The translations under genes were made by a program, and so were the position numbers. From NCBI RefSeq assembly GCF_001189955.1, contig NZ_LFLT01000002.1, positions 1 through 64,000 of the forward strand: a stretch of 64,000 nucleotides of DNA, read 5' to 3'. Source of the stretch: Herbaspirillum chlorophenolicum. Lineage in GTDB: Bacteria > Pseudomonadota > Gammaproteobacteria > Burkholderiales > Burkholderiaceae_D. The notes under the pieces were generated by a model. It worked only from the letters and a program-made list of their open reading frames with translations, had not been told where the DNA came from and did no database searches. Positions within the stretch are counted from its first letter, which is position 1, and each line of letters starts with the position of its first letter. Of the stretch, positions 1 to 64,000 are shown one piece after another.

Positions 1-33
1 AGGCAGACAACGCTTGCTGGCCGCTCCCGGAGG

Positions 34-133
34 GTTGCTCCCAGAAGGCGCGCTGGCCGCGTTGCACGGTGAGGCTGGTGGCCCCACCACCAGCCTCACC
101 GCGCGCCTTGCCACCCCGCCTTCTGGGAGCAAC
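34..133. repeat. Nested perfect inverted repeats upstream of nadE
   Basis: Two perfect inverted repeats are nested. The outer arms are 34-50 and 117-133 (17 bp); the inner arms are 67-81 and 87-101 (15 bp) around a 5-base loop. A transcript could fold into a long two-tier hairpin on either strand. There is no clear T-run on either side, so a standard intrinsic terminator is not the obvious reading. It could be the end signal of a gene left of the window, a leader hairpin of nadE, or a dispersed palindromic element. Confidence 0.6.
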
Positions 134-293
134 GCATCTCGCAAATTAAATGTTAACAGGCCCTAGGGTCTGTTCCTTCGGTTGCCATGTGCGGCTTGCC
201 GTGGCAAGACACCGAACAGGCATTCTACGCAAAATGAAAAAAACGCGTCGCAAGCGCGGCAATCGGATGCAATCAGGTAGCGGAAAGTACGAC

Positions 294-2351
<2,058 letters not shown>

Positions 2352-2558
2352 CAGCCGGTTGCCGCAAATCGAGGTGGCGAGCGCTTTTTTAAGCGGCTTC
2401 CTGCCACTGGAGGTTGAAAGCGGGATGCTCCTGATTGACAATACAAATGGACGCTGGCGGCCGACGGTTGCCGGCAGGATGAATACGGTGGACATCGGCC
2501 AATTGAGCAGAGTGTGCATGCCGTGTAGGTAAGTGCCGATAAAAGTTAACCATCTACT

Positions 2559-2564
2559 TATAGT
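2559..2564 (+). promoter_or_regulatory. Candidate -10 box of the glnB promoter
   Basis: TATAGT lies in an AT-rich stretch 51 bases before the glnB start, between two GTTAAC copies at 2545-2550 and 2571-2576. No good -35 is seen at standard spacing, so this is weak. No correctly spaced sigma-54 site was found here. Confidence 0.3.
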
Positions 2565-2575
2565 TTTTTAGTTAA

Positions 2576-2953
<378 letters not shown>

Positions 2954-2956
2954 CCA

Positions 2957-2980
2957 AAACCGGCCGCTGGCCGGTTTTTT
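2957..2980 (+). terminator. Rho-independent terminator of glnB
   Basis: A perfect 9-bp stem (2957-2965 with 2969-2977) and 3-base loop run into a T-run ending at 2980, starting four bases after the glnB stop codon. Confidence 0.9.
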
Positions 2981-3127
2981 CTTGCCTCCCATCCTATTCC
3001 AGCATGACGGCTGGCTGCAGGTGCAGCGATTCTTGCCATGGGAGGCGTCATGCCAGGTGCGGTTATTCATGTTGTCGGCGTTGCCATCGCCGCGGTGCGG
3101 TTTGTCCTGCCGGGAGCCGGGTGCAAC

Positions 3128-4270
3128 ATGACGATGGGGCGCGGGTTGCGCGCCATATTGCTCTGGCTTGCGGCATCGGCATGTTGGCCGGCGCAGGCCG
3201 AGCCGGGCGTCTACCAGAATCGTATCGTCATTGGACAATCCATCGGTGTTACCGGGCCGTTGTCTTCGCAGGCCCTGCAATGCGCGGCTGGCGCCAAGGC
3301 CTATTTTTCCGAGATCAATGCGCAAGGCGGCATATACGACCGCAAGATAGAATTGCTGACCCGCGATGACGGTTACCATGTCGATGCCGCGCTGGCCAAT
3401 ACCGAACAACTGATCAATGTGGAGCGGGTGTTTGCGTTGTTCGGCTATGCCGGCTGGCCTGGCATCGAAGCCTCCTTGCCTGCGATCACCAAAGCGCGCG
3501 TGCCTTTCCTGTTCCCCTGTACCGGCGCTCCTTCACTGTACGGCAACTTCAAGCGCTATGTTTTTACAATGCGCGTGGGCTACGGCCACGAGTACCGCTA
3601 CCTGTTGAAACGGTTCGGCCGCTTTGGCGTCAAGAGCGTGGCGCTGGTTTATCAGAACAATAATTTTGGCAGGCAGTTGCTCTCCGCACTGGAAGGGCAG
3701 CCCGAGACGCGCTCGATTTCCCTGTCCCTGATCGAGGGCGACGTCAAAGGAAATTTCCCCGCCCTGATACGGCGCATGATGGCGTTGCATCCTGACGCCG
3801 TGCTGTTGGCCAACGGCGATCCCTCGATCAACTCGGCAGTGGTGCGCGGCATGCATGAGGCGGGCTACAAAGGCCGCTTCTTCGGCGCATCCGTCATTGG
3901 GCAACGGGCATTGGCCGATAAGCTGGGGCCGCTGTCGCGCGGTGTGATCATCACGCAAATCGTGCCTTCGCCCTGGCATGTATCCATTCCCCTGGTGTCC
4001 GACTACCGAAAGCTGATGCAAAGCAGCGGCGTGACCGAGTTTTCCTTCAGCAGCATGGAAGGCTTCATTGCTGCGCGCGTCTTCGTCGAAGCCTTGCGCC
4101 GTACCGGCCGCAACCCGACGCGCGAGAAGCTCATCGATGCGCTGGAGAGCATCAATGAACACAACTTCGACCATCGCGGCTTTCCGCTCAACTTCTCTTC
4201 CACCCGCCATGACGGATCGGACTATGTCGATACCACCGTGATGGCCGGCGACGCCGCTTTCATCAATTGA
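3128..4270 (+). CDS. Periplasmic substrate-binding protein, branched-chain amino-acid (LivK-like) type
   Basis: A type-I periplasmic binding protein of the leucine/amide family (Peripla_BP_6), 380 residues. It begins with a signal peptide ending near AQA-EPG. The mature protein opens with IVIGQSIGVTGP and later has the family pattern GAKAYFSEINAQGG. It would capture an amino acid or similar solute for an ABC transporter. No permease or ATPase genes are adjacent, so it is an orphan binding protein whose ligand cannot be told. The start at 3128 puts the signal peptide at the N-terminus; the frame is open back to 3038. Confidence 0.8.
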   Translation: MTMGRGLRAILLWLAASACWPAQAEPGVYQNRIVIGQSIGVTGPLSSQALQCAAGAKAYFSEINAQGGIYDRKIELLTRDDGYHVDAALANTEQLINVERVFALFGYAGWPGIEASLPAITKARVPFLFPCTGAPSLYGNFKRYVFTMRVGYGHEYRYLLKRFGRFGVKSVALVYQNNNFGRQLLSALEGQPETRSISLSLIEGDVKGNFPALIRRMMALHPDAVLLANGDPSINSAVVRGMHEAGYKGRFFGASVIGQRALADKLGPLSRGVIITQIVPSPWHVSIPLVSDYRKLMQSSGVTEFSFSSMEGFIAARVFVEALRRTGRNPTREKLIDALESINEHNFDHRGFPLNFSSTRHDGSDYVDTTVMAGDAAFIN

Positions 4271-4283
4271 ATGCCATCAAGGG

Positions 4284-4335
4284 TGTTGCAGGCGCATGTT
4301 CCAGATTGACACAAGACCGGTACAAGGCTGCAACA
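4284..4335. promoter_or_regulatory. Candidate upstream activator site of the aldehyde dehydrogenase operon
   Basis: An 8-bp inverted repeat (TGTTGCAG at 4284-4291, CTGCAACA at 4328-4335) flanks an inner half-site pair TGTTCC/GGTACA. It lies about 100-160 bp before the sigma-54 promoter, where an enhancer-binding regulator such as the AcoR-like protein at 6547-8556 would bind. This assignment is inferred from position and symmetry. Confidence 0.4.
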
Positions 4336-4430
4336 GTCGGCGCATATCGTGCCATGTGCCGGCATGGCGCAACCCCGATGCCAAGGGGCTTTGCCGGCGG
4401 CAGCGCGATGTGAGTGCAGCCCCATCGTGC

Positions 4431-4445
4431 TGGCATGCGGTTTGC
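4431..4445 (+). promoter_or_regulatory. Sigma-54 (RpoN) promoter of the aldehyde dehydrogenase operon
   Basis: TGGCAT-N5-TTGC matches the -24/-12 consensus with exact spacing. It lies about 108 bases before the 4553 start, predicting a leader of roughly 95 nucleotides. The 281-bp gap 4271-4552 otherwise holds only the candidate activator site. Confidence 0.65.
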
Positions 4446-4552
4446 CCCATGTCTGATTGAACCCCAGGTTGGGACACTTGCCCGGTTATCCCTGAACATA
4501 CGCGGCAAGCGATCCCATCCGGGCTTTCATTCCTACAACCCATGGAGACGAC

Positions 4553-6073
<1,521 letters not shown>

Positions 6074-6154
6074 GCCGGGCGGCATGCGGACGACGGTGCC
6101 GGGTCGTGGCAATGCGCTGCGGCCGGCGCCGTTTTTCATGGTGGAGACAGGAAC

Positions 6155-6541
6155 ATGGAGATACGAATGCAGGCACCGGAACGCGTAACCGCGACCGAGG
6201 CGGCGATCGGGTTGCTGCGTAACTTGAAGCAGCGCCACGGCGCGCTGATTTTCTTCCAGTCCGGCGGCTGCTGCGACGGCAGCGCGCCGATGTGCTACCC
6301 CGCCGGCGAGTTCACGCTGGGCGATACCGACGTGCATCTGGGCGAACTCGACGGCGTGCCGTTCTACATCGGCGCCGACCAGTACGAATATTGGAAGCAT
6401 ACCCAACTGATCATCGACGTAGTCAACGGCAACGGCGGCATGTTCTCGCTGGAGAACGGCAGCGGCAAGCGCTTCCTGACCCGCTCGCGGCTATTTACCG
6501 ACGAGGAGTACGACGCCTTGCCGCAATTGGCCAGCCGCTGA
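6155..6541 (+). CDS. DUF779 family protein
   Basis: A 128-residue protein of the DUF779 family, commonly encoded next to aldehyde dehydrogenases of the AcoD/ExaC group; its biochemical role is not established. Visible features are an FFQSGGCCDGSAPMCYP block, rich in cysteine and possibly metal- or thiol-active, and a conserved YIGADQYEYWKHTQLIIDV segment. A GGAGACAGGA ribosome site supports the start at 6155; MQAPER at 6167 is an alternative. It sits behind the aldehyde dehydrogenase, so is probably co-transcribed from the sigma-54 promoter. Confidence 0.8.
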   Translation: MEIRMQAPERVTATEAAIGLLRNLKQRHGALIFFQSGGCCDGSAPMCYPAGEFTLGDTDVHLGELDGVPFYIGADQYEYWKHTQLIIDVVNGNGGMFSLENGSGKRFLTRSRLFTDEEYDALPQLASR

Positions 6542-6546
6542 ACGGT

Positions 6547-8556
6547 TCAACCGCTTCGGGCCTTGATGCGCCGGTAGATGGTGTTGCGCGAGATGCCCAG
6601 CGATTTGGCCGCGGCGCTGACGTTGCCGGCATGTGTTTGCAGTGCACGCTCGATGGCGGACCATTCGTTGTCTTGCAATGACAATGAGGCCGATGCAACT
6701 GGCGCCGGCATTGAAATGGCCGGGGCGGGAAGGGCGCCGGCCTCGTCGAGGAAATCGTCGGGCAAGTGCTGCAGCGTGATGCATTCTTCGCTGCCGGCCA
6801 TGGCCAATGCGGTACGAATCAGGTTGCTCAGTTGGCGCAAGTTGCCCGGCCACCGATGGGACAGCAGCAGATGCTGAACTTCGGCAGCCAACTGCGGGGC
6901 TTGTCCTCCGGATTCACGTTCAAGGATGTGCCGGATCAGCTGCGCCAGATCGCTGCGCTCATGCAATGCCGGCAGCCGCACCTGCAAGCCGTTGATGCGG
7001 TAGTACAGGTCTTCGCGGAAGGCATGGCTGGCCGCCATTTCGCGCAAGGGGCGATTGGTGGCGCAGACCAGCGCGAACTCCACCGGAATCAGGCGGTGGC
7101 TGCCCAGGGGCATCACCGCACGCTCCTGCAACACGCGCAGCAGGCAAGCCTGCAGCGCCAGCGGCATGTCGCCGATCTCATCGAGGAACAGTGTGCCGCC
7201 ATGCGCTTGTGCGATCTTGCCCACGGCCCCTTTGCGCCGCGCGCCGGTGAAGGCGCCGTCGTCGTAGCCGAACAGCTCAGCCTCGATCAGGTGCTCGGGA
7301 ATGGCCGAACAGTTGACCGCAACGAAGGGCGCGATGCCGGCATGCGCGCCATGCACAGGTTGCCGGCGCAGCGTCTCCTTGTGGATGGCCTGGGCCAGCC
7401 ATTCCTTGCCGGTGCCGGTCTGGCCGGTAATGAGGATGGGGATGTCGCGGCCGATCACCTTGCGCAGCTTGTCGATGACGGTGCGCATCTGCGCGTCGCC
7501 GGTATCGAGCGCCTGCAAGTCCGGTGCCGGCGTGGCGGATGTGATCCGGCGAGGAAGCGGCGTCTGGGATGCTGCGGGCAAGGCCGGTTCGGCGACCGCA
7601 TCGCGCGTGCTCTGGAAATGCTGGTCCTGCAGCCGCATCTCGGCACGCGCATGGATCTGGATGCCGCTGTGCAGATAAAGCTCCATCAACCCCGGCATGG
7701 CCTTGCGGTAATGGTCGGAAAGCATCGACACCGGCACGCCGAACAGCGAACTGAAGGTGTGCGACTGCAATGCTCCCAGCGGCAGCCCGAGCTGGAACAG
7801 CGCGCTGCGGTTGGCCGCCAGGAAGCGTCCGCCCGGCGTGAAGCTGGCGATGCCTTCGACCAGGGTGCCGACAAATTCCGGCCGGCTGTGGAAGTGCAGG
7901 GTGATGCAATCGGGGAAGCTGCCGGCCAGCAGGTGGTTTTCGATCATCTGCGCCGACATGCGCACCAGCGCCATGGTGTGCTTGTGGAAGCTGCCGCATT
8001 CGCCGGAGACATCCAGTACGCCCAGCACCTTGCCCTGGTGGTCGAAGATGGGGGCGGCCGAGCAGGTCAGGAAGCGGTTGGCATTGAGGTAATGCTCCTG
8101 CGCATGCACGGTGGTCGGCTTCTGTTCGAACAGGGCGGTGCCGATGGCATTGGTGCCGCGCAACTGTTCCGACCAGCGTCCGCCGGCGCCCAGCGCCACG
8201 CGGTCGGCCTTGGCCAGGAAGTCGCTGTCGCCCAGCGTATGGAGGATGGTGCCGCTGGCGTCCGAGAGGATCACCATGCTGTGGGTATTGCGGATCTGGT
8301 CGTAGAGCGTTTCCATCACCGGCTGCGCATGGCCGAACAGCGCATGGTTGGACTCCAGCGTCAGCGCCAGGTCGGGACGCGAGAGCGTATCCAGGTCGGG
8401 CCGCTGCTGGCGGGTGATGCCGTAGGAAGAGCTGCGCTGGTGCGAACGCTCGATGATTTGCAGGTCGAGCAATTGGCTGTCGGCCGCAGGCTGCAGCACA
8501 GGGGCATTGCTCAGCAGGGACGTACCGGCATCCGGCCGGTTTGCCTGGTGTTGCAT
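6547..8556 (-). CDS. Sigma-54-dependent transcriptional regulator, AcoR-like
   Basis: A 669-residue bacterial enhancer-binding protein. An N-terminal GAF-type sensor region covers about residues 60-330. The AAA+ domain has Walker A GQTGTGKE near 375, the sigma-54 contact loop GAFTGA near 433 and Walker B FLDEIGD near 455. A Fis-type helix-turn-helix ends the protein (AAAKSLGISRNTIYRRIKA). There is no receiver domain, so a small molecule is probably the signal. It is convergent with the aldehyde dehydrogenase/DUF779 operon, its likely target. GGAGACAACG precedes the ATG. Confidence 0.88.
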   Translation of the reverse strand: MQHQANRPDAGTSLLSNAPVLQPAADSQLLDLQIIERSHQRSSSYGITRQQRPDLDTLSRPDLALTLESNHALFGHAQPVMETLYDQIRNTHSMVILSDASGTILHTLGDSDFLAKADRVALGAGGRWSEQLRGTNAIGTALFEQKPTTVHAQEHYLNANRFLTCSAAPIFDHQGKVLGVLDVSGECGSFHKHTMALVRMSAQMIENHLLAGSFPDCITLHFHSRPEFVGTLVEGIASFTPGGRFLAANRSALFQLGLPLGALQSHTFSSLFGVPVSMLSDHYRKAMPGLMELYLHSGIQIHARAEMRLQDQHFQSTRDAVAEPALPAASQTPLPRRITSATPAPDLQALDTGDAQMRTVIDKLRKVIGRDIPILITGQTGTGKEWLAQAIHKETLRRQPVHGAHAGIAPFVAVNCSAIPEHLIEAELFGYDDGAFTGARRKGAVGKIAQAHGGTLFLDEIGDMPLALQACLLRVLQERAVMPLGSHRLIPVEFALVCATNRPLREMAASHAFREDLYYRINGLQVRLPALHERSDLAQLIRHILERESGGQAPQLAAEVQHLLLSHRWPGNLRQLSNLIRTALAMAGSEECITLQHLPDDFLDEAGALPAPAISMPAPVASASLSLQDNEWSAIERALQTHAGNVSAAAKSLGISRNTIYRRIKARSG

Positions 8557-8744
8557 CGTTGTCTCCTTTGGGACCTGAGGTCCTGATCCCCCATTGTTCT
8601 ATTTCTTATGGATTGGGAAGCGAGGTGGACCAAGCATAACCGATTAATTCGCGCTTGGCCTCGCCCTTGTCTCGGCGATATTGGCGGGCTGGCAAGGGAA
8701 AATTGAAACAGGGTTTGCAGGCCGGGATGGCAGGGTGCAGAATG

Positions 8745-8760
8745 CTGTATATATGTACAG
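8745..8760. promoter_or_regulatory. LexA (SOS) box
   Basis: A CTGT-N8-ACAG palindrome with an alternating TA core matches the proteobacterial LexA operator perfectly in both half-sites. It ends 16 bases before the start codon at 8777, where bound LexA would block the promoter. Confidence 0.8.
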
Positions 8761-8776
8761 TATTTGTGTCTCTATC

Positions 8777-10039
8777 ATGCCTAAATTTCCCAAGTTTCCA
8801 GAAGGAATCGCTGCGCCGTTCCCTGAGCAGCCCCGGCCGCTTGCCGACGACGATCCGACGTTGACGCCCGAGTCTTACATCCATCCCAGCCAGGTTGCGC
8901 GCAAGGGGCGTGGCGCCGTGACCAATCTGCGTGGACGCTACGAATCGGTCAGCCGGGAAGCGTTCGATGACGGCTGGCAAGCGATCGCGTTGGACAATCT
9001 GCGCGAGCGGGGGCAGGAGGTTAGCCCGGAAGATGCGGACGAACCTGCACCCCTGAAAACCATCGTCACTGAAGAAACGGCGAAGTCCATCATCAGCCGC
9101 AACAGCTCGCCCGATTTGCCGTTCAACCTGTCGCTCAACCCCTATCGCGGCTGCGAACACGGCTGCATCTATTGCTTCGCGCGGCCGTCGCACAGCTATC
9201 TCGGCCTGTCGCCGGGACTGGACTTCGAAAGCCGCCTGTTTGCCAAGACCAATGCACCCGAGCTGCTGCTGCGCGAGCTGGCGCGGCCGTCCTATGTGCC
9301 TGACACCATCACGGTAGGCATCAATACCGATGCCTACCAGCCGATCGAACGCGAACTGAAACTGACGCGGCGCGTGCTGCAGGTGCTGCATGACTGCGGC
9401 AATCCGGTGGCGCTGATCACCAAGTCTTCGCTGATCGAGCGCGACATCGACTTGCTGGCCGCAATGGCGGCCAAGCGCCAGGCTATCGCCGCCGTCACCA
9501 TCACCACGCTGGATCCGGCCATCGCGCGCACGCTTGAACCGCGGGCAGCCAGCCCCATGCGGCGCCTGCGGGTGATCAGGACGCTGGCCGAGGCGGGTAT
9601 CCCGGTCAGCGTTTCGATTGCACCGGTGATTCCGTTCATCACCGAGCCGGATCTTGAGCGTGTGATGGAAGCCGCCATTGAAGCCGGCGCAGGGCAGGCC
9701 GGCTACATCGTGCTGCGCCTGCCGTGGGAGGTGAGCCCGTTGTTCCGGCAGTGGCTGCAGGCGCACTTCCCGGATCGCGCCGCGCGCGTGATGAACCGCA
9801 TCAAGGACATGCGCGGCGGCAAGGACTATGACGCCGATTTCGCCACCCGCATGCGTGGCGCCGGAACATGGGCCGACCTGCTGCAGCAGCGTTTCGAGAA
9901 AGCCAGCCAGCGGCTGGGCATGACGCACCGTAACCGTGCCTTTGCCACGCTCGATGCCAGCCAGTTCCGGCGGCCGCTGGTGGCGCCGGCGGCTCGGCAG
10001 CCGATGCGCAGCGATTCGGGACAGATGGATTTGTTTTGA
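8777..10039 (+). CDS. PA0069-family radical SAM protein (spore-photoproduct-lyase-like)
   Basis: A 420-residue radical S-adenosylmethionine protein. The cluster-binding motif is CX3CX2C at about residues 126, 130 and 133 (CEHGCIYCFARPSH), distantly like DNA-photoproduct lyases. The P. aeruginosa relative PA0069 is, to my knowledge, a LexA-regulon member; its reaction is not established. The frame is open back to 8681, but the ATG at 8777 (MPKFPKF) lies just after the LexA box and gives a family-like N-terminus. The ribosome site is weak. A role in DNA repair is inferred from motif and promoter. Confidence 0.82.
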   Translation: MPKFPKFPEGIAAPFPEQPRPLADDDPTLTPESYIHPSQVARKGRGAVTNLRGRYESVSREAFDDGWQAIALDNLRERGQEVSPEDADEPAPLKTIVTEETAKSIISRNSSPDLPFNLSLNPYRGCEHGCIYCFARPSHSYLGLSPGLDFESRLFAKTNAPELLLRELARPSYVPDTITVGINTDAYQPIERELKLTRRVLQVLHDCGNPVALITKSSLIERDIDLLAAMAAKRQAIAAVTITTLDPAIARTLEPRAASPMRRLRVIRTLAEAGIPVSVSIAPVIPFITEPDLERVMEAAIEAGAGQAGYIVLRLPWEVSPLFRQWLQAHFPDRAARVMNRIKDMRGGKDYDADFATRMRGAGTWADLLQQRFEKASQRLGMTHRNRAFATLDASQFRRPLVAPAARQPMRSDSGQMDLF

Positions 10040-10080
10040 GGAGCTGTGGGCGAGCGTCCAGCGAGACCTGGAGCAGGTTC

Positions 10081-10734
10081 TCAGGCGCGTTCACTGGACT
10101 TGAGCAACACCACCAGCGCACCGGCGCCGCCGTCGGCCGCGCGCGCCTGGCAGAAGGCCATGACTTCATCCTTTTGCGCCAGCCAGTTGCGGACCTTGTG
10201 CTTCAACACCGGTTCCTTGTTGACCGAGCCCAGTCCCTTGCCGTGGATCACGCGCACGCAGCGCAGGCCGCGCCTGCGGGATTGGCGCAGGAATTCGCCC
10301 AAGGCCTCGCGCGCCTGGTCGCGCCGGTAGCCATGCAAGTCGAGCTGGGCCTGGATCACCCAGTTGCCGCGCCGCAGTTTGCTGAGTACGTCGGAGCCGA
10401 TACCGGGGCGGGCGAAACTGAGGTTTTCATCGCTGTCCATCAGGGTGTCGACGGTGAATTCGTCGGACAGCGATTCCAGCAGCGCGGCCTGTTCATCGGC
10501 GATATGCTGGCGTGGAATGGGCGGCGGCAGCTCCGGCAGATGGTGCGCTTTGTCGGCCGCCTTGGTGCGCAACGGCGCCACCTGTCCGATGCTGTTGCGG
10601 AAGATATCGGTTTCTTCCCTGAGTTTTGCCTCGTTGCGCAAGCGTTCGGCTTGCGCTTCGGCGCGCGCCTGTTCTTCGGCCTGCAATTGCTTGCGCAGCC
10701 CCTTGAGTGCGGAAAAATCCTTGATTGTTGCCAT
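10081..10734 (-). CDS. Smr-domain protein
   Basis: A 217-residue protein with a C-terminal Smr (small MutS-related) domain, shown by LDLHGYRRDQA and RVIHGKGLGS, the two signature loops. The N-terminal third is a charged, Ala/Glu/Arg-rich helix, probably coiled coil. Stand-alone Smr proteins are nucleic-acid-binding and some are nucleases; this one resembles the YfcN/YdaL-type stand-alone class. It is convergent with the radical SAM gene, ending 41 bp away. Whether it acts on DNA or on stalled ribosomes or mRNA cannot be told. Confidence 0.85.
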   Translation of the reverse strand: MATIKDFSALKGLRKQLQAEEQARAEAQAERLRNEAKLREETDIFRNSIGQVAPLRTKAADKAHHLPELPPPIPRQHIADEQAALLESLSDEFTVDTLMDSDENLSFARPGIGSDVLSKLRRGNWVIQAQLDLHGYRRDQAREALGEFLRQSRRRGLRCVRVIHGKGLGSVNKEPVLKHKVRNWLAQKDEVMAFCQARAADGGAGALVVLLKSSERA

Positions 10735-10789
10735 GATGCAGCCCGGTCAAACTTCCCAGTGGCTACTTTATCAGAACGCTGGCCGCGGT

Positions 10790-11098
10790 TCAGCCGCAGG
10801 CCAGCTTGATGATGACCTTGTCGGGGTCGGTGTAGATGTTGAGGCGCTTGGGGTTGAAGTCCATGGTGGCGGCGTCGTCAGGGCGCAGGGTGCGGACATC
10901 GGATGCGCCGGATTCCTGCATGGCCTTGCGTTCGATATAGCCGCTGACATTCTGGCCGATCAGATAATCGACCTTGGCGGCATCGCAATCGGCGCTGCCG
11001 CTGGTGTCGCGCGGTTGGGGTTCCTGAGATGCGCTGCAGGCAGCCAGCAAGGCGATCAGGGCAAGCGGGGAAAGCAGGGCGGCGCGGGGAAATGCCAC
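10790..11098 (-). CDS. Putative lipoprotein, peptidase-inhibitor I78 family
   Basis: A 102-residue secreted lipoprotein. The N-terminus is a signal peptide with lipobox LLAAC. The mature part has the I78/potato-inhibitor-like layout (YLIGQNVSGY, then LRPDDAATMDFNPKRLNIYTD). Family members are thought to inhibit serine proteases in the envelope. The start codon is GTG. It follows trxB on the same strand but is separated by a terminator-like hairpin, so it is probably transcribed alone. The family call is from pattern recognition only. Confidence 0.7.
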   Translation of the reverse strand: MAFPRAALLSPLALIALLAACSASQEPQPRDTSGSADCDAAKVDYLIGQNVSGYIERKAMQESGASDVRTLRPDDAATMDFNPKRLNIYTDPDKVIIKLACG

Positions 11099-11138
11099 GG
11101 TTTTGCCTTTCTATTCTGATCTGATGAGCTCTAAGAAC

Positions 11139-11174
11139 AAAGCCGATGGAAGCACTTGTCTTCCACCGGCTTTT
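11139..11174 (-). terminator. Terminator-like hairpin between trxB and the I78 lipoprotein gene
   Basis: A 14-bp stem with one mismatch (11139-11152 with 11160-11173) and a 7-base loop, 43 bp downstream of the trxB stop. The minus-strand T-tract is short, so efficiency is uncertain. Confidence 0.5.
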
Positions 11175-11216
11175 GGATGAGCAGCCGCGCCGCTAGTTCA
11201 CACGATAGCGAAAAGT

Positions 11217-12188
<972 letters not shown>

Positions 12189-12455
12189 TTAATGGGATCG
12201 CTCAACCTAGCTTGAGACGAATCCCGGGATTTCAATTCAGGGCCGCAGGGCGGCGGTGCGAACGCGCGAGCGCGAGACTCGTCAATACTGCACTGCAAAA
12301 CGGGTAAGATTATAGACGAAGGCCCCTGTCCAGCTGATGGAATTACGCTATTCATCCGATAGGCCGCGCGGATCCGGCCATACTTGCCGTTTGTCGCGCG
12401 GGAACTTGTAGAAACGATAATGCCGCCGCGCCGGGTGTCCTGTGCGTGAGCCCTA

Positions 12456-12519
12456 AGAACCTGTTCAGAATCCCACCGGGGCCATTTGCACGGCCCCGGT
12501 GGGATTCTGAACAGGTTCT
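12456..12519. repeat. 28-bp perfect inverted repeat between trxB and ftsK
   Basis: Arms 12456-12483 and 12492-12519 are perfect 28-bp reverse complements around an 8-base spacer. It sits in the 413-bp gap (12171-12583) between divergent genes, with 64 bp left before ftsK. There is no T-run to make it a usual terminator. It may be a dispersed palindromic (REP/MITE-like) element or a cruciform-forming regulatory site. Nothing else in the gap was recognised. Confidence 0.75.
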
Positions 12520-12583
12520 AAAAGCGCATGACGCCAATCCAATGCCGTTACAATGACGGCTACGCTTTTTTTGCACGGAAGTT

Positions 12584-14914
12584 ATGTCGAAGACGAGTCA
12601 AGCCCATATCCGCAACACCAAAGCGCCGGCCCCGCCGATGCCCAACCGCCTGGTGCGGCTGATTTCCGAAGCGCGCTGGCTGGCGCTTACCGCGCTGCTG
12701 GTCTATCTGGCCTTGATCCTTCTGACTTACTCCAAGACCGATCCGGGCTGGTCGGTGGCCAGCTCGGTGCCGCGCGCGGCCAACTGGGGCGGCCGCGTGG
12801 GCGCCTGGATGGCGGACCTGATGCTGTACATCTTCGGCATGTCGGCCTGGTGGTGGTGCGTGCTCCTGGCGCGCTCGGTCTGGAATGGCTACCGCCGCCT
12901 GTCCAACCGCTTCCTGCTGGAAAAGGAAGTCGAGCCTGAACACCGGCAGGAGCCCCTGATCCGCGCCGTCGGTTTTGTCTTCATGATGACCGGCAGCCTC
13001 GGTATCGAATTCACCCGCATGCATCGCCTGGCGCCCAAGCTGCCGCATTCTCCTGGCGGCGTGCTGGGGGAAATGATCGGTACGGCGGTACAGCCGACCT
13101 TCGGTTTCACCGGCGCTACCTTGCTGCTGCTGTTGCTGTTCGGGCTGGGCTTTTCCCTGTTCTTCCATGTTTCGTGGCTGGCCGCGGTGGAACGCATCGG
13201 CGGCGCCATCGAGGATGGCCTGCTGTGGGTGCGCAATTTCTTCGCCGCGCGCGCCGACCGCAAGGCGGGCCAGGAAGCCGCCGTCAAGCGCGAGGAAGTG
13301 GTGGTGCAGGAGCGCGCCAAGATCGTCGAGGCGCCGCCCATCCGCATCGAGCCGCAGATCGTCGAGGTGCAGAAATCCGACCGCGTGCAAAAGGAAAAGC
13401 AGACCAGCCTGTTCGACGACAGCAATACCGACCTGCCGCCATTGTCGCTGCTGGATGAGGCGCCGCCGGCACAGCAGACGGTGTCGGTCGAGACGCTGGA
13501 ATTCACCAGCCGCCTGATCGAGAAGAAGCTGTCCGACTTCGGCGTCGAGGTCAAGGTGGTCGCTGCTTACCCCGGCCCCGTGATCACCCGTTACGAGATC
13601 GAGCCGGCTACCGGCGTCAAGGGCAGCCAGATCGTCAACCTGGGGCGCGACCTGGCACGTTCGCTGTCGCTGACCTCGATCCGTGTGGTGGAAGTCATCC
13701 AGGGCAAGAATTTCATGGGCCTGGAACTGCCCAACCCCAAGCGCCAGATCGTGCGCCTGACGGAAATCCTCGGTTCCAAGGTCTACAACGACAGCCATTC
13801 CAGCCTGACCGTGGCGCTGGGCAAGGACATCGCCGGCAACCCGGTGGTGGCCGACCTGGCCAAGATGCCTCACTTGCTGGTGGCCGGTACCACCGGCTCG
13901 GGCAAGTCGGTGGGCATCAACGCCACCATCCTGTCGCTGTTGTACAAGTCCACGCCCAAGCAGGTGCGCCTGATCCTGATCGACCCCAAGATGCTGGAAC
14001 TGTCGATCTACGAAGGCATTCCGCACTTGCTGGCGCCGGTGGTGACCGACATGCGCCAGGCCGGCCACGCGCTGAACTGGGCAGTAGAGGAAATGGAGCG
14101 CCGCTACAAGAAAATGTCCAAGCTGGGCGTGCGCAACCTGGCCGGCTACAACCAGAAGATCATCGACGCCGACAAGCGCGGCGAGAAGATTCCCAACCCG
14201 TTCAGCCTGACCCCGGACGCACCGGAGCCGCTGGAGCAGTTGGAAACCATCGTCATCATCATCGATGAACTGGCCGACCTGATGATGGTGGTGGGCAAGA
14301 AGGTGGAAGAGCTGATCGCCCGCATCGCGCAGAAGGCGCGTGCGGCCGGCATCCACCTGATCCTCGCCACGCAGCGTCCGTCGGTGGACGTGATCACCGG
14401 CCTGATCAAGGCCAACGTGCCGACCCGCATCGCCTTCCAGGTATCGTCCAAGATCGACTCGCGCACCATCCTCGACCAGATGGGCGCGGAGACCCTGCTC
14501 GGCATGGGCGACATGCTGTACATGCCGCCCGGCACCGGCTTGCCGGTGCGCGTGCACGGCGCGTTCGTCTCCGACGATGAAGTCCATCGCGTGGTGGAAC
14601 ACCTCAAGTCCCAGGGGGAACCGAATTACATCGAAGGCATCCTAGAGGGCGGCGTGCTGGAAGATGCCGAAGGTGGCAGCGGCGCTGGTGCAGGCGCCGG
14701 TGGCGGCGAGAGCGACGAGCTGTACGACCAGGCCGTCGCCGTGGTGCTGAAGAACCGCCGTGCCTCGATCTCGCTGGTGCAGCGCCACCTGCGCATCGGC
14801 TACAACCGTGCCGCGCGCCTGCTGGAGCAGATGGAGCAGAGCGGGGTGGTGTCGACCATGCAGTCGAACGGCAACCGCGAGATCCTGGTGCCAGCGGGCA
14901 ACGATGCCGATTAA
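12584..14914 (+). CDS. ftsK: DNA translocase FtsK
   Basis: A septal membrane-anchored motor that pumps chromosome ends toward dif for XerCD resolution at division. The 776 residues comprise four N-terminal membrane segments (about 30-50, 80-105, 125-142 and 160-190), a short acidic linker, the RecA-like motor with Walker A GTTGSGKS near 435 and Walker B LILIDPK, and a C-terminal winged-helix gamma domain ([20 protein letters not shown]). The linker is much shorter than in E. coli, as in the SpoIIIE/SftA-like short form common in betaproteobacteria. lolA follows in the usual FtsK-LolA-RarA order. Confidence 0.95.
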
Positions 14915-14978
14915 GCAGGAGGGAAGGCTGCGAGATGCTGCCTTTACCTTGTTGCACAACTGTAAGAACGGAAACAAC

Positions 14979-15713
14979 ATGAACAATCCCAGGCATCCCC
15001 TGTTTGAAGGAATCGAACGCCGCGGCCAGGTGCAATCCCGGGCGCGTGCCATCAACCTGCGCCGCATCCTCGCGGCAGTTTCGCTGTCGGCGCTGGCAGT
15101 GGCCGGCGCTATCGTTTTCACCGCACTGACGCCGGGCCGCGCCTCGGCGGCCGCGCTGGAGCAGTTCAAGCAATTTGTCGCCAGCACTCAGTCCGCCAAG
15201 GGCGATTTCACCCAGCGCCTGGTCAGGAACGACAACGGCAACGCCAAGGTGGTGAACACTTCCAGCGGCACCTTCGTGTTTTCGCGTCCGGGGAAATTCA
15301 TCTGGACCTACCAGAAGCCCTATGAACAGGTGATCCAGGCCGATGGCGAAAAGCTGTTCATCTACGACAAGGACCTGAACCAGGTCACCACCAAGAAGCT
15401 GGGGAATGCGCTGGGCTCTTCGCCGGCGGCGATCCTGTTCGGCAGCAATGACCTGGAAAAGAATTTCACCTTGAAGGAGGCGGGCGCCAAGGACGGCATG
15501 GAATGGCTGGAGGCGGTACCCAAGAGCCGCGACACCACTTTCGACCGTATCGGCATCGGCTTCAAGAACGGCATGCCGGTAGCGATGGAGTTGCATGATT
15601 CCTTTGGGCAGATCTCGGTGCTGAGTTTCGACAGCTTCGAAAAGAATCCGCCGCTGAAGGTCAACAGCTTCACCTTCACCATTCCCAAAGGCGCAGACGT
15701 ATTCAGCAACTGA
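14979..15713 (+). CDS. lolA: Outer-membrane lipoprotein carrier protein LolA
   Basis: A periplasmic chaperone that carries lipoproteins from LolCDE to LolB. The start at 14979 gives 244 residues with an unusually long, charged N-terminal region before the hydrophobic signal segment ([20 protein letters not shown]). The mature protein starts near [13 protein letters not shown] and shows the LolA strand pattern GDFTQRL and [15 protein letters not shown] shorter start may be used in vivo. It lies 64 bp after ftsK and is probably co-transcribed. A bidirectional terminator follows. Confidence 0.9.
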
Positions 15714-15744
15714 GCAACAGCCAGGCTGTTGCGGCCCCATGAAA

Positions 15745-15776
15745 AAAGCCCCGCAAGTGCGAACTTGCGGGGCTTT
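15745..15776. terminator. Bidirectional terminator between lolA and fdxA
   Basis: A perfect 14-bp stem (15745-15758 with 15763-15776) and 4-base loop. A-rich and T-rich flanks allow it to stop both the rightward lolA and the leftward ferredoxin transcripts. Confidence 0.85.
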
Positions 15777-15794
15777 CTTGTTCATGGCGGGGGG

Positions 15795-16136
15795 TTATTC
15801 GCCGTCGGTCATTTTCAGCATCGGCAGCTTGTCCTGGACGTCCTTCCACTGCGCATGATCGGCCATCGGCGCCTGCACCTTGGTGATGGGCTTCCAGCCG
15901 GGATGCTTGGCCAGCTTGGCATTGAGGTCTTCGAAATGCGCCAGTGCCGCCGGCAGGTCGGTGGCGTTATAGATCGCACCGACCGGGCATTCCGGTACGC
16001 ACATCGAGCAGTCGATGCAGCCATCGGGATCGATGGCGAGGAAGTTCGGTCCTTCAACGAAGCAGTCCATGGGACAGACGCTGACGCAATCGGTGTACTT
16101 GCACTGAATGCAGGAATCGGTGACGACAAATGGCAT
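15795..16136 (-). CDS. fdxA: Seven-iron ferredoxin (FdxA)
   Basis: A 113-residue small electron carrier with one [3Fe-4S] and one [4Fe-4S] cluster, like Azotobacter ferredoxin I. Conserved cysteines lie in CIQCKYTDCVSVCPMDC (residues 9-25) and CIDCSMCVPECP. The typical C-terminal extension ends in KMTDGE. The start MPFVVTDSC at 16136 matches the family; the longer frame to 16250 does not. No partner gene is adjacent, so the redox partner is unknown. Confidence 0.93.
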   Translation of the reverse strand: MPFVVTDSCIQCKYTDCVSVCPMDCFVEGPNFLAIDPDGCIDCSMCVPECPVGAIYNATDLPAALAHFEDLNAKLAKHPGWKPITKVQAPMADHAQWKDVQDKLPMLKMTDGE

Positions 16137-16252
16137 GGGATTCTGAAGCGGGCAGGGTGGCGACTTGCGCGGACAGGCCGCGCGGCAAGCGGGTATTTTA
16201 ACCGCTGCCGCGTTTGCCTGCCGTGACCGTTTCGTGACGGTTATGCACACTC

Positions 16253-16597
16253 TCAGGCGTTGCGACCGTCGTAGTGGATGCGTTTGAGCGTGTCGAGGTC
16301 AATGCCTTCCAGGCAACGGGCATTGATCGCAGCCATCGGCTTGCCTTGGGGGCTGGTGCCCATGCCGAATACGCCGATGCCGCAGCGTGCGCAGAACTGG
16401 TGGTCGATGACGTGCTTGTTGAAGCGGTAAGTGGACAGGCTTCCCTTGATCGTACAGTTGAGCTTGTCGCGGTCGACGAACCACATCAAATGGCCTTTGC
16501 GGCTGCAGTAGCTGCAGTTGCATTCCATCACTTGCCCGATCTCGCCTTCTGCAGTGAAGCTGATGTCGCCGCAGTGGCAACTGCCTTGATATATCAT
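16253..16597 (-). CDS. GFA-family (glutathione-dependent formaldehyde-activating-like) protein
   Basis: A 114-residue zinc-binding fold protein of the GFA/CENP-V family. It has the cysteine pattern GSCHCGDISF, CNCSYCSRKG and FCARCGIGVFG. Family members bind zinc; a few act on glutathione adducts, but most are uncharacterised. The start ATG at 16597 has a strong GGAGAGGACC ribosome site. Stand-alone gene between the ferredoxin and rarA. Confidence 0.88.
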   Translation of the reverse strand: MIYQGSCHCGDISFTAEGEIGQVMECNCSYCSRKGHLMWFVDRDKLNCTIKGSLSTYRFNKHVIDHQFCARCGIGVFGMGTSPQGKPMAAINARCLEGIDLDTLKRIHYDGRNA

Positions 16598-16834
16598 GGT
16601 CCTCTCCTCATCTTGCCGGTAATAGTAGAAACGGACAGCAGCGACAGTGTAGTGCATGCCGCATCCCGTGCAAGTCCTGCTCTGCGTTAGACTACTGCCT
16701 TTGGCGGCAGGCCCGTCTGCCGCCGGCACCGATTGATTCCGAGATGAACTTGATACCCCTGGCCGGGCGCATGCGGCCGCAATCCTTCTACGACGCGATC
16801 GGCCAGCGGCATGCGGCTTCGATGGGAGCCGGCC

Positions 16835-18139
16835 ATGTCTGACCTGTTCGCACACGAACCCGCCGCACCACTGGCCGAGGCCCTGCGTCCGAAGACCCTG
16901 GATGAGGTCATCGGGCAGTCGCACTTGCTGGGCGAGGGCAAGCCTTTGAGGCTGGCTTTCCAGTCGGGCAAGCCGCATTCCATGATTTTCTGGGGGCCGC
17001 CGGGCGTTGGCAAGACCACGCTGGCACGGCTCACGGCCACCGCCTTCAAGTGCGAGTTCATTGCCCTGTCCGCGGTGTTCTCCGGCGTCAAGGACATCCG
17101 CGCCGCGATGGAGCAGGCGCAGCAGAACCTGTCCATGGGCAAGCACACCATCTTGTTCGTCGACGAAATTCACAGGTTCAACAAATCCCAGCAAGACGCG
17201 CTGCTGCCTTATGCGGAAAGCGGCCTGGTCACATTTATTGGCGCCACCACCGAAAACCCATCCTTTGAAGTGAATTCGGCGTTGCTGTCCCGGGCCCAGG
17301 TTTATGTGCTGAAGTCGCTGGCAGACGAAGAATTGAAGCTGCTCCTGAAGCGGGTCCAGGAAGAAGGCGTTCTTGGCGATCTTCAATTTGAAGACCTGGC
17401 GATAGAAACAATCATTGGCTATGCGGATGGCGATGCAAGAAGGTTCCTGAACCTGCTGGAACAATGCAAAACGGCTGCGGGCGCTGCCGGTGTGCAGAAG
17501 ATTGATAGCGACTTCATCCAGAATGCCCTGACCTTGAATTCAAGGCGTTTTGATAAGGGCGGAGATAATTTCTACGACCAGATTTCAGCCCTTCACAAGT
17601 CGGTTCGCGGATCACATCCAGACGCCGCCCTCTATTGGCTGACGCGCATGCTGGATGGTGGCGCCGATCCCCGGTACCTGGCGCGGCGCATTGTGCGCAT
17701 GGCTTGGGAAGACATTGGCTTGGCGGACCCAAGGGCCATGCAGATAGCCAACGATGCCGCCTTGACCTATGAACGGCTGGGAAGCCCTGAAGGGGAACTG
17801 GCGCTCGGCCAGGCAGTGATCTATCTGGCCGTCGCCGCCAAGAGCAACGCCGGTTACAACGCCTACAACCAGGCCAGGGCCTTCGTGAAGCAGGACAAGA
17901 GCCGTGAAGTCCCGGTGCATTTGCGCAATGCGCCGACAAAGCTGATGAAGGAACTCGGCTACGGGCATGAATACCGATATGCCCATGATGAACCTAATGC
18001 CTATGCCGCCGGCGAAACCTATCTTCCTGAGGGCATAGAAGAACCCGGTTGGTATCAGCCGGTGCCCAGAGGCTTGGAAATCAAGATCGGTGAGAAGCTG
18101 GCCTTGCTGAAGAAGTGGGACGAGGAAGCCGGGGAATAG
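16835..18139 (+). CDS. rarA: Replication-associated recombination protein A (RarA/MgsA)
   Basis: A AAA+ ATPase related to clamp loaders and RuvB, acting at stalled replication forks with SSB. 434 residues. Walker A GPPGVGKTT near residue 58, Walker B ILFVDEIHRFNKSQQDAL and sensor GATTENPSFE are intact. The C-terminal tetramerisation region ends in typical PPGWYQP-like form (EEPGWYQPV). The start MSDLFAHEP at 16835 follows GGGAGCC. From about 17160 on, codon use looks less GC-rich than in the first third and in neighbouring genes, possibly an old recombination tract. Confidence 0.94.
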   Translation: MSDLFAHEPAAPLAEALRPKTLDEVIGQSHLLGEGKPLRLAFQSGKPHSMIFWGPPGVGKTTLARLTATAFKCEFIALSAVFSGVKDIRAAMEQAQQNLSMGKHTILFVDEIHRFNKSQQDALLPYAESGLVTFIGATTENPSFEVNSALLSRAQVYVLKSLADEELKLLLKRVQEEGVLGDLQFEDLAIETIIGYADGDARRFLNLLEQCKTAAGAAGVQKIDSDFIQNALTLNSRRFDKGGDNFYDQISALHKSVRGSHPDAALYWLTRMLDGGADPRYLARRIVRMAWEDIGLADPRAMQIANDAALTYERLGSPEGELALGQAVIYLAVAAKSNAGYNAYNQARAFVKQDKSREVPVHLRNAPTKLMKELGYGHEYRYAHDEPNAYAAGETYLPEGIEEPGWYQPVPRGLEIKIGEKLALLKKWDEEAGE

Positions 18140-18154
18140 CGTTTCCCGGTTTCA

Positions 18155-18550
18155 TCAAGCCGCAAGATTCAATTGCCAGGACACTCCAAACTTATCATCG
18201 ACCCAGCCGAACCGCCGGCTAAAGCCATAGTCGTCCAGCGGCATATGGACTTTCCCGCCGTCCGCGAGAACGGCAAACACACGCTCCAGCTCTTCCTCGG
18301 AGTCGCATTCCACAAAAGTCGAACTCGATGGCGTGAACGTGAAATGGTGTTCCACCGGACTGTCGGAGCACATGAATTCGCGGCCGCAGAGGCTGAAGGT
18401 CGCCACCTTGATGGTGCCGGCCGGCCCGTGTTCGCCTTCGGCATAACGCTCGGCGCGCACGATGCGGGAGCCGGGGAAGGTGGCAACGTACAGTTCCATT
18501 GCCGCCTGGGCAACGCCACCCTGGAACATCAGAAAAGGTAGGGGAGTCAT
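18155..18550 (-). CDS. VOC-superfamily protein, PhnB-like
   Basis: A 131-residue member of the PhnB/3-demethylubiquinone-methyltransferase-like branch of the vicinal-oxygen-chelate fold. It has LMFQGGVAQAAMELYVATFPGS at the start and the family ending DDKFGVSWQLNL. These small proteins are dimeric and mostly of unknown function. The ATG at 18550 is chosen; a TTG at 18577 would add nine residues. Convergent with rarA, 15 bp apart. Confidence 0.8.
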   Translation of the reverse strand: MTPLPFLMFQGGVAQAAMELYVATFPGSRIVRAERYAEGEHGPAGTIKVATFSLCGREFMCSDSPVEHHFTFTPSSSTFVECDSEEELERVFAVLADGGKVHMPLDDYGFSRRFGWVDDKFGVSWQLNLAA

Positions 18551-18669
18551 CGTGGATCGGTTCCATTTCGTGTTCAATGAAGGCTAATGCTAATCCTGAT
18601 TGCCTTGTACATGCCAGTCCGCTACCGACTCCATCCGATTCCGGCGCCATGCTGGAGATGGCAGTTGCC

Positions 18670-19311
18670 TCAGCCCGGCCAGCGCGAATTGCGAATCACG
18701 CTGCAGAAGTTGCCGGGCCTGAACGCAGGCTCCTTGTCGGCGATCACATCGGCCTTGACGTTGCCGAAGGTGGTCTGGGGTTTGCGCCTGATGCCGTCGT
18801 AGAAGGCCTGGATGATCTCTTCCTTGAATTGCGGCCCGCGCGGATGCGCCGCCACCACGGCTTCCTGCTGCGCGTCGCTGTATTGGCCATAGGTCAGGCC
18901 CAGCACGTCCATCTCCACTCCCGCCGTCACCAGCGCAATGACCGGATCCATGTATTCGGGAATGCCCGGCGTGGTGTGCAGTGCGATGGCGGTCCAGACC
19001 AGGTCGATATCCTGCTGCGAAATACCGCGGCTTTTCAGGAAGTCCCGCGCCGCGTTCGCGCCATCCACCTCGAAGCGGCAGCAGTCGCTGCTGTGCTGAT
19101 GCGTCAGGCCCATGTCGTGGAACATGCAGCCGCAGTACAGCAGCTCGCGGTCGAATTTCAAGCCGCGCTGCAGGCCCGCGAGCGCGCCGAAGTAGTAGAC
19201 GCGGCTGGAATGGTGGAACAGCAGCGGCGAGGCCGTGTCGCGCACCAGTTCTGTGATGTCGCGGGCAAGCTGGCTGTCGGGGATCTGGATGCCGTCGATG
19301 GTCGGGTTCAT
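18670..19311 (-). CDS. HD-domain hydrolase, cyanamide-hydratase-like
   Basis: A 213-residue HD-superfamily metal-dependent hydrolase. Metal ligands are visible as the His in FHHSSRV, the HD pair in CMFHDMGL and the His in ALHTTPGIPEYMDP. The layout resembles the cyanamide-hydratase/Ddi branch rather than nucleotide phosphohydrolases, but the substrate is unknown. It starts at 19311 after AAGGACTCAGCC. It is divergent from a GlxA-type regulator 135 bp away, which probably controls it. Confidence 0.75.
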   Translation of the reverse strand: MNPTIDGIQIPDSQLARDITELVRDTASPLLFHHSSRVYYFGALAGLQRGLKFDRELLYCGCMFHDMGLTHQHSSDCCRFEVDGANAARDFLKSRGISQQDIDLVWTAIALHTTPGIPEYMDPVIALVTAGVEMDVLGLTYGQYSDAQQEAVVAAHPRGPQFKEEIIQAFYDGIRRKPQTTFGNVKADVIADKEPAFRPGNFCSVIRNSRWPG

Positions 19312-19446
19312 GGCTGAGTCCTTTTGAAGGTTGAACAAGGGTTCGACAAATCTTCCCATTGCACTAAAATGTCTTCAATTGGCGTGATATGTTAAATGCT
19401 GCCAAATCGCGCGACATCAAGACACCCAGCCGCAAAGCCGCCCCCG

Positions 19447-20412
19447 ATGATCAAAACCATTGCCATTCTTGCCTTGCCCGGCGTCCAGATGCTCGACGTT
19501 TCAGGACCGCTCGACGTGTTCGCGCAGGCCAATGCCGACGCCGGGCGCGAACTGTATGCGCTGCGCGTGGTGGGATACGAACCCGGCCCCATCCGGTGCT
19601 CTTCCGGTGCACGGCTCCTGCCGGACCTGATCGTGGGAGAACCGCTGCCACGGCTGGATACCTTGCTTGTCGCCGGGACGCCGCACGCCTCGCGCACGGT
19701 GTTAAGCACCTCCGCGCTCCAATGGATTCGGGATACGGCCAAGGGAGCGAAGCGCTACGGTTCAGTCTGCACCGGTGCCTTTGTCCTGGCCTCGGCAGGC
19801 TTGCTGGATGGCAAACGTGTGACGACCCACTGGAATGCCGCCGGCGATTTGCGCCATGCCTATCCCCGCGTCACCGTGGAAGAGGATGCCCTGCATGTGA
19901 GGGATGGCAAAGTGCGCACTTCCGCAGGAGTGACTGCCGGTCTCGACCTGGCCCTGTCGATGGTGGAGGAGGATCTCGGCCGCGAGGCGGCAGCCGGCGT
20001 GGCGGCGCAACTGGTGATGTTCTTCAAGCGCCCTGGCGGGCAGTTGCAGTTCAGCCGCAAAGGGCAGGCCGGCCCCGTCGGGCGTTCAGTGTTGCAAGAG
20101 GTGCAGCGCTGGGTGGCGGCCAATCCGGGGCTGCCGCTGTCGGTGGAGGCACTGGCCGGGCATGCCGGCTTGAGCCCACGGCATTTCGCACGCCTGTTCC
20201 ATGCGGAAGTCGGGATTACGCCCGCAGCCTGGGTGGAGATGACGCGCATCAGTGCTGCGCGCGCATTGCTGGAGGCCGGTGCGGCGACGCCCAAGCAGGT
20301 GGCGGCGCAATGCGGCTTCGCCAACGTCGATACCTTGCGCCGCGCCTTCGTCAAGCATGTGGGTGTGTCGCCGGCCGTCTACCTGCGGCACCACGGGGGC
20401 GGGCAGGCCTGA
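19447..20412 (+). CDS. GlxA/FtrA-type AraC-family transcriptional regulator
   Basis: A 321-residue regulator with an N-terminal DJ-1/PfpI-like domain (about residues 1-175; nucleophile-elbow-like GSVCTGAFVLA) and a C-terminal AraC double helix-turn-helix (VEALAGHAGLSPRHFARLFHAEVG, then AAQCGFANVDTLRRAF). The DJ-1-like part probably senses a ligand. It is divergent from the HD-hydrolase gene, suggesting local control. The start MIKTIAIL at 19447 begins the Rossmann-like strand; the frame is open upstream. Confidence 0.85.
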   Translation: MIKTIAILALPGVQMLDVSGPLDVFAQANADAGRELYALRVVGYEPGPIRCSSGARLLPDLIVGEPLPRLDTLLVAGTPHASRTVLSTSALQWIRDTAKGAKRYGSVCTGAFVLASAGLLDGKRVTTHWNAAGDLRHAYPRVTVEEDALHVRDGKVRTSAGVTAGLDLALSMVEEDLGREAAAGVAAQLVMFFKRPGGQLQFSRKGQAGPVGRSVLQEVQRWVAANPGLPLSVEALAGHAGLSPRHFARLFHAEVGITPAAWVEMTRISAARALLEAGAATPKQVAAQCGFANVDTLRRAFVKHVGVSPAVYLRHHGGGQA

Positions 20413-20417
20413 TGTTG

Positions 20418-21032
20418 TCAGGCCGGTTTCCGACTCCAAACCGGGAAATGGCCTTCCATGGCCGCCATTGCGGAAATGATGGTTTGGTAGGTGGCGTCAT
20501 TATCGTAGCCCGGCAGGCGCGCCTTCATTGCCTCCATCAGGGCGTCCAGTCCCTCAGCGTCATTGGGAACAATGATGCCCTTGGCGCCTTCGGCGCCGTC
20601 GCCGCCGATCATCCATTGCGGCAGCGGCAGGAATTCGTCGCTGATGACGATGTCGACCCGGTTGACAGCGCTCCAGGCCACGCCTTCTCGCTTGAGGCCA
20701 TTGGCCATGGTGCGGATTTCCTCGTCGTCGAATTCCACGCTGATCTTGCGCGCCTGTTGCGCAGCCAGTTTGGCCGGGCTGAGTTCGGCCGCTCCTGGCG
20801 CGTGCACTTTCCAGTCGGTCTTGCGTTTTTTCGACGGCACGATACGGTTCTTGATCTGCTGGCCGAACGCGAAGGCGGCGCCGAACGACAGGCCGGCCAG
20901 CAAGCCGTAGAACAGGCTGGCGTCATGCGTCATGTAGTGGATGCCGGCCCACAGGGCCAGGCCGAAGGCCGCTGCCAGGCCAAGGATGGAAAGCGGCAGG
21001 GGAGTTTTCGGGGCGTCGTCGGTATCGGACAT
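20418..21032 (-). CDS. Hypothetical inner-membrane protein
   Basis: 204 residues. Two hydrophobic segments close to the N-terminus (about residues 14-35 and 40-60) are followed by a soluble, charged domain of about 130 residues, probably cytoplasmic because KNRIVPSKKRK follows the second segment. No family is recognised. The start ATG at 21032 is preferred over a TTG at 21047. Convergent with the GlxA-type regulator, 5 bp apart. Confidence 0.65.
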   Translation of the reverse strand: MSDTDDAPKTPLPLSILGLAAAFGLALWAGIHYMTHDASLFYGLLAGLSFGAAFAFGQQIKNRIVPSKKRKTDWKVHAPGAAELSPAKLAAQQARKISVEFDDEEIRTMANGLKREGVAWSAVNRVDIVISDEFLPLPQWMIGGDGAEGAKGIIVPNDAEGLDALMEAMKARLPGYDNDATYQTIISAMAAMEGHFPVWSRKPA

Positions 21033-21128
21033 GATCGGAATTGGCAAGAGTGGCTGGAAATGGGCCGAATGGTAACCCGTCCTGGCCGTTGCGTGCCATG
21101 CCGCGGGGGTGTGGAGATATGCGGATGA

Positions 21129-22532
<1,404 letters not shown>

Positions 22533-22556
22533 CCCGCACGGCAAGACCCGATGGAG

Positions 22557-22588
22557 AACGGCCGACCTGTAATGGGTCGGCCGTTTTT
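22557..22588 (+). terminator. Rho-independent terminator of serS
   Basis: A perfect 11-bp stem (22557-22567 with 22575-22585) and 7-base loop followed by five Ts. Confidence 0.9.
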
Positions 22589-22653
22589 ATTTTGGGGCTA
22601 GCGCGATGGCAGGCGCGGCGCCGGTGAAAACGTTTTTGCGGGCAGCGTAGCTG

Positions 22654-24534
22654 TCAGCTGTCATTGAGTGCCCAGGAGAATGCCACCGGGATACGGCGCT
22701 CGATGAACAGGCTGTTGCCTTGTGTCTTCTTGGCCTGTTTCTTGGCTCGGGTCGCTGCCGAGGCAATCTGGTGCGGGGAAGAGTACTGGGCAGGTTCGAT
22801 CTTCACCGCTCCTAGGGAAATGCTCACCAGCGGGTGTTGCACGCGGTTGCCCTGGCGGTCTTCGCTGAAATAGCCGCCGCGCTCGCGGTCTTCATCGTAA
22901 TAGAAGGCGCTGGATTGGGCGGTGAAATTGTCCAGCATGTTGCGGCAGCGCCTTTCCCAATCCTCGCTCTGGAACATGATCAGGAAATCGTCGCCGCCGA
23001 TATGGCCGATGAAGTCATGGTGCGGGTCGCAGCCTTGCTGCAGGATCCGGCCGGTGAGCTGAATCATGTCGTCGCCCTTGCGATAGCCGTAGACATCGTT
23101 GAAGGGCTTGAAGTGGTCCAGGTCGCAATAGCAGATGCAGAACTCGACCCCGCTTTGCAGCAGGTATTCGATGTGGTCGTTGATCGGCACGTTGCCCGGC
23201 AGCTGGGTCAGCGGGTTGGCATGGCGCGCGGCGTCGATCTGCATCTGGGTGATTTCGCGCAGCAGGTCATGCCCGGTTCCCAATCCCACATACTGGCCGC
23301 GGTCGGTGATGATGAAGCCGTTGGACAGGTGATGCGACTCGGCCTGCACCAGCAGGTTGGAGAGGTCTTGCAGGCTGGTGTCCTGCTCGGTCAGGATCGG
23401 GTTGGGATCCATGAAAAAGGCGCAGGACTTCTTGCCGTAAAGCTCGCGTCCATACAGGCGGGCGAAGCGCTCGACCATGCTGTAGCGGTTGATCAGCCCG
23501 ATCGGCAGTCCGTTGCTGACCACCGGCAGCGCCTGCAACTGCGGATCGTTGACGAACATGTCGTAGACGTGGTCGTTGGTGATTTCCGGTGTGACGTACT
23601 GGGTTTCGCGCAGCAGCTTGAAGACGGTGGCGCTGCGTTTGCCGGGGCCGTATTTGTTGGCGGCCAGCGGCACCTTGTCGCGGCGCAGGGGCTTGGTGAC
23701 ATCTTCCGGGATCGACACCGGCGGTTCGGCCATCGGCCGGGCAATGTGGTAGCCCTGGCCGCAGGCGATGCCGAGGTCGCGGATGGTCAGCAGTTCAGCC
23801 TGCGATTCGATGCCTTCGGCGATGACGATGGAGCCGGATTTCTCGGCGATCTCCTGGATCGAGCGTACGAACTGCAGCTTCATCGGGTCGTTGTTGATGC
23901 CCTGCACGAAGTGCATGTCGATTTTGACGTACTCGGGCTGCAGCTCGGACCACAGGCGCAGGCTGGAGAAGCCTTCGCCGAGGTCGTCAATGGCGATCTG
24001 GAAGCCCATGTCGCGGTAATGCATGACGGCATTGCGCAGCAGGGCGTAGTCATAGGTCGGTTCGTTTTCGGTCAGCTCGATGATGATGCGCTGCGGATTG
24101 ACGCCCAGATTCTCGAGATAACGCAGAGTCTCGCCCTGGATTGCCTCCGGCTGCATCAGTGCCCCGGGGGTGACGTTGAGGAACAGGTTGCCGGGCAGGC
24201 CGGATTGCGCGAAGCGGGTCAGGACGATGTGCCGGCACAGGTATTCCATCTGTACCGAGAGGTTGTGCGTACGCGCTACCTTGAACAGGGCCAGCGGGGA
24301 GTGCAGAGGGGTGTTGGACGGTCCGCGGATCAGGCCTTCATAACCGAGAATCTCGCCATTGCGCATGCGGACGATGGGCTGGAACAGCGCCGTCAGTTTG
24401 CGCTGGGCGATGATTTCGTGCAGCAGCGACAGCATCTGGTCGTCAGCATTTGGCGGCAACCCACCGGCGGCGCGGGCGATCAGCTCGGCAGCTTCGGCGT
24501 CGAGCGGAAAAGGGGCATTGGAAAGAGGCGCCAT
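22654..24534 (-). CDS. EAL-CBS-GGDEF cyclic-di-GMP signalling protein
   Basis: 626 residues with three parts. An EAL phosphodiesterase domain (about 30-290) has EGLIRG, IELTENE, DDLGEGFSS, KIDMHF and AEGIES, so most metal and catalytic residues are kept. A CBS-pair region (about 310-430) follows. A GGDEF domain (about 440-610) has the variant signature GGDDF. It could degrade, make or sense cyclic-di-GMP; which activity dominates is not visible. There are no membrane segments, so it is cytoplasmic. Likely targets are motility or biofilm. Confidence 0.88.
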   Translation of the reverse strand: MAPLSNAPFPLDAEAAELIARAAGGLPPNADDQMLSLLHEIIAQRKLTALFQPIVRMRNGEILGYEGLIRGPSNTPLHSPLALFKVARTHNLSVQMEYLCRHIVLTRFAQSGLPGNLFLNVTPGALMQPEAIQGETLRYLENLGVNPQRIIIELTENEPTYDYALLRNAVMHYRDMGFQIAIDDLGEGFSSLRLWSELQPEYVKIDMHFVQGINNDPMKLQFVRSIQEIAEKSGSIVIAEGIESQAELLTIRDLGIACGQGYHIARPMAEPPVSIPEDVTKPLRRDKVPLAANKYGPGKRSATVFKLLRETQYVTPEITNDHVYDMFVNDPQLQALPVVSNGLPIGLINRYSMVERFARLYGRELYGKKSCAFFMDPNPILTEQDTSLQDLSNLLVQAESHHLSNGFIITDRGQYVGLGTGHDLLREITQMQIDAARHANPLTQLPGNVPINDHIEYLLQSGVEFCICYCDLDHFKPFNDVYGYRKGDDMIQLTGRILQQGCDPHHDFIGHIGGDDFLIMFQSEDWERRCRNMLDNFTAQSSAFYYDEDRERGGYFSEDRQGNRVQHPLVSISLGAVKIEPAQYSSPHQIASAATRAKKQAKKTQGNSLFIERRIPVAFSWALNDS

Positions 24535-24650
24535 TTGGCTGTTCCCGATATGAAATTGTTCTAGGAGCGGAAAATAATTTACGGATGGATGCTAGAAGTG
24601 ATTTATGACAAGACGATGATATGGGGGCGCAAGGTGAACCTTTTTGCATG

Positions 24651-24683
24651 AAAAAAACGGCGCTTTGCGTTTGAGGCAGCGCC
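24651..24683 (-). terminator. Leftward terminator-like hairpin upstream of the EAL gene
   Basis: A 6-bp GC stem (24659-24664 with 24678-24683) is followed on the minus strand by seven Ts. It would stop leftward transcripts arriving from the tRNA/integrase side. The 300-bp gap 24535-24834 otherwise holds the tRNA promoter (-10-like TATAGT at 24785-24790) and nothing else recognised. Confidence 0.45.
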
Positions 24684-24834
24684 AGTCCTGCATGCTGGGA
24701 TCGGGCCGGTAAAAAATGGTGACGCAGCAATAAGTTGGAGGGAATAATTTCGAGAGGGATATTCCTTTATTAAAAAACTTCTGCTATAGTTGCGAGCTTT
24801 GCTGCTTCACGCAGTAAAGCGACCGAAGTTAACC

Positions 24835-24925
<91 letters not shown>

Positions 24926-24953
24926 TATTTACGCGGGTTTCCGCGCTGTAGAG

Positions 24954-24978
24954 AAAGCCGCCATGTGCGGCTTTTTTT
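24954..24978 (+). terminator. Terminator after tRNA-Ser
   Basis: A perfect 8-bp stem (24954-24961 with 24967-24974) and 5-base loop followed by a seven-T run. It ends the tRNA transcript before the integrase stop codon. Confidence 0.85.
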
Positions 24979-25009
24979 ACGTCTGGTGGGGAAGAAGTTG
25001 CCCAGAAAA

Positions 25010-25993
25010 TCAGGCGCGCTTCTTCCCGATCTTGGCCACCGCATCGGTCAGCGTATCGATGGCCAGGTGCGCATACCGCTGGGTACTGCGTGAGTCCTTG
25101 TGCCCCAGCACCCGCCCCACGGTATAGAGATCCACGCCGTTGTTTATCAGCTCACTGGCCGCGCTGTGGCGCAGGTCGTGGAGGTGCAGGTTATCCAGGC
25201 CGGCGCGCTCCCGGGCTTTCCGGAAGTTCGCTTGGATGGTGATCTTGGGTACCGACTGATCGAACACCCGGGCCGCGTACTTGATTCGCGGGTGCACCGG
25301 CACCATGCGCGGCGATCCATTCTTCGTGTCGGCCAGGGCAAAAACTTCCCCACTCAATTTATATTTCAGCAACTCGGACAGGCGCATGCCGCTGTAGAAG
25401 AGGATGCGGAAAGCTCGGCGCACGTTCCTGTTCTTGATGGCCAGGGCCAAGCGGATCATGTCGCGGCGGCTGGCATATTCCTGGCGCTCATTGCGCACGG
25501 CCGGCACCACCACCTTGGCAGCTGGATCTTCGTGGCCCATGCCGTGTTCCTTCCAGGCATACCGGCAGGCGGCGGTGAGGTAGCGGATTCGATTGCGTAG
25601 CGAGGCGGCCGAGAGCGGGGTTTCCATGCCCTCATTGTCTCGGGTGGCCTTGGCGATGTAGAACTTGCAGGCATCCGGCAGGGCGGAAAGGGGACGCCCC
25701 TGGTAGGCGAAGAACATGAGCGCCAATTCGCGCTCCACGTTCTTGCCGGTCTTGAGGTGGGGCAGGCGGTGCTTTATGTAGACGGCAACAGCGTCCTCGA
25801 TTGAATGCTGAGCACGTTCGACGCTGGTCGCGACGGCGTAGAGCTTCGCGCTTTCTTGTCGGTCGTAGGCGTCAGCCTGGGCTTGATTCCATGTTTTTGG
25901 AAGAGCCTTTCGAGTCCGGACCCGCTGGCCATCGACACGGCGGTCGAACTCAAAGACGAAGCAACCTCGCGCTTTATCTCGGTAAATTGGCAT
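25010..25993 (-). CDS. int: Phage integrase, tyrosine recombinase
   Basis: Catalyses site-specific insertion and excision at the tRNA-Ser locus. The 327-residue product has an N-terminal arm-binding region (MPIYRDKARGCFVFEF), a SAM-like core-binding domain and the catalytic domain. The catalytic set is complete: Arg in YSGMRLSE, HDLRH (His272, Arg275), His298 in LGHKD and nucleophile Tyr307 in TQRYAHL. Its 5' 220 bp overlap the excisionase-like gene in another frame. It is the last gene of the leftward operon and ends 85 bp from the tRNA. Confidence 0.95.
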   Translation of the reverse strand: MPIYRDKARGCFVFEFDRRVDGQRVRTRKALPKTWNQAQADAYDRQESAKLYAVATSVERAQHSIEDAVAVYIKHRLPHLKTGKNVERELALMFFAYQGRPLSALPDACKFYIAKATRDNEGMETPLSAASLRNRIRYLTAACRYAWKEHGMGHEDPAAKVVVPAVRNERQEYASRRDMIRLALAIKNRNVRRAFRILFYSGMRLSELLKYKLSGEVFALADTKNGSPRMVPVHPRIKYAARVFDQSVPKITIQANFRKARERAGLDNLHLHDLRHSAASELINNGVDLYTVGRVLGHKDSRSTQRYAHLAIDTLTDAVAKIGKKRA

Positions 25994-26151
25994 TTTTGTC
26001 GATATTCAAGGATGTCTTGGCGGTTAAAGGTGACTCGGCGCCCAATTCGATAGCATGGGATCGGGCCAGCCGGCGCGGCTAGATCATATACCTTGCGGCT
26101 GGACACCCCCAAAATCGCGGCAGCGGCGCAGACGTTGATGGTTTCGGTCAT
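25774..26151 (-). CDS. Excisionase-like helix-turn-helix protein
   Basis: 125 residues. The first 50 form a MerR/excisionase-type winged helix-turn-helix (NVCAAAAILGVSSRKVYDL, then YRIGRRVTFNRQDILEY), the type that helps integrase cut out a prophage. The last 75 residues are a low-complexity Ser/Thr/Arg tail encoded entirely within the 220-bp overlap with int. It overlaps the upstream gene by an ATGA junction. Excisionase is inferred from fold and position. Confidence 0.75.
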   Translation of the reverse strand: MTETINVCAAAAILGVSSRKVYDLAAPAGPIPCYRIGRRVTFNRQDILEYRQKCQFTEIKREVASSLSSTAVSMASGSGLERLFQKHGIKPRLTPTTDKKARSSTPSRPASNVLSIQSRTLLPST

Positions 26152-26843
26152 CCCTTGATCCTCCTGAATTCAACCACCCACACCCACGGGTTGGCTGTCC
26201 AGCTGTCGGCGCCGTTGATGGATCCCCACAGCCACCGGAATTGGTCGGACGGATCGGCGGTCTGGCCCTCCGGGGAGAGTGCGCCGGGTGCCCATGTCGC
26301 TACACCCTCGGCCGCCGCGTCGGCCTCGCTGATGTCCTGCAGGCGCTCCACGCGCACGCCGGTGATTTCCAGAAGGATGCGGCTGGCCGCGCGCGGTGCA
26401 TGAATTGCTGGGCGCTTCCACCAGGTGATGCAGCCATCGACGCGCCGGCTGGATATGAAATGCGGTTCGTCCGAGGCATATCGGTACTGGAAGCCGCCTT
26501 CGATGGTCATGTCGACGAAGTGCCATTCCAGCCGCCCTTTTTCCTCGCTATATCGCTGCTCCCACATACCCCACGCAAACACCGTTTCGCGCACCCAGAT
26601 GCGGTCGCCGGGCTGGCCGTAGGGGCATGCTTGGCTCCAGTCCGATACTTCGCAGACGGGGCCGGGCGGCTCGGTATCCACCCAGGCGTAGAAATTGGGA
26701 AGGTGGTCGGGATGGTTGTATTGCATCACCTTGTAGGTCGCTGCCGGTGGCTGCGGCTTGACCGGACGCCGCGTCTGCGTCTTGTCGCCGGCCAGGACAC
26801 CGCGCACCATGGCGCCGCTGAAAAGGATAGGGCGTTCTTTCAT
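26148..26843 (-). CDS. Phage protein of the MKERPILFSGAMVR family, function unknown
   Basis: 231 residues. The N-terminus (KERPILFSGAMVRGVLAGDKTQTRR) is the signature of a widespread phage family, sometimes labelled morphogenetic protein and possibly ASCH-like in fold. An aromatic-rich middle (GDRIWVRETVFAWGMWEQRY) and the C-terminal WVWVVEFRRI support this. The family's role is not established; its place in an early operon argues against a structural role. It overlaps genes on both sides by four bases. Confidence 0.7.
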   Translation of the reverse strand: MKERPILFSGAMVRGVLAGDKTQTRRPVKPQPPAATYKVMQYNHPDHLPNFYAWVDTEPPGPVCEVSDWSQACPYGQPGDRIWVRETVFAWGMWEQRYSEEKGRLEWHFVDMTIEGGFQYRYASDEPHFISSRRVDGCITWWKRPAIHAPRAASRILLEITGVRVERLQDISEADAAAEGVATWAPGALSPEGQTADPSDQFRWLWGSINGADSWTANPWVWVVEFRRIKG

Positions 26844-27469
26844 CCGAAAATCTCCTTCAGGGCCTCGTCTTGGGCAACGTTGAGTTCGGCCATCATGGCC
26901 TCGCTGCCGCCCTTGTCAGGATGGTGCATGCTCGCCAGAGCACGGTATGCGGCCTTGACCTGCTCGCGGGTAGGGAGGGCGACGCTGCGCAGTCCCAGCA
27001 CATCCTGCCAGTCGCGCTTGACGGTCTGGCCGGGCGCCGGCAGCGCGGTAAAGCCGCTGAAGGCCCGATCCAGAACCACGGCGCCGCCATGGCGCTCGAT
27101 CGCGCGCATCGCATCCAGCGTCGCCGCCACGGCGGCCAGGTTGTCGGCCACGCGGTCATAAACGTCAATGGCCATGACCTTGTTTTCTCCCTTGCGGGTG
27201 CGCCAGTACACGGCGGCGCCAGAATCAAAGGGCTCGCCGCGGTCGGAGCGCGGAAGGCCGTCCAAGCGCACCGGTACGTTGGTGCTGATCACCACGTCGT
27301 CGCGGGTGTAGCCCATGCGATCGAGTTCGGCCAGCACGCGCTGGACGCCTTCGTTCACGGTGATGCTGCTGGAAGAGTAGCCGCGCGACTTCGTGCTGAA
27401 GCGCGCAGTCTTGCGGCTGCGGCAGCGGGGCCAGCCGGTTGGCCACTGGAGGGGGTAGGCGTTGATCAT
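26840..27469 (-). CDS. Phage J-domain (DnaJ-like) protein
   Basis: 209 residues. A J-domain is at the C-terminus (about 150-209), with helix II/III signature AAYRALASMHHPDKGG including the HPD tripeptide needed to stimulate DnaK. The N-terminal 140 residues are unrelated to cellular DnaJ. The protein probably recruits host DnaK to a phage complex, for example in replication or recombination. Four-base overlaps with both neighbours show translational coupling. Confidence 0.78.
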   Translation of the reverse strand: MINAYPLQWPTGWPRCRSRKTARFSTKSRGYSSSSITVNEGVQRVLAELDRMGYTRDDVVISTNVPVRLDGLPRSDRGEPFDSGAAVYWRTRKGENKVMAIDVYDRVADNLAAVAATLDAMRAIERHGGAVVLDRAFSGFTALPAPGQTVKRDWQDVLGLRSVALPTREQVKAAYRALASMHHPDKGGSEAMMAELNVAQDEALKEIFG

Positions 27470-28422
27470 GCCGGCACCTCATCCCAGGTGCGGCCATCTA
27501 GCAAGCGGCCGGCAGCTTTCTTTCCCACCTTCCTGATAGTGATGCAGTCCGCATCCTCATCTCTTGGCGCATGCTCCCAGCGCGTTCCGTCGCTACGAAT
27601 GAAAGCGATCTCACCGCGCAGCGATCCGAAACCAGCAACCGATACGTCTATCCACTCGCCCCACTGCTTAAACAGGAAGGGAACACCAGCGCTATTGCAC
27701 TGGTCACGCAGGTAGCGCGCCCAATCGGAATGCGTCGGGCGGGCGTCTGGCCCGCTCTCGCCGCCGACAATCACCCAATCGATCCCGATTGGCTTGCCGG
27801 CGCCGTGCGCCGACAGCGCCCCGTAGTCAGCGTCGCAGCTCTCGCAGTGGACCGGTGGAAGCGCTTGGTTCAGGTCGACCGGACCCAGCAGCGGTTCCAT
27901 GGACAGGAAGCGCTTGGCGGCGTCGATCTGCAGCAGCTTCGGGATATCGCGGTCGGCTTCCGTTTGGTTGACCACAGTGATCCCGATCCAGACATTCGGG
28001 TACAGCGCGGCAAAGCTGAACGGCACCGGCAGCATATTGCCGACGTTGCCGATGCGCTTGGTCAGCAGCAGCCAGTCGAGGTGCGGCGTCGCCTCGATCA
28101 GGGAAAACAGGTCGTCGCGCCACTGCGGGTCGACCGCGTTGTCGAAGACGTCGGCCAGGCTGGCGCAGAACACGCGCTGGCGCCGGCCGTGCGTTACCTG
28201 GAATTCGGTCGCCGCGGCGTTCCAGGCCAGCGGCTTGTTCCAGTTCGCAGCGCTGGTGCGCCGGCGCGGCGCGCCAGGCCCCCAATTCACCGCCGCCCCC
28301 CCGGCGAACCGCGCGTTGCGGCTCTCGGCGTAGCAGTGGTCGCAGCCCGGGCCGACCTTTTGGCAGCCTTCCCACGGATTGAAGGTGTGGTCTGCCCATT
28401 CGATCTTGGTGTTTTCGCTCAT
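27466..28422 (-). CDS. Phage Gp37/Gp68 family protein (DUF5131)
   Basis: 318 residues. It begins MSENTKIEWADHTFNPWEGC, the signature of the Gp37/Gp68 family found in phages and mobile DNA. Cysteines in CQKVGPGCDHCYAE suggest an iron-sulfur or metal site of radical-SAM type. A second conserved block is LDWLLLTKRIGNV. The biochemical role is not established. It is the gene just downstream of the methyltransferase in the leftward operon, with an opposite-strand membrane-protein gene lying between them. Confidence 0.85.
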   Translation of the reverse strand: MSENTKIEWADHTFNPWEGCQKVGPGCDHCYAESRNARFAGGAAVNWGPGAPRRRTSAANWNKPLAWNAAATEFQVTHGRRQRVFCASLADVFDNAVDPQWRDDLFSLIEATPHLDWLLLTKRIGNVGNMLPVPFSFAALYPNVWIGITVVNQTEADRDIPKLLQIDAAKRFLSMEPLLGPVDLNQALPPVHCESCDADYGALSAHGAGKPIGIDWVIVGGESGPDARPTHSDWARYLRDQCNSAGVPFLFKQWGEWIDVSVAGFGSLRGEIAFIRSDGTRWEHAPRDEDADCITIRKVGKKAAGRLLDGRTWDEVPA

Positions 28423-28454
28423 GATAGGATGCCTCGAAAATTGAGGGGGACGTT

Positions 28455-28841
28455 ATGGCGGACAATTTCAACGAAGTGCACAAGGCCGAGACCTATAAAT
28501 CGATGATCACGATCTCGATCGAGGTCTTCAAATTGCTGGTGCTGATAAACGGTGGCGCCGCGGCAGGCATGGTCACTGCCATGAAAAGCATCTTGGAGGT
28601 GATCGATCACACGGCATTTCAGCGATCCCTTTCGATGTTCATCCTTGGCCTCGTCGGTGCCGCCGTTGCGATCTTCGCCTCTTGGATCACGCAAAACATA
28701 TTGCATAACGAGAATATGGGCGCGATGAAGCCGCGTACGCATATCACGCCGCTGGCTTGGGCCATTGGCGCGAGCATTCTCAGCTTGGTAAGCTTCTGCA
28801 TTGGTGCAGGAGTGGCGGCGTTTTCCATTCACGCAAAGTAG
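28455..28841 (+). CDS. Small three-span membrane protein, opposite strand in the early operon
   Basis: 128 residues. Three hydrophobic segments (about 22-45, 57-80 and 98-122) follow an amphipathic start NFNEVHKAETYKSMITISIEVFK. It is the only rightward gene among about 20 leftward early genes, squeezed between the methyltransferase 3' end (2 bp away) and the Gp37/Gp68 5' end. A good GAGGGGGA ribosome site is present. It must have its own promoter, probably inside the 5' end of the neighbouring gene, so it may be expressed in the lysogen. Function unknown; superinfection exclusion is only a guess. Confidence 0.7.
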   Translation: MADNFNEVHKAETYKSMITISIEVFKLLVLINGGAAAGMVTAMKSILEVIDHTAFQRSLSMFILGLVGAAVAIFASWITQNILHNENMGAMKPRTHITPLAWAIGASILSLVSFCIGAGVAAFSIHAK

Positions 28842-28843
28842 AT

Positions 28844-30670
28844 TCACGGCGTCCCTCCCTGCGCCACGTTCATTGCAATGGCCACCGGCCGCACCCAGAT
28901 CGGCGCCGCGCTGAGTTGGAAGGTTTCACCCGACCAGGCCAGCAGCAGGGTGCGCCCCATTTCCGAGGCGATGGCTTCGGCAGCTGCCGGCGGCACGGCA
29001 TTGCCGATACGCTCGCGCCAGGCCTGATCGGACAGACCGTCCAATTCCAGCATCTCTTCCGGGTCGACCAGCGACTGCAGGGCGGCCAGCTCCAAGGTAG
29101 TAAAAGGGCGGTGCCAGGTGCCGTCCAGCGCACGGATCACGCAGATCAGCTTGTCGGCGGCGGCTGGCATGCGGTGGTCGGCCACCGACCAGCGGCCATT
29201 GTCGTAGCTGGCGGCCGACGAGACGGCGCCGGAGGTCGCGCTCATAGGCAGCACGCCATAGTGGCCGCCCGTCAGGTAGTGATCGCCTTTTTGTGGGATG
29301 CCGGCAGAACGCGGATCCGCAACGGCAAATGCGCCCTGGCCGGTGGTGCTGCCGCTGATAACGGTGCCGGTCGAACCAGGCCATGACGTCACCGCATACT
29401 TTCCAAACGACTCACCGACGCGGCGCGGATCTGCGACCGCCTGTCCGCCAGAACTGGGGCCGTGGCCGCCGCCGACCACCCCGGCGGCTCCTTCCCACTT
29501 CACAACCCGATAGACATTCTTGTGGGTCGTGTCGATGTCGCCAGAGCGTGGGTCAGCAACGGCGAACGTCCCTTGTCCAGGGGACTTGACGCCAATGATG
29601 GCGCCCGAAGTATCGGCCATGTTCAGAACGCCGTATTGCTGATATTCGGCTGCACCGGTCGGAGCACGAGGATCGGCGATCGAGAATGCACCGTTCTGCG
29701 GAAGGCTCCGGCCAGTAACAGTTCCTCGCGAGTCATCCCAAGTGTTCACCCCGAGGAAGCCACCATTACGGTTTTCCGGCACGATCAAGTAATCGCGCAG
29801 GTGGCCATCCTCGACCGCCAAGCGGTTCAAGCTGCGCCAGTCACTGCCGGCCTCAACGAAAGCCAGGCGCACCCATGTCTTCCACTGCAGTGAGGGGATA
29901 CGGTGCATCGGGCCGCCACGCTCGTCGCCCGGTAACGGCATGCGGCCCAGGATGTCGCCCACGGCCAAGAGGTTGCGCTTCGGCGGCTCGTAGAGGAAGT
30001 TCGGCACCTTTTCCATGTGGCGCGCTACCAGAAGGAATCGCTTCCGGCTCTGCGCCAGGCCGCCGATCTCGCCGCAATCGTGCGTGGTCTCGGCCACGGC
30101 ATAGCCATAGTGGCGCAGCAGCCCGACGATCTGATCGAGCAGGTGCCGGCCGCGGTTGGCGATGCGCGGCACGTTTTCGAACACCACCAGCTCTGGTAGG
30201 TCGTCCTTCCAGGCCTCCAGCATCAACCAGACGCCGCGCAGCGTCAGGCGGTTCAATGCCTGATACTTGGCCGTCTTGCTCTTGCCCTCGGCCAGCAGGC
30301 CGGAAAAGCCCTTGCAGGGCGCGGACAGGAAGACGATGTGCGGCCGCTCGTAGCCGGCAGCGCGGCGGATATCTTCCGGCAACGCCTCGCGCCAGCCAGG
30401 CGGGGGCATGTTGCCCCAGAAGGCCAGGTATTGGTCGAGGTCGAACAGGTCCAGTGTGGTGGCAGGCACTCCGACCAGGCGGCCGAAATCGCGGTTCGCC
30501 GCCGCGTCCACGTCGATGCTGCCGATGCAGCGGAACTTCGCCACCATGTTGCCGACACGGGCTTGCCCGCGATTGAAGCCGCGCGCACCGCCGCCGATGG
30601 CGCCGAACAGATGGAAATGACGAATCTCACGGACATCGTCGGGGACGCCGGTGAAGGTGTCGCGCTTCAT
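28844..30670 (-). CDS. Phage C5-cytosine DNA methyltransferase with a five-repeat insert
   Basis: 608 residues. Catalytic motif IV SAPCKGFS (Cys119), motif VI FENVPRI near 164, motif VIII GGLAQSRKRF and the C-terminal motif X RIGNAVPP show a C5-cytosine methyltransferase. Between motifs VIII and X lies an insert (about 310-500) with five repeats of roughly 40 residues, each ending in a VADPR-like box (at about 331, 371, 412, 450 and 496). The insert occupies the usual target-recognition region. No restriction partner is adjacent, so it probably protects phage DNA. The start at 30670 overlaps the upstream gene by ATGA. Confidence 0.87.
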   Translation of the reverse strand: MKRDTFTGVPDDVREIRHFHLFGAIGGGARGFNRGQARVGNMVAKFRCIGSIDVDAAANRDFGRLVGVPATTLDLFDLDQYLAFWGNMPPPGWREALPEDIRRAAGYERPHIVFLSAPCKGFSGLLAEGKSKTAKYQALNRLTLRGVWLMLEAWKDDLPELVVFENVPRIANRGRHLLDQIVGLLRHYGYAVAETTHDCGEIGGLAQSRKRFLLVARHMEKVPNFLYEPPKRNLLAVGDILGRMPLPGDERGGPMHRIPSLQWKTWVRLAFVEAGSDWRSLNRLAVEDGHLRDYLIVPENRNGGFLGVNTWDDSRGTVTGRSLPQNGAFSIADPRAPTGAAEYQQYGVLNMADTSGAIIGVKSPGQGTFAVADPRSGDIDTTHKNVYRVVKWEGAAGVVGGGHGPSSGGQAVADPRRVGESFGKYAVTSWPGSTGTVISGSTTGQGAFAVADPRSAGIPQKGDHYLTGGHYGVLPMSATSGAVSSAASYDNGRWSVADHRMPAAADKLICVIRALDGTWHRPFTTLELAALQSLVDPEEMLELDGLSDQAWRERIGNAVPPAAAEAIASEMGRTLLLAWSGETFQLSAAPIWVRPVAIAMNVAQGGTP

Positions 30671-30870
30671 GCAGATTGCTCCTGTAATTTTTTGACTTGC
30701 TGGACTTCGTCGGTGGTCAGGGGGCGTACCCAGATCAGCGCATGCCTGTCGGTCGTGCGTGACCAGACGATGGCGCGCACACGCGCGGCGATGATGGTGG
30801 GGTGGATGTACCACCAGAGGCGTCCGTCGAGCGGGTGCGAGAAGATGCGCATGCGGTGAGGCTGCGGCAT
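30667..30870 (-). CDS. Small phage protein of unknown function
   Basis: 67 residues, rich in Arg, His and Trp (HRMRIFSHPLDGRLWWYIHP), with a charged helix at the C-terminus. The start is coupled to the upstream ATPase gene through TAATG and the stop overlaps the methyltransferase start by ATGA, which argues that it is real. No family is recognised. It may be an accessory of the methyltransferase or the ATPase. Confidence 0.65.
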   Translation of the reverse strand: MPQPHRMRIFSHPLDGRLWWYIHPTIIAARVRAIVWSRTTDRHALIWVRPLTTDEVQQVKKLQEQSA

Positions 30871-32663
30871 TACGCAGCCTCCCGCAGTGGCGCGATCACA
30901 CCATCGGCGATCCAGTGCGCGGAGAAGGTGGGCGGCAGCCGCTCCGGCAGCTGCTTGAGCGTGCCGAACACCAGCGCCGTCTCGATGTGACCTTTCTCGG
31001 CCAGCGCATGCAGCCAGTTGATGGCCTCGGAACGGCCAGGCAGATCCAGAACATCGAAGCGATCCAGCATCAGGATGCGCAGGCCGGTGACCTGAGCGAC
31101 CGCCTGGGCGATCATGGCGTCGCTGCGCCACTGCGCCGACTCCGACAGCAGGGAGTAGGGGCGGCCGCCGGCGGTGATCGTCATGTCCTTGTCGATGTAG
31201 ACCGAGGCCCAGCCGCTGAAGGCTGCGGACACGGTGAGCGCGCTGTTGATCGGCTTGAGGGCTTCGTCCAGCAACTCGCCCGGGATTCCATCCGGTGCGC
31301 ATGCGTCGGCAATGGCCAGCCAGGCCTTGATTTCGCCGTTCACCTTGGCAGCTTGCTTGGTCAGCGCATCGGCGGCGTCGGCCTTCTTCCACGCCGCGGC
31401 GGCGGCGTCGATCGCCTCGATCATCTTGGCGCGGCTGGCGGTCAACGCGGCGATGCGCTGTTGCCGCTCTTGCAGGCCGGCCGTGTAGTCGGTTTGGAAG
31501 TTGGTCTGCGCTTCCAGCTCGGCCAGCACCTGGTCGGCGCCGGTGGCAGCGTCGAAGTCACGCTTCAGGTTCTTGACACGGTTTTGCAGCACCTCCAGGC
31601 CACGCTCGAATTCTGGCAGTGAGTTCTGCGCCTCGGTATCTGCCTCGCCGGCAGGCTTGATTTCGCCATGCACGTTCTCGTAGGCATCCAGTGCTGCGTT
31701 CGCCACCTGGTAGGGAATATCATCCTCGCCAGTCGACGGAACCGGGAAGACCTCGCGCAGGCCGTGCAGCGCATAGGCCAGGTCATGCACCAGCCCCAGA
31801 GGGCGGCCGCCGACGGCGCGCTGGCGCATGGCCACCACCTTCGGTTCATAGTCGGCCAGCTCTTTTTCGGCGCGCTTGAAGTTGCCGCTGATGTCCGGGG
31901 CCTTCTTCGACAGCTCCAGCAGCTCGGCGCGGCGCTTCTTGGCCTGGGCCTGCGCGGCCTGCTTCGCCTGGACCTCCCCGATCTGCTTGTTCAGCTGGTC
32001 GATTTCCTTGCCGAGCGCCGAGGCCTCTGCGTTGCCATGCTCAGGCTGCAACACCTCGGGCTTCTCGGCCTCCCAGCCATCGGCGGCCACGCCGCCCCAA
32101 TTCGCGCCGGTCAGCTGCTGCCACGCGCCTTTCTTCTTGCGCGCCTCTTCGGCGGCAAAGTCCTTGCCGGCCGGGAAGCCGCCGCGCAGGACCGGCATCA
32201 CGATTTCGACCAGCGCCTTGTCCAGGTTGCGCGCCAGCAGGCGCTTCTTGATTTCTTCGCCGTTGATCTTGCAGCCGGCGGCGGCGAACAGGAAGGCGCG
32301 GCGTTCGTCTTCCTTCATGCTGGCGAAGCGCTGGCCGTTCAGCACCACCGAGACGGTGGCGCCGGTCGGCAGGCCGTCGTCGATCTGGGCGGCACCCTTG
32401 GGCAGGTTGAAGCCGTAGGTGCGGCCATCAGCCACGGTGACCAGCACGCCGCCGGCCTTCGAACCGTCATGCACCAGCTTGTCGTATTCCTTCTTCAGCT
32501 TGACGCGGGTGATTTCGCCGGTCATCGCCATTTTGACGGCTTCAGCGATCGAGCTTTTCCCGGCCTGGTTGCGGCCGGCGATCAGCGTCACGGGGGTGGT
32601 GGTTCGAATATCCACGCTGCGCAGGCGCAGGAAGTTATCGACCTGGATCTGGGAGATTTGCAT
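30870..32663 (-). CDS. SMC/RecF-like phage ATPase
   Basis: 597 residues. The N-terminal half-ABC ATPase domain begins QISQIQVDNFLRLRSVDIR and has Walker A GRNQAGKS at 30-37. A central coiled-coil region (about 200-470) follows. The C-terminal half has MLDRFDVLD as the likely Walker B. This is the SbcC/RecF/AAA_23-type arrangement, common beside phage RecT and exonuclease genes. It probably aids DNA end processing or recombination. It lies 57 bp after the 228-residue gene in the same leftward operon. Confidence 0.82.
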   Translation of the reverse strand: MQISQIQVDNFLRLRSVDIRTTTPVTLIAGRNQAGKSSIAEAVKMAMTGEITRVKLKKEYDKLVHDGSKAGGVLVTVADGRTYGFNLPKGAAQIDDGLPTGATVSVVLNGQRFASMKEDERRAFLFAAAGCKINGEEIKKRLLARNLDKALVEIVMPVLRGGFPAGKDFAAEEARKKKGAWQQLTGANWGGVAADGWEAEKPEVLQPEHGNAEASALGKEIDQLNKQIGEVQAKQAAQAQAKKRRAELLELSKKAPDISGNFKRAEKELADYEPKVVAMRQRAVGGRPLGLVHDLAYALHGLREVFPVPSTGEDDIPYQVANAALDAYENVHGEIKPAGEADTEAQNSLPEFERGLEVLQNRVKNLKRDFDAATGADQVLAELEAQTNFQTDYTAGLQERQQRIAALTASRAKMIEAIDAAAAAWKKADAADALTKQAAKVNGEIKAWLAIADACAPDGIPGELLDEALKPINSALTVSAAFSGWASVYIDKDMTITAGGRPYSLLSESAQWRSDAMIAQAVAQVTGLRILMLDRFDVLDLPGRSEAINWLHALAEKGHIETALVFGTLKQLPERLPPTFSAHWIADGVIAPLREAA

Positions 32664-32720
32664 CGCAGTGTTTCCTTGGAGTGGGGCGGGTAGGGCCGCG
32701 CACGGCGGCCGGCCTGGTTG

Positions 32721-33407
32721 TTATTCGACTTGGTACTGGCCTTGTTGCCCAGCAGGTTGGGCTTGATCGACTTCGCGGAAGTCTGGATCGCCAGCGCTCT
32801 GCTGGTCTTCCTCATCGTCGTCAATGAGGTTGCCCGTTTGGGTGTCAGGCTCATCCGCCGGCGCGCCGCCCTTGAAGTGCTCATCCAGCGCGCGCTTACG
32901 GTTCTTCTTGGCCTGTTCGATCTCAAACCGCTTCTGCTCATCGGGCGGCACCAGGCTGATCTGCACCTCGGTGTCCAGCAGCTCGGAGAGCTTGCCGACA
33001 TCGGCTGGGTGCGTGCGCGCGCGCACGATGAAGTCCATACCGACAGCGCCCTTGTCCTGCAGCTGGAAATACACCTTGTTGATCACCGAGTCATTCAGTT
33101 TGACCTCGGACGGGCCGCCGGCGCCGATGTGCGCCAGGAAGGTGTAGCCCTCCAGCGAGCCCTTATGCGAGAAGCGCGGGAAGGCGAACTTCAGGTGCGG
33201 CAGACGCGCGCCGCTGACCATGTCGGCCTGGTCGTCGCCGGTGTAGAAGGCCGGGCGGTAGAGCGGGTTGAAGTGGTCCAGCACCTCATTTTCCATCGGC
33301 GCCGAAAAGCCGATATCGCAGACGCCATGCTCGTCGCCTTTCTCGTCCTTTTCCTTGCGGAAGTTGAGGCTGGTCACCTTCACCATCTTGGTATCGAGTT
33401 GGAACAT
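32721..33407 (-). CDS. Conserved phage protein, possibly ssDNA-binding
   Basis: 228 residues. A mixed beta-rich N-terminal part (VTSLNFRKEKDEKGDEHGVCDIGF) is followed by a Lys/Arg helix and a very acidic, Gln-rich C-terminal tail (DDDEEDQQ). An acidic tail after a beta domain is a feature of ssDNA-binding proteins, and it sits between the exonuclease and the SMC-like ATPase. There is no sequence family I can name, so the function is inferred from shape and context only. Confidence 0.6.
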   Translation of the reverse strand: MFQLDTKMVKVTSLNFRKEKDEKGDEHGVCDIGFSAPMENEVLDHFNPLYRPAFYTGDDQADMVSGARLPHLKFAFPRFSHKGSLEGYTFLAHIGAGGPSEVKLNDSVINKVYFQLQDKGAVGMDFIVRARTHPADVGKLSELLDTEVQISLVPPDEQKRFEIEQAKKNRKRALDEHFKGGAPADEPDTQTGNLIDDDEEDQQSAGDPDFREVDQAQPAGQQGQYQVE

Positions 33408-33442
33408 TGATTTCTCCGTAGTTGCGGGGTGTTGGTGGGCGA

Positions 33443-34060
33443 TCAGGCGGCGGCCTTGGTCAAGTGTTCGATCAGCTCAAAGTAGATGACGCGGCAGGCG
33501 GCCACGTCGGCGCCGGCATCGTGTGCGTTCAGCAGCGGCTGGCCGGTGAAGAACTCATAGGCCTCGGCCAGCTTCGGCTGCTTGGGATTGTTGCGGCCGG
33601 CCTTGACCATGGCAGGAGAAGGAGGCAGGTTGACAATGGCGGTGGATGCCGTGCAGGTGCAGAACGCCTCGCCGGCCTTCCAGTAGTCGGCAAACTCGGT
33701 ATTGCGGTGGCGCATGGCAGCGATGCGCACCAGGCGCGCGTCGAACTGCTCGTTGTGAGCGATCCGGCCATTCGTGGCCATGGACCACATGCCGAAAAAC
33801 ATATCCAGCACGTCGTCGACCGGCTGGCCGAACATTGCCGCGCGTTCGGTGCTGACGCCGGTCAGGGCCTCAACATCGGGCGGGATGATCCAGCCGGTGG
33901 GCTTGATCAACTGGCTCATGCTGGCGATGGTCTTGCGGGTGTCGATGTCGACCAGGTCGGCGGCCAACTGGAAAATATGCGGCTGGCGCGGATCCTCGGA
34001 CGGCTCTCGGAAGAGTGGTAGGCCGGTGGTTTCGGTGTCGTAAAAGAGGGCGGTGCGCAT
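33443..34060 (-). CDS. DnaQ-like 3'-5' exonuclease
   Basis: 205 residues, DEDDh exonuclease fold. Exo I is FYDTETTGLP (Asp8, Glu10), Exo II AHNEQFDARL, and Exo III HDAGADVAAC with the catalytic His and Asp. Such small phage exonucleases trim DNA 3' ends and often sit beside RecT. It is between recT and the 228-residue gene. Start ATG at 34060; the spacing to recT is 12 bp. Confidence 0.87.
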   Translation of the reverse strand: MRTALFYDTETTGLPLFREPSEDPRQPHIFQLAADLVDIDTRKTIASMSQLIKPTGWIIPPDVEALTGVSTERAAMFGQPVDDVLDMFFGMWSMATNGRIAHNEQFDARLVRIAAMRHRNTEFADYWKAGEAFCTCTASTAIVNLPPSPAMVKAGRNNPKQPKLAEAYEFFTGQPLLNAHDAGADVAACRVIYFELIEHLTKAAA

Positions 34061-34072
34061 GGTGGCTGTTCC

Positions 34073-35239
34073 TTATTCGGCGTTGTAGGTCTGCTGCGGC
34101 TTGGCGCGGCGGGTGGTGGTGCCGGCGGCGGCCGGCGGATTGGTGAGCGCGTCCTTGCGCTCGCGGTAGAAGGTGCGCAGCTCTTCCTGCTGGCCCTGGT
34201 CGAAAACCTCGCCAATCAGGTCGGCGGCAACGTCCAGCACTTCCAGATCGGCGGCCTTTTCGAGGGAGTCACGCACCTTGGCGTAGGAGGGGCCTTCGTC
34301 GGCGCCACCGTTCTGCTGCTGCGCCTGGGCTGCCTGCTGGCTGGTTTCACCAGCAGGCCCGGCGACCGTGCCGGCTTCAGGCTCGCCAGGCTCTCCTGCC
34401 TGGCTCTCGGGGGTATTCGGCTTGTCGTCGTTCTTGTCTTCAATAATGGTTGCCGGCGCGGCGGCCTTGCCCTGTGGCGGCGTGCGCAGTTGGTTGAGGT
34501 CGGCTGCCGGGCGCGGCTGCGCTTCCGGCATTTCGATATCGATGATGTCGGCGGCTTCCTCGTAGGATTGAAGACCCATCAATAATTCCGGCGCATACAA
34601 TTTTCCGAAGAAACTGGCCGTGCGGTAACGGAGCATGACTTCGGGCATTGTTTGCCACTTGGAACCGCTCTTGCCGTACCAGCCTTCCCGTACAGCCATC
34701 TCAATGGATACGCGCGGGCTGTCGATGCGTGCGCCGGTTTCGCGCTCGATCGCCCATGCGGTGCATTCGAGATTCGCCACCGTCACCTTGTGCTTGCTGA
34801 CTTGGCGATCCCGGTTCACCCACTTGGTGGTTTCGTATTCGACTTCCTTAGGGCCAAGGTCTTTCAAGTCGAAGCGCAGGGGCGAGAAGCGGCCGCAGCC
34901 GTTGATGGCCGCGATGATCCACTGCGATGACCAGGATGGGCGGCCCTCAACGATGTACAGGTTCTGCATCACCATGAGCGGATCGGCGCCCATGCGCTGG
35001 GCCATGTTCAAGGAAACAACGCAGTTGGCCAAGGCGTTGGGGTTCTCCCCCTTTTTTTCATCCCATTGGCGATAGGCGGCCGGCACCAGCGTGGAGGAAG
35101 AGAGCAGCCTGGCGGCGCGCTGCATGAGTTCGAACGACTGCAAGCTGCCGAAGCCCATGGTGACGGCCGGCATGTTCTGCTCGCGCGGCGTGGGGTTCTT
35201 GATTTCCTGCAAGGTGGTGGTCTGCTGCTGTTGGGACAT
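34073..35239 (-). CDS. recT: RecT-family single-strand annealing protein
   Basis: 388 residues. The RecT core (about 40-260) is visible in NALANCVVSLNMAQRMGADPLMVMQNLYIVEGRPSWSSQWIIAAIN and later MLRYRTASFFGKLYAPELLMGL, quoted only as landmarks at those positions. The last 120 residues are Ala/Gly/Glu-rich and probably flexible. The protein anneals complementary single strands in phage recombination. The start at 35239 (MSQQQQ) follows a GGAGAAATC ribosome site; the frame is open to 35314. It works with the nearby PD-(D/E)XK nuclease and exonuclease. Confidence 0.88.
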   Translation of the reverse strand: MSQQQQTTTLQEIKNPTPREQNMPAVTMGFGSLQSFELMQRAARLLSSSTLVPAAYRQWDEKKGENPNALANCVVSLNMAQRMGADPLMVMQNLYIVEGRPSWSSQWIIAAINGCGRFSPLRFDLKDLGPKEVEYETTKWVNRDRQVSKHKVTVANLECTAWAIERETGARIDSPRVSIEMAVREGWYGKSGSKWQTMPEVMLRYRTASFFGKLYAPELLMGLQSYEEAADIIDIEMPEAQPRPAADLNQLRTPPQGKAAAPATIIEDKNDDKPNTPESQAGEPGEPEAGTVAGPAGETSQQAAQAQQQNGGADEGPSYAKVRDSLEKAADLEVLDVAADLIGEVFDQGQQEELRTFYRERKDALTNPPAAAGTTTRRAKPQQTYNAE

Positions 35240-35262
35240 GATTTCTCCAGGTGAGCGGGTGG

Positions 35263-36063
35263 TTATTCGTGGTACATGCACTTGCTCCAGCGCGCGCAGT
35301 ACTTCGAGCTGCACAGCTGGGATTGAGGATTCGGGGGGAAGAGGCCGGTCTGGAACATCACGGCGGCATACTCGATCAGGCCCTTTTCGGTGTCGGTGCC
35401 GACCATGACCCGCTTGGCGTCGAAGATGCGCGACACGCCGACATTGGCCGCGGCGGTGGTCTGCAGGCCGATGATCTGGGCGCCGTCGGTCGGCTCGCCA
35501 TCGGTGTTTTCCGACATGAGCTGATAGGCGCCCAGCTGCGCAGCGCGGCCCTGCGTACTGACCACGCCGTTGGCGATCACGCGCGCACCGGTCTTGATGT
35601 CGGGAATGATCTTGCGACCGTCGACGCGGGCGACCCGGGCGCGGTCCATGGTGCCGGTCAGGCGCACCAGGATGTCGCCGCCGCAGTCGATCACCAGCGG
35701 TTCCAGCGCCATCTCGACGGACTGGTAGTCCATGCTGGGCGCGATGATGCTGCAGTAGCGCGCCAGCAGTTTCAGGCCGATGGTTTCGCCGTCGCGCACG
35801 GTCAGGTCGTCCTGCTTATAGTCAACGTCCTGTTCGGGGTTGTGCAGCGTTTCGACGAACACGCCGGCGGCGGCGTCGATGCTGATCGGGGTGCCGCTCA
35901 GAGTGGCCTGGTCAAATGCGGCGGTACCGGCATGCACGGCCGTGCCCAACTGAGCGCGCAGGCCGGAGGCCTTGCGCATGCCCAGGATGTGCTCGCCCTC
36001 CCAGCGGTAGGCACAGTCGAAGAGGGAGCCCCAGGAAGAGGCGCGGACGCGGATCTCGCTCAT
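35263..36063 (-). CDS. PD-(D/E)XK nuclease, RecB/Cas4-like
   Basis: 266 residues. Motifs include GTAVHAG (motif I His), LTGTMDRARV followed by RKIIPDIKTG (Asp and the D-x-K of the active site), and QLGAYQL. C-terminal cysteines (LCSSKYCARWSKC) with an N-terminal Cys could bind an iron-sulfur cluster as in AddB/Cas4. It is likely the 5'-3' exonuclease partner of RecT, producing single strands for annealing. It overlaps the upstream small gene by ATGA. Confidence 0.83.
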   Translation of the reverse strand: MSEIRVRASSWGSLFDCAYRWEGEHILGMRKASGLRAQLGTAVHAGTAAFDQATLSGTPISIDAAAGVFVETLHNPEQDVDYKQDDLTVRDGETIGLKLLARYCSIIAPSMDYQSVEMALEPLVIDCGGDILVRLTGTMDRARVARVDGRKIIPDIKTGARVIANGVVSTQGRAAQLGAYQLMSENTDGEPTDGAQIIGLQTTAAANVGVSRIFDAKRVMVGTDTEKGLIEYAAVMFQTGLFPPNPQSQLCSSKYCARWSKCMYHE

Positions 36064-36293
36064 TTGGCGCCCCCGTCCGTGAAGCGGACATGCGCCGGGG
36101 CGAATGTCTCGACTTTGCCATCGATGAATTCGACGATGGCTACCGAGTAGTTGCCCGGGCCGGCTTCAAACTCCATGAATTCGACACCCCAGCCGTGGAA
36201 CAATCCTTGTTCGGCCGGCAAATAGTCGTGTTTGCCCGTTTCAGGATCCTTGGCGTATCTATAGACCTGCACGGTGCGCAGTGGAGTCTGCAT
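36060..36293 (-). CDS. Small phage protein of unknown function
   Basis: 77 residues, beta-strand-rich and acidic (WGVEFMEFEAGPGNYSVAIVEF), with no membrane segment. The family style is common in phage early operons but no function is known. The stop overlaps the nuclease start by ATGA. It lies 1 bp from the next upstream gene. Confidence 0.65.
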   Translation of the reverse strand: MQTPLRTVQVYRYAKDPETGKHDYLPAEQGLFHGWGVEFMEFEAGPGNYSVAIVEFIDGKVETFAPAHVRFTDGGAK

Positions 36294-36294
36294 G

Positions 36295-36480
36295 TCAGTT
36301 CCCTCCCGCCAGCGGCACGGCCAGCTCGGCCAGCGCCGGGTCTGGAAACTTCGTGAAGATGCGCGCCTTCATCTGCGCTTCAGCTTTGCGCTGCGCAGCG
36401 TCATCGGCGGCCGTCATGAACAGCACGGCGCCCAGCACCAGGCAGGTGCCGAGGAAGGCGAGGGCGGTGGAGGTCTTCAT
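36295..36480 (-). CDS. Small single-span membrane protein
   Basis: 61 residues with one N-terminal hydrophobic segment (ALAFLGTCLVLGAVLFMTAA) and a charged tail with ending PLAGGN. It is probably anchored in the inner membrane or exported. It overlaps the upstream gene by four bases. Function unknown. Confidence 0.6.
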   Translation of the reverse strand: MKTSTALAFLGTCLVLGAVLFMTAADDAAQRKAEAQMKARIFTKFPDPALAELAVPLAGGN

Positions 36481-36749
36481 TGCGCGCGCTCCGCGATCAT
36501 GCGGTCGGCGTATGCACCACGCAGTTCCGCAAGCTGTTCCAGCGCTTCCAGCCAGCCGGCGTTGCGGCCGTTGCGCTTGTAGAAAATCTCGTTTGCCCAG
36601 GCCAGATCAATAGGGGCGTGCGCGGCGTAGTAGTCGCGCAGCGTCATACCCTCAGGCACGCCGTGGGCAGCAGCCGGAACAACTTCACCGTTCGGGCCTA
36701 CCGCTACGCTCCCCGGAAAGGCCGGGCCGCCGGTCTTGTCGATCGCCAT
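36477..36749 (-). CDS. Small phage protein, TGGPAFP family
   Basis: 90 residues beginning MAIDKTGGPAFPGSVAVGPNGEV and containing GMTLRDYYAAHAP, a pattern repeatedly seen in small phage and bacterial proteins of unknown function. A longer frame to 37013 exists, but the ATG at 36749 matches the family and overlaps the upstream stop codon. Confidence 0.7.
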   Translation of the reverse strand: MAIDKTGGPAFPGSVAVGPNGEVVPAAAHGVPEGMTLRDYYAAHAPIDLAWANEIFYKRNGRNAGWLEALEQLAELRGAYADRMIAERAQ

Positions 36750-37000
36750 CACAGATCCTTCCAGTCTTGCGACGCGGGGGCGGCTGTCGGTGCCGACGCA
36801 GCGCGCGGCTGGCCCAGCGCCTGGACCGTGTACAAGGTGACCATGAAGCCGCTGGCCAGCAGCACGCCGGCCGACAGCCAGAACAGGACGAACATCAACA
36901 GGCTGCGCAAGCGGCGCTTGAGGCGAGCAACGACGGGGCGCGGCGCCGGGGAAGAAGCGCGCACGCCGGCGCGCCAGTCGATCAGGGCGGAATAGTTCAC
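36749..37000 (-). CDS. Small single-span membrane protein
   Basis: 83 residues. A basic N-terminal part (RPVVARLKRRLRS) precedes one hydrophobic segment (LLMFVLFWLSAGVLLASGFMVT), giving an N-in orientation. The start is GTG in a GTGA overlap with the preceding 43-residue gene; GGAGT upstream acts as the ribosome site. Function unknown. Confidence 0.6.
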   Translation of the reverse strand: MNYSALIDWRAGVRASSPAPRPVVARLKRRLRSLLMFVLFWLSAGVLLASGFMVTLYTVQALGQPRAASAPTAAPASQDWKDL

Positions 37001-37128
37001 AGCGGGACTCCAAAGGAAGCGGCCAGGATGATGGCGATCGCCATGCCGACCAGGGTTGCGTTGCGCGGGGCGCCGCTGGTGGCGAACACCGGCACCAGGG
37101 CGAGGAAGAAGAGGCTGATCCAGTTCAT
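36997..37128 (-). CDS. 43-residue membrane peptide
   Basis: A very short gene: ATG at 37128, stop at 36997. It encodes two hydrophobic stretches (ISLFFLALVPVFATS and LVGMAIAIILAASFGV). Both ends overlap neighbours through ATGA and GTGA junctions, strong support that it is translated. Function unknown. Confidence 0.6.
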   Translation of the reverse strand: MNWISLFFLALVPVFATSGAPRNATLVGMAIAIILAASFGVPL

Positions 37129-37379
37129 GGCTGGACTCCGGCGGCGGTCATGGCGGCTTGCCTGGCTTCTGCCTTGGCCCGGCGCGCGAGATATGCCTGC
37201 TTGAACGGTTCATCGCCAATGCGGTCGAGGATCGAGATATGCACCTCATGGCGTTGGCCGGCCGTCATACCCAGCGCCTTCATGGCAACCTCATTGATCA
37301 GTTGCGTACGGCGGCTGTAGGTGCGCGAATCGGCACACAGGCGCATGATCTGGTCAAGGGCTTGGCGGTGGTCGCTCAT
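37125..37379 (-). CDS. Small phage protein of unknown function
   Basis: 84 residues, helical and basic (CADSRTYSRRTQLINEVAMKALGMTAG), with an Ala/Arg-rich C-terminus. Coupled on both sides by four-base overlaps. No family is recognised. Confidence 0.6.
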   Translation of the reverse strand: MSDHRQALDQIMRLCADSRTYSRRTQLINEVAMKALGMTAGQRHEVHISILDRIGDEPFKQAYLARRAKAEARQAAMTAAGVQP

Positions 37380-37675
37380 GCGGCACCTGCGGCACGAAAC
37401 TGCGACGGAGCGGCACCCAGCAACTCAGGCACGCGGTGGCCGGCCAGGTATTCCCATTCGGCGTAGTCCTGCGCGAACTTGACGAACTTCTCGTCCAGCG
37501 CTTCCATGAAGTCGGTGCCGTGGCCGGGCAGCGTCACCGCCACCAACTCGTAGTTTTTGTTCCGCTGCACAACCCACAAGGAGAACGTCACGTTCTCGGG
37601 CTGGTAGCTGTCGGTCAGCAGGAAGGCGCCTTTGGGAAGGTTCGCGGGCTGGATAGGTTGGGTGGTGGTCATCAT
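37376..37675 (-). CDS. First gene of the leftward early operon, unknown function
   Basis: 99 residues, soluble, with a central FSLWVVQRNKNYELVAVTLPG and an acidic helix EKFVKFAQDYAEWEYL. It is the first gene after PL. GAGGAC directly precedes two adjacent ATG codons, and the second (37672) has better spacing. Its place matches that of lambda N, but the protein does not look like an arginine-rich antiterminator. Confidence 0.65.
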   Translation of the reverse strand: MMTTTQPIQPANLPKGAFLLTDSYQPENVTFSLWVVQRNKNYELVAVTLPGHGTDFMEALDEKFVKFAQDYAEWEYLAGHRVPELLGAAPSQFRAAGAA

Positions 37676-37685
37676 GTCCTCGCAT

Positions 37686-37698
37686 CTACTTAAAGTAG
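37686..37698. promoter_or_regulatory. Repressor operator, PL cluster, site 1
   Basis: The perfect palindrome CTACTTAAAGTAG lies just downstream of the predicted PL start. Confidence 0.75.
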
Positions 37699-37710
37699 GA
37701 TTGAGGGCAG

Positions 37711-37737
37711 ATTAAACTACCAAAAGTAGAGTGTCAA
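37711..37737 (-). promoter_or_regulatory. PL, leftward early promoter
   Basis: On the minus strand, TTGACA (37732-37737) and TTTAAT (37711-37716) are 15 bp apart. A 13-bp operator fills the spacer and another abuts the -35. It would drive the operon from 37675 to 25010 and be shut by the repressor. Confidence 0.7.
37717..37729. promoter_or_regulatory. Repressor operator, PL cluster, site 2
   Basis: CTACCAAAAGTAG, outer half-sites perfect, lies in the PL spacer immediately next to the -10. Confidence 0.75.
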
Positions 37738-37750
37738 CTACTTTAAGTAG
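37738..37750. promoter_or_regulatory. Repressor operator, PL cluster, site 3
   Basis: The perfect palindrome CTACTTTAAGTAG abuts the upstream edge of the PL -35 box. Confidence 0.75.
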
Positions 37751-37787
37751 AAATATTTGGTGATCTTGCCGATGGATGGCAGAAATG

Positions 37788-37810
37788 AAAAAGCCCTCCG
37801 AAGAGGGCTT
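37788..37810 (-). terminator. Terminator of the lipoprotein operon
   Basis: An 8-bp stem (37791-37798 with 37803-37810) and CGAA-type loop, followed on the minus strand by a T-run, 22 bp after the lipoprotein stop. It would keep repressor-operon transcripts out of the PL region. Confidence 0.85.
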
Positions 37811-37831
37811 GCAGCACCAATAAACTACTCA

Positions 37832-38143
37832 TCAGCCTTTTGATTGGCTGGCAATGCATAGTCCAATAAAAAATCCGATGTAGTAGCCCGTACCGGTATT
37901 GGGCCTGCCGATTATTTCGATGTTGGATAAAAAACTGATGTCGAAGAGAGAGGCAAACCAAGAAAAAATATTCACCAGAAGAGCCAGAGGGAAAATAATC
38001 CCATGCCATATTCCAGAAAAAAAGCCATATGGATCGGCAAAAGTTTGTGGCTCATTGTGAGTTGCGCAACCAGCCAAAAAGCAAGTAAAAATCAGGAGGG
38101 CCGAAGATTTTTTCTTTTGATTTAAAGGGGCGGCGTAAGTCAC
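37832..38143 (-). CDS. Prophage lipoprotein with GFFSGIWHG motif
   Basis: 103 residues. A lysine-rich start leads into a lipoprotein signal with lipobox FLAGC (Cys26). Next comes the ADPYGFFSGIWHGIIFP pattern known from small envelope lipoproteins of many bacteria, then two hydrophobic segments. The GTG at 38143 is chosen because AGGAAG lies 8 bases upstream; the longer frame would overlap the preceding gene. It is the last gene behind the repressor, so may be made in the lysogen and change the cell envelope. GC content is visibly lower than in its neighbours. Function unknown. Confidence 0.7.
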   Translation of the reverse strand: MTYAAPLNQKKKSSALLIFTCFLAGCATHNEPQTFADPYGFFSGIWHGIIFPLALLVNIFSWFASLFDISFLSNIEIIGRPNTGTGYYIGFFIGLCIASQSKG

Positions 38144-38159
38144 TGAAAATTCTTCCTGG

Positions 38160-38573
38160 CTAGTAGCATGTAGTGGAAACCAATCCGCCACGTCCAGGTA
38201 GGGAAGTGCAATTCACCATCGGTCTTGGTTGTGGCGCCGCATTTCGAATAGCATTGCCGACACCGAGCAGCATTGCTGCCGCTGTTGCACGTTGCTGCGC
38301 ATCATCGGCTGCTTGCCGGCGCGCATATTCTTCGCGGGCAATTCGGCCGCGTTCTTGTTGCTCGATCTCACCAGCGCTTTCTGGCCTGGCTAGCGACGAT
38401 GGGGCCTCATTGCCTTCTACTCCCCTGTTCAGCGTCAAGGGAGTATCCGTATATTTTTTCCAAGGTTGAGACTGATCCTGCTCGGATTGGAATTTGACTT
38501 GGGCGACGGAAATACCAGAAAGAAGCGCGAAAGCCAATGTGATCGCTACTTGTAAAGTTTTTTTCGTCTGCAT
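38160..38573 (-). CDS. Secreted prophage protein, unknown function
   Basis: 137 residues. A signal peptide (LQVAITLAFALLSGISVAQ) is followed by a Gln/Glu/Arg-rich, probably helical middle and a C-terminus with two cysteines (NCTSLPGRGGLVSTTCY) that could form a disulfide in the periplasm. GGAGAG precedes the ATG. It lies 118 bp after the repressor gene and 16 bp before the lipoprotein gene, forming a pair in the position of lambda rexAB. Confidence 0.7.
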   Translation of the reverse strand: MQTKKTLQVAITLAFALLSGISVAQVKFQSEQDQSQPWKKYTDTPLTLNRGVEGNEAPSSLARPESAGEIEQQERGRIAREEYARRQAADDAQQRATAAAMLLGVGNAIRNAAPQPRPMVNCTSLPGRGGLVSTTCY

Positions 38574-38691
38574 TCTGCCTCTCCATTCCGTCGTTCATTC
38601 ACTTTCTGGAATTCGATTTTTTATTCTCGATGGAAGGTGATAAATCTTCGCTGTCGGGAATGATAATTGCATTTGGCGTGGGTCAGGTGGT

Positions 38692-39084
38692 TTATCCCGC
38701 CTTCTTACTTTTCATCTGGGTTCGATGCTCCCACGCCGTAATGGTGTGTTCGATCAAACCGTCGATACGTTCTTTTTCGTCTTTGGGCAGCCGGTCAAAT
38801 CGCGCCTTACTTACGCTGAACGGCCAGGCTGCTTGCATGATGTCGACAGTATTTTTCGTGCTACTGCCCCCTTGTTGGCCCCACTGAAGGGCGCCGGCAT
38901 CTATTTTAAGCAGTGCTGCCAGCGCTTCCATCTTGTCCTTGCGTGGCATCGCCATTCCCAGGTAATACCGGCGCGCCATCTCGTAAGTTACCTTCAGCGT
39001 GTCCTTGATCTGCGTCACGGTCACGCCTTGCTTTTCGGCAGCATCCCGCACCCGGTCTGCAAACTCCGGGTATCGCACGGGCAT
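38692..39084 (-). CDS. Prophage repressor (CI-like, without protease domain)
   Basis: 130 residues. An N-terminal Xre-type helix-turn-helix (VTVTQIKDTLKVTYEMARRYYLG) is followed by a helical C-terminal part. There is no S24 autoprotease domain (no Ser-Lys dyad region), so induction cannot be by the lambda/LexA cleavage route. The open frame reaches 39144, but operator sites lie in that stretch and the ATG at 39084 (MPVRYPEFADRV) begins the fold; 39108 is also possible. It is divergent from the Cro-like gene. Confidence 0.8.
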   Translation of the reverse strand: MPVRYPEFADRVRDAAEKQGVTVTQIKDTLKVTYEMARRYYLGMAMPRKDKMEALAALLKIDAGALQWGQQGGSSTKNTVDIMQAAWPFSVSKARFDRLPKDEKERIDGLIEHTITAWEHRTQMKSKKAG

Positions 39085-39101
39085 GCCGTTTGTATCGTTA
39101 T

Positions 39102-39114
39102 CTACCATTAGTAG
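39102..39114. promoter_or_regulatory. Repressor operator, PR cluster, site 1
   Basis: CTACCATTAGTAG lies just ahead of the repressor start and is suited to autoregulation. A weaker match (9 of 13) is at 39119-39131. Confidence 0.7.
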
Positions 39115-39146
39115 AAGGTTAGATAAAGTAACCATCTGTGTCATTT

Positions 39147-39159
39147 CTATTTTTAGTAG
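39147..39159. promoter_or_regulatory. Repressor operator, PR cluster, site 2
   Basis: CTATTTTTAGTAG, one mismatch in the half-sites, directly abuts the PR -35 box. Confidence 0.65.
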
Positions 39160-39188
39160 TTGATAAAATCTACTTTAAGTAGTATTGT
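39160..39188 (+). promoter_or_regulatory. PR, rightward early promoter
   Basis: TTGATA (39160-39165) and TATTGT (39183-39188) are 17 bp apart. One operator fills the spacer next to the -10 and another abuts the -35, the same arrangement as PL. It drives the Cro-like gene and rightward arm. Confidence 0.65.
39170..39182. promoter_or_regulatory. Repressor operator, PR cluster, site 3
   Basis: The perfect palindrome CTACTTTAAGTAG, identical to PL site 3, lies in the PR spacer beside the -10. Confidence 0.75.
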
Positions 39189-39222
39189 TCGCCGTAATGA
39201 GACAACCCTACGGATCGAACAT

Positions 39223-39480
39223 ATGGAAAACACTGCTAATCCTGCCGTTGGCGAGGCCATTGATCATCTCGGTGGCGATTCTGCGGTAGCAAAATTGGCC
39301 GGGCTGAAAACAGCTTGGGGCGTTTCAAAGTGGCGCCAAAAGCTGCCAGACGGTCGAGCCTTATGGCTGGCAGAGCAAACCGGCTTCAAATTCACTCCGC
39401 ATCGGCTGCATCCGTCGATGTATCCCAACCCCACAGATGCGCTTCCTCCGGGCTTTTCTGCCGAACAGGTGCAATCGTGA
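39223..39480 (+). CDS. Cro-like (YdaS-type) DNA-binding protein
   Basis: 85 residues. The core AIDHLGGDSAVAKLAGLKTAWGVSKWR is the YdaS/Cro-type helix-turn-helix that often replaces Cro in lambdoid prophages. The C-terminus (PHRLHPSMYPN) is typical of that group. It is the first gene after PR and would counter the repressor during lytic growth. The start at 39223 is chosen because upstream in-frame codons overlap the promoter. The stop overlaps the next gene by GTGA. Confidence 0.8.
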   Translation: MENTANPAVGEAIDHLGGDSAVAKLAGLKTAWGVSKWRQKLPDGRALWLAEQTGFKFTPHRLHPSMYPNPTDALPPGFSAEQVQS

Positions 39481-40424
39481 GCGCCAGAATCCACGATCAC
39501 TGCGGAATCTGCCGCAAATATATGGCCGTGCCGCAGCCAGCCGACATCTGCGAGGATTGTCTCGCTCGGTCTTCCAGCGAGCCGCGCGGCGGCAAGATCA
39601 TCACCAAGGTGCGAAAGCATGCGGTTTCCGTGAAGCAGCGCACCTGGGTTGATGAAATCAGGAACCGAATGCTTCAAGCGTCCGATGGAAAAATTTCGTC
39701 CGCAGACGAAAGAAATCTTCAAAGGGCCGCGAAAGGCTCTCTTCTTGATCAACTTTCAGTTTCCATGTCGGTGGCCCGTCAGGAAGCAGGGAATGCACTC
39801 CTTCCTCGCCAGCATTCCGCTGAATGCGCAAATAAGTCCAATTCCAAGCCGAGTTCACGCCCATCCCGCGCCGAACGGAAGCTTCTCCGCCGCATCGCCA
39901 ATCTTGAGCGAAACGTTCATACGAACCATAGAAAGCGCCTGGAGCACTTGGAGCGCGAAGTCGCAGGCGAACGGAAGCTGCTCAGTCGCGTTTCGCTCGT
40001 TGAGCAAACCGCTCATGCCGCCCTGATCGAGGCGCAAAAGGCATCCCGGCGCGCACAGGATGCGATAGAGGCGTTTGAGCGCTATAGGCCTCTTCCTACG
40101 GCTTTGCCGCTTGGATACTGCTGGCGGCTGGCTATCTCGATAGCTGAGATGGATGAGGAAAATCGGAGAAATAACGTCGATCCGATGCCTGCTCAGGATG
40201 TCCCGCATAAATCGGGGTCGCTGACATTCCGCCTCTTACTTCTGTGTGCACGTACACGAGTGCGGCTGTTTCGATTATTCCCAGAACGATTCCGACCGGT
40301 TCCGGCCAGCCGGAAATTGGCTGCCCAACGGTTGCGACATGGCGCTGTTGATTGTGCCGAAACGCAATCGAGTAAAGACGCGACGGCGGATTCGCAACAG
40401 GATCCGAAGAGGAATTCGAGATGA
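39477..40424 (+). CDS. Zinc-ribbon, coiled-coil phage protein, unknown function
   Basis: 315 residues from a GTG coupled to the Cro-like gene. The N-terminus has two CXXC pairs (CGICRKY and CEDCLAR), a likely zinc ribbon. A long Arg/Glu/Leu coiled coil occupies about residues 135-205. The last 95 residues, from about 40132, lie opposite another good gene and have a Leu/Arg-rich, unconvincing composition; the true protein may have been shorter before losing a stop codon. Function unknown; a replication or DNA-binding role would fit its place. Confidence 0.55.
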   Translation: MSARIHDHCGICRKYMAVPQPADICEDCLARSSSEPRGGKIITKVRKHAVSVKQRTWVDEIRNRMLQASDGKISSADERNLQRAAKGSLLDQLSVSMSVARQEAGNALLPRQHSAECANKSNSKPSSRPSRAERKLLRRIANLERNVHTNHRKRLEHLEREVAGERKLLSRVSLVEQTAHAALIEAQKASRRAQDAIEAFERYRPLPTALPLGYCWRLAISIAEMDEENRRNNVDPMPAQDVPHKSGSLTFRLLLLCARTRVRLFRLFPERFRPVPASRKLAAQRLRHGAVDCAETQSSKDATADSQQDPKRNSR

Positions 40425-40494
40425 ATACACCATATACGCGCTCTGCCTGTTCGGCATCTTTTGCGTATGGAACAAAGAAATTGACGGTTTCCAT
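40132..40494 (-). CDS. Conserved small protein on the opposite strand before cII
   Basis: 120 residues. Sequence pattern METVNFFVPYAKDAEQAERVY, then RLYSIAFRHNQQRHVATVG, then VGIVLGIIETAALVYVHT, looks like a real beta-rich domain found in other phages and plasmids. A strong AAAGGAACACGC ribosome site precedes the ATG at 40494. It overlaps the 3' 293 bp of the rightward coiled-coil gene. It may be expressed in the lysogen or make an antisense transcript against the rightward arm. Function unknown. Confidence 0.65.
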   Translation of the reverse strand: METVNFFVPYAKDAEQAERVYGVFISNSSSDPVANPPSRLYSIAFRHNQQRHVATVGQPISGWPEPVGIVLGIIETAALVYVHTEVRGGMSATPIYAGHPEQASDRRYFSDFPHPSQLSR

Positions 40495-40593
40495 GCGTGT
40501 TCCTTTCGTGACCGATATCGGCCGGTGTGAGAGCCCCGATTGTGGCATGGGAGCGAACACGCGCCCTTATTCCCACAAAAACAGGGTGCCCTC

Positions 40594-40914
40594 ATGAGCA
40601 CAGAGAAAGTTTCGCCGGACCCGGCTGAAAACACCCGCAAAGCTGCTGCAGAGATTGAGAGCGAGCTTTTGCGCCGTCTTGCAGAGGTCAAGCAGGTCAA
40701 TGCAGCGGAATGCATGGGCGTGTCCGGTAGCACGGTGAGCCGCTTTGCGACTGATGACCTGGGCAAGTTCTGCCTGTTCCTGGCCTCAATTGGTTATCGG
40801 GTCGGGCCGGCTGACGCCATGATGCTGAGTCCTGAGCGCATCGAAATGCTGGAGGACATCGCCGCCGACTACTTCAATTCGAAGCGCGCCCAGCGGCGCA
40901 AGGTGGTTGCATGA
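40594..40914 (+). CDS. CII-like transcriptional regulator
   Basis: 106 residues. The helix-turn-helix RLAEVKQVNAAECMGVSGSTVSRFATDDLGKFCLFLASIGYRV (residues about 27-69, cited as a landmark) is the CII layout, followed by a tetramerisation-type C-terminal helix EMLEDIAADYF. CII proteins choose lysogeny by activating repressor and integrase promoters. It lies between the switch and the replication genes, as in lambda. The start MSTEKVSP at 40594 is used; the stop overlaps the next gene by ATGA. Confidence 0.8.
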   Translation: MSTEKVSPDPAENTRKAAAEIESELLRRLAEVKQVNAAECMGVSGSTVSRFATDDLGKFCLFLASIGYRVGPADAMMLSPERIEMLEDIAADYFNSKRAQRRKVVA

Positions 40915-41312
40915 AGCGCACCAAGCCCCGCAAGCCGCGCACCATCCGCCAGCCGATGATGGCTACCACCCGCGACAACCTCGCGCTCGAGCTGCGCCTG
41001 GGCGTCGAGGCCTTGGTCGGCGCGCCGTCGGCCGAGACCTATAACCAGTTGGTGCTGATGACGGCCACCTTCGACAACGCCGGCGCCCAGTCGGAATCCC
41101 TGTCCGCCGCGCAGGCGGTGCTGACCGCGATCTGCGAGCGTTACGACGCCGGCCAGCCGGTGACCGTGGCCGCCGACGAGGCGGAAGCGCTGCGCGCCGC
41201 GGTGGATGGCCTGGACCAGGCGCTGGCCAAGGTGCCGCACAACGTGTTCCGGGCTGCGCAGGTGATTACTCGGCAGAATTTTGCGGCCGCAAGGGCAGGG
41301 GCGCCGGCATGA
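40911..41312 (+). CDS. Conserved phage protein of unknown function
   Basis: 133 residues, very basic N-terminus (KRTKPRKPRTIRQ), then an all-alpha body rich in Ala with NQLVLMTATFDNAG and TAICERYDAG. This family follows CII in several Burkholderiales prophages as far as I can recognise; no function is known. Both ends overlap neighbours by four bases. Confidence 0.65.
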   Translation: MKRTKPRKPRTIRQPMMATTRDNLALELRLGVEALVGAPSAETYNQLVLMTATFDNAGAQSESLSAAQAVLTAICERYDAGQPVTVAADEAEALRAAVDGLDQALAKVPHNVFRAAQVITRQNFAAARAGAPA

Positions 41313-42166
41313 GCCAAGTCACGCGCCCGGTCCTGCGCTACCACGGCGGTAAGTTTCGCCTGGCGCCGTGGGTCATCCGGCATTTCCCGCCTCATCGCTG
41401 CTACGTGGAGCCTTTCGGTGGCGCCGCGGGCGTCCTGATCCAGAAGGAGAGGGCATACGCCGAGGTCTACAACGACCTGGACGGCGATATCGTGAACCTG
41501 TTCCGTGTCCTGCGCGATCCCGGGCAATGCGCACGCCTCACACAAATGTTGCTGCTGACGCCTTACGCGCGCCAGGAATTCGAAGAGGCCTACGAGCCGA
41601 CGGATGACCCGATCGAGCGCGCCCGCCGCACGATGGTGCGCGCCGAGATGGGATTCGGCTCGGCCGGCGCGACGAAAGGCCACACCGGCTTCCGCATCGA
41701 CACCCGCCGCAAATACGGTACCGCCCAGGACCTGTGGGCGCGGCTGCCGGACTCTCTCGCTCGAGTTTGCGATCGCCTGCAGGGCGTGATGATCGAGAAC
41801 CGCCCGGCGGTCGCCGTCATTGAGCAGCACGACGCGCCCGACACCCTTTTCTACGTCGACCCGCCCTACATGATGGAGACGCGCTACGTGGGAGCGAAGC
41901 ACGGTCGCTATTACGCCCATGAAATGGACGACGCTGGCCACGCCCAGCAGCTGGGCGTGGTGAATGCTGCCAGCGGCATGGTGGTGCTGTCCGGCTACGA
42001 CAACGACCTCTACCGCGATGCTTTGACCGGCTGGCAAATGACCAGCACCGAGGCCCGTATTTCAGCAGCCAGGGGCACGGGGCTGCGCACCGAATGCCTT
42101 TGGCTCAATCCGTCCAGCTTCGCCCAGCTCGAGCGAGGCGGCATTTTTGGACTGGGAGCAGCATGA
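41309..42166 (+). CDS. Phage DNA adenine methylase (Dam/MboIA-type)
   Basis: 285 residues. SAM-binding motif I is FPPHRCYVEPFGGAAGV near the N-terminus; catalytic motif IV is VDPPY near residue 184. The order fits the D12-class N6-adenine methylases (Dam, M.DpnM). RYHGGKFRLAPW at the start is typical. It probably protects phage DNA from host restriction or tunes replication and transcription; the target sequence is not readable here. Coupled to both neighbours. Confidence 0.88.
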   Translation: MSQVTRPVLRYHGGKFRLAPWVIRHFPPHRCYVEPFGGAAGVLIQKERAYAEVYNDLDGDIVNLFRVLRDPGQCARLTQMLLLTPYARQEFEEAYEPTDDPIERARRTMVRAEMGFGSAGATKGHTGFRIDTRRKYGTAQDLWARLPDSLARVCDRLQGVMIENRPAVAVIEQHDAPDTLFYVDPPYMMETRYVGAKHGRYYAHEMDDAGHAQQLGVVNAASGMVVLSGYDNDLYRDALTGWQMTSTEARISAARGTGLRTECLWLNPSSFAQLERGGIFGLGAA

Positions 42167-43323
42167 CCGACCTTCCGCAACCCCTCACGCCGGCCGACTG
42201 CGACCTCGCGGGCTACCGTTTCATGCCCCTGGACGTAGTGCGGCTGAAAGGCTCCGAACTGGCCTCCAGCTACACTCCAGACGAGTGCTGGGCCGCCATG
42301 CTGCTGTGGTGCGCGTCCTGGCAGCACGTTCCCGCCGGTGCCATCCCCGACAACGACAAATGGATTGCCGACCAGGCCGGTTACTCGGCGCGCGGCAAGA
42401 TCGATCGCGCCTGGAAGACCGTGCGCGATGGCGCGCTGCATGGCTGGATCAAGTGCAGCGACGGCTTGCTGTACCACCCGGTAGTGGCCGAGAAGGCGCT
42501 GGAGGGCTGGATCGGCAAGCTGCTGAGTCGCCTGGCCGGCGGCATCGGCAATGCCAAGCGCTGGGGCGCCGAGTTCGACGCCGAAGCCATTCACGCCCAG
42601 ATTATCGACGCCGCGGCACGCCTGAAGTCCATCGCCCCCCAATCGGAATGGCTGACCAAGAAGCAGGTCGTCGCAATCCTGTCGGGATCGCCCCCCGATG
42701 AAAAACAGGTCGCCCCCCGACAGAAAAAAGCATCGCCCCCCGATGATGAAAACATCGCCCCCCGACAGCTAGATTTATCGCCCCCCGATTCGGGGTGCGA
42801 TCGCAATAGAGAGGGAGAGGGAGATAGAGAGGGAGAATTAAAAACAAATAAGGCAGCAGCTACTTCAACCGTAGTAGGGGCCGGCGAGGCCGAACGCGTT
42901 GCCGCCCCGGTGCAAGACCCGGAAAAGCCCATCAACCGCGGTGTGGCCGTGGCCATTCTGCTGCGCAGGCTGGGCGTGCGGCCCATGACGCCCCAGCATC
43001 CGCTGGCGCTGGGGTGGGGCGGGAACCCGAAATGCACCGACGAGCTGCTTCAGCAGGGCATCGACATCGCGCGCGAGCGCAAGCCGCTGCCCGAGTCCAT
43101 CCATCCGAACTACCTCGCCCCGATCATTGCCGAGCTGCTGAACCCGCCACCGCCGCGACACGACAGCAGCTGGCGCGCCAGCGAGCCGGCCACCGATGCC
43201 AAGGCGAGGGAGCTGGGAATCACTGCGCCGCTCGGCTGGAGCTACTCGCAGCTGCGCGACCTCATCCAATCGGAAATCGACCGCCGCCGCAAGCAGCCAC
43301 CCGCGAAAGGAGCCGCAGCATGA
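42163..43323 (+). CDS. Phage replication protein (O-like) containing the replication origin
   Basis: 386 residues. The N-terminal part (about 1-130; YTPDECWAAMLLWCASWQHVPAGAIPDND) resembles the DUF1376/YdaU-type domain of phage replication initiators. Residues about 155-230 are a low-complexity linker with repeated PPD and APRQ units, encoded by the DNA iterons. The C-terminal part may bind a helicase or loader. This N-domain, iteron linker, C-domain order mirrors lambda O. The start at 42163 overlaps the methylase stop by ATGA. Confidence 0.72.
   Translation: MTDLPQPLTPADCDLAGYRFMPLDVVRLKGSELASSYTPDECWAAMLLWCASWQHVPAGAIPDNDKWIADQAGYSARGKIDRAWKTVRDGALHGWIKCSDGLLYHPVVAEKALEGWIGKLLSRLAGGIGNAKRWGAEFDAEAIHAQIIDAAARLKSIAPQSEWLTKKQVVAILSGSPPDEKQVAPRQKKASPPDDENIAPRQLDLSPPDSGCDRNREGEGDREGELKTNKAAATSTVVGAGEAERVAAPVQDPEKPINRGVAVAILLRRLGVRPMTPQHPLALGWGGNPKCTDELLQQGIDIARERKPLPESIHPNYLAPIIAELLNPPPPRHDSSWRASEPATDAKARELGITAPLGWSYSQLRDLIQSEIDRRRKQPPAKGAAA
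42632..42856. other. Candidate phage replication origin
   Basis: Inside the replication gene, one partial and five perfect iterons are followed by a purine tract with two perfect 13-mers (42806-42818 and 42824-42836) and an AT-rich stretch (about 42835-42852). Iterons beside purine-rich and AT-rich DNA within the initiator gene is the lambda ori plan. Confidence 0.7.
42688..42788 (+). repeat. Five replication iterons (TCGCCCCCCGA)
   Basis: Identical 11-mers start at 42688, 42710, 42733, 42755 and 42778, spaced 22, 23, 22 and 23 bp, two helical turns apart. A sixth copy with one change starts at 42632. The bases between copies alternate between GATGA-like and GACAG-like followed by A-runs. 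Confidence 0.85.
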
Positions 43324-43763
43324 AGGACACCACCGTAGACAAGACCGCCTGCGCAGCCTTTGGCTGCCCCTGTGCCGCTACCGCCTCCAACGGCGGATCG
43401 AACTGGTTTTGCACCTACCACTTGGGCACCGAAGCCAGCAGTTGGCAGCGCATCACCCAGGAATTGCGCCGGCTCGAATGGCTGATCCTGATCTGCCGCG
43501 GCATCCGCGTCTGCTACGGCACCGAGCGCTGGGAAAAGGCATTCAAGCAGATCCAGCACGACATCCGCGCCCACCAGCGCAGCGATCTGCTGTTCGTGAA
43601 GGAAACCGATGTCAACGCCCAGCAGTGGCTGCGCCGCCTGGAGGGCGTCATCGACAACGCAGCGCGCGGCGTGCAGCAGCCGCAGTTGCCGGTAATGCCG
43701 CAGCGCCAGGCTGCTCACGATCCCGTGCAGCGCGTGCAATTCGATTTGCCGCAACACGCATGA
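43320..43763 (+). CDS. Small cysteine-containing phage protein
   Basis: 147 residues. An N-terminal CAAFGCPCAATASNGGSNWFC segment with a following His resembles a zinc-binding knuckle. The rest is helical (ITQELRRLEWLILICRGIRVCYG). It follows the replication gene with an ATGA overlap, where lambda carries the helicase loader P, but no similarity to P is visible. It may be an accessory replication protein; function unknown. The 101-bp gap after it holds a small hairpin near 43834-43847 (CCTCATTTTGAGG). Confidence 0.6.
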   Translation: MKDTTVDKTACAAFGCPCAATASNGGSNWFCTYHLGTEASSWQRITQELRRLEWLILICRGIRVCYGTERWEKAFKQIQHDIRAHQRSDLLFVKETDVNAQQWLRRLEGVIDNAARGVQQPQLPVMPQRQAAHDPVQRVQFDLPQHA

Positions 43764-43864
43764 GCGGCCCTACGACCTGACGAAAATTGACCTCAGACCG
43801 CGGCGCCACGCGTTTAAACCGATTTTTAACCGCCTCATTTTGAGGTTTCAAAGGAGAAGTAACC

Positions 43865-44197
43865 ATGCCTGACCAAGCAATCGAAAACGAAATCCAGGCC
43901 AAGGGCTTGACGGCGCCACGCATCACCCTGGCCGACATTGATCGCCTGATGGCGCGCGTGGAGTTCAAGGGCGGCCGCATCGATGGCACCACCAGCACCG
44001 TGGTGCATGCCTTCCTCGATGGCAAGTTCCTGCTGGCCAGTGGTCATAGCGCTTGCGTCAGCCCGGAAAACTTTGACGCCGAACTGGGCTTCAACATGGC
44101 TAAGGCCAGCGCTGCCGAGAAGGCTGCGGACAAGTTGTGGGAGCTGGAAGGCTACGTGCTGTTCTTGAACCTGAATTCGAAGATTGCATCGGTTTAA
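43865..44197 (+). CDS. Gp49 family phage protein
   Basis: 110 residues. It shows the N4 gp49/Sf6 gp66 family core: FKGGRIDGTTSTVVHAFLDGKFLLASGHSACVSPENFDAELG near residues 37-79 (landmarks SACVSPENFD) and the closing ADKLWELEGY. The family is common in podoviruses and lambdoid phages; its role is not known. A strong AAAGGAGAAG ribosome site precedes the ATG. Confidence 0.85.
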   Translation: MPDQAIENEIQAKGLTAPRITLADIDRLMARVEFKGGRIDGTTSTVVHAFLDGKFLLASGHSACVSPENFDAELGFNMAKASAAEKAADKLWELEGYVLFLNLNSKIASV

Positions 44198-44252
44198 CCC
44201 CACCCACCCGGCTCCGGCCGGGCAGTTTGCCAACTTGCACGGAATCGCAAAC

Positions 44253-44732
44253 ATGAAGCCCATCACCCTGACCCTGCCGTACCCGGTGAGCGCGAATGCC
44301 TACTGGGCCACGCGCATCATCCCGGCCAAGGCTGGCCGGCCTGCCATGGCCATCACCTACGTCACGAAGGAAGCCGAGGCCTACAAGCAGGCGGTCGGCT
44401 GGAAGTGCAAGGCGGCCGGCCTGCGCGAGCCCATCACCGGCCGCGTGCAGATCGATGTACAGCTCTACCCGGCGCGCCCGCAGGACTGGCAGAAGCGCCA
44501 GCGCCAGGCCGGCGCCACCTGGGACGACACCGTGCGCTGCATCGACCTGGACAACGCCAACAAGGTGCTGCTGGACGCGCTCAAGGGAGTCGCCATGGAT
44601 GACGACAAGTGGGTGCGCCGCATGGTGGCCGAGCGCATGGAGCCGGACGCCGAGGGCGCGCGTGTGGTGGTGACCATCACGCCGCTGGGCGTAGAGCAGC
44701 GGCAGGTCGGCCTGTTCGGGGAGGCGGCATGA
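44253..44732 (+). CDS. rusA: RusA-type Holliday-junction resolvase
   Basis: 159 residues. RusA endonucleases are dimeric and cut four-way junctions in phage DNA. The N-terminal LPYPVSANAYWATR and the acidic metal cluster in CIDLDNANKVLLDALKG and MDDDKWV match. In lambdoid phages RusA/Rap-type enzymes act late in replication before packaging, in keeping with its place upstream of the terminase. The start at 44253 gives a family-like N-terminus. Confidence 0.87.
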   Translation: MKPITLTLPYPVSANAYWATRIIPAKAGRPAMAITYVTKEAEAYKQAVGWKCKAAGLREPITGRVQIDVQLYPARPQDWQKRQRQAGATWDDTVRCIDLDNANKVLLDALKGVAMDDDKWVRRMVAERMEPDAEGARVVVTITPLGVEQRQVGLFGEAA

Positions 44733-44893
44733 TCGAGATGCACCCAATCGTTGCGTTCGCTGGCAAGCTGGCTCTGGCCGCCCACTTTCACCGCCTGGAG
44801 CAGCAGCGCATCGCCGCCTTGCACCAGCAGGCCGATACCGATGATTGGCATGGCCAGGTGTTTGCGCGGACAGAACCGCTCTCCGAGGAATAG
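44729..44893 (+). CDS. 54-residue phage protein
   Basis: Short ORF starting in an ATGA overlap with rusA (MIEMHPIVAFAGKLALAAHFHRL). It is amphipathic and helical, with no membrane segment of usual length and an acidic tail. Overlap with rusA and the closed spacing suggest it is translated. Function unknown. Confidence 0.5.
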   Translation: MIEMHPIVAFAGKLALAAHFHRLEQQRIAALHQQADTDDWHGQVFARTEPLSEE

Positions 44894-44901
44894 GGCGCGA
44901 T

Positions 44902-45135
44902 ATGGGCGAACGTCTGCGCGATGTCGATGATTTTCCGGTTGGCGCGCGAGTGATCACGCCAACCGGGCGCATCGGCGTGGTCGTCGCCCACAAGGGGATG
45001 GAATCGAAGGAAGACGCGCACGAACGTTGCGTGGTGCGTTACAACGGCGGCGGCGGGGAAGACCGGGACACGGTTGAATTGCTGCCGCATTTGCTGAAAC
45101 CGGCCAGTGAAGGGCCGCAGAGGGAGTTGTTTTAA
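44902..45135 (+). CDS. Small phage protein, SH3-like beta barrel
   Basis: 77 residues. FPVGARVITPTGRIGVVVAHKG and CVVRYNGG read as a small KOW/SH3-like barrel that could bind nucleic acid. It ends in a TAATG junction with the terminase small-subunit gene. The start at 44902 (MGERLRDVDD) is chosen over an upstream in-frame ATG. Function unknown. Confidence 0.6.
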   Translation: MGERLRDVDDFPVGARVITPTGRIGVVVAHKGMESKEDAHERCVVRYNGGGGEDRDTVELLPHLLKPASEGPQRELF

Positions 45136-45866
45136 TGCCGAGGAATCCGATCACACCGAAGGTCGAGCGGTTCATCGATGAATATCTGATGAACCTCAAC
45201 GCCACCCAGGCGGCCATCCGGGCCGGCTATAGCGTGCGCACGGCCAAGCAGATCGGCAGTGATTTATTGTCAAAGCCGGCGATTGCCGAGGCCATCGCAC
45301 GCGCCAAGGCCGAGCGGTCGGCGCGAGTGAAGGTTGATCAAGATGCCATCTTGCGCGCACTGGTGGCCGCTGCGCACGTCGACCGCAACGGACTGACCGA
45401 ATATCGCCGCGTGTGCTGCCGGTACTGCCACGGCGATGGTCATCGTTATCAGCGCACGGCCGGAGAAATGGAGCGCGACCGCGCCGAGCATCGCCGCAAG
45501 TTGGCCGAACACAAGGCGGATGGAAAGAAGCCGAATCCCGGCCGGTTCGATCCCCAGGGCGGGATCGGTTATCACAAGCTGCGCGATCCGCATCCCGATT
45601 GCCCTGAGTGCTTTGGGGAGGGGATTGGCGAGACTTTCATCAAAGACACCCGCAAGCTGTCACCCGAGCAGCGCGCCATCTACGAGGGCGTGGAGCAGAC
45701 ACGCGACGGCATGAAGCTAAAGGCGATGGACCGCAAGGCGGCCACCGAATTGCTGATGCGTCACGAAGGCATGCTGCAGGATAAGGTCGACCACACCACC
45801 AAGGGCGACAAGTTGCCGGTATCGGCCGAGCCGGCCGTCATTAACGTCACCATCGGGAAGGCATGA
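45135..45866 (+). CDS. terS: Terminase small subunit
   Basis: 243 residues. The N-terminal helix-turn-helix (NATQAAIRAGYSVRTAKQIGSDLLSKPAIAEAI, a Terminase_2 landmark at residues 17-49) recognises packaging sites. A middle zinc-finger-like insert has CCRYCHGDG and CPECFGEG. The C-terminal part oligomerises and contacts the large subunit. Coupled to the large subunit gene by ATGA. Confidence 0.87.
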   Translation: MPRNPITPKVERFIDEYLMNLNATQAAIRAGYSVRTAKQIGSDLLSKPAIAEAIARAKAERSARVKVDQDAILRALVAAAHVDRNGLTEYRRVCCRYCHGDGHRYQRTAGEMERDRAEHRRKLAEHKADGKKPNPGRFDPQGGIGYHKLRDPHPDCPECFGEGIGETFIKDTRKLSPEQRAIYEGVEQTRDGMKLKAMDRKAATELLMRHEGMLQDKVDHTTKGDKLPVSAEPAVINVTIGKA

Positions 45867-47290
45867 CGGCGCTTGACATCAACCTGCACCCCAAACAGGG
45901 AAGCATTCTCCGCAGCCTGGCCACCGAGATCCTGTTCGGCGGCGCGGCGGGCGGCGGCAAATCCTTCCTCCTGCGCGCCCTGGCCATCATCTGGTGCGCC
46001 ATGATTCCAGGACTGCAGGTCTATCTGTTCCGGCGCATCCTGGAAGACCTGATAAAGAACCACGTCGAGGGACCCAGCGGGTTTCGCGCCCTGCTGGCGC
46101 CGTGGGTGCTGACCGGTCGTGTGCAGATCATCGATACGGAAATCCGGTTCTGGAACGGCTCGCGGATCTACCTGTGCCACTGCCAGTTGGAAAAGCACCG
46201 ATTCAAGTATCAGGGAGCGGAAATCCATGTGCTCCTGATCGATGAGCTGACCACGTTCACCGATGTGATCTATCGCTTCCTGCGCTCTCGCGTGCGTATG
46301 ACCTCGATTGCATTGCCGCCTGAGCTGCTGGGCCAATTCCCGCGCATCCTGGCCGGCTCCAACCCGGGCAACGTCGGGCACGGCTGGGTAAAAACCGCCT
46401 GGGGACTCGGCCGCGATGGCTCGCACGAAGCCATGGAGATATGGCGCACGCCAGACGAGGAAGGCGGCATGCTGCGGCAGTATGTGCCGGCGCTTCTTGA
46501 AGACAACCCGACTATGGCCGAGGAAGACCCCATGTACCGCGCTCGCCTGCGCGGCCTGGGCTCGCCCGCCATCGTGCGCGCTTTCGAAAAGGGCGATTGG
46601 GACGCCGTGGCCGGTGCATTCCTTGAGGGCGTGTTCGATCCTGATCGGCATATCGTCACACCGTTTGAAATCCCGGCGTCTTGGAAGGTCTGGAAGGCGA
46701 TGGATTGGGGTTTCGCCAAGCCTTACAGCGTGGGCTGGTGGGCACTCGACCATGATGGCGTGTTCTACCGCTGGCGGGAACTGTACGGCTACGGCGGCAA
46801 GCCAAACGAGGGCAGCCGCGAGGACGCCACTGCCGTGGCCAAGCGCATCCTCACGATCGAGGAATACGACGAGCGCCTTGGCTATGACTATCGGCAGAAC
46901 ATCGCTGACTCGGCCATTTTCAGCAATGCCGGCACGGAATCCATCGCGCGCGCCTTCAAGCGCAGCGGCGTGGCATGGCGTGAATCTGCGAAGGGGCGCG
47001 GGTCGCGTATCAATGGCGCGCAGCGCATCGTGGATCTGCTCATGGCCGACCGCCTGAAAGTCTTCGAGTCCTGCCGGCATTGGATTCGCACTGTGCCATT
47101 GCTGATGCCTGATCCCAACCGCCTGGAAGACGTGGACACCTCGATGGAGGATCACGCATGGGACGAAACCATGTATGCCACCGGCCCCATCCGCCGCGCG
47201 CCCGATGCAGATCAGGAAAAATCCGACGATGCCGAAGACGCTGCCTATGCTGACGGCCACGGCAACATCCGATACAAGGCGATGACATGA
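45863..47290 (+). CDS. terL: Terminase large subunit
   Basis: 475 residues. The packaging motor has an N-terminal ATPase with Walker A GGAAGGGKS (residues 26-34) and Walker B VLLIDE near 125, then a RNase-H-like nuclease domain beginning near AMDWGFAKPYSVGWW with its first catalytic Asp, and later DSAIFS and DDAEDAAYA. It cuts and pumps concatemer DNA into the prohead through the portal. Full length for the family. Confidence 0.93.
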   Translation: MTALDINLHPKQGSILRSLATEILFGGAAGGGKSFLLRALAIIWCAMIPGLQVYLFRRILEDLIKNHVEGPSGFRALLAPWVLTGRVQIIDTEIRFWNGSRIYLCHCQLEKHRFKYQGAEIHVLLIDELTTFTDVIYRFLRSRVRMTSIALPPELLGQFPRILAGSNPGNVGHGWVKTAWGLGRDGSHEAMEIWRTPDEEGGMLRQYVPALLEDNPTMAEEDPMYRARLRGLGSPAIVRAFEKGDWDAVAGAFLEGVFDPDRHIVTPFEIPASWKVWKAMDWGFAKPYSVGWWALDHDGVFYRWRELYGYGGKPNEGSREDATAVAKRILTIEEYDERLGYDYRQNIADSAIFSNAGTESIARAFKRSGVAWRESAKGRGSRINGAQRIVDLLMADRLKVFESCRHWIRTVPLLMPDPNRLEDVDTSMEDHAWDETMYATGPIRRAPDADQEKSDDAEDAAYADGHGNIRYKAMT

Positions 47291-49260
47291 ACCCAACCGA
47301 CGACACCAGCCAGCCAGATCCGCAGCAGGCCACCCAACCCGGCGAGCTGGAGAAGCCAGCGGACGACGAACTGGCGAAGAAATGGGCCTCCCGCATCCGC
47401 GCCGCCCGCAAGCACTGGGAAAAGCTGCACAAGCGCATCAAGCACAACCGCAAGAAGGCGGCGGGCTTCAACTGGAATAAATCAGCTGAATCACGCGATT
47501 TTGTGGACAACCGGGCCAACCTGATATTCAGCACGGCGCAGGCAACCCTGCCCAACATCTATGCGCGCAACCCCGATGTGTCTGTGACGGGTACATGGCG
47601 GCACGGCGACGTGCGCCTGTTCTGCGATACGTTGCAAACCGTGCTGTCGCGCCAGATGCGGGATGCCCACCTGAAAAAGCGCATGAAGATGACGGTGCTG
47701 GGCGCGCTGATCGAATACTTCGGCGTGCTGAAGGTGACGTACCAGCGAGACCTGCGCACCGATCCGCTCATTATCCAGCGCATCAACGACACCCAGGACA
47801 ACATCGAACGCCTGGAAGGCTTGATGCAGTCGCTGGACGATGACCAGCAGCGCGGCGATGCCGAATTGCATAAGCGTGAACTGGAACAGGTGCTGCAAGG
47901 CCTGTCGCAGCAGTCGGAAGTGGTTGCGGCCGAGGGCCTTGTCATCGATCGGGTGTTGCCTGAAAACCTGCTGATCGACCCTGCCGTGATCGAATTCGAT
48001 GATTACGAGAATGCCGACTGGATCGCCCAGGTGGTGCCAATGACGCGCGGCGCCGCCAAAGCCCGGTACAAGATTGATCTATCTGGCGCGAAGTCCTACG
48101 AGGGCTTCAATGCGATGGATGACCAGCCTGACAAGTCGGGCAGCGTGATGATGAGTACCCCCGCCAGCAAGGGAAGCGACGACGAACAAATCTGCATCCT
48201 TGAAATCTGGGATAAGCAAAGCCAACTGGTCTACACGATGGCCGATGGCACTTCCTTTTTTTGCCGTGAGGCATTTTCGGTGCAGACGGTCGGCCAGCGC
48301 TGGTACCCTTTCTTCCTCCTGCCCTATGCAGTACTGCCGGGCCAGTTCATTGCCCCGTGCCTCGTTGACCTGACCGAGAAATTGCAGGTCGAGCATAACG
48401 AAACACGCGACAAGTTCGCCGCGCACCGCAACCTCAACAAGCCCGGATGGGTGGCCTCGTCCGACCTCAATGGCAAGAGTGTCAAACGGCATACTGATGC
48501 CGAGTTGGGCGAGGTGGTGCTGATCGACACGGATGGGAAGCCGCTGAATCAAACCATCATGGCGCGACCGAATATTCCCATCAACCCGGCCGACTACGAT
48601 ACTGGCCCCATCAGGCAGGACTGGGAGCAGGTCACCGGCCTGCAGGACGCCGCGCGCAGCACCATCGTCCAGGCCAAGACAGCGACCGAGGCCGGCATTA
48701 TGCAGCAGGCGCTGTCTGGCCGCACCGGTGAATTCCGCGACAAGCAGGAGGACATGCTGACGGAGATGAGCCAGTATGCCGCCGAGGTGCTGCTGCAAAA
48801 CCTTTCTCCGGTGCAGGTTGCCAGATACACCGGCCCCAATGTCGATGCCGTGATGGATCAGGTTACCGGCCAGGTGATCACGCCGGCGCGCCAGGCTTTC
48901 GACTGGCCCGAACTCACACGCGACCAGATTTTCGACATGGTTGAGATTTCCATCGTCGCCGGCACCACCGGCGCGCCGGACAAGGCGCAAGCGCAGGAAA
49001 TTTGGGCCAAGGTCATGCCGCTGATTCAGCCGCTGGTTACGCAGATTATGCAGATGGCAGCCCAGGGCATCGATTATCAGCCGCTGGAAGCGCTGCTGCG
49101 CGAAACGATGTCGCGTTTGGATGATCGTATCGACGTTTCCCAGTTCCTGCCGAAGATGCAGGCCCCACCAGTGGCGCCGCCCGCCGCGCCTGGTATGCCG
49201 GGTATTCCGCCGGGCATGCTGCCGGCTGGCGCCGGCGCCCAGCAACCCGTTTCCATTTAA
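47287..49260 (+). CDS. Portal protein
   Basis: 657 residues, podovirus-style portal (P22/BcepC6B size class). The stretch NLIFSTAQATLPNIYARNPDVSV and the long helical crown region with the Pro/Gly-rich C-terminus are typical. It forms the ring at the capsid vertex through which DNA enters and leaves. Coupled to terL by ATGA and followed 12 bp later by the scaffold gene. Confidence 0.88.
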   Translation: MNPTDDTSQPDPQQATQPGELEKPADDELAKKWASRIRAARKHWEKLHKRIKHNRKKAAGFNWNKSAESRDFVDNRANLIFSTAQATLPNIYARNPDVSVTGTWRHGDVRLFCDTLQTVLSRQMRDAHLKKRMKMTVLGALIEYFGVLKVTYQRDLRTDPLIIQRINDTQDNIERLEGLMQSLDDDQQRGDAELHKRELEQVLQGLSQQSEVVAAEGLVIDRVLPENLLIDPAVIEFDDYENADWIAQVVPMTRGAAKARYKIDLSGAKSYEGFNAMDDQPDKSGSVMMSTPASKGSDDEQICILEIWDKQSQLVYTMADGTSFFCREAFSVQTVGQRWYPFFLLPYAVLPGQFIAPCLVDLTEKLQVEHNETRDKFAAHRNLNKPGWVASSDLNGKSVKRHTDAELGEVVLIDTDGKPLNQTIMARPNIPINPADYDTGPIRQDWEQVTGLQDAARSTIVQAKTATEAGIMQQALSGRTGEFRDKQEDMLTEMSQYAAEVLLQNLSPVQVARYTGPNVDAVMDQVTGQVITPARQAFDWPELTRDQIFDMVEISIVAGTTGAPDKAQAQEIWAKVMPLIQPLVTQIMQMAAQGIDYQPLEALLRETMSRLDDRIDVSQFLPKMQAPPVAPPAAPGMPGIPPGMLPAGAGAQQPVSI

Positions 49261-49272
49261 CAGGAGAACAAC

Positions 49273-50409
49273 ATGGATCAAGAACTGCAAGGCCAGGACC
49301 AAATCGCCCCGCAAGACAATGGCACACCCGCCGATCCGGCCGCGAACGACGCCACCGGACAGGAACATGCCGCGCCGGCGGCAGCGCCGCAGCCTGGCGA
49401 ATATGAGAGCCTGCTGTCTTCCCTGACGGTGGGCGGCACGCCGGCCGCAGCCGGTGAGCCTCCGGCCGCAGGTCAGCCGCGTGATCCATCGGGCCGATTC
49501 ACCAGCACCGCCGCGCCAGCCGCCATGGCATCCGGGCAGGGCGCCCCTGCACAGCCCGGACAGCCACCGGCGCAAGGGCAGCCGCCGCAGGGCCAGCAGC
49601 CGACCGGTCAGCCGCCGGCGGCCAAGACGCCCGAGCAGGAAGATGCTGAACTGCTGGCCGGCATCCAGTCTGAGCGCGGTCGTGCGCGCGTGCAGCAATT
49701 CATCAGCCGCGCACGCGAGGCCGAAGGCGGGCTGACTGCCATCCGCGAAGAAGTCGCCCGGGCTGGCCTGACGGCCGAGACGTTCAGCCAGCATCTGGAG
49801 TTTTCGCGCCTGGCGAATTCCAACGATCCGCGCGACCTGCAAGCCGCTGCGCAGATGCTGGAAGAGACGCGCGCCGATATTTACCGCCGACTTGGCCAGG
49901 ATGCTCCAGCCATTGATGTGTTGGCCCCTCATCCCGACCTTGCGCAACGCGTGGCGAATCTGGAGATTCCGCGGGAGGTAGCGCTGGAGGTGGCGCGCAT
50001 GCGTCACGCCGCGGCACAGAATGACGCGCAACGCCAGGCCCAACTGCGTCAGCAGCAGGACACGCAGAGGTTCCAGCAAGATATCGCAGCCGCCCAGGCA
50101 TCGATGGAAAGCTACGTTGCCACCCGTCAGCATGAGGTCGATCATCCGGCGCGAATGCGGGCGGTGCAGGAGTATTTCGCCAATCCGGTGAACTTGCAGA
50201 CCTTTGCGACGACGTACCAGCCCCATCAATGGCCGGCGGCTATGCGCATGCTTTACGACAACGTGCGTATCGCACCCGTGCAGCAACGCGCTCCCGCCGG
50301 GGCGCCGATCAGTGGCCGTCCGGCTGCCGCTGGTCGCCCGGCACTGCCGGCGAATGCATCCGGTTCCGACCAGATCATGCGCCAAATCGAAAATATGGGC
50401 CTGCTTTAG
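49273..50409 (+). CDS. Capsid scaffolding protein
   Basis: 378 residues. The N-terminal 115 residues are Pro/Gln/Ala/Gly-rich and disordered. The middle is helical (AREAEGGLTAIREEVARAGLTAETF and a long coiled coil), and the C-terminus is short and partly basic. Composition and place between portal and capsid fit an internal scaffold that leaves the prohead. No protease motif is seen. GGAGAACAAC precedes the ATG. Confidence 0.78.
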   Translation: MDQELQGQDQIAPQDNGTPADPAANDATGQEHAAPAAAPQPGEYESLLSSLTVGGTPAAAGEPPAAGQPRDPSGRFTSTAAPAAMASGQGAPAQPGQPPAQGQPPQGQQPTGQPPAAKTPEQEDAELLAGIQSERGRARVQQFISRAREAEGGLTAIREEVARAGLTAETFSQHLEFSRLANSNDPRDLQAAAQMLEETRADIYRRLGQDAPAIDVLAPHPDLAQRVANLEIPREVALEVARMRHAAAQNDAQRQAQLRQQQDTQRFQQDIAAAQASMESYVATRQHEVDHPARMRAVQEYFANPVNLQTFATTYQPHQWPAAMRMLYDNVRIAPVQQRAPAGAPISGRPAAAGRPALPANASGSDQIMRQIENMGLL

Positions 50410-50712
50410 AAAAATCCTTGCGCATGCCATTGTGATCTGATAATGCGCTTGCCATGTGTGCTTCTTGGATGATGACCTGGCCGGAAAACGCGATAGCCGA
50501 GTGCGCGGCCGGCCCGACCAGGTTGGAATCCTTGAAACCCGACATACCGAATTTGTCGCTGCATCGCCGGGGTCGCGTCCGGTAGCACCACTCGAACCGT
50601 TCAAGTCGCAGTAGCCGAGGTCGCGCCGGCAGAACGAATGCGAGGAATCCCAGCTTGGTGTGCTGGACCGGTGTGGAAGTTGGCTTTATCAACTTTCATT
50701 CTTGGAGCAGCG
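50410..50712 (+). ncRNA. 303-bp non-coding interval with predicted RNA structure between scaffold and capsid genes
   Basis: No convincing gene is found on either strand here. The rest of the late operon has gaps of at most about 60 bp. Several stems are visible: a 6-bp pair GCGCAT/ATGCGC near its start, and a longer hairpin with ACCTGG (50475-50480) pairing CCAGGT (50518-50523) and a nested CCGG stem. It could be a structured leader of the capsid mRNA, a small RNA or an internal promoter region. This is inferred only from the lack of coding and from pairing. Confidence 0.35.
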
Positions 50713-51762
50713 ATGCCTATTTCCGCCCCTGACCTTGCCACCCTTGGCATGTCTTCCCTCGATCAATACGTGCGCAACATGCCGGTCGACCAGATCGGTA
50801 CCGCGCATCCCCTCTTGAAAAAACTCATGGAGCGGCGCAAGCAGCTTCTGGGTGGCAAGCAGAACGTGATCTTTCAAGTTCGCAAGGCCTATGGTTCCAA
50901 TTTTTCGTGGACCTATGGCACTGCCACCGTCAACTTCAACACCCGCGACACCCTGGCGCAAGCCGGCTTCCCGTGGCGCCGTTGCGTGGATGCTTTCACC
51001 ATCAGCCATGACACGCTGTTCGGCAACGGCATCAAAGTGGTCGAGGGTGAACGCGGTTCGGTGAAGCTCGACCAGAACGAAGCCGTGCAGCTTACCAACC
51101 TGCTGGACGAGCAGCGCGAAGCGTTCCGCCTGGGCTTCGAGGAAAAGCTCGACCTCGAATTGCATCGTGATGGATCCAGCGGCACGGACGCCATTACCGG
51201 TCTGGATGCCCTGGTGGCCACCGCACCGACCACCGGTATTGTCGGTGGCCTGGACCGTGCGACCGCGACGTACTGGCGCAACAACGCTGTCCTGGCGATC
51301 GCCACCGGCACGTCGGGCGCGCTGAAGAACGCGATGGAAGCACAGTGGCGCAAGTGCATCCGCGCCGGCCAGTCGGCGCCGGATTTCATCCTGGCCGGCT
51401 CGGCATTCGTGGATGCCTATGCCGGCACGGTGACGATTACCCAGAACGCCAACGCCGGCGCCGTCAAGACCCTGGATATCGGCACCGGTAAGGGCGTGGA
51501 AACCGGTCTGTATTTCAAGGGCGTGCCGATCATCTGGGATCCGACCTTCGAGGCCCTGGATGCTCTCGACTCTCCGACGGTGCCATGGGAAAAGCGGTGC
51601 TACTTCCTCAACTCGCGCCATCTGGAGTTGCGCGACGACGGCATGGATATCGTTTCGCCCGTGCGCCCGCACAACGTGCTGTCGATGTTTTTCATGATTT
51701 CGCTGCGCCTGGTGCTGGCTATCAAGCAGTCCAACGCGCATTCGGTCCTCGCTATCGCGTGA
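50713..51762 (+). CDS. Major capsid protein
   Basis: 349 residues. Likely HK97-fold: the N-terminal arm (LDQYVRNMPVDQIGTAHPLLKKLMERRKQ), the FSWTYGTATVNFNTRDTL E-loop-like region, and the C-terminal MFFMISLRLVLAIKQSNAHSVL are like capsid proteins of Bordetella/Burkholderia podoviruses. Expected in hundreds of copies per head. GGAG precedes the start at 50713. A strong terminator follows. Confidence 0.87.
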   Translation: MPISAPDLATLGMSSLDQYVRNMPVDQIGTAHPLLKKLMERRKQLLGGKQNVIFQVRKAYGSNFSWTYGTATVNFNTRDTLAQAGFPWRRCVDAFTISHDTLFGNGIKVVEGERGSVKLDQNEAVQLTNLLDEQREAFRLGFEEKLDLELHRDGSSGTDAITGLDALVATAPTTGIVGGLDRATATYWRNNAVLAIATGTSGALKNAMEAQWRKCIRAGQSAPDFILAGSAFVDAYAGTVTITQNANAGAVKTLDIGTGKGVETGLYFKGVPIIWDPTFEALDALDSPTVPWEKRCYFLNSRHLELRDDGMDIVSPVRPHNVLSMFFMISLRLVLAIKQSNAHSVLAIA

Positions 51763-51773
51763 GTGTGGCCTTG

Positions 51774-51805
51774 CCCCGCGGCCATTTGGCTGCGGGGAAT
51801 TTTTT
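51774..51805 (+). terminator. Terminator-like hairpin after the capsid gene
   Basis: CCCCGC (51774-51779) pairs GCGGGG (51792-51797) with an inner GCCA/TGGC stem, then a T-run to 51805. It would give extra capsid mRNA relative to downstream genes. Confidence 0.75.
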
Positions 51806-51823
51806 CATCTGGAGAATCCATTC

Positions 51824-52264
51824 ATGTACGTCATTCATGCCAAGGTGCGGCGCGATCCGCATACCACTACACCGGTGACCGTGCGCGCGCACGAAGTCGC
51901 CATTTTGCAAAGCCTGTTTGGCCAGGAAAATGTCCACACTCATGACGGCAAGGTGCTGGACGTGAAGAACCTGCGCCCCGAAGACGTGGCCGGCAAGCAT
52001 CCCATGCCCGAAGACGAATACGAACGTTTGAGCGCGAAATATGGCGGCGACGAAAAAGGTTCGTACGTGGAGCAGGTCTACGGTAAGAAAGCTGGCGGCG
52101 GCCTGGATACCGCTATCGAGAAATTGCATGCGGTCGTCTCCAAACTGACCAAGGCCGACGAAGCGGCCAGCGCCGAATCGGGCGAGGGCCGGCCGCGCGG
52201 TCGCCGCGGTGCATCCGCTGGTGGTGAGGGAGCAGCCGGCGCCGAATCGGGCGCACAGGAGTAA
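51824..52264 (+). CDS. Head-associated phage protein of unknown function
   Basis: 146 residues. A short N-terminal domain (MYVIHAKVRRDPHTTTPVTVRAHEVAILQ) ends in an Ala/Gly/Glu/Arg-rich tail (EGRPRGRRGAS). It lies between capsid and fibre genes, so may be a head decoration or neck protein. GGAGAATCC precedes the ATG. Confidence 0.6.
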   Translation: MYVIHAKVRRDPHTTTPVTVRAHEVAILQSLFGQENVHTHDGKVLDVKNLRPEDVAGKHPMPEDEYERLSAKYGGDEKGSYVEQVYGKKAGGGLDTAIEKLHAVVSKLTKADEAASAESGEGRPRGRRGASAGGEGAAGAESGAQE

Positions 52265-52270
52265 AAGGCC

Positions 52271-54412
52271 ATGTCACAGCCCCCTCGTTATCAGCGTACC
52301 AAGGATTTTGGCGCGGATGATCCCGACCAAACCGACAACCAGGCCATCAACAACGAGTTTGATGCGGTGGCGCGAACCACCGATGGCCTGCGGTCGAATC
52401 TCGCCAAAATCCAGCGCGATGACGGGGGGCTGAAAGATGGCCTTGTTACCAAGGATGCCTTGGCCCAGGCCCTGAAAGAAGACCTCTACACGGAATTCTC
52501 AGGCAATGTCAGCGCTAGCGTGGTGGCTGCCCAGCAGGCCGCAGGAGACGCAAACATTGCTGCGATAGCTGCGCAGGATGCTGCTACCGCTGCTGCAGCA
52601 AGCCAGGCGTCCGCCGCATCCAGCATGGTGGCTGCTGGAAATAGTGCTGCCGATGCAGCAGTGGCGGCAGCCTCGGTCAGTTTGCCGTCCATCGTCGGAA
52701 AATCTCAGAATTTTTTAAGAGTGAAAGCCGATGAGTCTGGATATGAACTCAGGGCGTCAGCTCAAGTCCGCGCCGATATCTCCGCTGTCGGTTTGGCTGG
52801 CGACGAGATAGTCGAGGGGGAAAAGGAATTCACCGTACGTCCGATAGTTGGTACCGCCATGCCAGGCACCAATGATGACGGCGCAGCCAGCACCGCCTAT
52901 ATAGATACTGCTGTCAATGCCAGCCGTGAGGTACGCCAAACCGTATTGCAGGGAGTCATCAATTCAAGCGGATACGCCAGTATGCTTTCTGCCGGTAGCG
53001 GTCGAGCCTTGAACCTCTCGGCCGCGGCCATGCCGATGCGCACCGCGTTCGCACAAGGCGCCGCCGATTACATCGCAACCCTTTCGGCTGACGCCACGGG
53101 CGTAGTGTCCGGTCTGGCCGCGAGCAACCTGTCTTACATCTACCAGGATTATGTCGGGCCGACCTCGGTGGCTTGGGGTGCGACGCTGGCGCCAGTTCAA
53201 TATGGCTACAGCTATAACCAAGCGGCGCAAGCGCTGCTCCAGTTCGGCGGCTCCGCCGGATCGAATGTCTTCCTTGACGACTTCGGCAACACCTGGGTGA
53301 TTGGCGGGGCGGCCAAGATCCAGAGTAACCAGGTCAAGTTTGGATCTGGCGCACTCGGTGGAAGCGGCGCGTCCAATTCCTTGAACGGTACGAATGAATC
53401 TATTTACACAAGCAACATCAAGACGCTGGGAAACGGCGGTTGGACGTTGCGTTGCTGGTTCTATGCATTGACCAATGCGACAAATCAAACCGTAATTAAC
53501 GCCGGCGTCGCCTCTAATTACTACGGCATTGCAGCTCGTCTCGGAACAGCTGGGAAGATGCTGTACAACCTCTCTTCAACCGGAAGCACGGATGATATTT
53601 CAGGTGGAAGTACTGCGACAGGGGCACTCACTGTCTCGACAAACACCTGGAACTATCTGGAAATTACCTATGATCCTGTAGCTGGAAAATATTTCTGCTA
53701 CATCAACGGTGCCTTGGATTATTCAGTTGCATCCGGCTTGAAGATTTGCCCGATTGACCGCGTTAGCTTAGCGGTGCTGTCTGGAATAGGGCAATACTTG
53801 TCAGGGTACATCGATAAATTCGAGTTCCTGCCGTATTGCGCGAACCCCAATGGCACGGGGTATTCGGTTCCTGTTGCCGCACCGAACATTACCGCGGTTG
53901 GATATGCCTCGGACTTTTTCAGCATTCCGAATATGACGATGTATCAGGTGACGGCTCCATCTACTGCTGCCGGAGTAAATCCAACCTTCACCGCTAAAAA
54001 ACGCGTCTACGTCGGCGAGGCAGTAGCTTCCGCGTCCGCTGTATCGAGCGTAGTAAATTATGCATCGAACGGCGGGTACGTAAGCATCGATACCTATCCG
54101 CTTCCAGCCGCCGGCCTGACGATCTCAAAGGCGCACAACATAGGCACCGCAATTGGTGTGCGTGTTTCGATCGAAGCTGAGTGCATGGCGGCGGAACATG
54201 GCTTTTCAGTCGGTGACATCATTGCGGAGGGGCTTTGTGGTGGCGGTTCTTCCTCCAACTATCCGCTGTCGCCAGCAAAGACGCGCAATAACATCACATT
54301 CACAACTGGCAATGCCGCGGCATTTGCTGCCGTAAGCAAAACTTCGGGTAATGCTTTTGGGCTAGCTTCAGCCAACTGGAAATACCGCGTAATCGCCAAG
54401 AGGGGATGGTAA
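52271..54412 (+). CDS. Receptor-binding tail fibre/spike with LamG-like domain
   Basis: 713 residues. The N-terminal about 75 residues (RYQRTKDF, INNEFDAVARTTDGLRSNLAKIQRDDGGLK) are a virion anchor shared with the second fibre protein at 55061. An Ala-rich coiled coil (about 85-140) follows. The middle has a concanavalin/LamG-like fold (GGWTLRCWFYALTNATNQTVINAG and NTWNYLEITYDPVAGKYFCYINGALDY are landmarks) suited to binding surface sugars. The C-terminus is a beta-rich tip. The protein likely fixes host range. Confidence 0.8.
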   Translation: MSQPPRYQRTKDFGADDPDQTDNQAINNEFDAVARTTDGLRSNLAKIQRDDGGLKDGLVTKDALAQALKEDLYTEFSGNVSASVVAAQQAAGDANIAAIAAQDAATAAAASQASAASSMVAAGNSAADAAVAAASVSLPSIVGKSQNFLRVKADESGYELRASAQVRADISAVGLAGDEIVEGEKEFTVRPIVGTAMPGTNDDGAASTAYIDTAVNASREVRQTVLQGVINSSGYASMLSAGSGRALNLSAAAMPMRTAFAQGAADYIATLSADATGVVSGLAASNLSYIYQDYVGPTSVAWGATLAPVQYGYSYNQAAQALLQFGGSAGSNVFLDDFGNTWVIGGAAKIQSNQVKFGSGALGGSGASNSLNGTNESIYTSNIKTLGNGGWTLRCWFYALTNATNQTVINAGVASNYYGIAARLGTAGKMLYNLSSTGSTDDISGGSTATGALTVSTNTWNYLEITYDPVAGKYFCYINGALDYSVASGLKICPIDRVSLAVLSGIGQYLSGYIDKFEFLPYCANPNGTGYSVPVAAPNITAVGYASDFFSIPNMTMYQVTAPSTAAGVNPTFTAKKRVYVGEAVASASAVSSVVNYASNGGYVSIDTYPLPAAGLTISKAHNIGTAIGVRVSIEAECMAAEHGFSVGDIIAEGLCGGGSSSNYPLSPAKTRNNITFTTGNAAAFAAVSKTSGNAFGLASANWKYRVIAKRGW

Positions 54413-54780
54413 TGGGTTGCTACATCAATTCGGAAATCGGTTACTACGAGGGTGACCAGATCAGCCATCACGATCAAGAAGTGCCACAGCGCCCAGATCC
54501 GAACGCTGGCTGGGATGGGCAAGCATGGCAGGCGTCTCCGGCGCCTGTGCCGACAGCAGTCACACCGCTGCAGGCGCGCCGTGCTCTTCTGGCGGCCGGC
54601 TTGCTGAATGCGGTCGACCAGGCTGCCGCGGCGGCTGGTGGAGAGGCCCAGCTGGCTTGGGCCTATTCAGCGACAGTAGAGCGTGCCAGCCCGTTCGTGG
54701 CTGCGCTTGCCTCTGCGATTGGGCTGTCGAATGAGGATGTCGACGAGCTGTTCCGGCAAGCAGCCCAATATACGATCTGA
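54412..54780 (+). CDS. Fibre-associated phage protein
   Basis: 122 residues, joined to the fibre gene by TAATG. N-terminal YINSEIGYYEGDQI, middle Pro-rich linker, C-terminal helices LQARRALLAAGLLNAVDQ and IGLSNEDVDELFRQAA, a pattern common in small proteins encoded beside phage tail fibres. It may help fibre folding or attachment; not proven. Confidence 0.65.
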   Translation: MGCYINSEIGYYEGDQISHHDQEVPQRPDPNAGWDGQAWQASPAPVPTAVTPLQARRALLAAGLLNAVDQAAAAAGGEAQLAWAYSATVERASPFVAALASAIGLSNEDVDELFRQAAQYTI

Positions 54781-54794
54781 AAGAGAACAACGAC

Positions 54795-55058
54795 ATGAGA
54801 GATTCTCAGAACTGCGACACTCCAGCTTGCCAAGAGGCAGCCGACCGTGCCGTAAAGAAGGTATTTGCAATCTTGGGGGTTGATGTCGACAAGCCGGAGT
54901 CCGTCGAAGAATTCCGCGAGGACTTGCGTTTTGGGCGCCGGATGCGCCGGACGGCAGATAAAGCCAGGGATCACACCATTCTGGTGTTCATTGGCATCAT
55001 GGTTGCCGCTGTGCTGGGTGCGATATGGGCAGGTATCACCAAATTCGGAGGGCATTGA
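54795..55058 (+). CDS. Small single-span membrane protein
   Basis: 87 residues. The N-terminus has three cysteines (SQNCDTPACQEAA; only two close together), then KVFAILGVDVDKPESVEEFREDLRFGRRMRR and one hydrophobic segment (ILVFIGIMVAAVLGAIWAGI). A frequent small phage protein of unknown role, possibly holin-like or virion membrane-related. It sits between the two fibre genes. Confidence 0.6.
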   Translation: MRDSQNCDTPACQEAADRAVKKVFAILGVDVDKPESVEEFREDLRFGRRMRRTADKARDHTILVFIGIMVAAVLGAIWAGITKFGGH

Positions 55059-55060
55059 GC

Positions 55061-55942
55061 ATGAGTGCTGCACCCGCCTATAGCCGTTCCAAGAACTTTC
55101 TGGACAATACATCTGATCGTACCGACCATGCTGCGCTGAATTCCGAGTTTGATGCGGTATCGACATCCATCAACGCGCTGCGCAGTAATGCCGCGGAGAT
55201 TCAGGGAGACGATGGCACCCTGAAGGAAGGCATCGTCAGCACCGCCACGCTGGCAGATGACGTGAAGCAATTGCTGGGCGTGGCCAGTTCTGGTGGTGCC
55301 GTGGTGAATCCATCCGGCGCATGGGAAGATGCTCGCGGCCTGATCGCAGAACGATCATATTTCGATGGCCGCCCCAAAGCATTCAGCTTCCTGGCGATGG
55401 ATCAAGGCTTGGTGTATTTCAAGCTCTCGCAGGCTATTGCCGATTGGTCGCCTGGCTACCCATTTGGCAAGGGGGATCCAGGTGCTCAAGGTGAAACTGG
55501 GCCGCAAGCCACGGTCGATTATTCGTTGACGGTGCGCAAAGACGTAACCATTAGCCAGTCGATGAATGGCCCATTATCTGCGCTGTCGTTCTCCGCATCC
55601 CAGAGCGTGGCCGCACCACTGTTCCAATTCCAGGGCGCGCCCCTTCGGCTGACCGCATCAAATACCCGCTTGCGTCTGGATGACGGTGCGAGTAAGCCGC
55701 AACTTGCCAGCCTGGAACTGGCCTCTCTCGTAACGAATGGCGCCGGGGCAACCAATACTGGCGTGAAGCTGGCGAACGGCACGGACATTGGTTTGCTGTT
55801 CGATCCTGCCGGCGCGGCGGCTGGCAAGTTGGCCGGTGTCGCAGTCGGCTCGGCGCAAGCCAGCCTGACCGGGAAGACCACTATCACGGTCACGCTGGCG
55901 GTGGTGAATAACCAACTTCAAATCGGAGTAACTACGGCATGA
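55061..55942 (+). CDS. Second fibre protein sharing the N-terminal anchor
   Basis: 293 residues. The first 70 (YSRSKNFLDN, LNSEFDAVSTSINALRSNAAEIQGDDGTLKEG) clearly match the N-terminus of the 713-residue fibre. A short collagen-like stretch (GDPGAQGETGPQ) links to a C-terminal beta-rich domain. It probably attaches to the same virion site. It may be a second, shorter spike or a tail-fibre network protein. The start at 55061 gives the shared N-terminus. Confidence 0.75.
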   Translation: MSAAPAYSRSKNFLDNTSDRTDHAALNSEFDAVSTSINALRSNAAEIQGDDGTLKEGIVSTATLADDVKQLLGVASSGGAVVNPSGAWEDARGLIAERSYFDGRPKAFSFLAMDQGLVYFKLSQAIADWSPGYPFGKGDPGAQGETGPQATVDYSLTVRKDVTISQSMNGPLSALSFSASQSVAAPLFQFQGAPLRLTASNTRLRLDDGASKPQLASLELASLVTNGAGATNTGVKLANGTDIGLLFDPAGAAAGKLAGVAVGSAQASLTGKTTITVTLAVVNNQLQIGVTTA

Positions 55943-56643
55943 ACGGATTCGAGGAACGCAACAAGACGTTGGGCGAACTGCGTCGCCGGCTTCGCGCGCG
56001 CCTGGGTTTCGCCGTGCAGGGCCCGGCCGCAGAGAACAATCGGGACGTGCTGAACGACATCCTGCAGGAGGCCCATGAATTTATCGCCGGCGAGGTGGAC
56101 GCCTCTGGGATGCGAAAGAAATGCATTTTGACGCTTTCGCCCGGCTCCTACTTGTACGACTGGCACAACGATCTTGAGGATGAAAATATCGACCCAAGTC
56201 ATGTTTTCTCTATTTGGGTGATGGTCGGTGACACGCGCCGAGATCCACTGATCCAGGGCATCACCGAACGTCATCGTGAGCAATCCGACCTGCGGGACTT
56301 TCCTTTGCGTTACGACACGTTGAATGGCCAGATGGAACTGTGGCCAATTCCTGGCGGCGCATATCCCCTCATCATCGAATACACAGCCCCCATTGCACGT
56401 TTCGAGCAGGATCAGGACCGTCCGAGCGTGCCGTGGCGACTGCTGTTCCAGTATGCCCTTGGCGTCGCCAAGGCCCACTACCGTCACCCCGATGCCCAGG
56501 TGGCCGGGCAGACATTCGAAAGAATGCTGGCGAAATACAAGGATGCGCAGCATGAGAATCGCCGTTATTTTGCGACCCATGACCAACCGCGCGAGCCCCA
56601 GGTGGTCACCGACGGCAACGGAAATTTTTCTTTACGTGTGTGA
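55939..56643 (+). CDS. Head-completion/tail-adaptor protein
   Basis: 234 residues, compact and mixed alpha/beta, beginning NERNKTLGELRRRLRARLGF-like (EERNKTLGELRRRLRARLGF) and later IDPSHVFSIWVMVGD and MELWPIPGGAYPLIIEY. The style matches podovirus head-to-tail adaptor proteins of the gp4/tail-tube-knob group. It closes the portal after packaging. Coupled to its neighbours by short overlaps. Confidence 0.65.
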   Translation: MNGFEERNKTLGELRRRLRARLGFAVQGPAAENNRDVLNDILQEAHEFIAGEVDASGMRKKCILTLSPGSYLYDWHNDLEDENIDPSHVFSIWVMVGDTRRDPLIQGITERHREQSDLRDFPLRYDTLNGQMELWPIPGGAYPLIIEYTAPIARFEQDQDRPSVPWRLLFQYALGVAKAHYRHPDAQVAGQTFERMLAKYKDAQHENRRYFATHDQPREPQVVTDGNGNFSLRV

Positions 56644-56645
56644 GC

Positions 56646-58052
56646 ATGGCTATCCGCGCTATTACTTTCGACCGCTTCGATTTGGGCATTGATCGCCGCA
56701 AGGGAGCATCCGTCTCTGACGCCAACCGCCTGTTGGAAATGAAGAATGCCTATGTCACCACCGGGCTGGCAACCCAAAAGCGCCCAGGTCTGGCGAAGGT
56801 GACGACGTTGGAATCTGGCACGAAAGGGCTGTTTGCCGGCCTGGGGAAGCTCAATACTTTCTATGGGCAGGGAAGTCTTTCTCACGCTGACACGCGCTTT
56901 GTCGCGCACAAGGTTGCGCATCCAGGTGGCGAGCGCCCAGTCAAGGACGTGTGGTTTGCCGACACGTTCAACGCCTATATCTATACGGCTGTCGAATATG
57001 CCGATGGCACTGTAAAGCACCACTATCTCGATGGATCGGCCACGACCGCGATTACGGATACCAACTGCCCGCATACCAAGGCTGTCATGAAGACTGCTTC
57101 GCGCATCTTCGCCGCCGGCGCGGGCGATGGTTCCACGGTGCGCTACTGCAAGGCGTCGGGCCCTAGGGATTGGACTGCGGCCAATGATGCCGGATTTCTT
57201 CCCACTGGCCTGCAATTCAGCGGTGACCGTAGCGCCAACGCCCTGGGCCTGTATAAATCCAGCCTGGTGGTGCTGTCGCGCGATGGCCTGCAAATATGGG
57301 ATGTTCAGAATGTTGACCCCACCACAATGAGCTTGACCGACCGCGTGGAAAACGTCGGCACCAGCTTTCCGCGCACTGTGCGCAACGTGTCGGGCGACCT
57401 CTATTTCCTGGCCGACTTCGGTTTCCGGTCGATCACGACCTTGCAGTACACCAACAATCTTGCCGATGTGGACGTGGGCAGCCCCATCGATTCCATCGTG
57501 GTTCCTGAGATTCGGCAAACCGAGGCTGTGCCGCAAGCCTTTTTCCACTATGGCACGGGGCAATATATTTGCGTCGTCGGCCGCGAACTCTATGTTTATT
57601 CCGTGTCGCGCACAGCCAAGATCGCAGCATGGTCGCGCTACAGCATTCCTTTTCAGGTTGATGCGACCGCCGAGTTGGCCGGGGAGCTGTATTTCCGCAG
57701 CGGAGACGATATTTATCGTTTCACCGCCGACGCCTATACCGATGACGGTTCCAGCTTCGAAGTATTGGTGCAGCTTCCCTATATGGATTTGAAGGCGCCG
57801 GGGCAACTCAAGCGAGTCGTGGGCGTGGATATGGTAGTTGATGGCGAATGTACGGTTTCACTGGGCTATGACGTGCGCTACCCAGATGCGGTCACGCCGC
57901 CGGTGCGCGTGCGCGGCAATACGCGCCCCGGCGGCATCATTCCGATCGAGGTATCCGGTACCGAGTTTTCGTTGATTCTGCGTAACCTGTCGAGCAAGCC
58001 TTTCCGTGTCGACGCCGCCACCATCTATTACGAAAGCCTGGGGGCTGTCTGA
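56646..58052 (+). CDS. Tail-hub/DNA-stabilisation-like protein
   Basis: 468 residues. MAIRAITFDRFDLGIDRRKG and GLATQKRPGL begin a beta-rich protein with repeated short strands (GDLYFLADFGFRSIT, GELYFRSGDDIYRF), like podovirus hub proteins (P22 gp10 type) that form the short-tail nozzle. Start ATG at 56646; a GTG at 56640 overlapping the previous stop is an alternative. Confidence 0.7.
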   Translation: MAIRAITFDRFDLGIDRRKGASVSDANRLLEMKNAYVTTGLATQKRPGLAKVTTLESGTKGLFAGLGKLNTFYGQGSLSHADTRFVAHKVAHPGGERPVKDVWFADTFNAYIYTAVEYADGTVKHHYLDGSATTAITDTNCPHTKAVMKTASRIFAAGAGDGSTVRYCKASGPRDWTAANDAGFLPTGLQFSGDRSANALGLYKSSLVVLSRDGLQIWDVQNVDPTTMSLTDRVENVGTSFPRTVRNVSGDLYFLADFGFRSITTLQYTNNLADVDVGSPIDSIVVPEIRQTEAVPQAFFHYGTGQYICVVGRELYVYSVSRTAKIAAWSRYSIPFQVDATAELAGELYFRSGDDIYRFTADAYTDDGSSFEVLVQLPYMDLKAPGQLKRVVGVDMVVDGECTVSLGYDVRYPDAVTPPVRVRGNTRPGGIIPIEVSGTEFSLILRNLSSKPFRVDAATIYYESLGAV

Positions 58053-58468
58053 TGGAATCGATATTTCTCCGCGGCCCCAGCGAAACCGCCGCAGAATTCC
58101 CCCGTGTGCGACACCTATTTGAGCGCGTCACCAACGAGGCGGCCAAGGGAGAATTCACGGTGCAGGATCTGGAGCGCTTGGCGGGCGAGGGGCGGATTAT
58201 CGTAGGCGTAGCGCTGCTTGCAAATACCCCCGTCCTGGCTGTGGCTCTGGAGTTCATCCATTACCCGCAGTACACGGTGATGAATGTGGTTGCGCTGGCC
58301 GGCGAGCAGCTACCGGCGGTCATGCAGGCGTTTTGGCCGGCGCTGCGGGAATACGCGCGAGAGGCTGGCGCGACGCACATACAAGCCAGTTGCAGCCCGG
58401 CGATGGCGCGGCTGCTGGCGAAATACGGATTTGAGGAAACCTACCGCACCATCAGGAGCAAACTATGA
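58052..58468 (+). CDS. GNAT-like phage protein
   Basis: 138 residues with GNAT-fold elements: IIVGVALLANTPVLAVALEFIHYPQYTVMNVVAL (residues about 50-83) and the C-terminal REAGATHIQASCSPAMARLLAKYGF helix-turn. GNAT proteins transfer acetyl groups, but the acetyl-CoA-binding loop is poorly kept, so it may be non-catalytic. Similar genes lie in the same place in other podoviral prophages. Coupled by TGATG to its upstream gene. Confidence 0.65.
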   Translation: MESIFLRGPSETAAEFPRVRHLFERVTNEAAKGEFTVQDLERLAGEGRIIVGVALLANTPVLAVALEFIHYPQYTVMNVVALAGEQLPAVMQAFWPALREYAREAGATHIQASCSPAMARLLAKYGFEETYRTIRSKL

Positions 58469-59184
58469 CCCGACAAGATCAACTCGCCCAACTCGCCCAG
58501 GAATTCAGCGGCCCCGCTCTCAACGCATGGCCCACCGACAGGGCCGGAAAGCTGCGGCCGCACAAGGGAGGCGGCGGCGACGATGGCGGTGCGCGTGAGA
58601 TGGAAAACCAGCGGCAGCAGCGCGTTGCGGATGCCACCAATCGCATCAGCCAGATTTTCGACAGCGCCAACCGGGACGCACTGTATGGCCAGCAGAAACA
58701 GGCAGTGTATGACCTGAACACTCAAGACGTGAACCGCCAGTTTGGGGAGGCTGAACGCGCTAACCGTTTTGGCCTAGCCCGTGCCGGCTTGCTGGGTGGC
58801 AGCGCAGACATCGACAGTAACGCCGAACTCACGCGCCGCACAAATGAGGGCCTGGTCAAAGCTGCAGGTATTGGCGACCAGGCGGCGGCCGATCTGCAAA
58901 CCTCGGACGAGCGCGCGCGGCAGAACCTGATTTCGATGGCGCAGTCCGGCATCGATACCGGCGCCGCCGGGCAACTGGCATTGCAGCAGCTGGATGCCAA
59001 TACAGCGAATGCATCTTCTGCGCGCTCTGGCGCCACGGTAGGTAACCTGTTCGGTGACCTTGCCAATGCCTACCTGTACGGGCAGCAGCAGAAAGGCGTA
59101 CAGGCTGGTCTGGCGCCGTATACCAACTTCCAGCCGGGCGTGACCAACGGCAATACGCGTAGTTCCTACGGCGGTACTCAATAA
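58465..59184 (+). CDS. Internal virion (ejection) protein, first
   Basis: 239 residues, mainly helical with Gln/Ala/Asn-rich composition (NQRQQRVADATNRISQIF, QQKQAVYDLNTQDVNRQFGEAERANRFGLARAGLLGG). No membrane segment. In podoviruses, such proteins are packed in the head core and ejected with DNA to make a channel. It is the first of four such genes. Confidence 0.65.
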   Translation: MTRQDQLAQLAQEFSGPALNAWPTDRAGKLRPHKGGGGDDGGAREMENQRQQRVADATNRISQIFDSANRDALYGQQKQAVYDLNTQDVNRQFGEAERANRFGLARAGLLGGSADIDSNAELTRRTNEGLVKAAGIGDQAAADLQTSDERARQNLISMAQSGIDTGAAGQLALQQLDANTANASSARSGATVGNLFGDLANAYLYGQQQKGVQAGLAPYTNFQPGVTNGNTRSSYGGTQ

Positions 59185-59196
59185 GTGGGGAAAAGC

Positions 59197-59697
59197 ATGG
59201 CTGATATTGAATCCCGGGCATTGACGGCGCCGCAGCCTGCCGAGTTGGCGGTGGTTTCGCCGTGCCTGCCGGCGATGGCGCCGGCGGCCATCGAAAAGGT
59301 TCGCCGGCTGGAGGCATTGTCGCTGGAGCAGTGCGAGCAAGTCGAATTCCCGACCGCGCACCTGATCCACGGCGGCATGTATGCACGCACCTTGCACATG
59401 TCGGCTGGCACGGTGCTGACCGGCGCGCTGTTGAAGATCCCAACGGTGCTGATCGTTGCCGGCGATTGCGCGGTGTTCATTGGCGAGGAAACCATCGAAC
59501 TGCGCGGCTACAACGTGCTGCCCGGCAGCGCCGGCCGCAAGCAGGTTTTTTTGGCGCACACCGATGTCGACATGACGATGTTCTTCCCATCGAAGGCAGG
59601 TTCCGTAGGGGAGGCGGAGCAGGAATTTACCGATGAATACGAAATGCTGATGACGCATCGTCTCGGCGGCGATAAGACCCTGATTACAGGAGAGTGA
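59197..59697 (+). CDS. Phage virion-cluster protein with a small beta domain
   Basis: 166 residues. A beta-rich core (ARTLHMSAGTVLTGALLKIPTVLIVAGDCAVFIGEETIELRGYNVLPG) with a cupin-like run of strands, and a metal-like His at FPTAHLIHGGMYA. It begins at ATG 59197 after GGGGAAAAG. Function unknown; might be a minor virion or assembly protein. Confidence 0.6.
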   Translation: MADIESRALTAPQPAELAVVSPCLPAMAPAAIEKVRRLEALSLEQCEQVEFPTAHLIHGGMYARTLHMSAGTVLTGALLKIPTVLIVAGDCAVFIGEETIELRGYNVLPGSAGRKQVFLAHTDVDMTMFFPSKAGSVGEAEQEFTDEYEMLMTHRLGGDKTLITGE

Positions 59698-59698
59698 T

Positions 59699-60442
59699 AT
59701 GGCTGGGGCAATTAGCGGAACCACGATGGCCGCGATCGCGGCAATGGTTGCAGGCGCTGCCATGCAGTACAAGGCGCAGCAGGATGCGGCCAGCCGTCAA
59801 CGGCAGCAGATTCAGTCGGAATTGCAGCGCCAGCAGGATTATCAGAAGCAGGCGGAGAAGGTCGCCCTCGATCGAGTGCAGGACTACGACCCCGAGCAGC
59901 GCCAGAACCGGCAGCAGCAGATCGAGCAGCAGGTGACCGATGATTTGTTGCAGCCAGTTCAGCAAGCGCAGCCTGGGATGCAAGCGCAGTCAGCCGTACA
60001 GGGTAGCGTGTCGCAGGATTACACCGCGGCACGCGCGCAGTCGCAGGCCGAGCAGATGAAGTCCGCCGAGGCGCTGGCGCGCATCATGGGCAAGATCACC
60101 GGCGCGAACCGGCTGCGGCAGGATGAAGCCCTGAACATGATGGCGACGGGGCAACAGATCGATCGCCTCAAGAATTTTAGCCAGGGTAGCCAGGGCGTCG
60201 GCCAACTGGAAGCGCAATTGGCGGGAACCCCCGATGGCGGTTTAACGCTGGCCGGTAGCCTGGCGCAGACGTTGGGCAGCGTTGGGCTGATGGGTGGCTT
60301 CTCGGGGGCATCCACTGCCGGCGGCGCTTCTTCTGCCGGAACTACGGCAGATGTATGGGCCGGTCAGGCACCTAAAGTCGGCGCGAATTTCACGAATGGA
60401 GGTCTTGGTTTCAAGGCTCCAGCTTCTTTTGGTTGGCCCTAA
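59699..60442 (+). CDS. Internal virion (ejection) protein, second
   Basis: 247 residues. One hydrophobic N-terminal helix (MAAIAAMVAGAAMQ) precedes a Gln-rich coiled coil (ASRQRQQIQSELQRQQDYQKQAEKVALDRVQDYD) and a Gly/Ser-rich C-terminus. The composition fits T7 gp14-like core proteins that insert in the outer membrane on ejection. CAGGAGAG precedes the ATG. Confidence 0.65.
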   Translation: MAGAISGTTMAAIAAMVAGAAMQYKAQQDAASRQRQQIQSELQRQQDYQKQAEKVALDRVQDYDPEQRQNRQQQIEQQVTDDLLQPVQQAQPGMQAQSAVQGSVSQDYTAARAQSQAEQMKSAEALARIMGKITGANRLRQDEALNMMATGQQIDRLKNFSQGSQGVGQLEAQLAGTPDGGLTLAGSLAQTLGSVGLMGGFSGASTAGGASSAGTTADVWAGQAPKVGANFTNGGLGFKAPASFGWP

Positions 60443-60459
60443 TTCTCGTAGGTGATGAC

Positions 60460-61668
60460 ATGGCAGGAATCGACGGAAATTTCGCAAGTGGCCTTTCTTC
60501 CGGCTTGAGCAAGGCAATTCAGGCTGTGGGGCTTGGTGGCGATGTGAAACAGCAGGCCCAGATGCAAGCCGGCTTGATTGGCGCGCAGACGGCAAAGTAT
60601 GGCGTGGATGCCAACGAAGGCGCGCGCCTATCAGCATTGCGGCAAGATCCTGGGTTCCTCAAAAGCATCTCCGCCCTGTATGGACCTGGCGCCGCCGCGG
60701 CATTCCAGGCCGGCGGCGATGCCGACAAGTTCGGTGGCAACGCCATGGACATGCAGAAATACCAATTCCGCGACCGCGTGCTGAACAATATCGGAGATCC
60801 CGGTACCGACCCGACCAAGATCAACATGGGAACGTCCGCGGTGGAAGGAAAGACTTACGAGCCGTTCCGCCCGGTGGGTGATACCGGCTATACGGTGAAT
60901 CAGGGAACTGGCGCGGTGGGCGTGGGCAATCCTGGCATGGCCGGCCTGTTCCAACAGGGCCAGCAGGCGCAAAACAACCTGCGCACCGCCCAGGCCGGCC
61001 AGGCCGCGCAGTCTGGCCGCAACTTCGACGCCACGCGCGGCGTGGTCATCGACACGCGCACCGGCACCGCCATGCCCGTCACGCTGCCCGATGGCGCGCC
61101 GCTGCCACCTTCGGCAGCCAGCTACAACAAGGCCTACGACGAGAACAAGGCGAAGGATATGGTCGCAGCGGAGGACTCCATCCGCAAGGCTGGCATGCAG
61201 GCGCCGGCCACCCTGGGCAATCTCTCCGAGATGGAGCGACTGGTGGGCAACTACGATGGCGGCCGTCTGACGGGCATGGCCATGAGCGCAGCCTCCATCG
61301 GGAACTCGCTGGGTATCCCCATCGACCCGAAGCTGGGCGACAAGCAGGCCGCCGAGGCGTTGTTCAATGAATTCGCCCTGAAGCTGAAGAATGCCGGCGG
61401 GGCAAACCAGCTGCCAGGCGCGCTTTCTGACCGCGATCTGGCGTTCTTGCAAGCAACCTCGCCACAGCTCACCCAATCCGCGGCTGGTCGCCAGTCGATC
61501 ATCGACCGGCATCGAAAGCTGGCCATGCGCGACCAGCAGGTAGCGAACATGGCCCAGGCGTACAAGGAACGCAACGGCGGGCGCCTGGATGATGGATTCT
61601 TTACCCGTCTTTCCGCCTGGTCGCAGCGCAATCCTCTTTTCAGTGAGCCGGCCCATGGCAACCCCTGA
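60460..61668 (+). CDS. Internal virion (ejection) protein, third
   Basis: 402 residues. Ala/Gly/Gln-rich, with helical middle (QQGQQAQNNLRTAQAGQAAQ) and later MERLVGNYDGGRLTGMAMSAASIGNSLGIPI. It precedes and overlaps the large ejection-protein gene by 14 bp. The start at 60460 (MAGIDGNF) is preferred to an upstream ATG inside the previous gene. Function inferred from place and composition. Confidence 0.65.
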   Translation: MAGIDGNFASGLSSGLSKAIQAVGLGGDVKQQAQMQAGLIGAQTAKYGVDANEGARLSALRQDPGFLKSISALYGPGAAAAFQAGGDADKFGGNAMDMQKYQFRDRVLNNIGDPGTDPTKINMGTSAVEGKTYEPFRPVGDTGYTVNQGTGAVGVGNPGMAGLFQQGQQAQNNLRTAQAGQAAQSGRNFDATRGVVIDTRTGTAMPVTLPDGAPLPPSAASYNKAYDENKAKDMVAAEDSIRKAGMQAPATLGNLSEMERLVGNYDGGRLTGMAMSAASIGNSLGIPIDPKLGDKQAAEALFNEFALKLKNAGGANQLPGALSDRDLAFLQATSPQLTQSAAGRQSIIDRHRKLAMRDQQVANMAQAYKERNGGRLDDGFFTRLSAWSQRNPLFSEPAHGNP

Positions 61669-64000
61669 CGAATTCGTGCAGCAATATGGCCCAAGCGCCG
61701 CGCGCGCCGCGCGTACGCTGGGCGTGGATCCATCTATTCTTCTGGGGCAGTTTGGCCTGGAAACTGGGTGGGGGCGCTCGGTGGTGCCAGGAACGAACAA
61801 CCTGGGCAACATCAAGGACTTCTCCGGCGGCGGCGTGGCGGCGCGTGACAACATGACCGGCTCCGCCGACCGCTACCGGCAGTACGCCACGCCCGACGCC
61901 TTCATGGACGATTACGTGAACCTGATCCAGCAGAAGTATCCGCAGGCGGTCGGCGTCGGAAATGACGCGGTGAAGTTTGCGCGTGCGCTGAAGTTTGGCG
62001 GCTATGCCGAGGATCCTGCCTATATTCCCAAGGTTGCCGGCGCCGCCAGTACGGTGCGCCGCTTGGGTGACAAGCTCACGTCTTTCCTGTTTCCCTCGGC
62101 ACAAGCCGGCGAATTGCCTGCCAACAGGTTCGATGACATTTTTGCGGATATGCCCAAGCCGGCGGCACAAGCACCTGCTGCGGAACCGGCACCAGCACCA
62201 ACAGCACCTGGTGCGGCGCCGCGCCAGGCTGCTCCGGCTGGCGCTGATCCCTTTGCCGACATTTTTGCAGATGCGCCTGCAGCGAAGCCTGCCACACCAA
62301 CTCCCGCCAAGCAACCCGTGCCGGCGGTAAAGCCCGAGCGCGCAGCCGTACAGCAGGTCGGTGATGCCCTGATGGACATCCCCCGCCAAGTTGGCCTGAC
62401 GGCTCGATACGGAATGGAGGGACTTGGGCGGGCCGTGGGCCTCTTCACCGAGCCGTTACGGAGGGTTGTTGTCAATCCCGCGTTGCGCGCGTTGGGCCTG
62501 CCTGAGGCCGTTCCTGCCGAGGAATTGGCATCTCGCGGTGCCTCGGGGCTGGGCTTGCCGCAACCGACGAACGCGAATGAGCGAGTGGTGGGTGATATTG
62601 CCCGTTCGATGGCGGGTGCCGGCGGTCTGGCTGGCACTAGCAACGCCCTGGCGCGTGGCGCGACCGGCGTAACCAGGACGGTTCTGCAAACATTGGGGAG
62701 CAACCCAGGCCAGCAGATTGCATCCGCGGCCGGCGCCGGTGGCGCTGGTGGTTCGGTGCGCGAAGCTGGCGGCGGAGAGGGTGCCCAGGCCATCGCGTCG
62801 CTGATTGGCGGTCTTGCTGCGCCGCTGGCCACCCAGCAGGGCACGCGCGCCGTATCCTCGGTTGCAAACCGGTTGAGCCCGCCCAGCACACAAGAGGTCG
62901 AGCAGCAGATTAGGCTGGTCATGGACAGGTCGGGGGTGGACTGGGGCGCGGTACCAGAGCGCGTGCGCCAGATGGTGCGGGAGGAAGCCGGTCAGGCGCT
63001 GCGAACCGGTGGCGACTTGAGCGGAGACGCGCTACGCCGGCTGGTGGACTTTGGCCGCGTGCAAGGCGCGACGCCGACGCGCGGCATGTTGACGCTCGAT
63101 CCTGTGCAGATCACACGGGAACGTAACTTGGCGAAAATCGGGGCCAACGCCAGCGACGAAGGGCTGCAAGGGCTAGCGCGCGTCCAGAACAGCAACAATT
63201 CGGCGCTGATTGGCGCGCTGAATAATGCCGGCGCGAACACGGCTGATGATGCCTATGCCGCCGGCCAGCGCGTCATCGATGCCTTGCAGCGGAACGTCGA
63301 CACCCAGCGCGGCAACATCAACAACTTGTATTCGGCGGCGCGCGACAGTGCCGGCCGGAGCTTTCCACTCGATGGTGCCGCCTTTACGCAACGTGCTTCG
63401 CAGGCACTGGATGACGCGCTACTGGGCGGCGCGCTGCCCGCCGACGTGCGCAATCACTTGAATCGCATTGCGCAGGGCGAGGTGCCATTCACGGTGGATT
63501 ATGCGGAGCAGTTGAAAACCCGTATCGGGAACCTGCAGCGCGCCAGCCAAGATGGGCAGACCCGCATGGCGCTCGGCGTGGTACGCCGAGCATTGGACGA
63601 TACGCCCGTCCTTGGCTTGGGCCAACAAACGGGGGCCGCCGGAGCGCGCGCAGTCAATCCTGGTAACCTGCCGGCGATTCCTCGCGTTCCAGACCTTGGC
63701 GAGCAGGCCGTGGAGGCCTTCAATCAGGCCCGCTCGGCAAACCGTTCGTTTATGCAGCAGGTGGAAAATACGCCGGCACTTCAGGCGGTCTACGATGGCA
63801 CGGCCACGCCTGACCAGTTCATGCAGCGGTACCTGATCGGCTCGGCAGCCAAGGCAAGGGACGTGGAGGCGATGCGTACAGCCATTGCCGCCGATCCGGC
63901 CGTAGGCGACACCATCCGGGCGCATATTGCATCCTGGCTCAAGGGCAGGGCGCTGAACGGCGCCGCGGACGAAGTGGGGAATTTCAGTGCATCGAACTAC
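61655..64000 (+). CDS. Large ejection protein with peptidoglycan-hydrolase domain (truncated by window edge)
   Basis: The frame stays open for 782 codons to the end of the window. The N-terminal 130 residues are a glucosaminidase/FlgJ-like lysin domain: the catalytic Glu in QFGLETGWG, NNLGNIKDFSGG and YVNLIQQKYPQAV. Two copies of a short FxDIFAD box follow in a Pro/Ala linker (near residues 159 and 200). The rest is helical and Ala/Gln-rich. As with T7 gp16, it likely cuts the cell wall and forms the DNA channel during ejection. The C-terminus lies outside the window. Confidence 0.82.
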   Translation, partial: MATPDEFVQQYGPSAARAARTLGVDPSILLGQFGLETGWGRSVVPGTNNLGNIKDFSGGGVAARDNMTGSADRYRQYATPDAFMDDYVNLIQQKYPQAVGVGNDAVKFARALKFGGYAEDPAYIPKVAGAASTVRRLGDKLTSFLFPSAQAGELPANRFDDIFADMPKPAAQAPAAEPAPAPTAPGAAPRQAAPAGADPFADIFADAPAAKPATPTPAKQPVPAVKPERAAVQQVGDALMDIPRQVGLTARYGMEGLGRAVGLFTEPLRRVVVNPALRALGLPEAVPAEELASRGASGLGLPQPTNANERVVGDIARSMAGAGGLAGTSNALARGATGVTRTVLQTLGSNPGQQIASAAGAGGAGGSVREAGGGEGAQAIASLIGGLAAPLATQQGTRAVSSVANRLSPPSTQEVEQQIRLVMDRSGVDWGAVPERVRQMVREEAGQALRTGGDLSGDALRRLVDFGRVQGATPTRGMLTLDPVQITRERNLAKIGANASDEGLQGLARVQNSNNSALIGALNNAGANTADDAYAAGQRVIDALQRNVDTQRGNINNLYSAARDSAGRSFPLDGAAFTQRASQALDDALLGGALPADVRNHLNRIAQGEVPFTVDYAEQLKTRIGNLQRASQDGQTRMALGVVRRALDDTPVLGLGQQTGAAGARAVNPGNLPAIPRVPDLGEQAVEAFNQARSANRSFMQQVENTPALQAVYDGTATPDQFMQRYLIGSAAKARDVEAMRTAIAADPAVGDTIRAHIASWLKGRALNGAADEVGNFSASNY

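Follow-up and report, generated by a model that had tools for sequence, protein, structure and literature searches.

The locus described here raises the question of whether a gene for a phage replication protein can carry, within its own coding sequence, the site at which replication starts. It lies in a window of 64,000 nucleotides, the whole stretch of DNA that was analysed, which comprises positions 1 to 64,000 of contig NZ_LFLT01000002.1 of Herbaspirillum chlorophenolicum. A sequence-only reading had proposed an iteron origin embedded in the gene, and the proposal now gains comparative support from selection at the level of the DNA, the helical phasing of the repeats, the order of the elements, and iterons that change together with one segment of the protein. 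From these comparisons of sequences, we consider that positions 42632-42851 are very probably the replication origin of a lambda-like prophage, housed inside the linker of its own initiator gene. The features of the locus are collected in Table 1, and related loci are designated by L and a number.

Table 1. Coordinates of the initiator gene, its neighbour, and the elements of the putative origin
Feature	Positions	Strand	Basis or remark
Initiator gene, 386 aa, DUF1376 / phrog_22470 'replication protein', with putative origin	42163..43323	+	Pfam and PHROG matches
N-domain, residues 1-115	42163..42507	+	best conserved part in alignments; winged-helix-like in model; weak structural similarity to N-domains of initiators
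Middle segment, residues 116-173, GNAKRWG type 'A', putative reader of the iterons	42508..42681	+	follows iteron class; natural swap in L014; DNA-first scan
Iteron 1, degenerate, TCGCCCCCCAA	42632..42642	+	1 mismatch to TCGCCCCCCGA; 56 bp (~5 x 11.2) upstream of iteron 2
Iteron 2, exact TCGCCCCCCGA	42688..42698	+	frame SPPD
Iteron 3, exact TCGCCCCCCGA	42710..42720	+	frame APRQ
Iteron 4, exact TCGCCCCCCGA	42733..42743	+	frame SPPD
Iteron 5, exact TCGCCCCCCGA	42755..42765	+	frame APRQ
Iteron 6, exact TCGCCCCCCGA	42778..42788	+	frame SPPD
Inverted iteron-like copy	42790..42800	-	1 mismatch; absent from the sequence-only reading
GATCGCAA element	42799..42806	+	directly before the tract in 9/11 class-A genes including the window's; absent from the sequence-only reading
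Purine hexamer tract, GGGAGA units	42806..42836	+	contains both 13-mers; corresponds to the (GGGACA)n of relatives
AT-rich stretch, proposed melting site	42837..42851	+	part of the gene's least stable 20 bp
C-terminal module, residues 256-386, proposed helicase/primase recruitment	42928..43320	+	separate fold in model; residues 259-386 66% identical in L014
147-aa Cys-rich gene, possible loading partner	43320..43763	+	travels with the initiator's C-terminal module

The initiator gene and its repeats

The window protein is a member of the Pfam family PF07120 (DUF1376), with a score of 34.3 bits against a cut-off of 30.1 (3.1e-8), and it matches phrog_22470 over residues 3-126 (4.4e-40). DUF1376 is described in Pfam as a family of unknown function, and nowhere in the literature searched does it appear together with 'origin of replication'. 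An NCBIfam search of the protein gave nothing useful, comparison with solved structures by sequence and by Foldseek against the PDB gave no significant match, from which nothing follows, and a structure search of BFVD returned mainly other DUF1376 proteins, at low E. An AlphaFold model built with 39 sequences has a mean pLDDT of 83; it is mostly confident over residues 1 to about 180 and 256-378 and drops below 50 over residues 194-252, so that most of the iteron array, together with the tract, encodes a stretch without predicted structure.

The order of genes around the initiator is lambda-like, running from repressor-like, Cro-like, and CII genes through an adenine methyltransferase, the initiator, and the 147-aa gene to a gp49-like gene, RusA, and the terminase subunits. 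The methyltransferase gene is of the D12 type (41309-42166) and overlaps the start of the initiator by four bases; a DNA methyltransferase gene is found in the matching position in L014, a circular Herbaspirillum phage. GATC occurs at 42686 and 42799, inside the putative origin region. Of the 12 genes that were scanned, at 38.7-49.3 kb, none could be recognised as coding for a helicase or a loader. The 147-aa protein is Cys-rich (CAAFGCPC...WFCTYH) and is without a clear family match. A relative of it follows 11 of the 12 examined genes whose C-terminal module is at least 41% identical, L064 being the one without it, and relatives are also located downstream of L095, L103, and L116, with partial ones in L035 and L089. 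The protein is a possible candidate, on this co-occurrence of genes, for a helicase-loading partner of the initiator.

The five identical iterons of the sequence-only reading, said to be spaced by 22 or 23 bp, are found as exact copies at the places given (successive spacings of 22, 23, 22, and 23), and its sixth, degenerate copy is likewise present. Five exact occurrences of TCGCCCCCCGA in the window compare with 0.07 expected, a number reached by 0 of 100 shuffles. With up to two mismatches allowed, the whole window holds 22 occurrences against 40 expected, which is no enrichment, and the signal is therefore that of a tight, exact array. The tandem TCGCCCCCCGA pair pattern has no second occurrence in the 5.3 Mb assembly. 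Across the host's family, 294 genomes were searched and two have the pattern; each of the two has the initiator gene as well, the second being the genome of L018. The two perfect 13-mers (ATAGAGAGGGAGA) are exact at 42806-42818 and 42824-42836, but as an element in their own right they give way, once relatives are considered, to a form of the hexamer tract. The AT-rich stretch reported after them is in place; the least stable 20 bp within 42101-43400 begin at 42832 and belong to the lowest 0.11% of the window, across which a stretch at 39148 is even less stable. Iterons, 13-mers, and AT-rich stretch are all contained in the ORF 42163-43323.

Neither 22 nor 23 bp is divisible by three, so that successive copies of the 11-mer are translated alternately as SPPD and APRQ, and these alternating frames argue for selection acting on the DNA. 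The sequence-only reading had described the linker as shaped by the repeats (PPD/APRQ units). Synonymous shuffling of the codons, with the protein kept, predicts 39 +/- 11.5 repeat pairs for the linker of the window gene, which in fact contains 141, a number reached by 0 of 60 shuffles. The same test was applied to 80 genes that have a clear tract and a sufficient length of linker. In 59 of them the linker is repeat-rich, in the sense that at most 3 of 60 synonymous shuffles reach the count; three control regions give 14 of 93, 10 of 93, and 13 of 92. By these counts, the repeats are constrained as DNA.

Two other readings sit poorly with the array. The first, which sees in the repeats a proline-rich motif of the protein that does nothing at the level of DNA, is scarcely credible: they do encode a linker that is modelled with low confidence and is probably disordered, but the alternating frames, the spacings, and the excess over synonymous shuffles all speak against it, as do two relatives (L068 and L015) in which sites of the window's type lie on the opposite strand. 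The second, in which the C-runs form G-quadruplexes on the other strand, can draw on five G6 runs in the minus strand and is nevertheless very improbable, since the loops would be about 16 nt and relatives of the classes B and B2 described below keep the plan with sites of other sequence.

A weightier alternative accepts the repeats as binding sites of the initiator but gives them another job, such as autoregulation, partition, or packaging, with replication starting elsewhere. What can be read from the letters is an array of sites linked to a protein, rather than initiation itself, and the gene belongs to an early operon, where a regulator would fit too. We judge this quite unlikely, because the AT-rich stretch directly follows the tract in relatives, the PHROG names attached to the gene and its relatives are those of replication or primosomal proteins, a gene for a DnaB-like helicase, a loader, or a primase is found immediately downstream of the initiator in several related phages, and the plan equals that of two known origins as these are described in the portions of the sources available to us. 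An origin within the gene thus remains our preferred reading.

Iteron classes and the hexamer tract

Relatives were compared as a set of 94 non-redundant complete genes, including that of the window, which were drawn from phage and plasmid records, genomes, and viral contigs; as 64 of the 94 come from the best 80 of at least 573 viral loci, ranked by N-domain similarity, the sample leans to near kin. The gene of L002 (phage BR233a), which has a stop inside its presumed N-part, probably through a frameshift, is kept in the counts.

A hexamer-periodic tract occurs in 81 of the 94 genes, 70 of the 94 having at least two GGGASA-like units (GGGACA or GGGAGA), and no clear tract is seen in the other 13. 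It is mostly AGGGACAGGGAGAGGGACAGGGA-like, and the usual order of elements is iterons, tract, and AT-rich stretch. The AT fraction in the relatives reaches 0.74 over the 10 nt that come directly after the tract and falls to about 0.3 past 20 nt. Of the 75 genes measured, 73 are richer in AT behind the tract than the mean of the gene, and for 63 of the 75 the value belongs to the gene's top 5%. The GGGACA tract is read as GQ in most genes, as TG in L005, L030, L035, and L036, and as RD in L210, an account of frames that rests on named examples because phase counts mix the tract with class-B iterons. The Gly codons within tracts comprise 344 GGA, 32 GGG, 2 GGT, and 0 GGC, with GGC being the commonest elsewhere.

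The tract might instead be a slippage microsatellite, or a patch of homology for swapping C-terminal modules, with no role in initiation, which would be compatible with an origin at this site. This explanation deserves to be taken seriously, although we lean against it. Distant relatives carry tracts of other dipeptides (NQ, DS, HN, and TI) and the C-terminal modules do change past the tract, but GGGACA units accompany middle segments of classes A, B, B2, and C, whether they are read as GQ, TG, or RD, and the bias of the Gly codons is a further point against it.

The genes were grouped into classes by middle segment and by site. In class A the middle segment is of the GNAKRWG type, as in the window, and the sites are of the TCGCCCCCCGA type; in class B an ECARIKKHN-type segment is found with TGTCCCNNGGGACA palindromes; in classes B2 and B3 a segment of the ECDRIRKANKQR type and its kin is found with GGAATTCC-like sites; and class C, with two genes, has ACCTGT/ACAGGT sites. 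Class D is a catch-all for the 16 genes that match no other class. The table of motif against middle class is nearly diagonal, with means per linker past nt 501, in the order A/B/B2B3/C, of 3.33/0.11/0.11/0.11 for A (9 genes), 0.19/2.11/0.06/0.04 for B (47 genes), 0/0/4.12/0.06 for B2/B3 (17 genes), and 0/0/0/3 for C (1 gene). The class is assigned correctly from linker DNA in 97.3% of leave-one-out trials, against 85.3% after synonymous shuffling and 44.3% with permuted labels; since so much survives synonymous shuffling, the class signal lies in good part, though not wholly, in the amino acids. Middle and iteron class agree in 52 of the 53 genes in which both were called (L054 is the exception), a concordance that is partly circular because the motif lists used for calling derive from the same genes. 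No iteron class was called in 25 of the 78 genes with a typed middle.

Palindromes of the form TGTCCC..GGGACA (up to two mismatches, half-site gap of 0-3) number two or more in each of the 48 class-B genes, and 77 of the 107 gaps between successive sites are 22 or 23 bp, nearly all others being 33-35, 44-46, 56, or 66-68. Class A makes use of 11-, 33-, and 56-bp spacings as well. At a period of 11.25 the resultant is 0.93 for class B and 0.96 for class A, and at a period of 11.0 that of class B is 0.90 versus 0.06 after jitter, a control that ignores common descent. On these values, the sites of classes A and B keep a phase of about 11.2 bp, although a spacing common to relatives owes part to common descent. 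Tandem sites at helical spacing beyond chance, the mark of an iteron-type origin, are thus found here.

Several relatives vary the theme. Iterons of class A spaced by 11 bp occur among L041, L068, and L015, with TCGGGGGGCGATCGGGGGGCGA in L068. By eye, three class-A genes (L035, L036, and L060) have palindromic ATCCC..GGGAT-like sites in place of TCGCCCCCCGA. In an AT-rich relative (L108:3001-4017) the class-B iteron has changed to TGTCTC..GAGACA and the tract to ACAGAGACAGATACA, so that iteron and tract seem, from their letters, to drift together.

The protein segment that changes with the iterons

For binding to the iterons, the sequence-only reading had looked to the N-domain. The comparison favours the middle segment, because the iterons change with the middle and not with the N-domain. 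In pairs of class-A genes, excluding those within the window trio, the N-domains are 52% identical and the middle segments 47%; in pairs of a class-A with a class-B gene, the values are 57% and 20%. The window protein and that of L014 are 66% identical in the N-domain, 17% in the middle, and 66% in the C-terminal module, and their iterons differ, as do those of L072 (class B) and L117 (class B3), which are 80% identical in the N-domain and 22% in the middle. Iteron sequence, on this evidence, follows the middle segment (residues ~116-173) rather than the N-domain, which points to the middle segment as the iteron reader.

On a tree of N-domains that omits six distant genes, and in which 43 of 84 inner branches are open, the middle class must change 16 times if D is counted as a state and 8 times if it is not, and class A alone needs 7 changes, at least four of them forced by supported branches. 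Supported branches yield only two independent pairs for class A and two for class B (three and six when all branches are used), so that the link between middle segment and iterons carries no phylogenetic significance of its own.

Circularity in class membership is avoided by DNA-first scans, in which a viral collection of 2.9 million contigs was searched for tandem iteron patterns by DNA alone, with patterns that were nonetheless derived from the DUF1376 initiator family under study. The tandem class-A pattern was found in 41 stretches, all 41 in initiator-type linkers. In 34 of these the stretch is within an ORF bearing GN[ASK][KRT][RK]W; L158 and L165 have GNASRW; and the matches in L161, L172, L181, and L188, of which L172 is the window's own phage, are cut at the edge of the locus and show the same linker by eye. 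With blastp, 33 of the 41 show a DUF1376-like N-domain, as do L158 and L165 with tblastn. In L160:1143-2006, an actinophage-type protein without a DUF1376 match, TCGCCCCCCGA iterons are preceded by GNHTRW and followed by a TETETETD tract, the protein has replication-initiation PHROG matches, and a DnaB-like gene is located downstream. The tandem class-B pattern was found in 64 stretches, 60 of them in DUF1376-like genes. In 59 of these the ORF has a DUF1376-like N-domain, and the sixtieth, L224, is an incomplete copy of L051, a class-B gene. The strict class-B motif is present in 51 of the matches and can be made out by eye in another 7; the middle segment of L249 is a different one; the misfits of the scan are L199, L233, L256, and L260.

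The following course of events may be envisaged. Early expression would yield the initiator, whose middle segment would bind the phased iterons on one face of the helix, probably as dimers because the class-B sites are palindromes. The assembled complex would then open the AT-rich stretch beside the tract, and the C-terminal module would bring in the host helicase, perhaps with the product of 43320-43763. Placing the site within the gene would keep the initiator and its target together through phage recombination.

More speculatively, the protein may combine two readers of DNA, with an exchangeable middle segment for the variable iterons and a winged-helix N-domain that opens the AT-rich stretch via the GGGASA tract, in the manner of DnaA, which acts on both DnaA boxes and DnaA-trios. 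We hold this arrangement to be doubtful; if it is true, the hexamer tract would be a new kind of melting element. It would also make of the middle segment a natural lock-and-key cassette, even in the actinophage-type protein without a DUF1376 match, a notion that is just as tentative. More broadly, the comparison gives a large DUF1376 subfamily a putative role and a proposed binding-site code for each class, and a largely unstudied protein family becomes testable, including via ydaU and oriJ of the Rac prophage of E. coli K-12. Exchanges of the middle segment together with the iterons, as they occur in nature, suggest a way in which phages may alter their replication specificity with the rest of the protein kept, and would allow origins to be predicted from sequence in uncharacterised phages.

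Comparison with known replication systems

Within the wider family, a DUF1376 match is present in 29 of 398 genomes of the host's phylum. A repeat test applied more widely to DUF1376 genes, with a threshold of at most 5 of 100 shuffles and one masked gene dropped, was positive for the linker in 11 of 27 cases, the domain in 11 of 28, and the C-part in 5 of 16; since it fails to separate linker from domain, we do not extend the claim of an origin to every DUF1376 gene. Individual genes that stand out are L122, L125, L139, L144, L146, and L147 (0 of 100 shuffles) and the ydaU gene described below. Two PLSDB 'plasmids', NZ_CP026419 (L119) and NZ_CP034394 (L120), are genomes of temperate phages, as their integrase and terminase show, and neither whole record annotates a further Rep, which is weak support at most for an origin. 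The GC skew of two circular relatives was not decisive on the origin.

The ydaU gene of E. coli K-12 Rac (L121:10120-10977) resembles the window gene in encoding a DUF1376 protein and in having spaced repeats within the gene, and differs in the repeat itself; its sites are TGTTCAAACA-like, are spaced by 33, 33, and 12, and are followed by a GATACAGATAAAGAT stretch. Between nt 330 and 600 there are 43 repeat pairs against 10.2 expected (0 of 200 shuffles), and for the first 240 nt likewise only 4 of 200 shuffles reach the repeat count. According to the portions of the papers available, Rac carries an active origin, oriJ (PMC3945230), and plasmids based on oriJ are the subject of a paper cited in PMC11014345. 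From its repeats, oriJ may perhaps lie inside ydaU.

Iteron plasmid origins usually have a neighbouring AT-rich stretch, and those of the Rep_3 type share with the window tandem repeats of about 22 bp. In the example of pSK639, as given in the part of PMC5703833 available, an array of five 22-bp repeats is located upstream of rep, whereas the window array is inside the gene; furthermore, the window protein has no Rep_3 match.

The RepA_N plasmids, whose initiators bind DnaG primase through the C-domain, come closer. Models of the N-domain weakly match PDB entries titled Rep-DNA complex or initiator, which we take to be RepA_N proteins, with Z of 4.1-4.8 over 85-86 residues for four entries and, in a second comparison, 4.4-4.5 for two entries, values so low that they could reflect a merely common fold arrangement. 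By sequence, none of 39 members matches RepA_N (PF06970) at E up to 5, and none was found in the host's own genome by a search whose control was uninformative. In RepA_N proteins of the pSK41 type, the N-domain binds sites in the middle of rep, the linker encoded by the origin is dispensable, and there is a separate C-domain, while in pPR9 the N-domain and origin have been exchanged and the C-domain kept, in the account available from PMC5703833. Sites that are central in the gene and encode the linker are found equally in the window. Here, however, the iterons go with the segment after the N-domain and not with the N-domain, and the element is a phage rather than a plasmid.

The lambda-O plan put forward by the sequence-only reading stands as regards iterons and an AT-rich stretch inside the initiator gene, both of which are found in the window, and falls as regards the protein, which by Pfam is DUF1376 and not lambda O, the initiator that binds its iterons and recruits the helicase loader. 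No match to Phage_rep_O was obtained for the window protein (Pfam, E up to 1) or for 39 aligned members (E up to 5). As described in the portion of PMC7466680 available, lambda ori likewise has its iterons and AT-rich stretch in the middle of an initiator gene, gene O, in an early operon, and iteron number varies among lambda ori and its Stx-phage relatives. Other Stx-phage replication units are covered in PMC8044961, where the words repeat and iteron are absent from the main text. The C-parts of L037, L005, and ydaU match 'replication initiation O-like' PHROGs, whereas the window protein itself matches no O-like PHROG, has a DUF1376 N-domain, other iterons, and an extra hexamer tract, and has no recognised P-like loader beside its gene. 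The nearest known plans to that of the window are those of lambda O and of the RepA_N plasmids such as pSK41.
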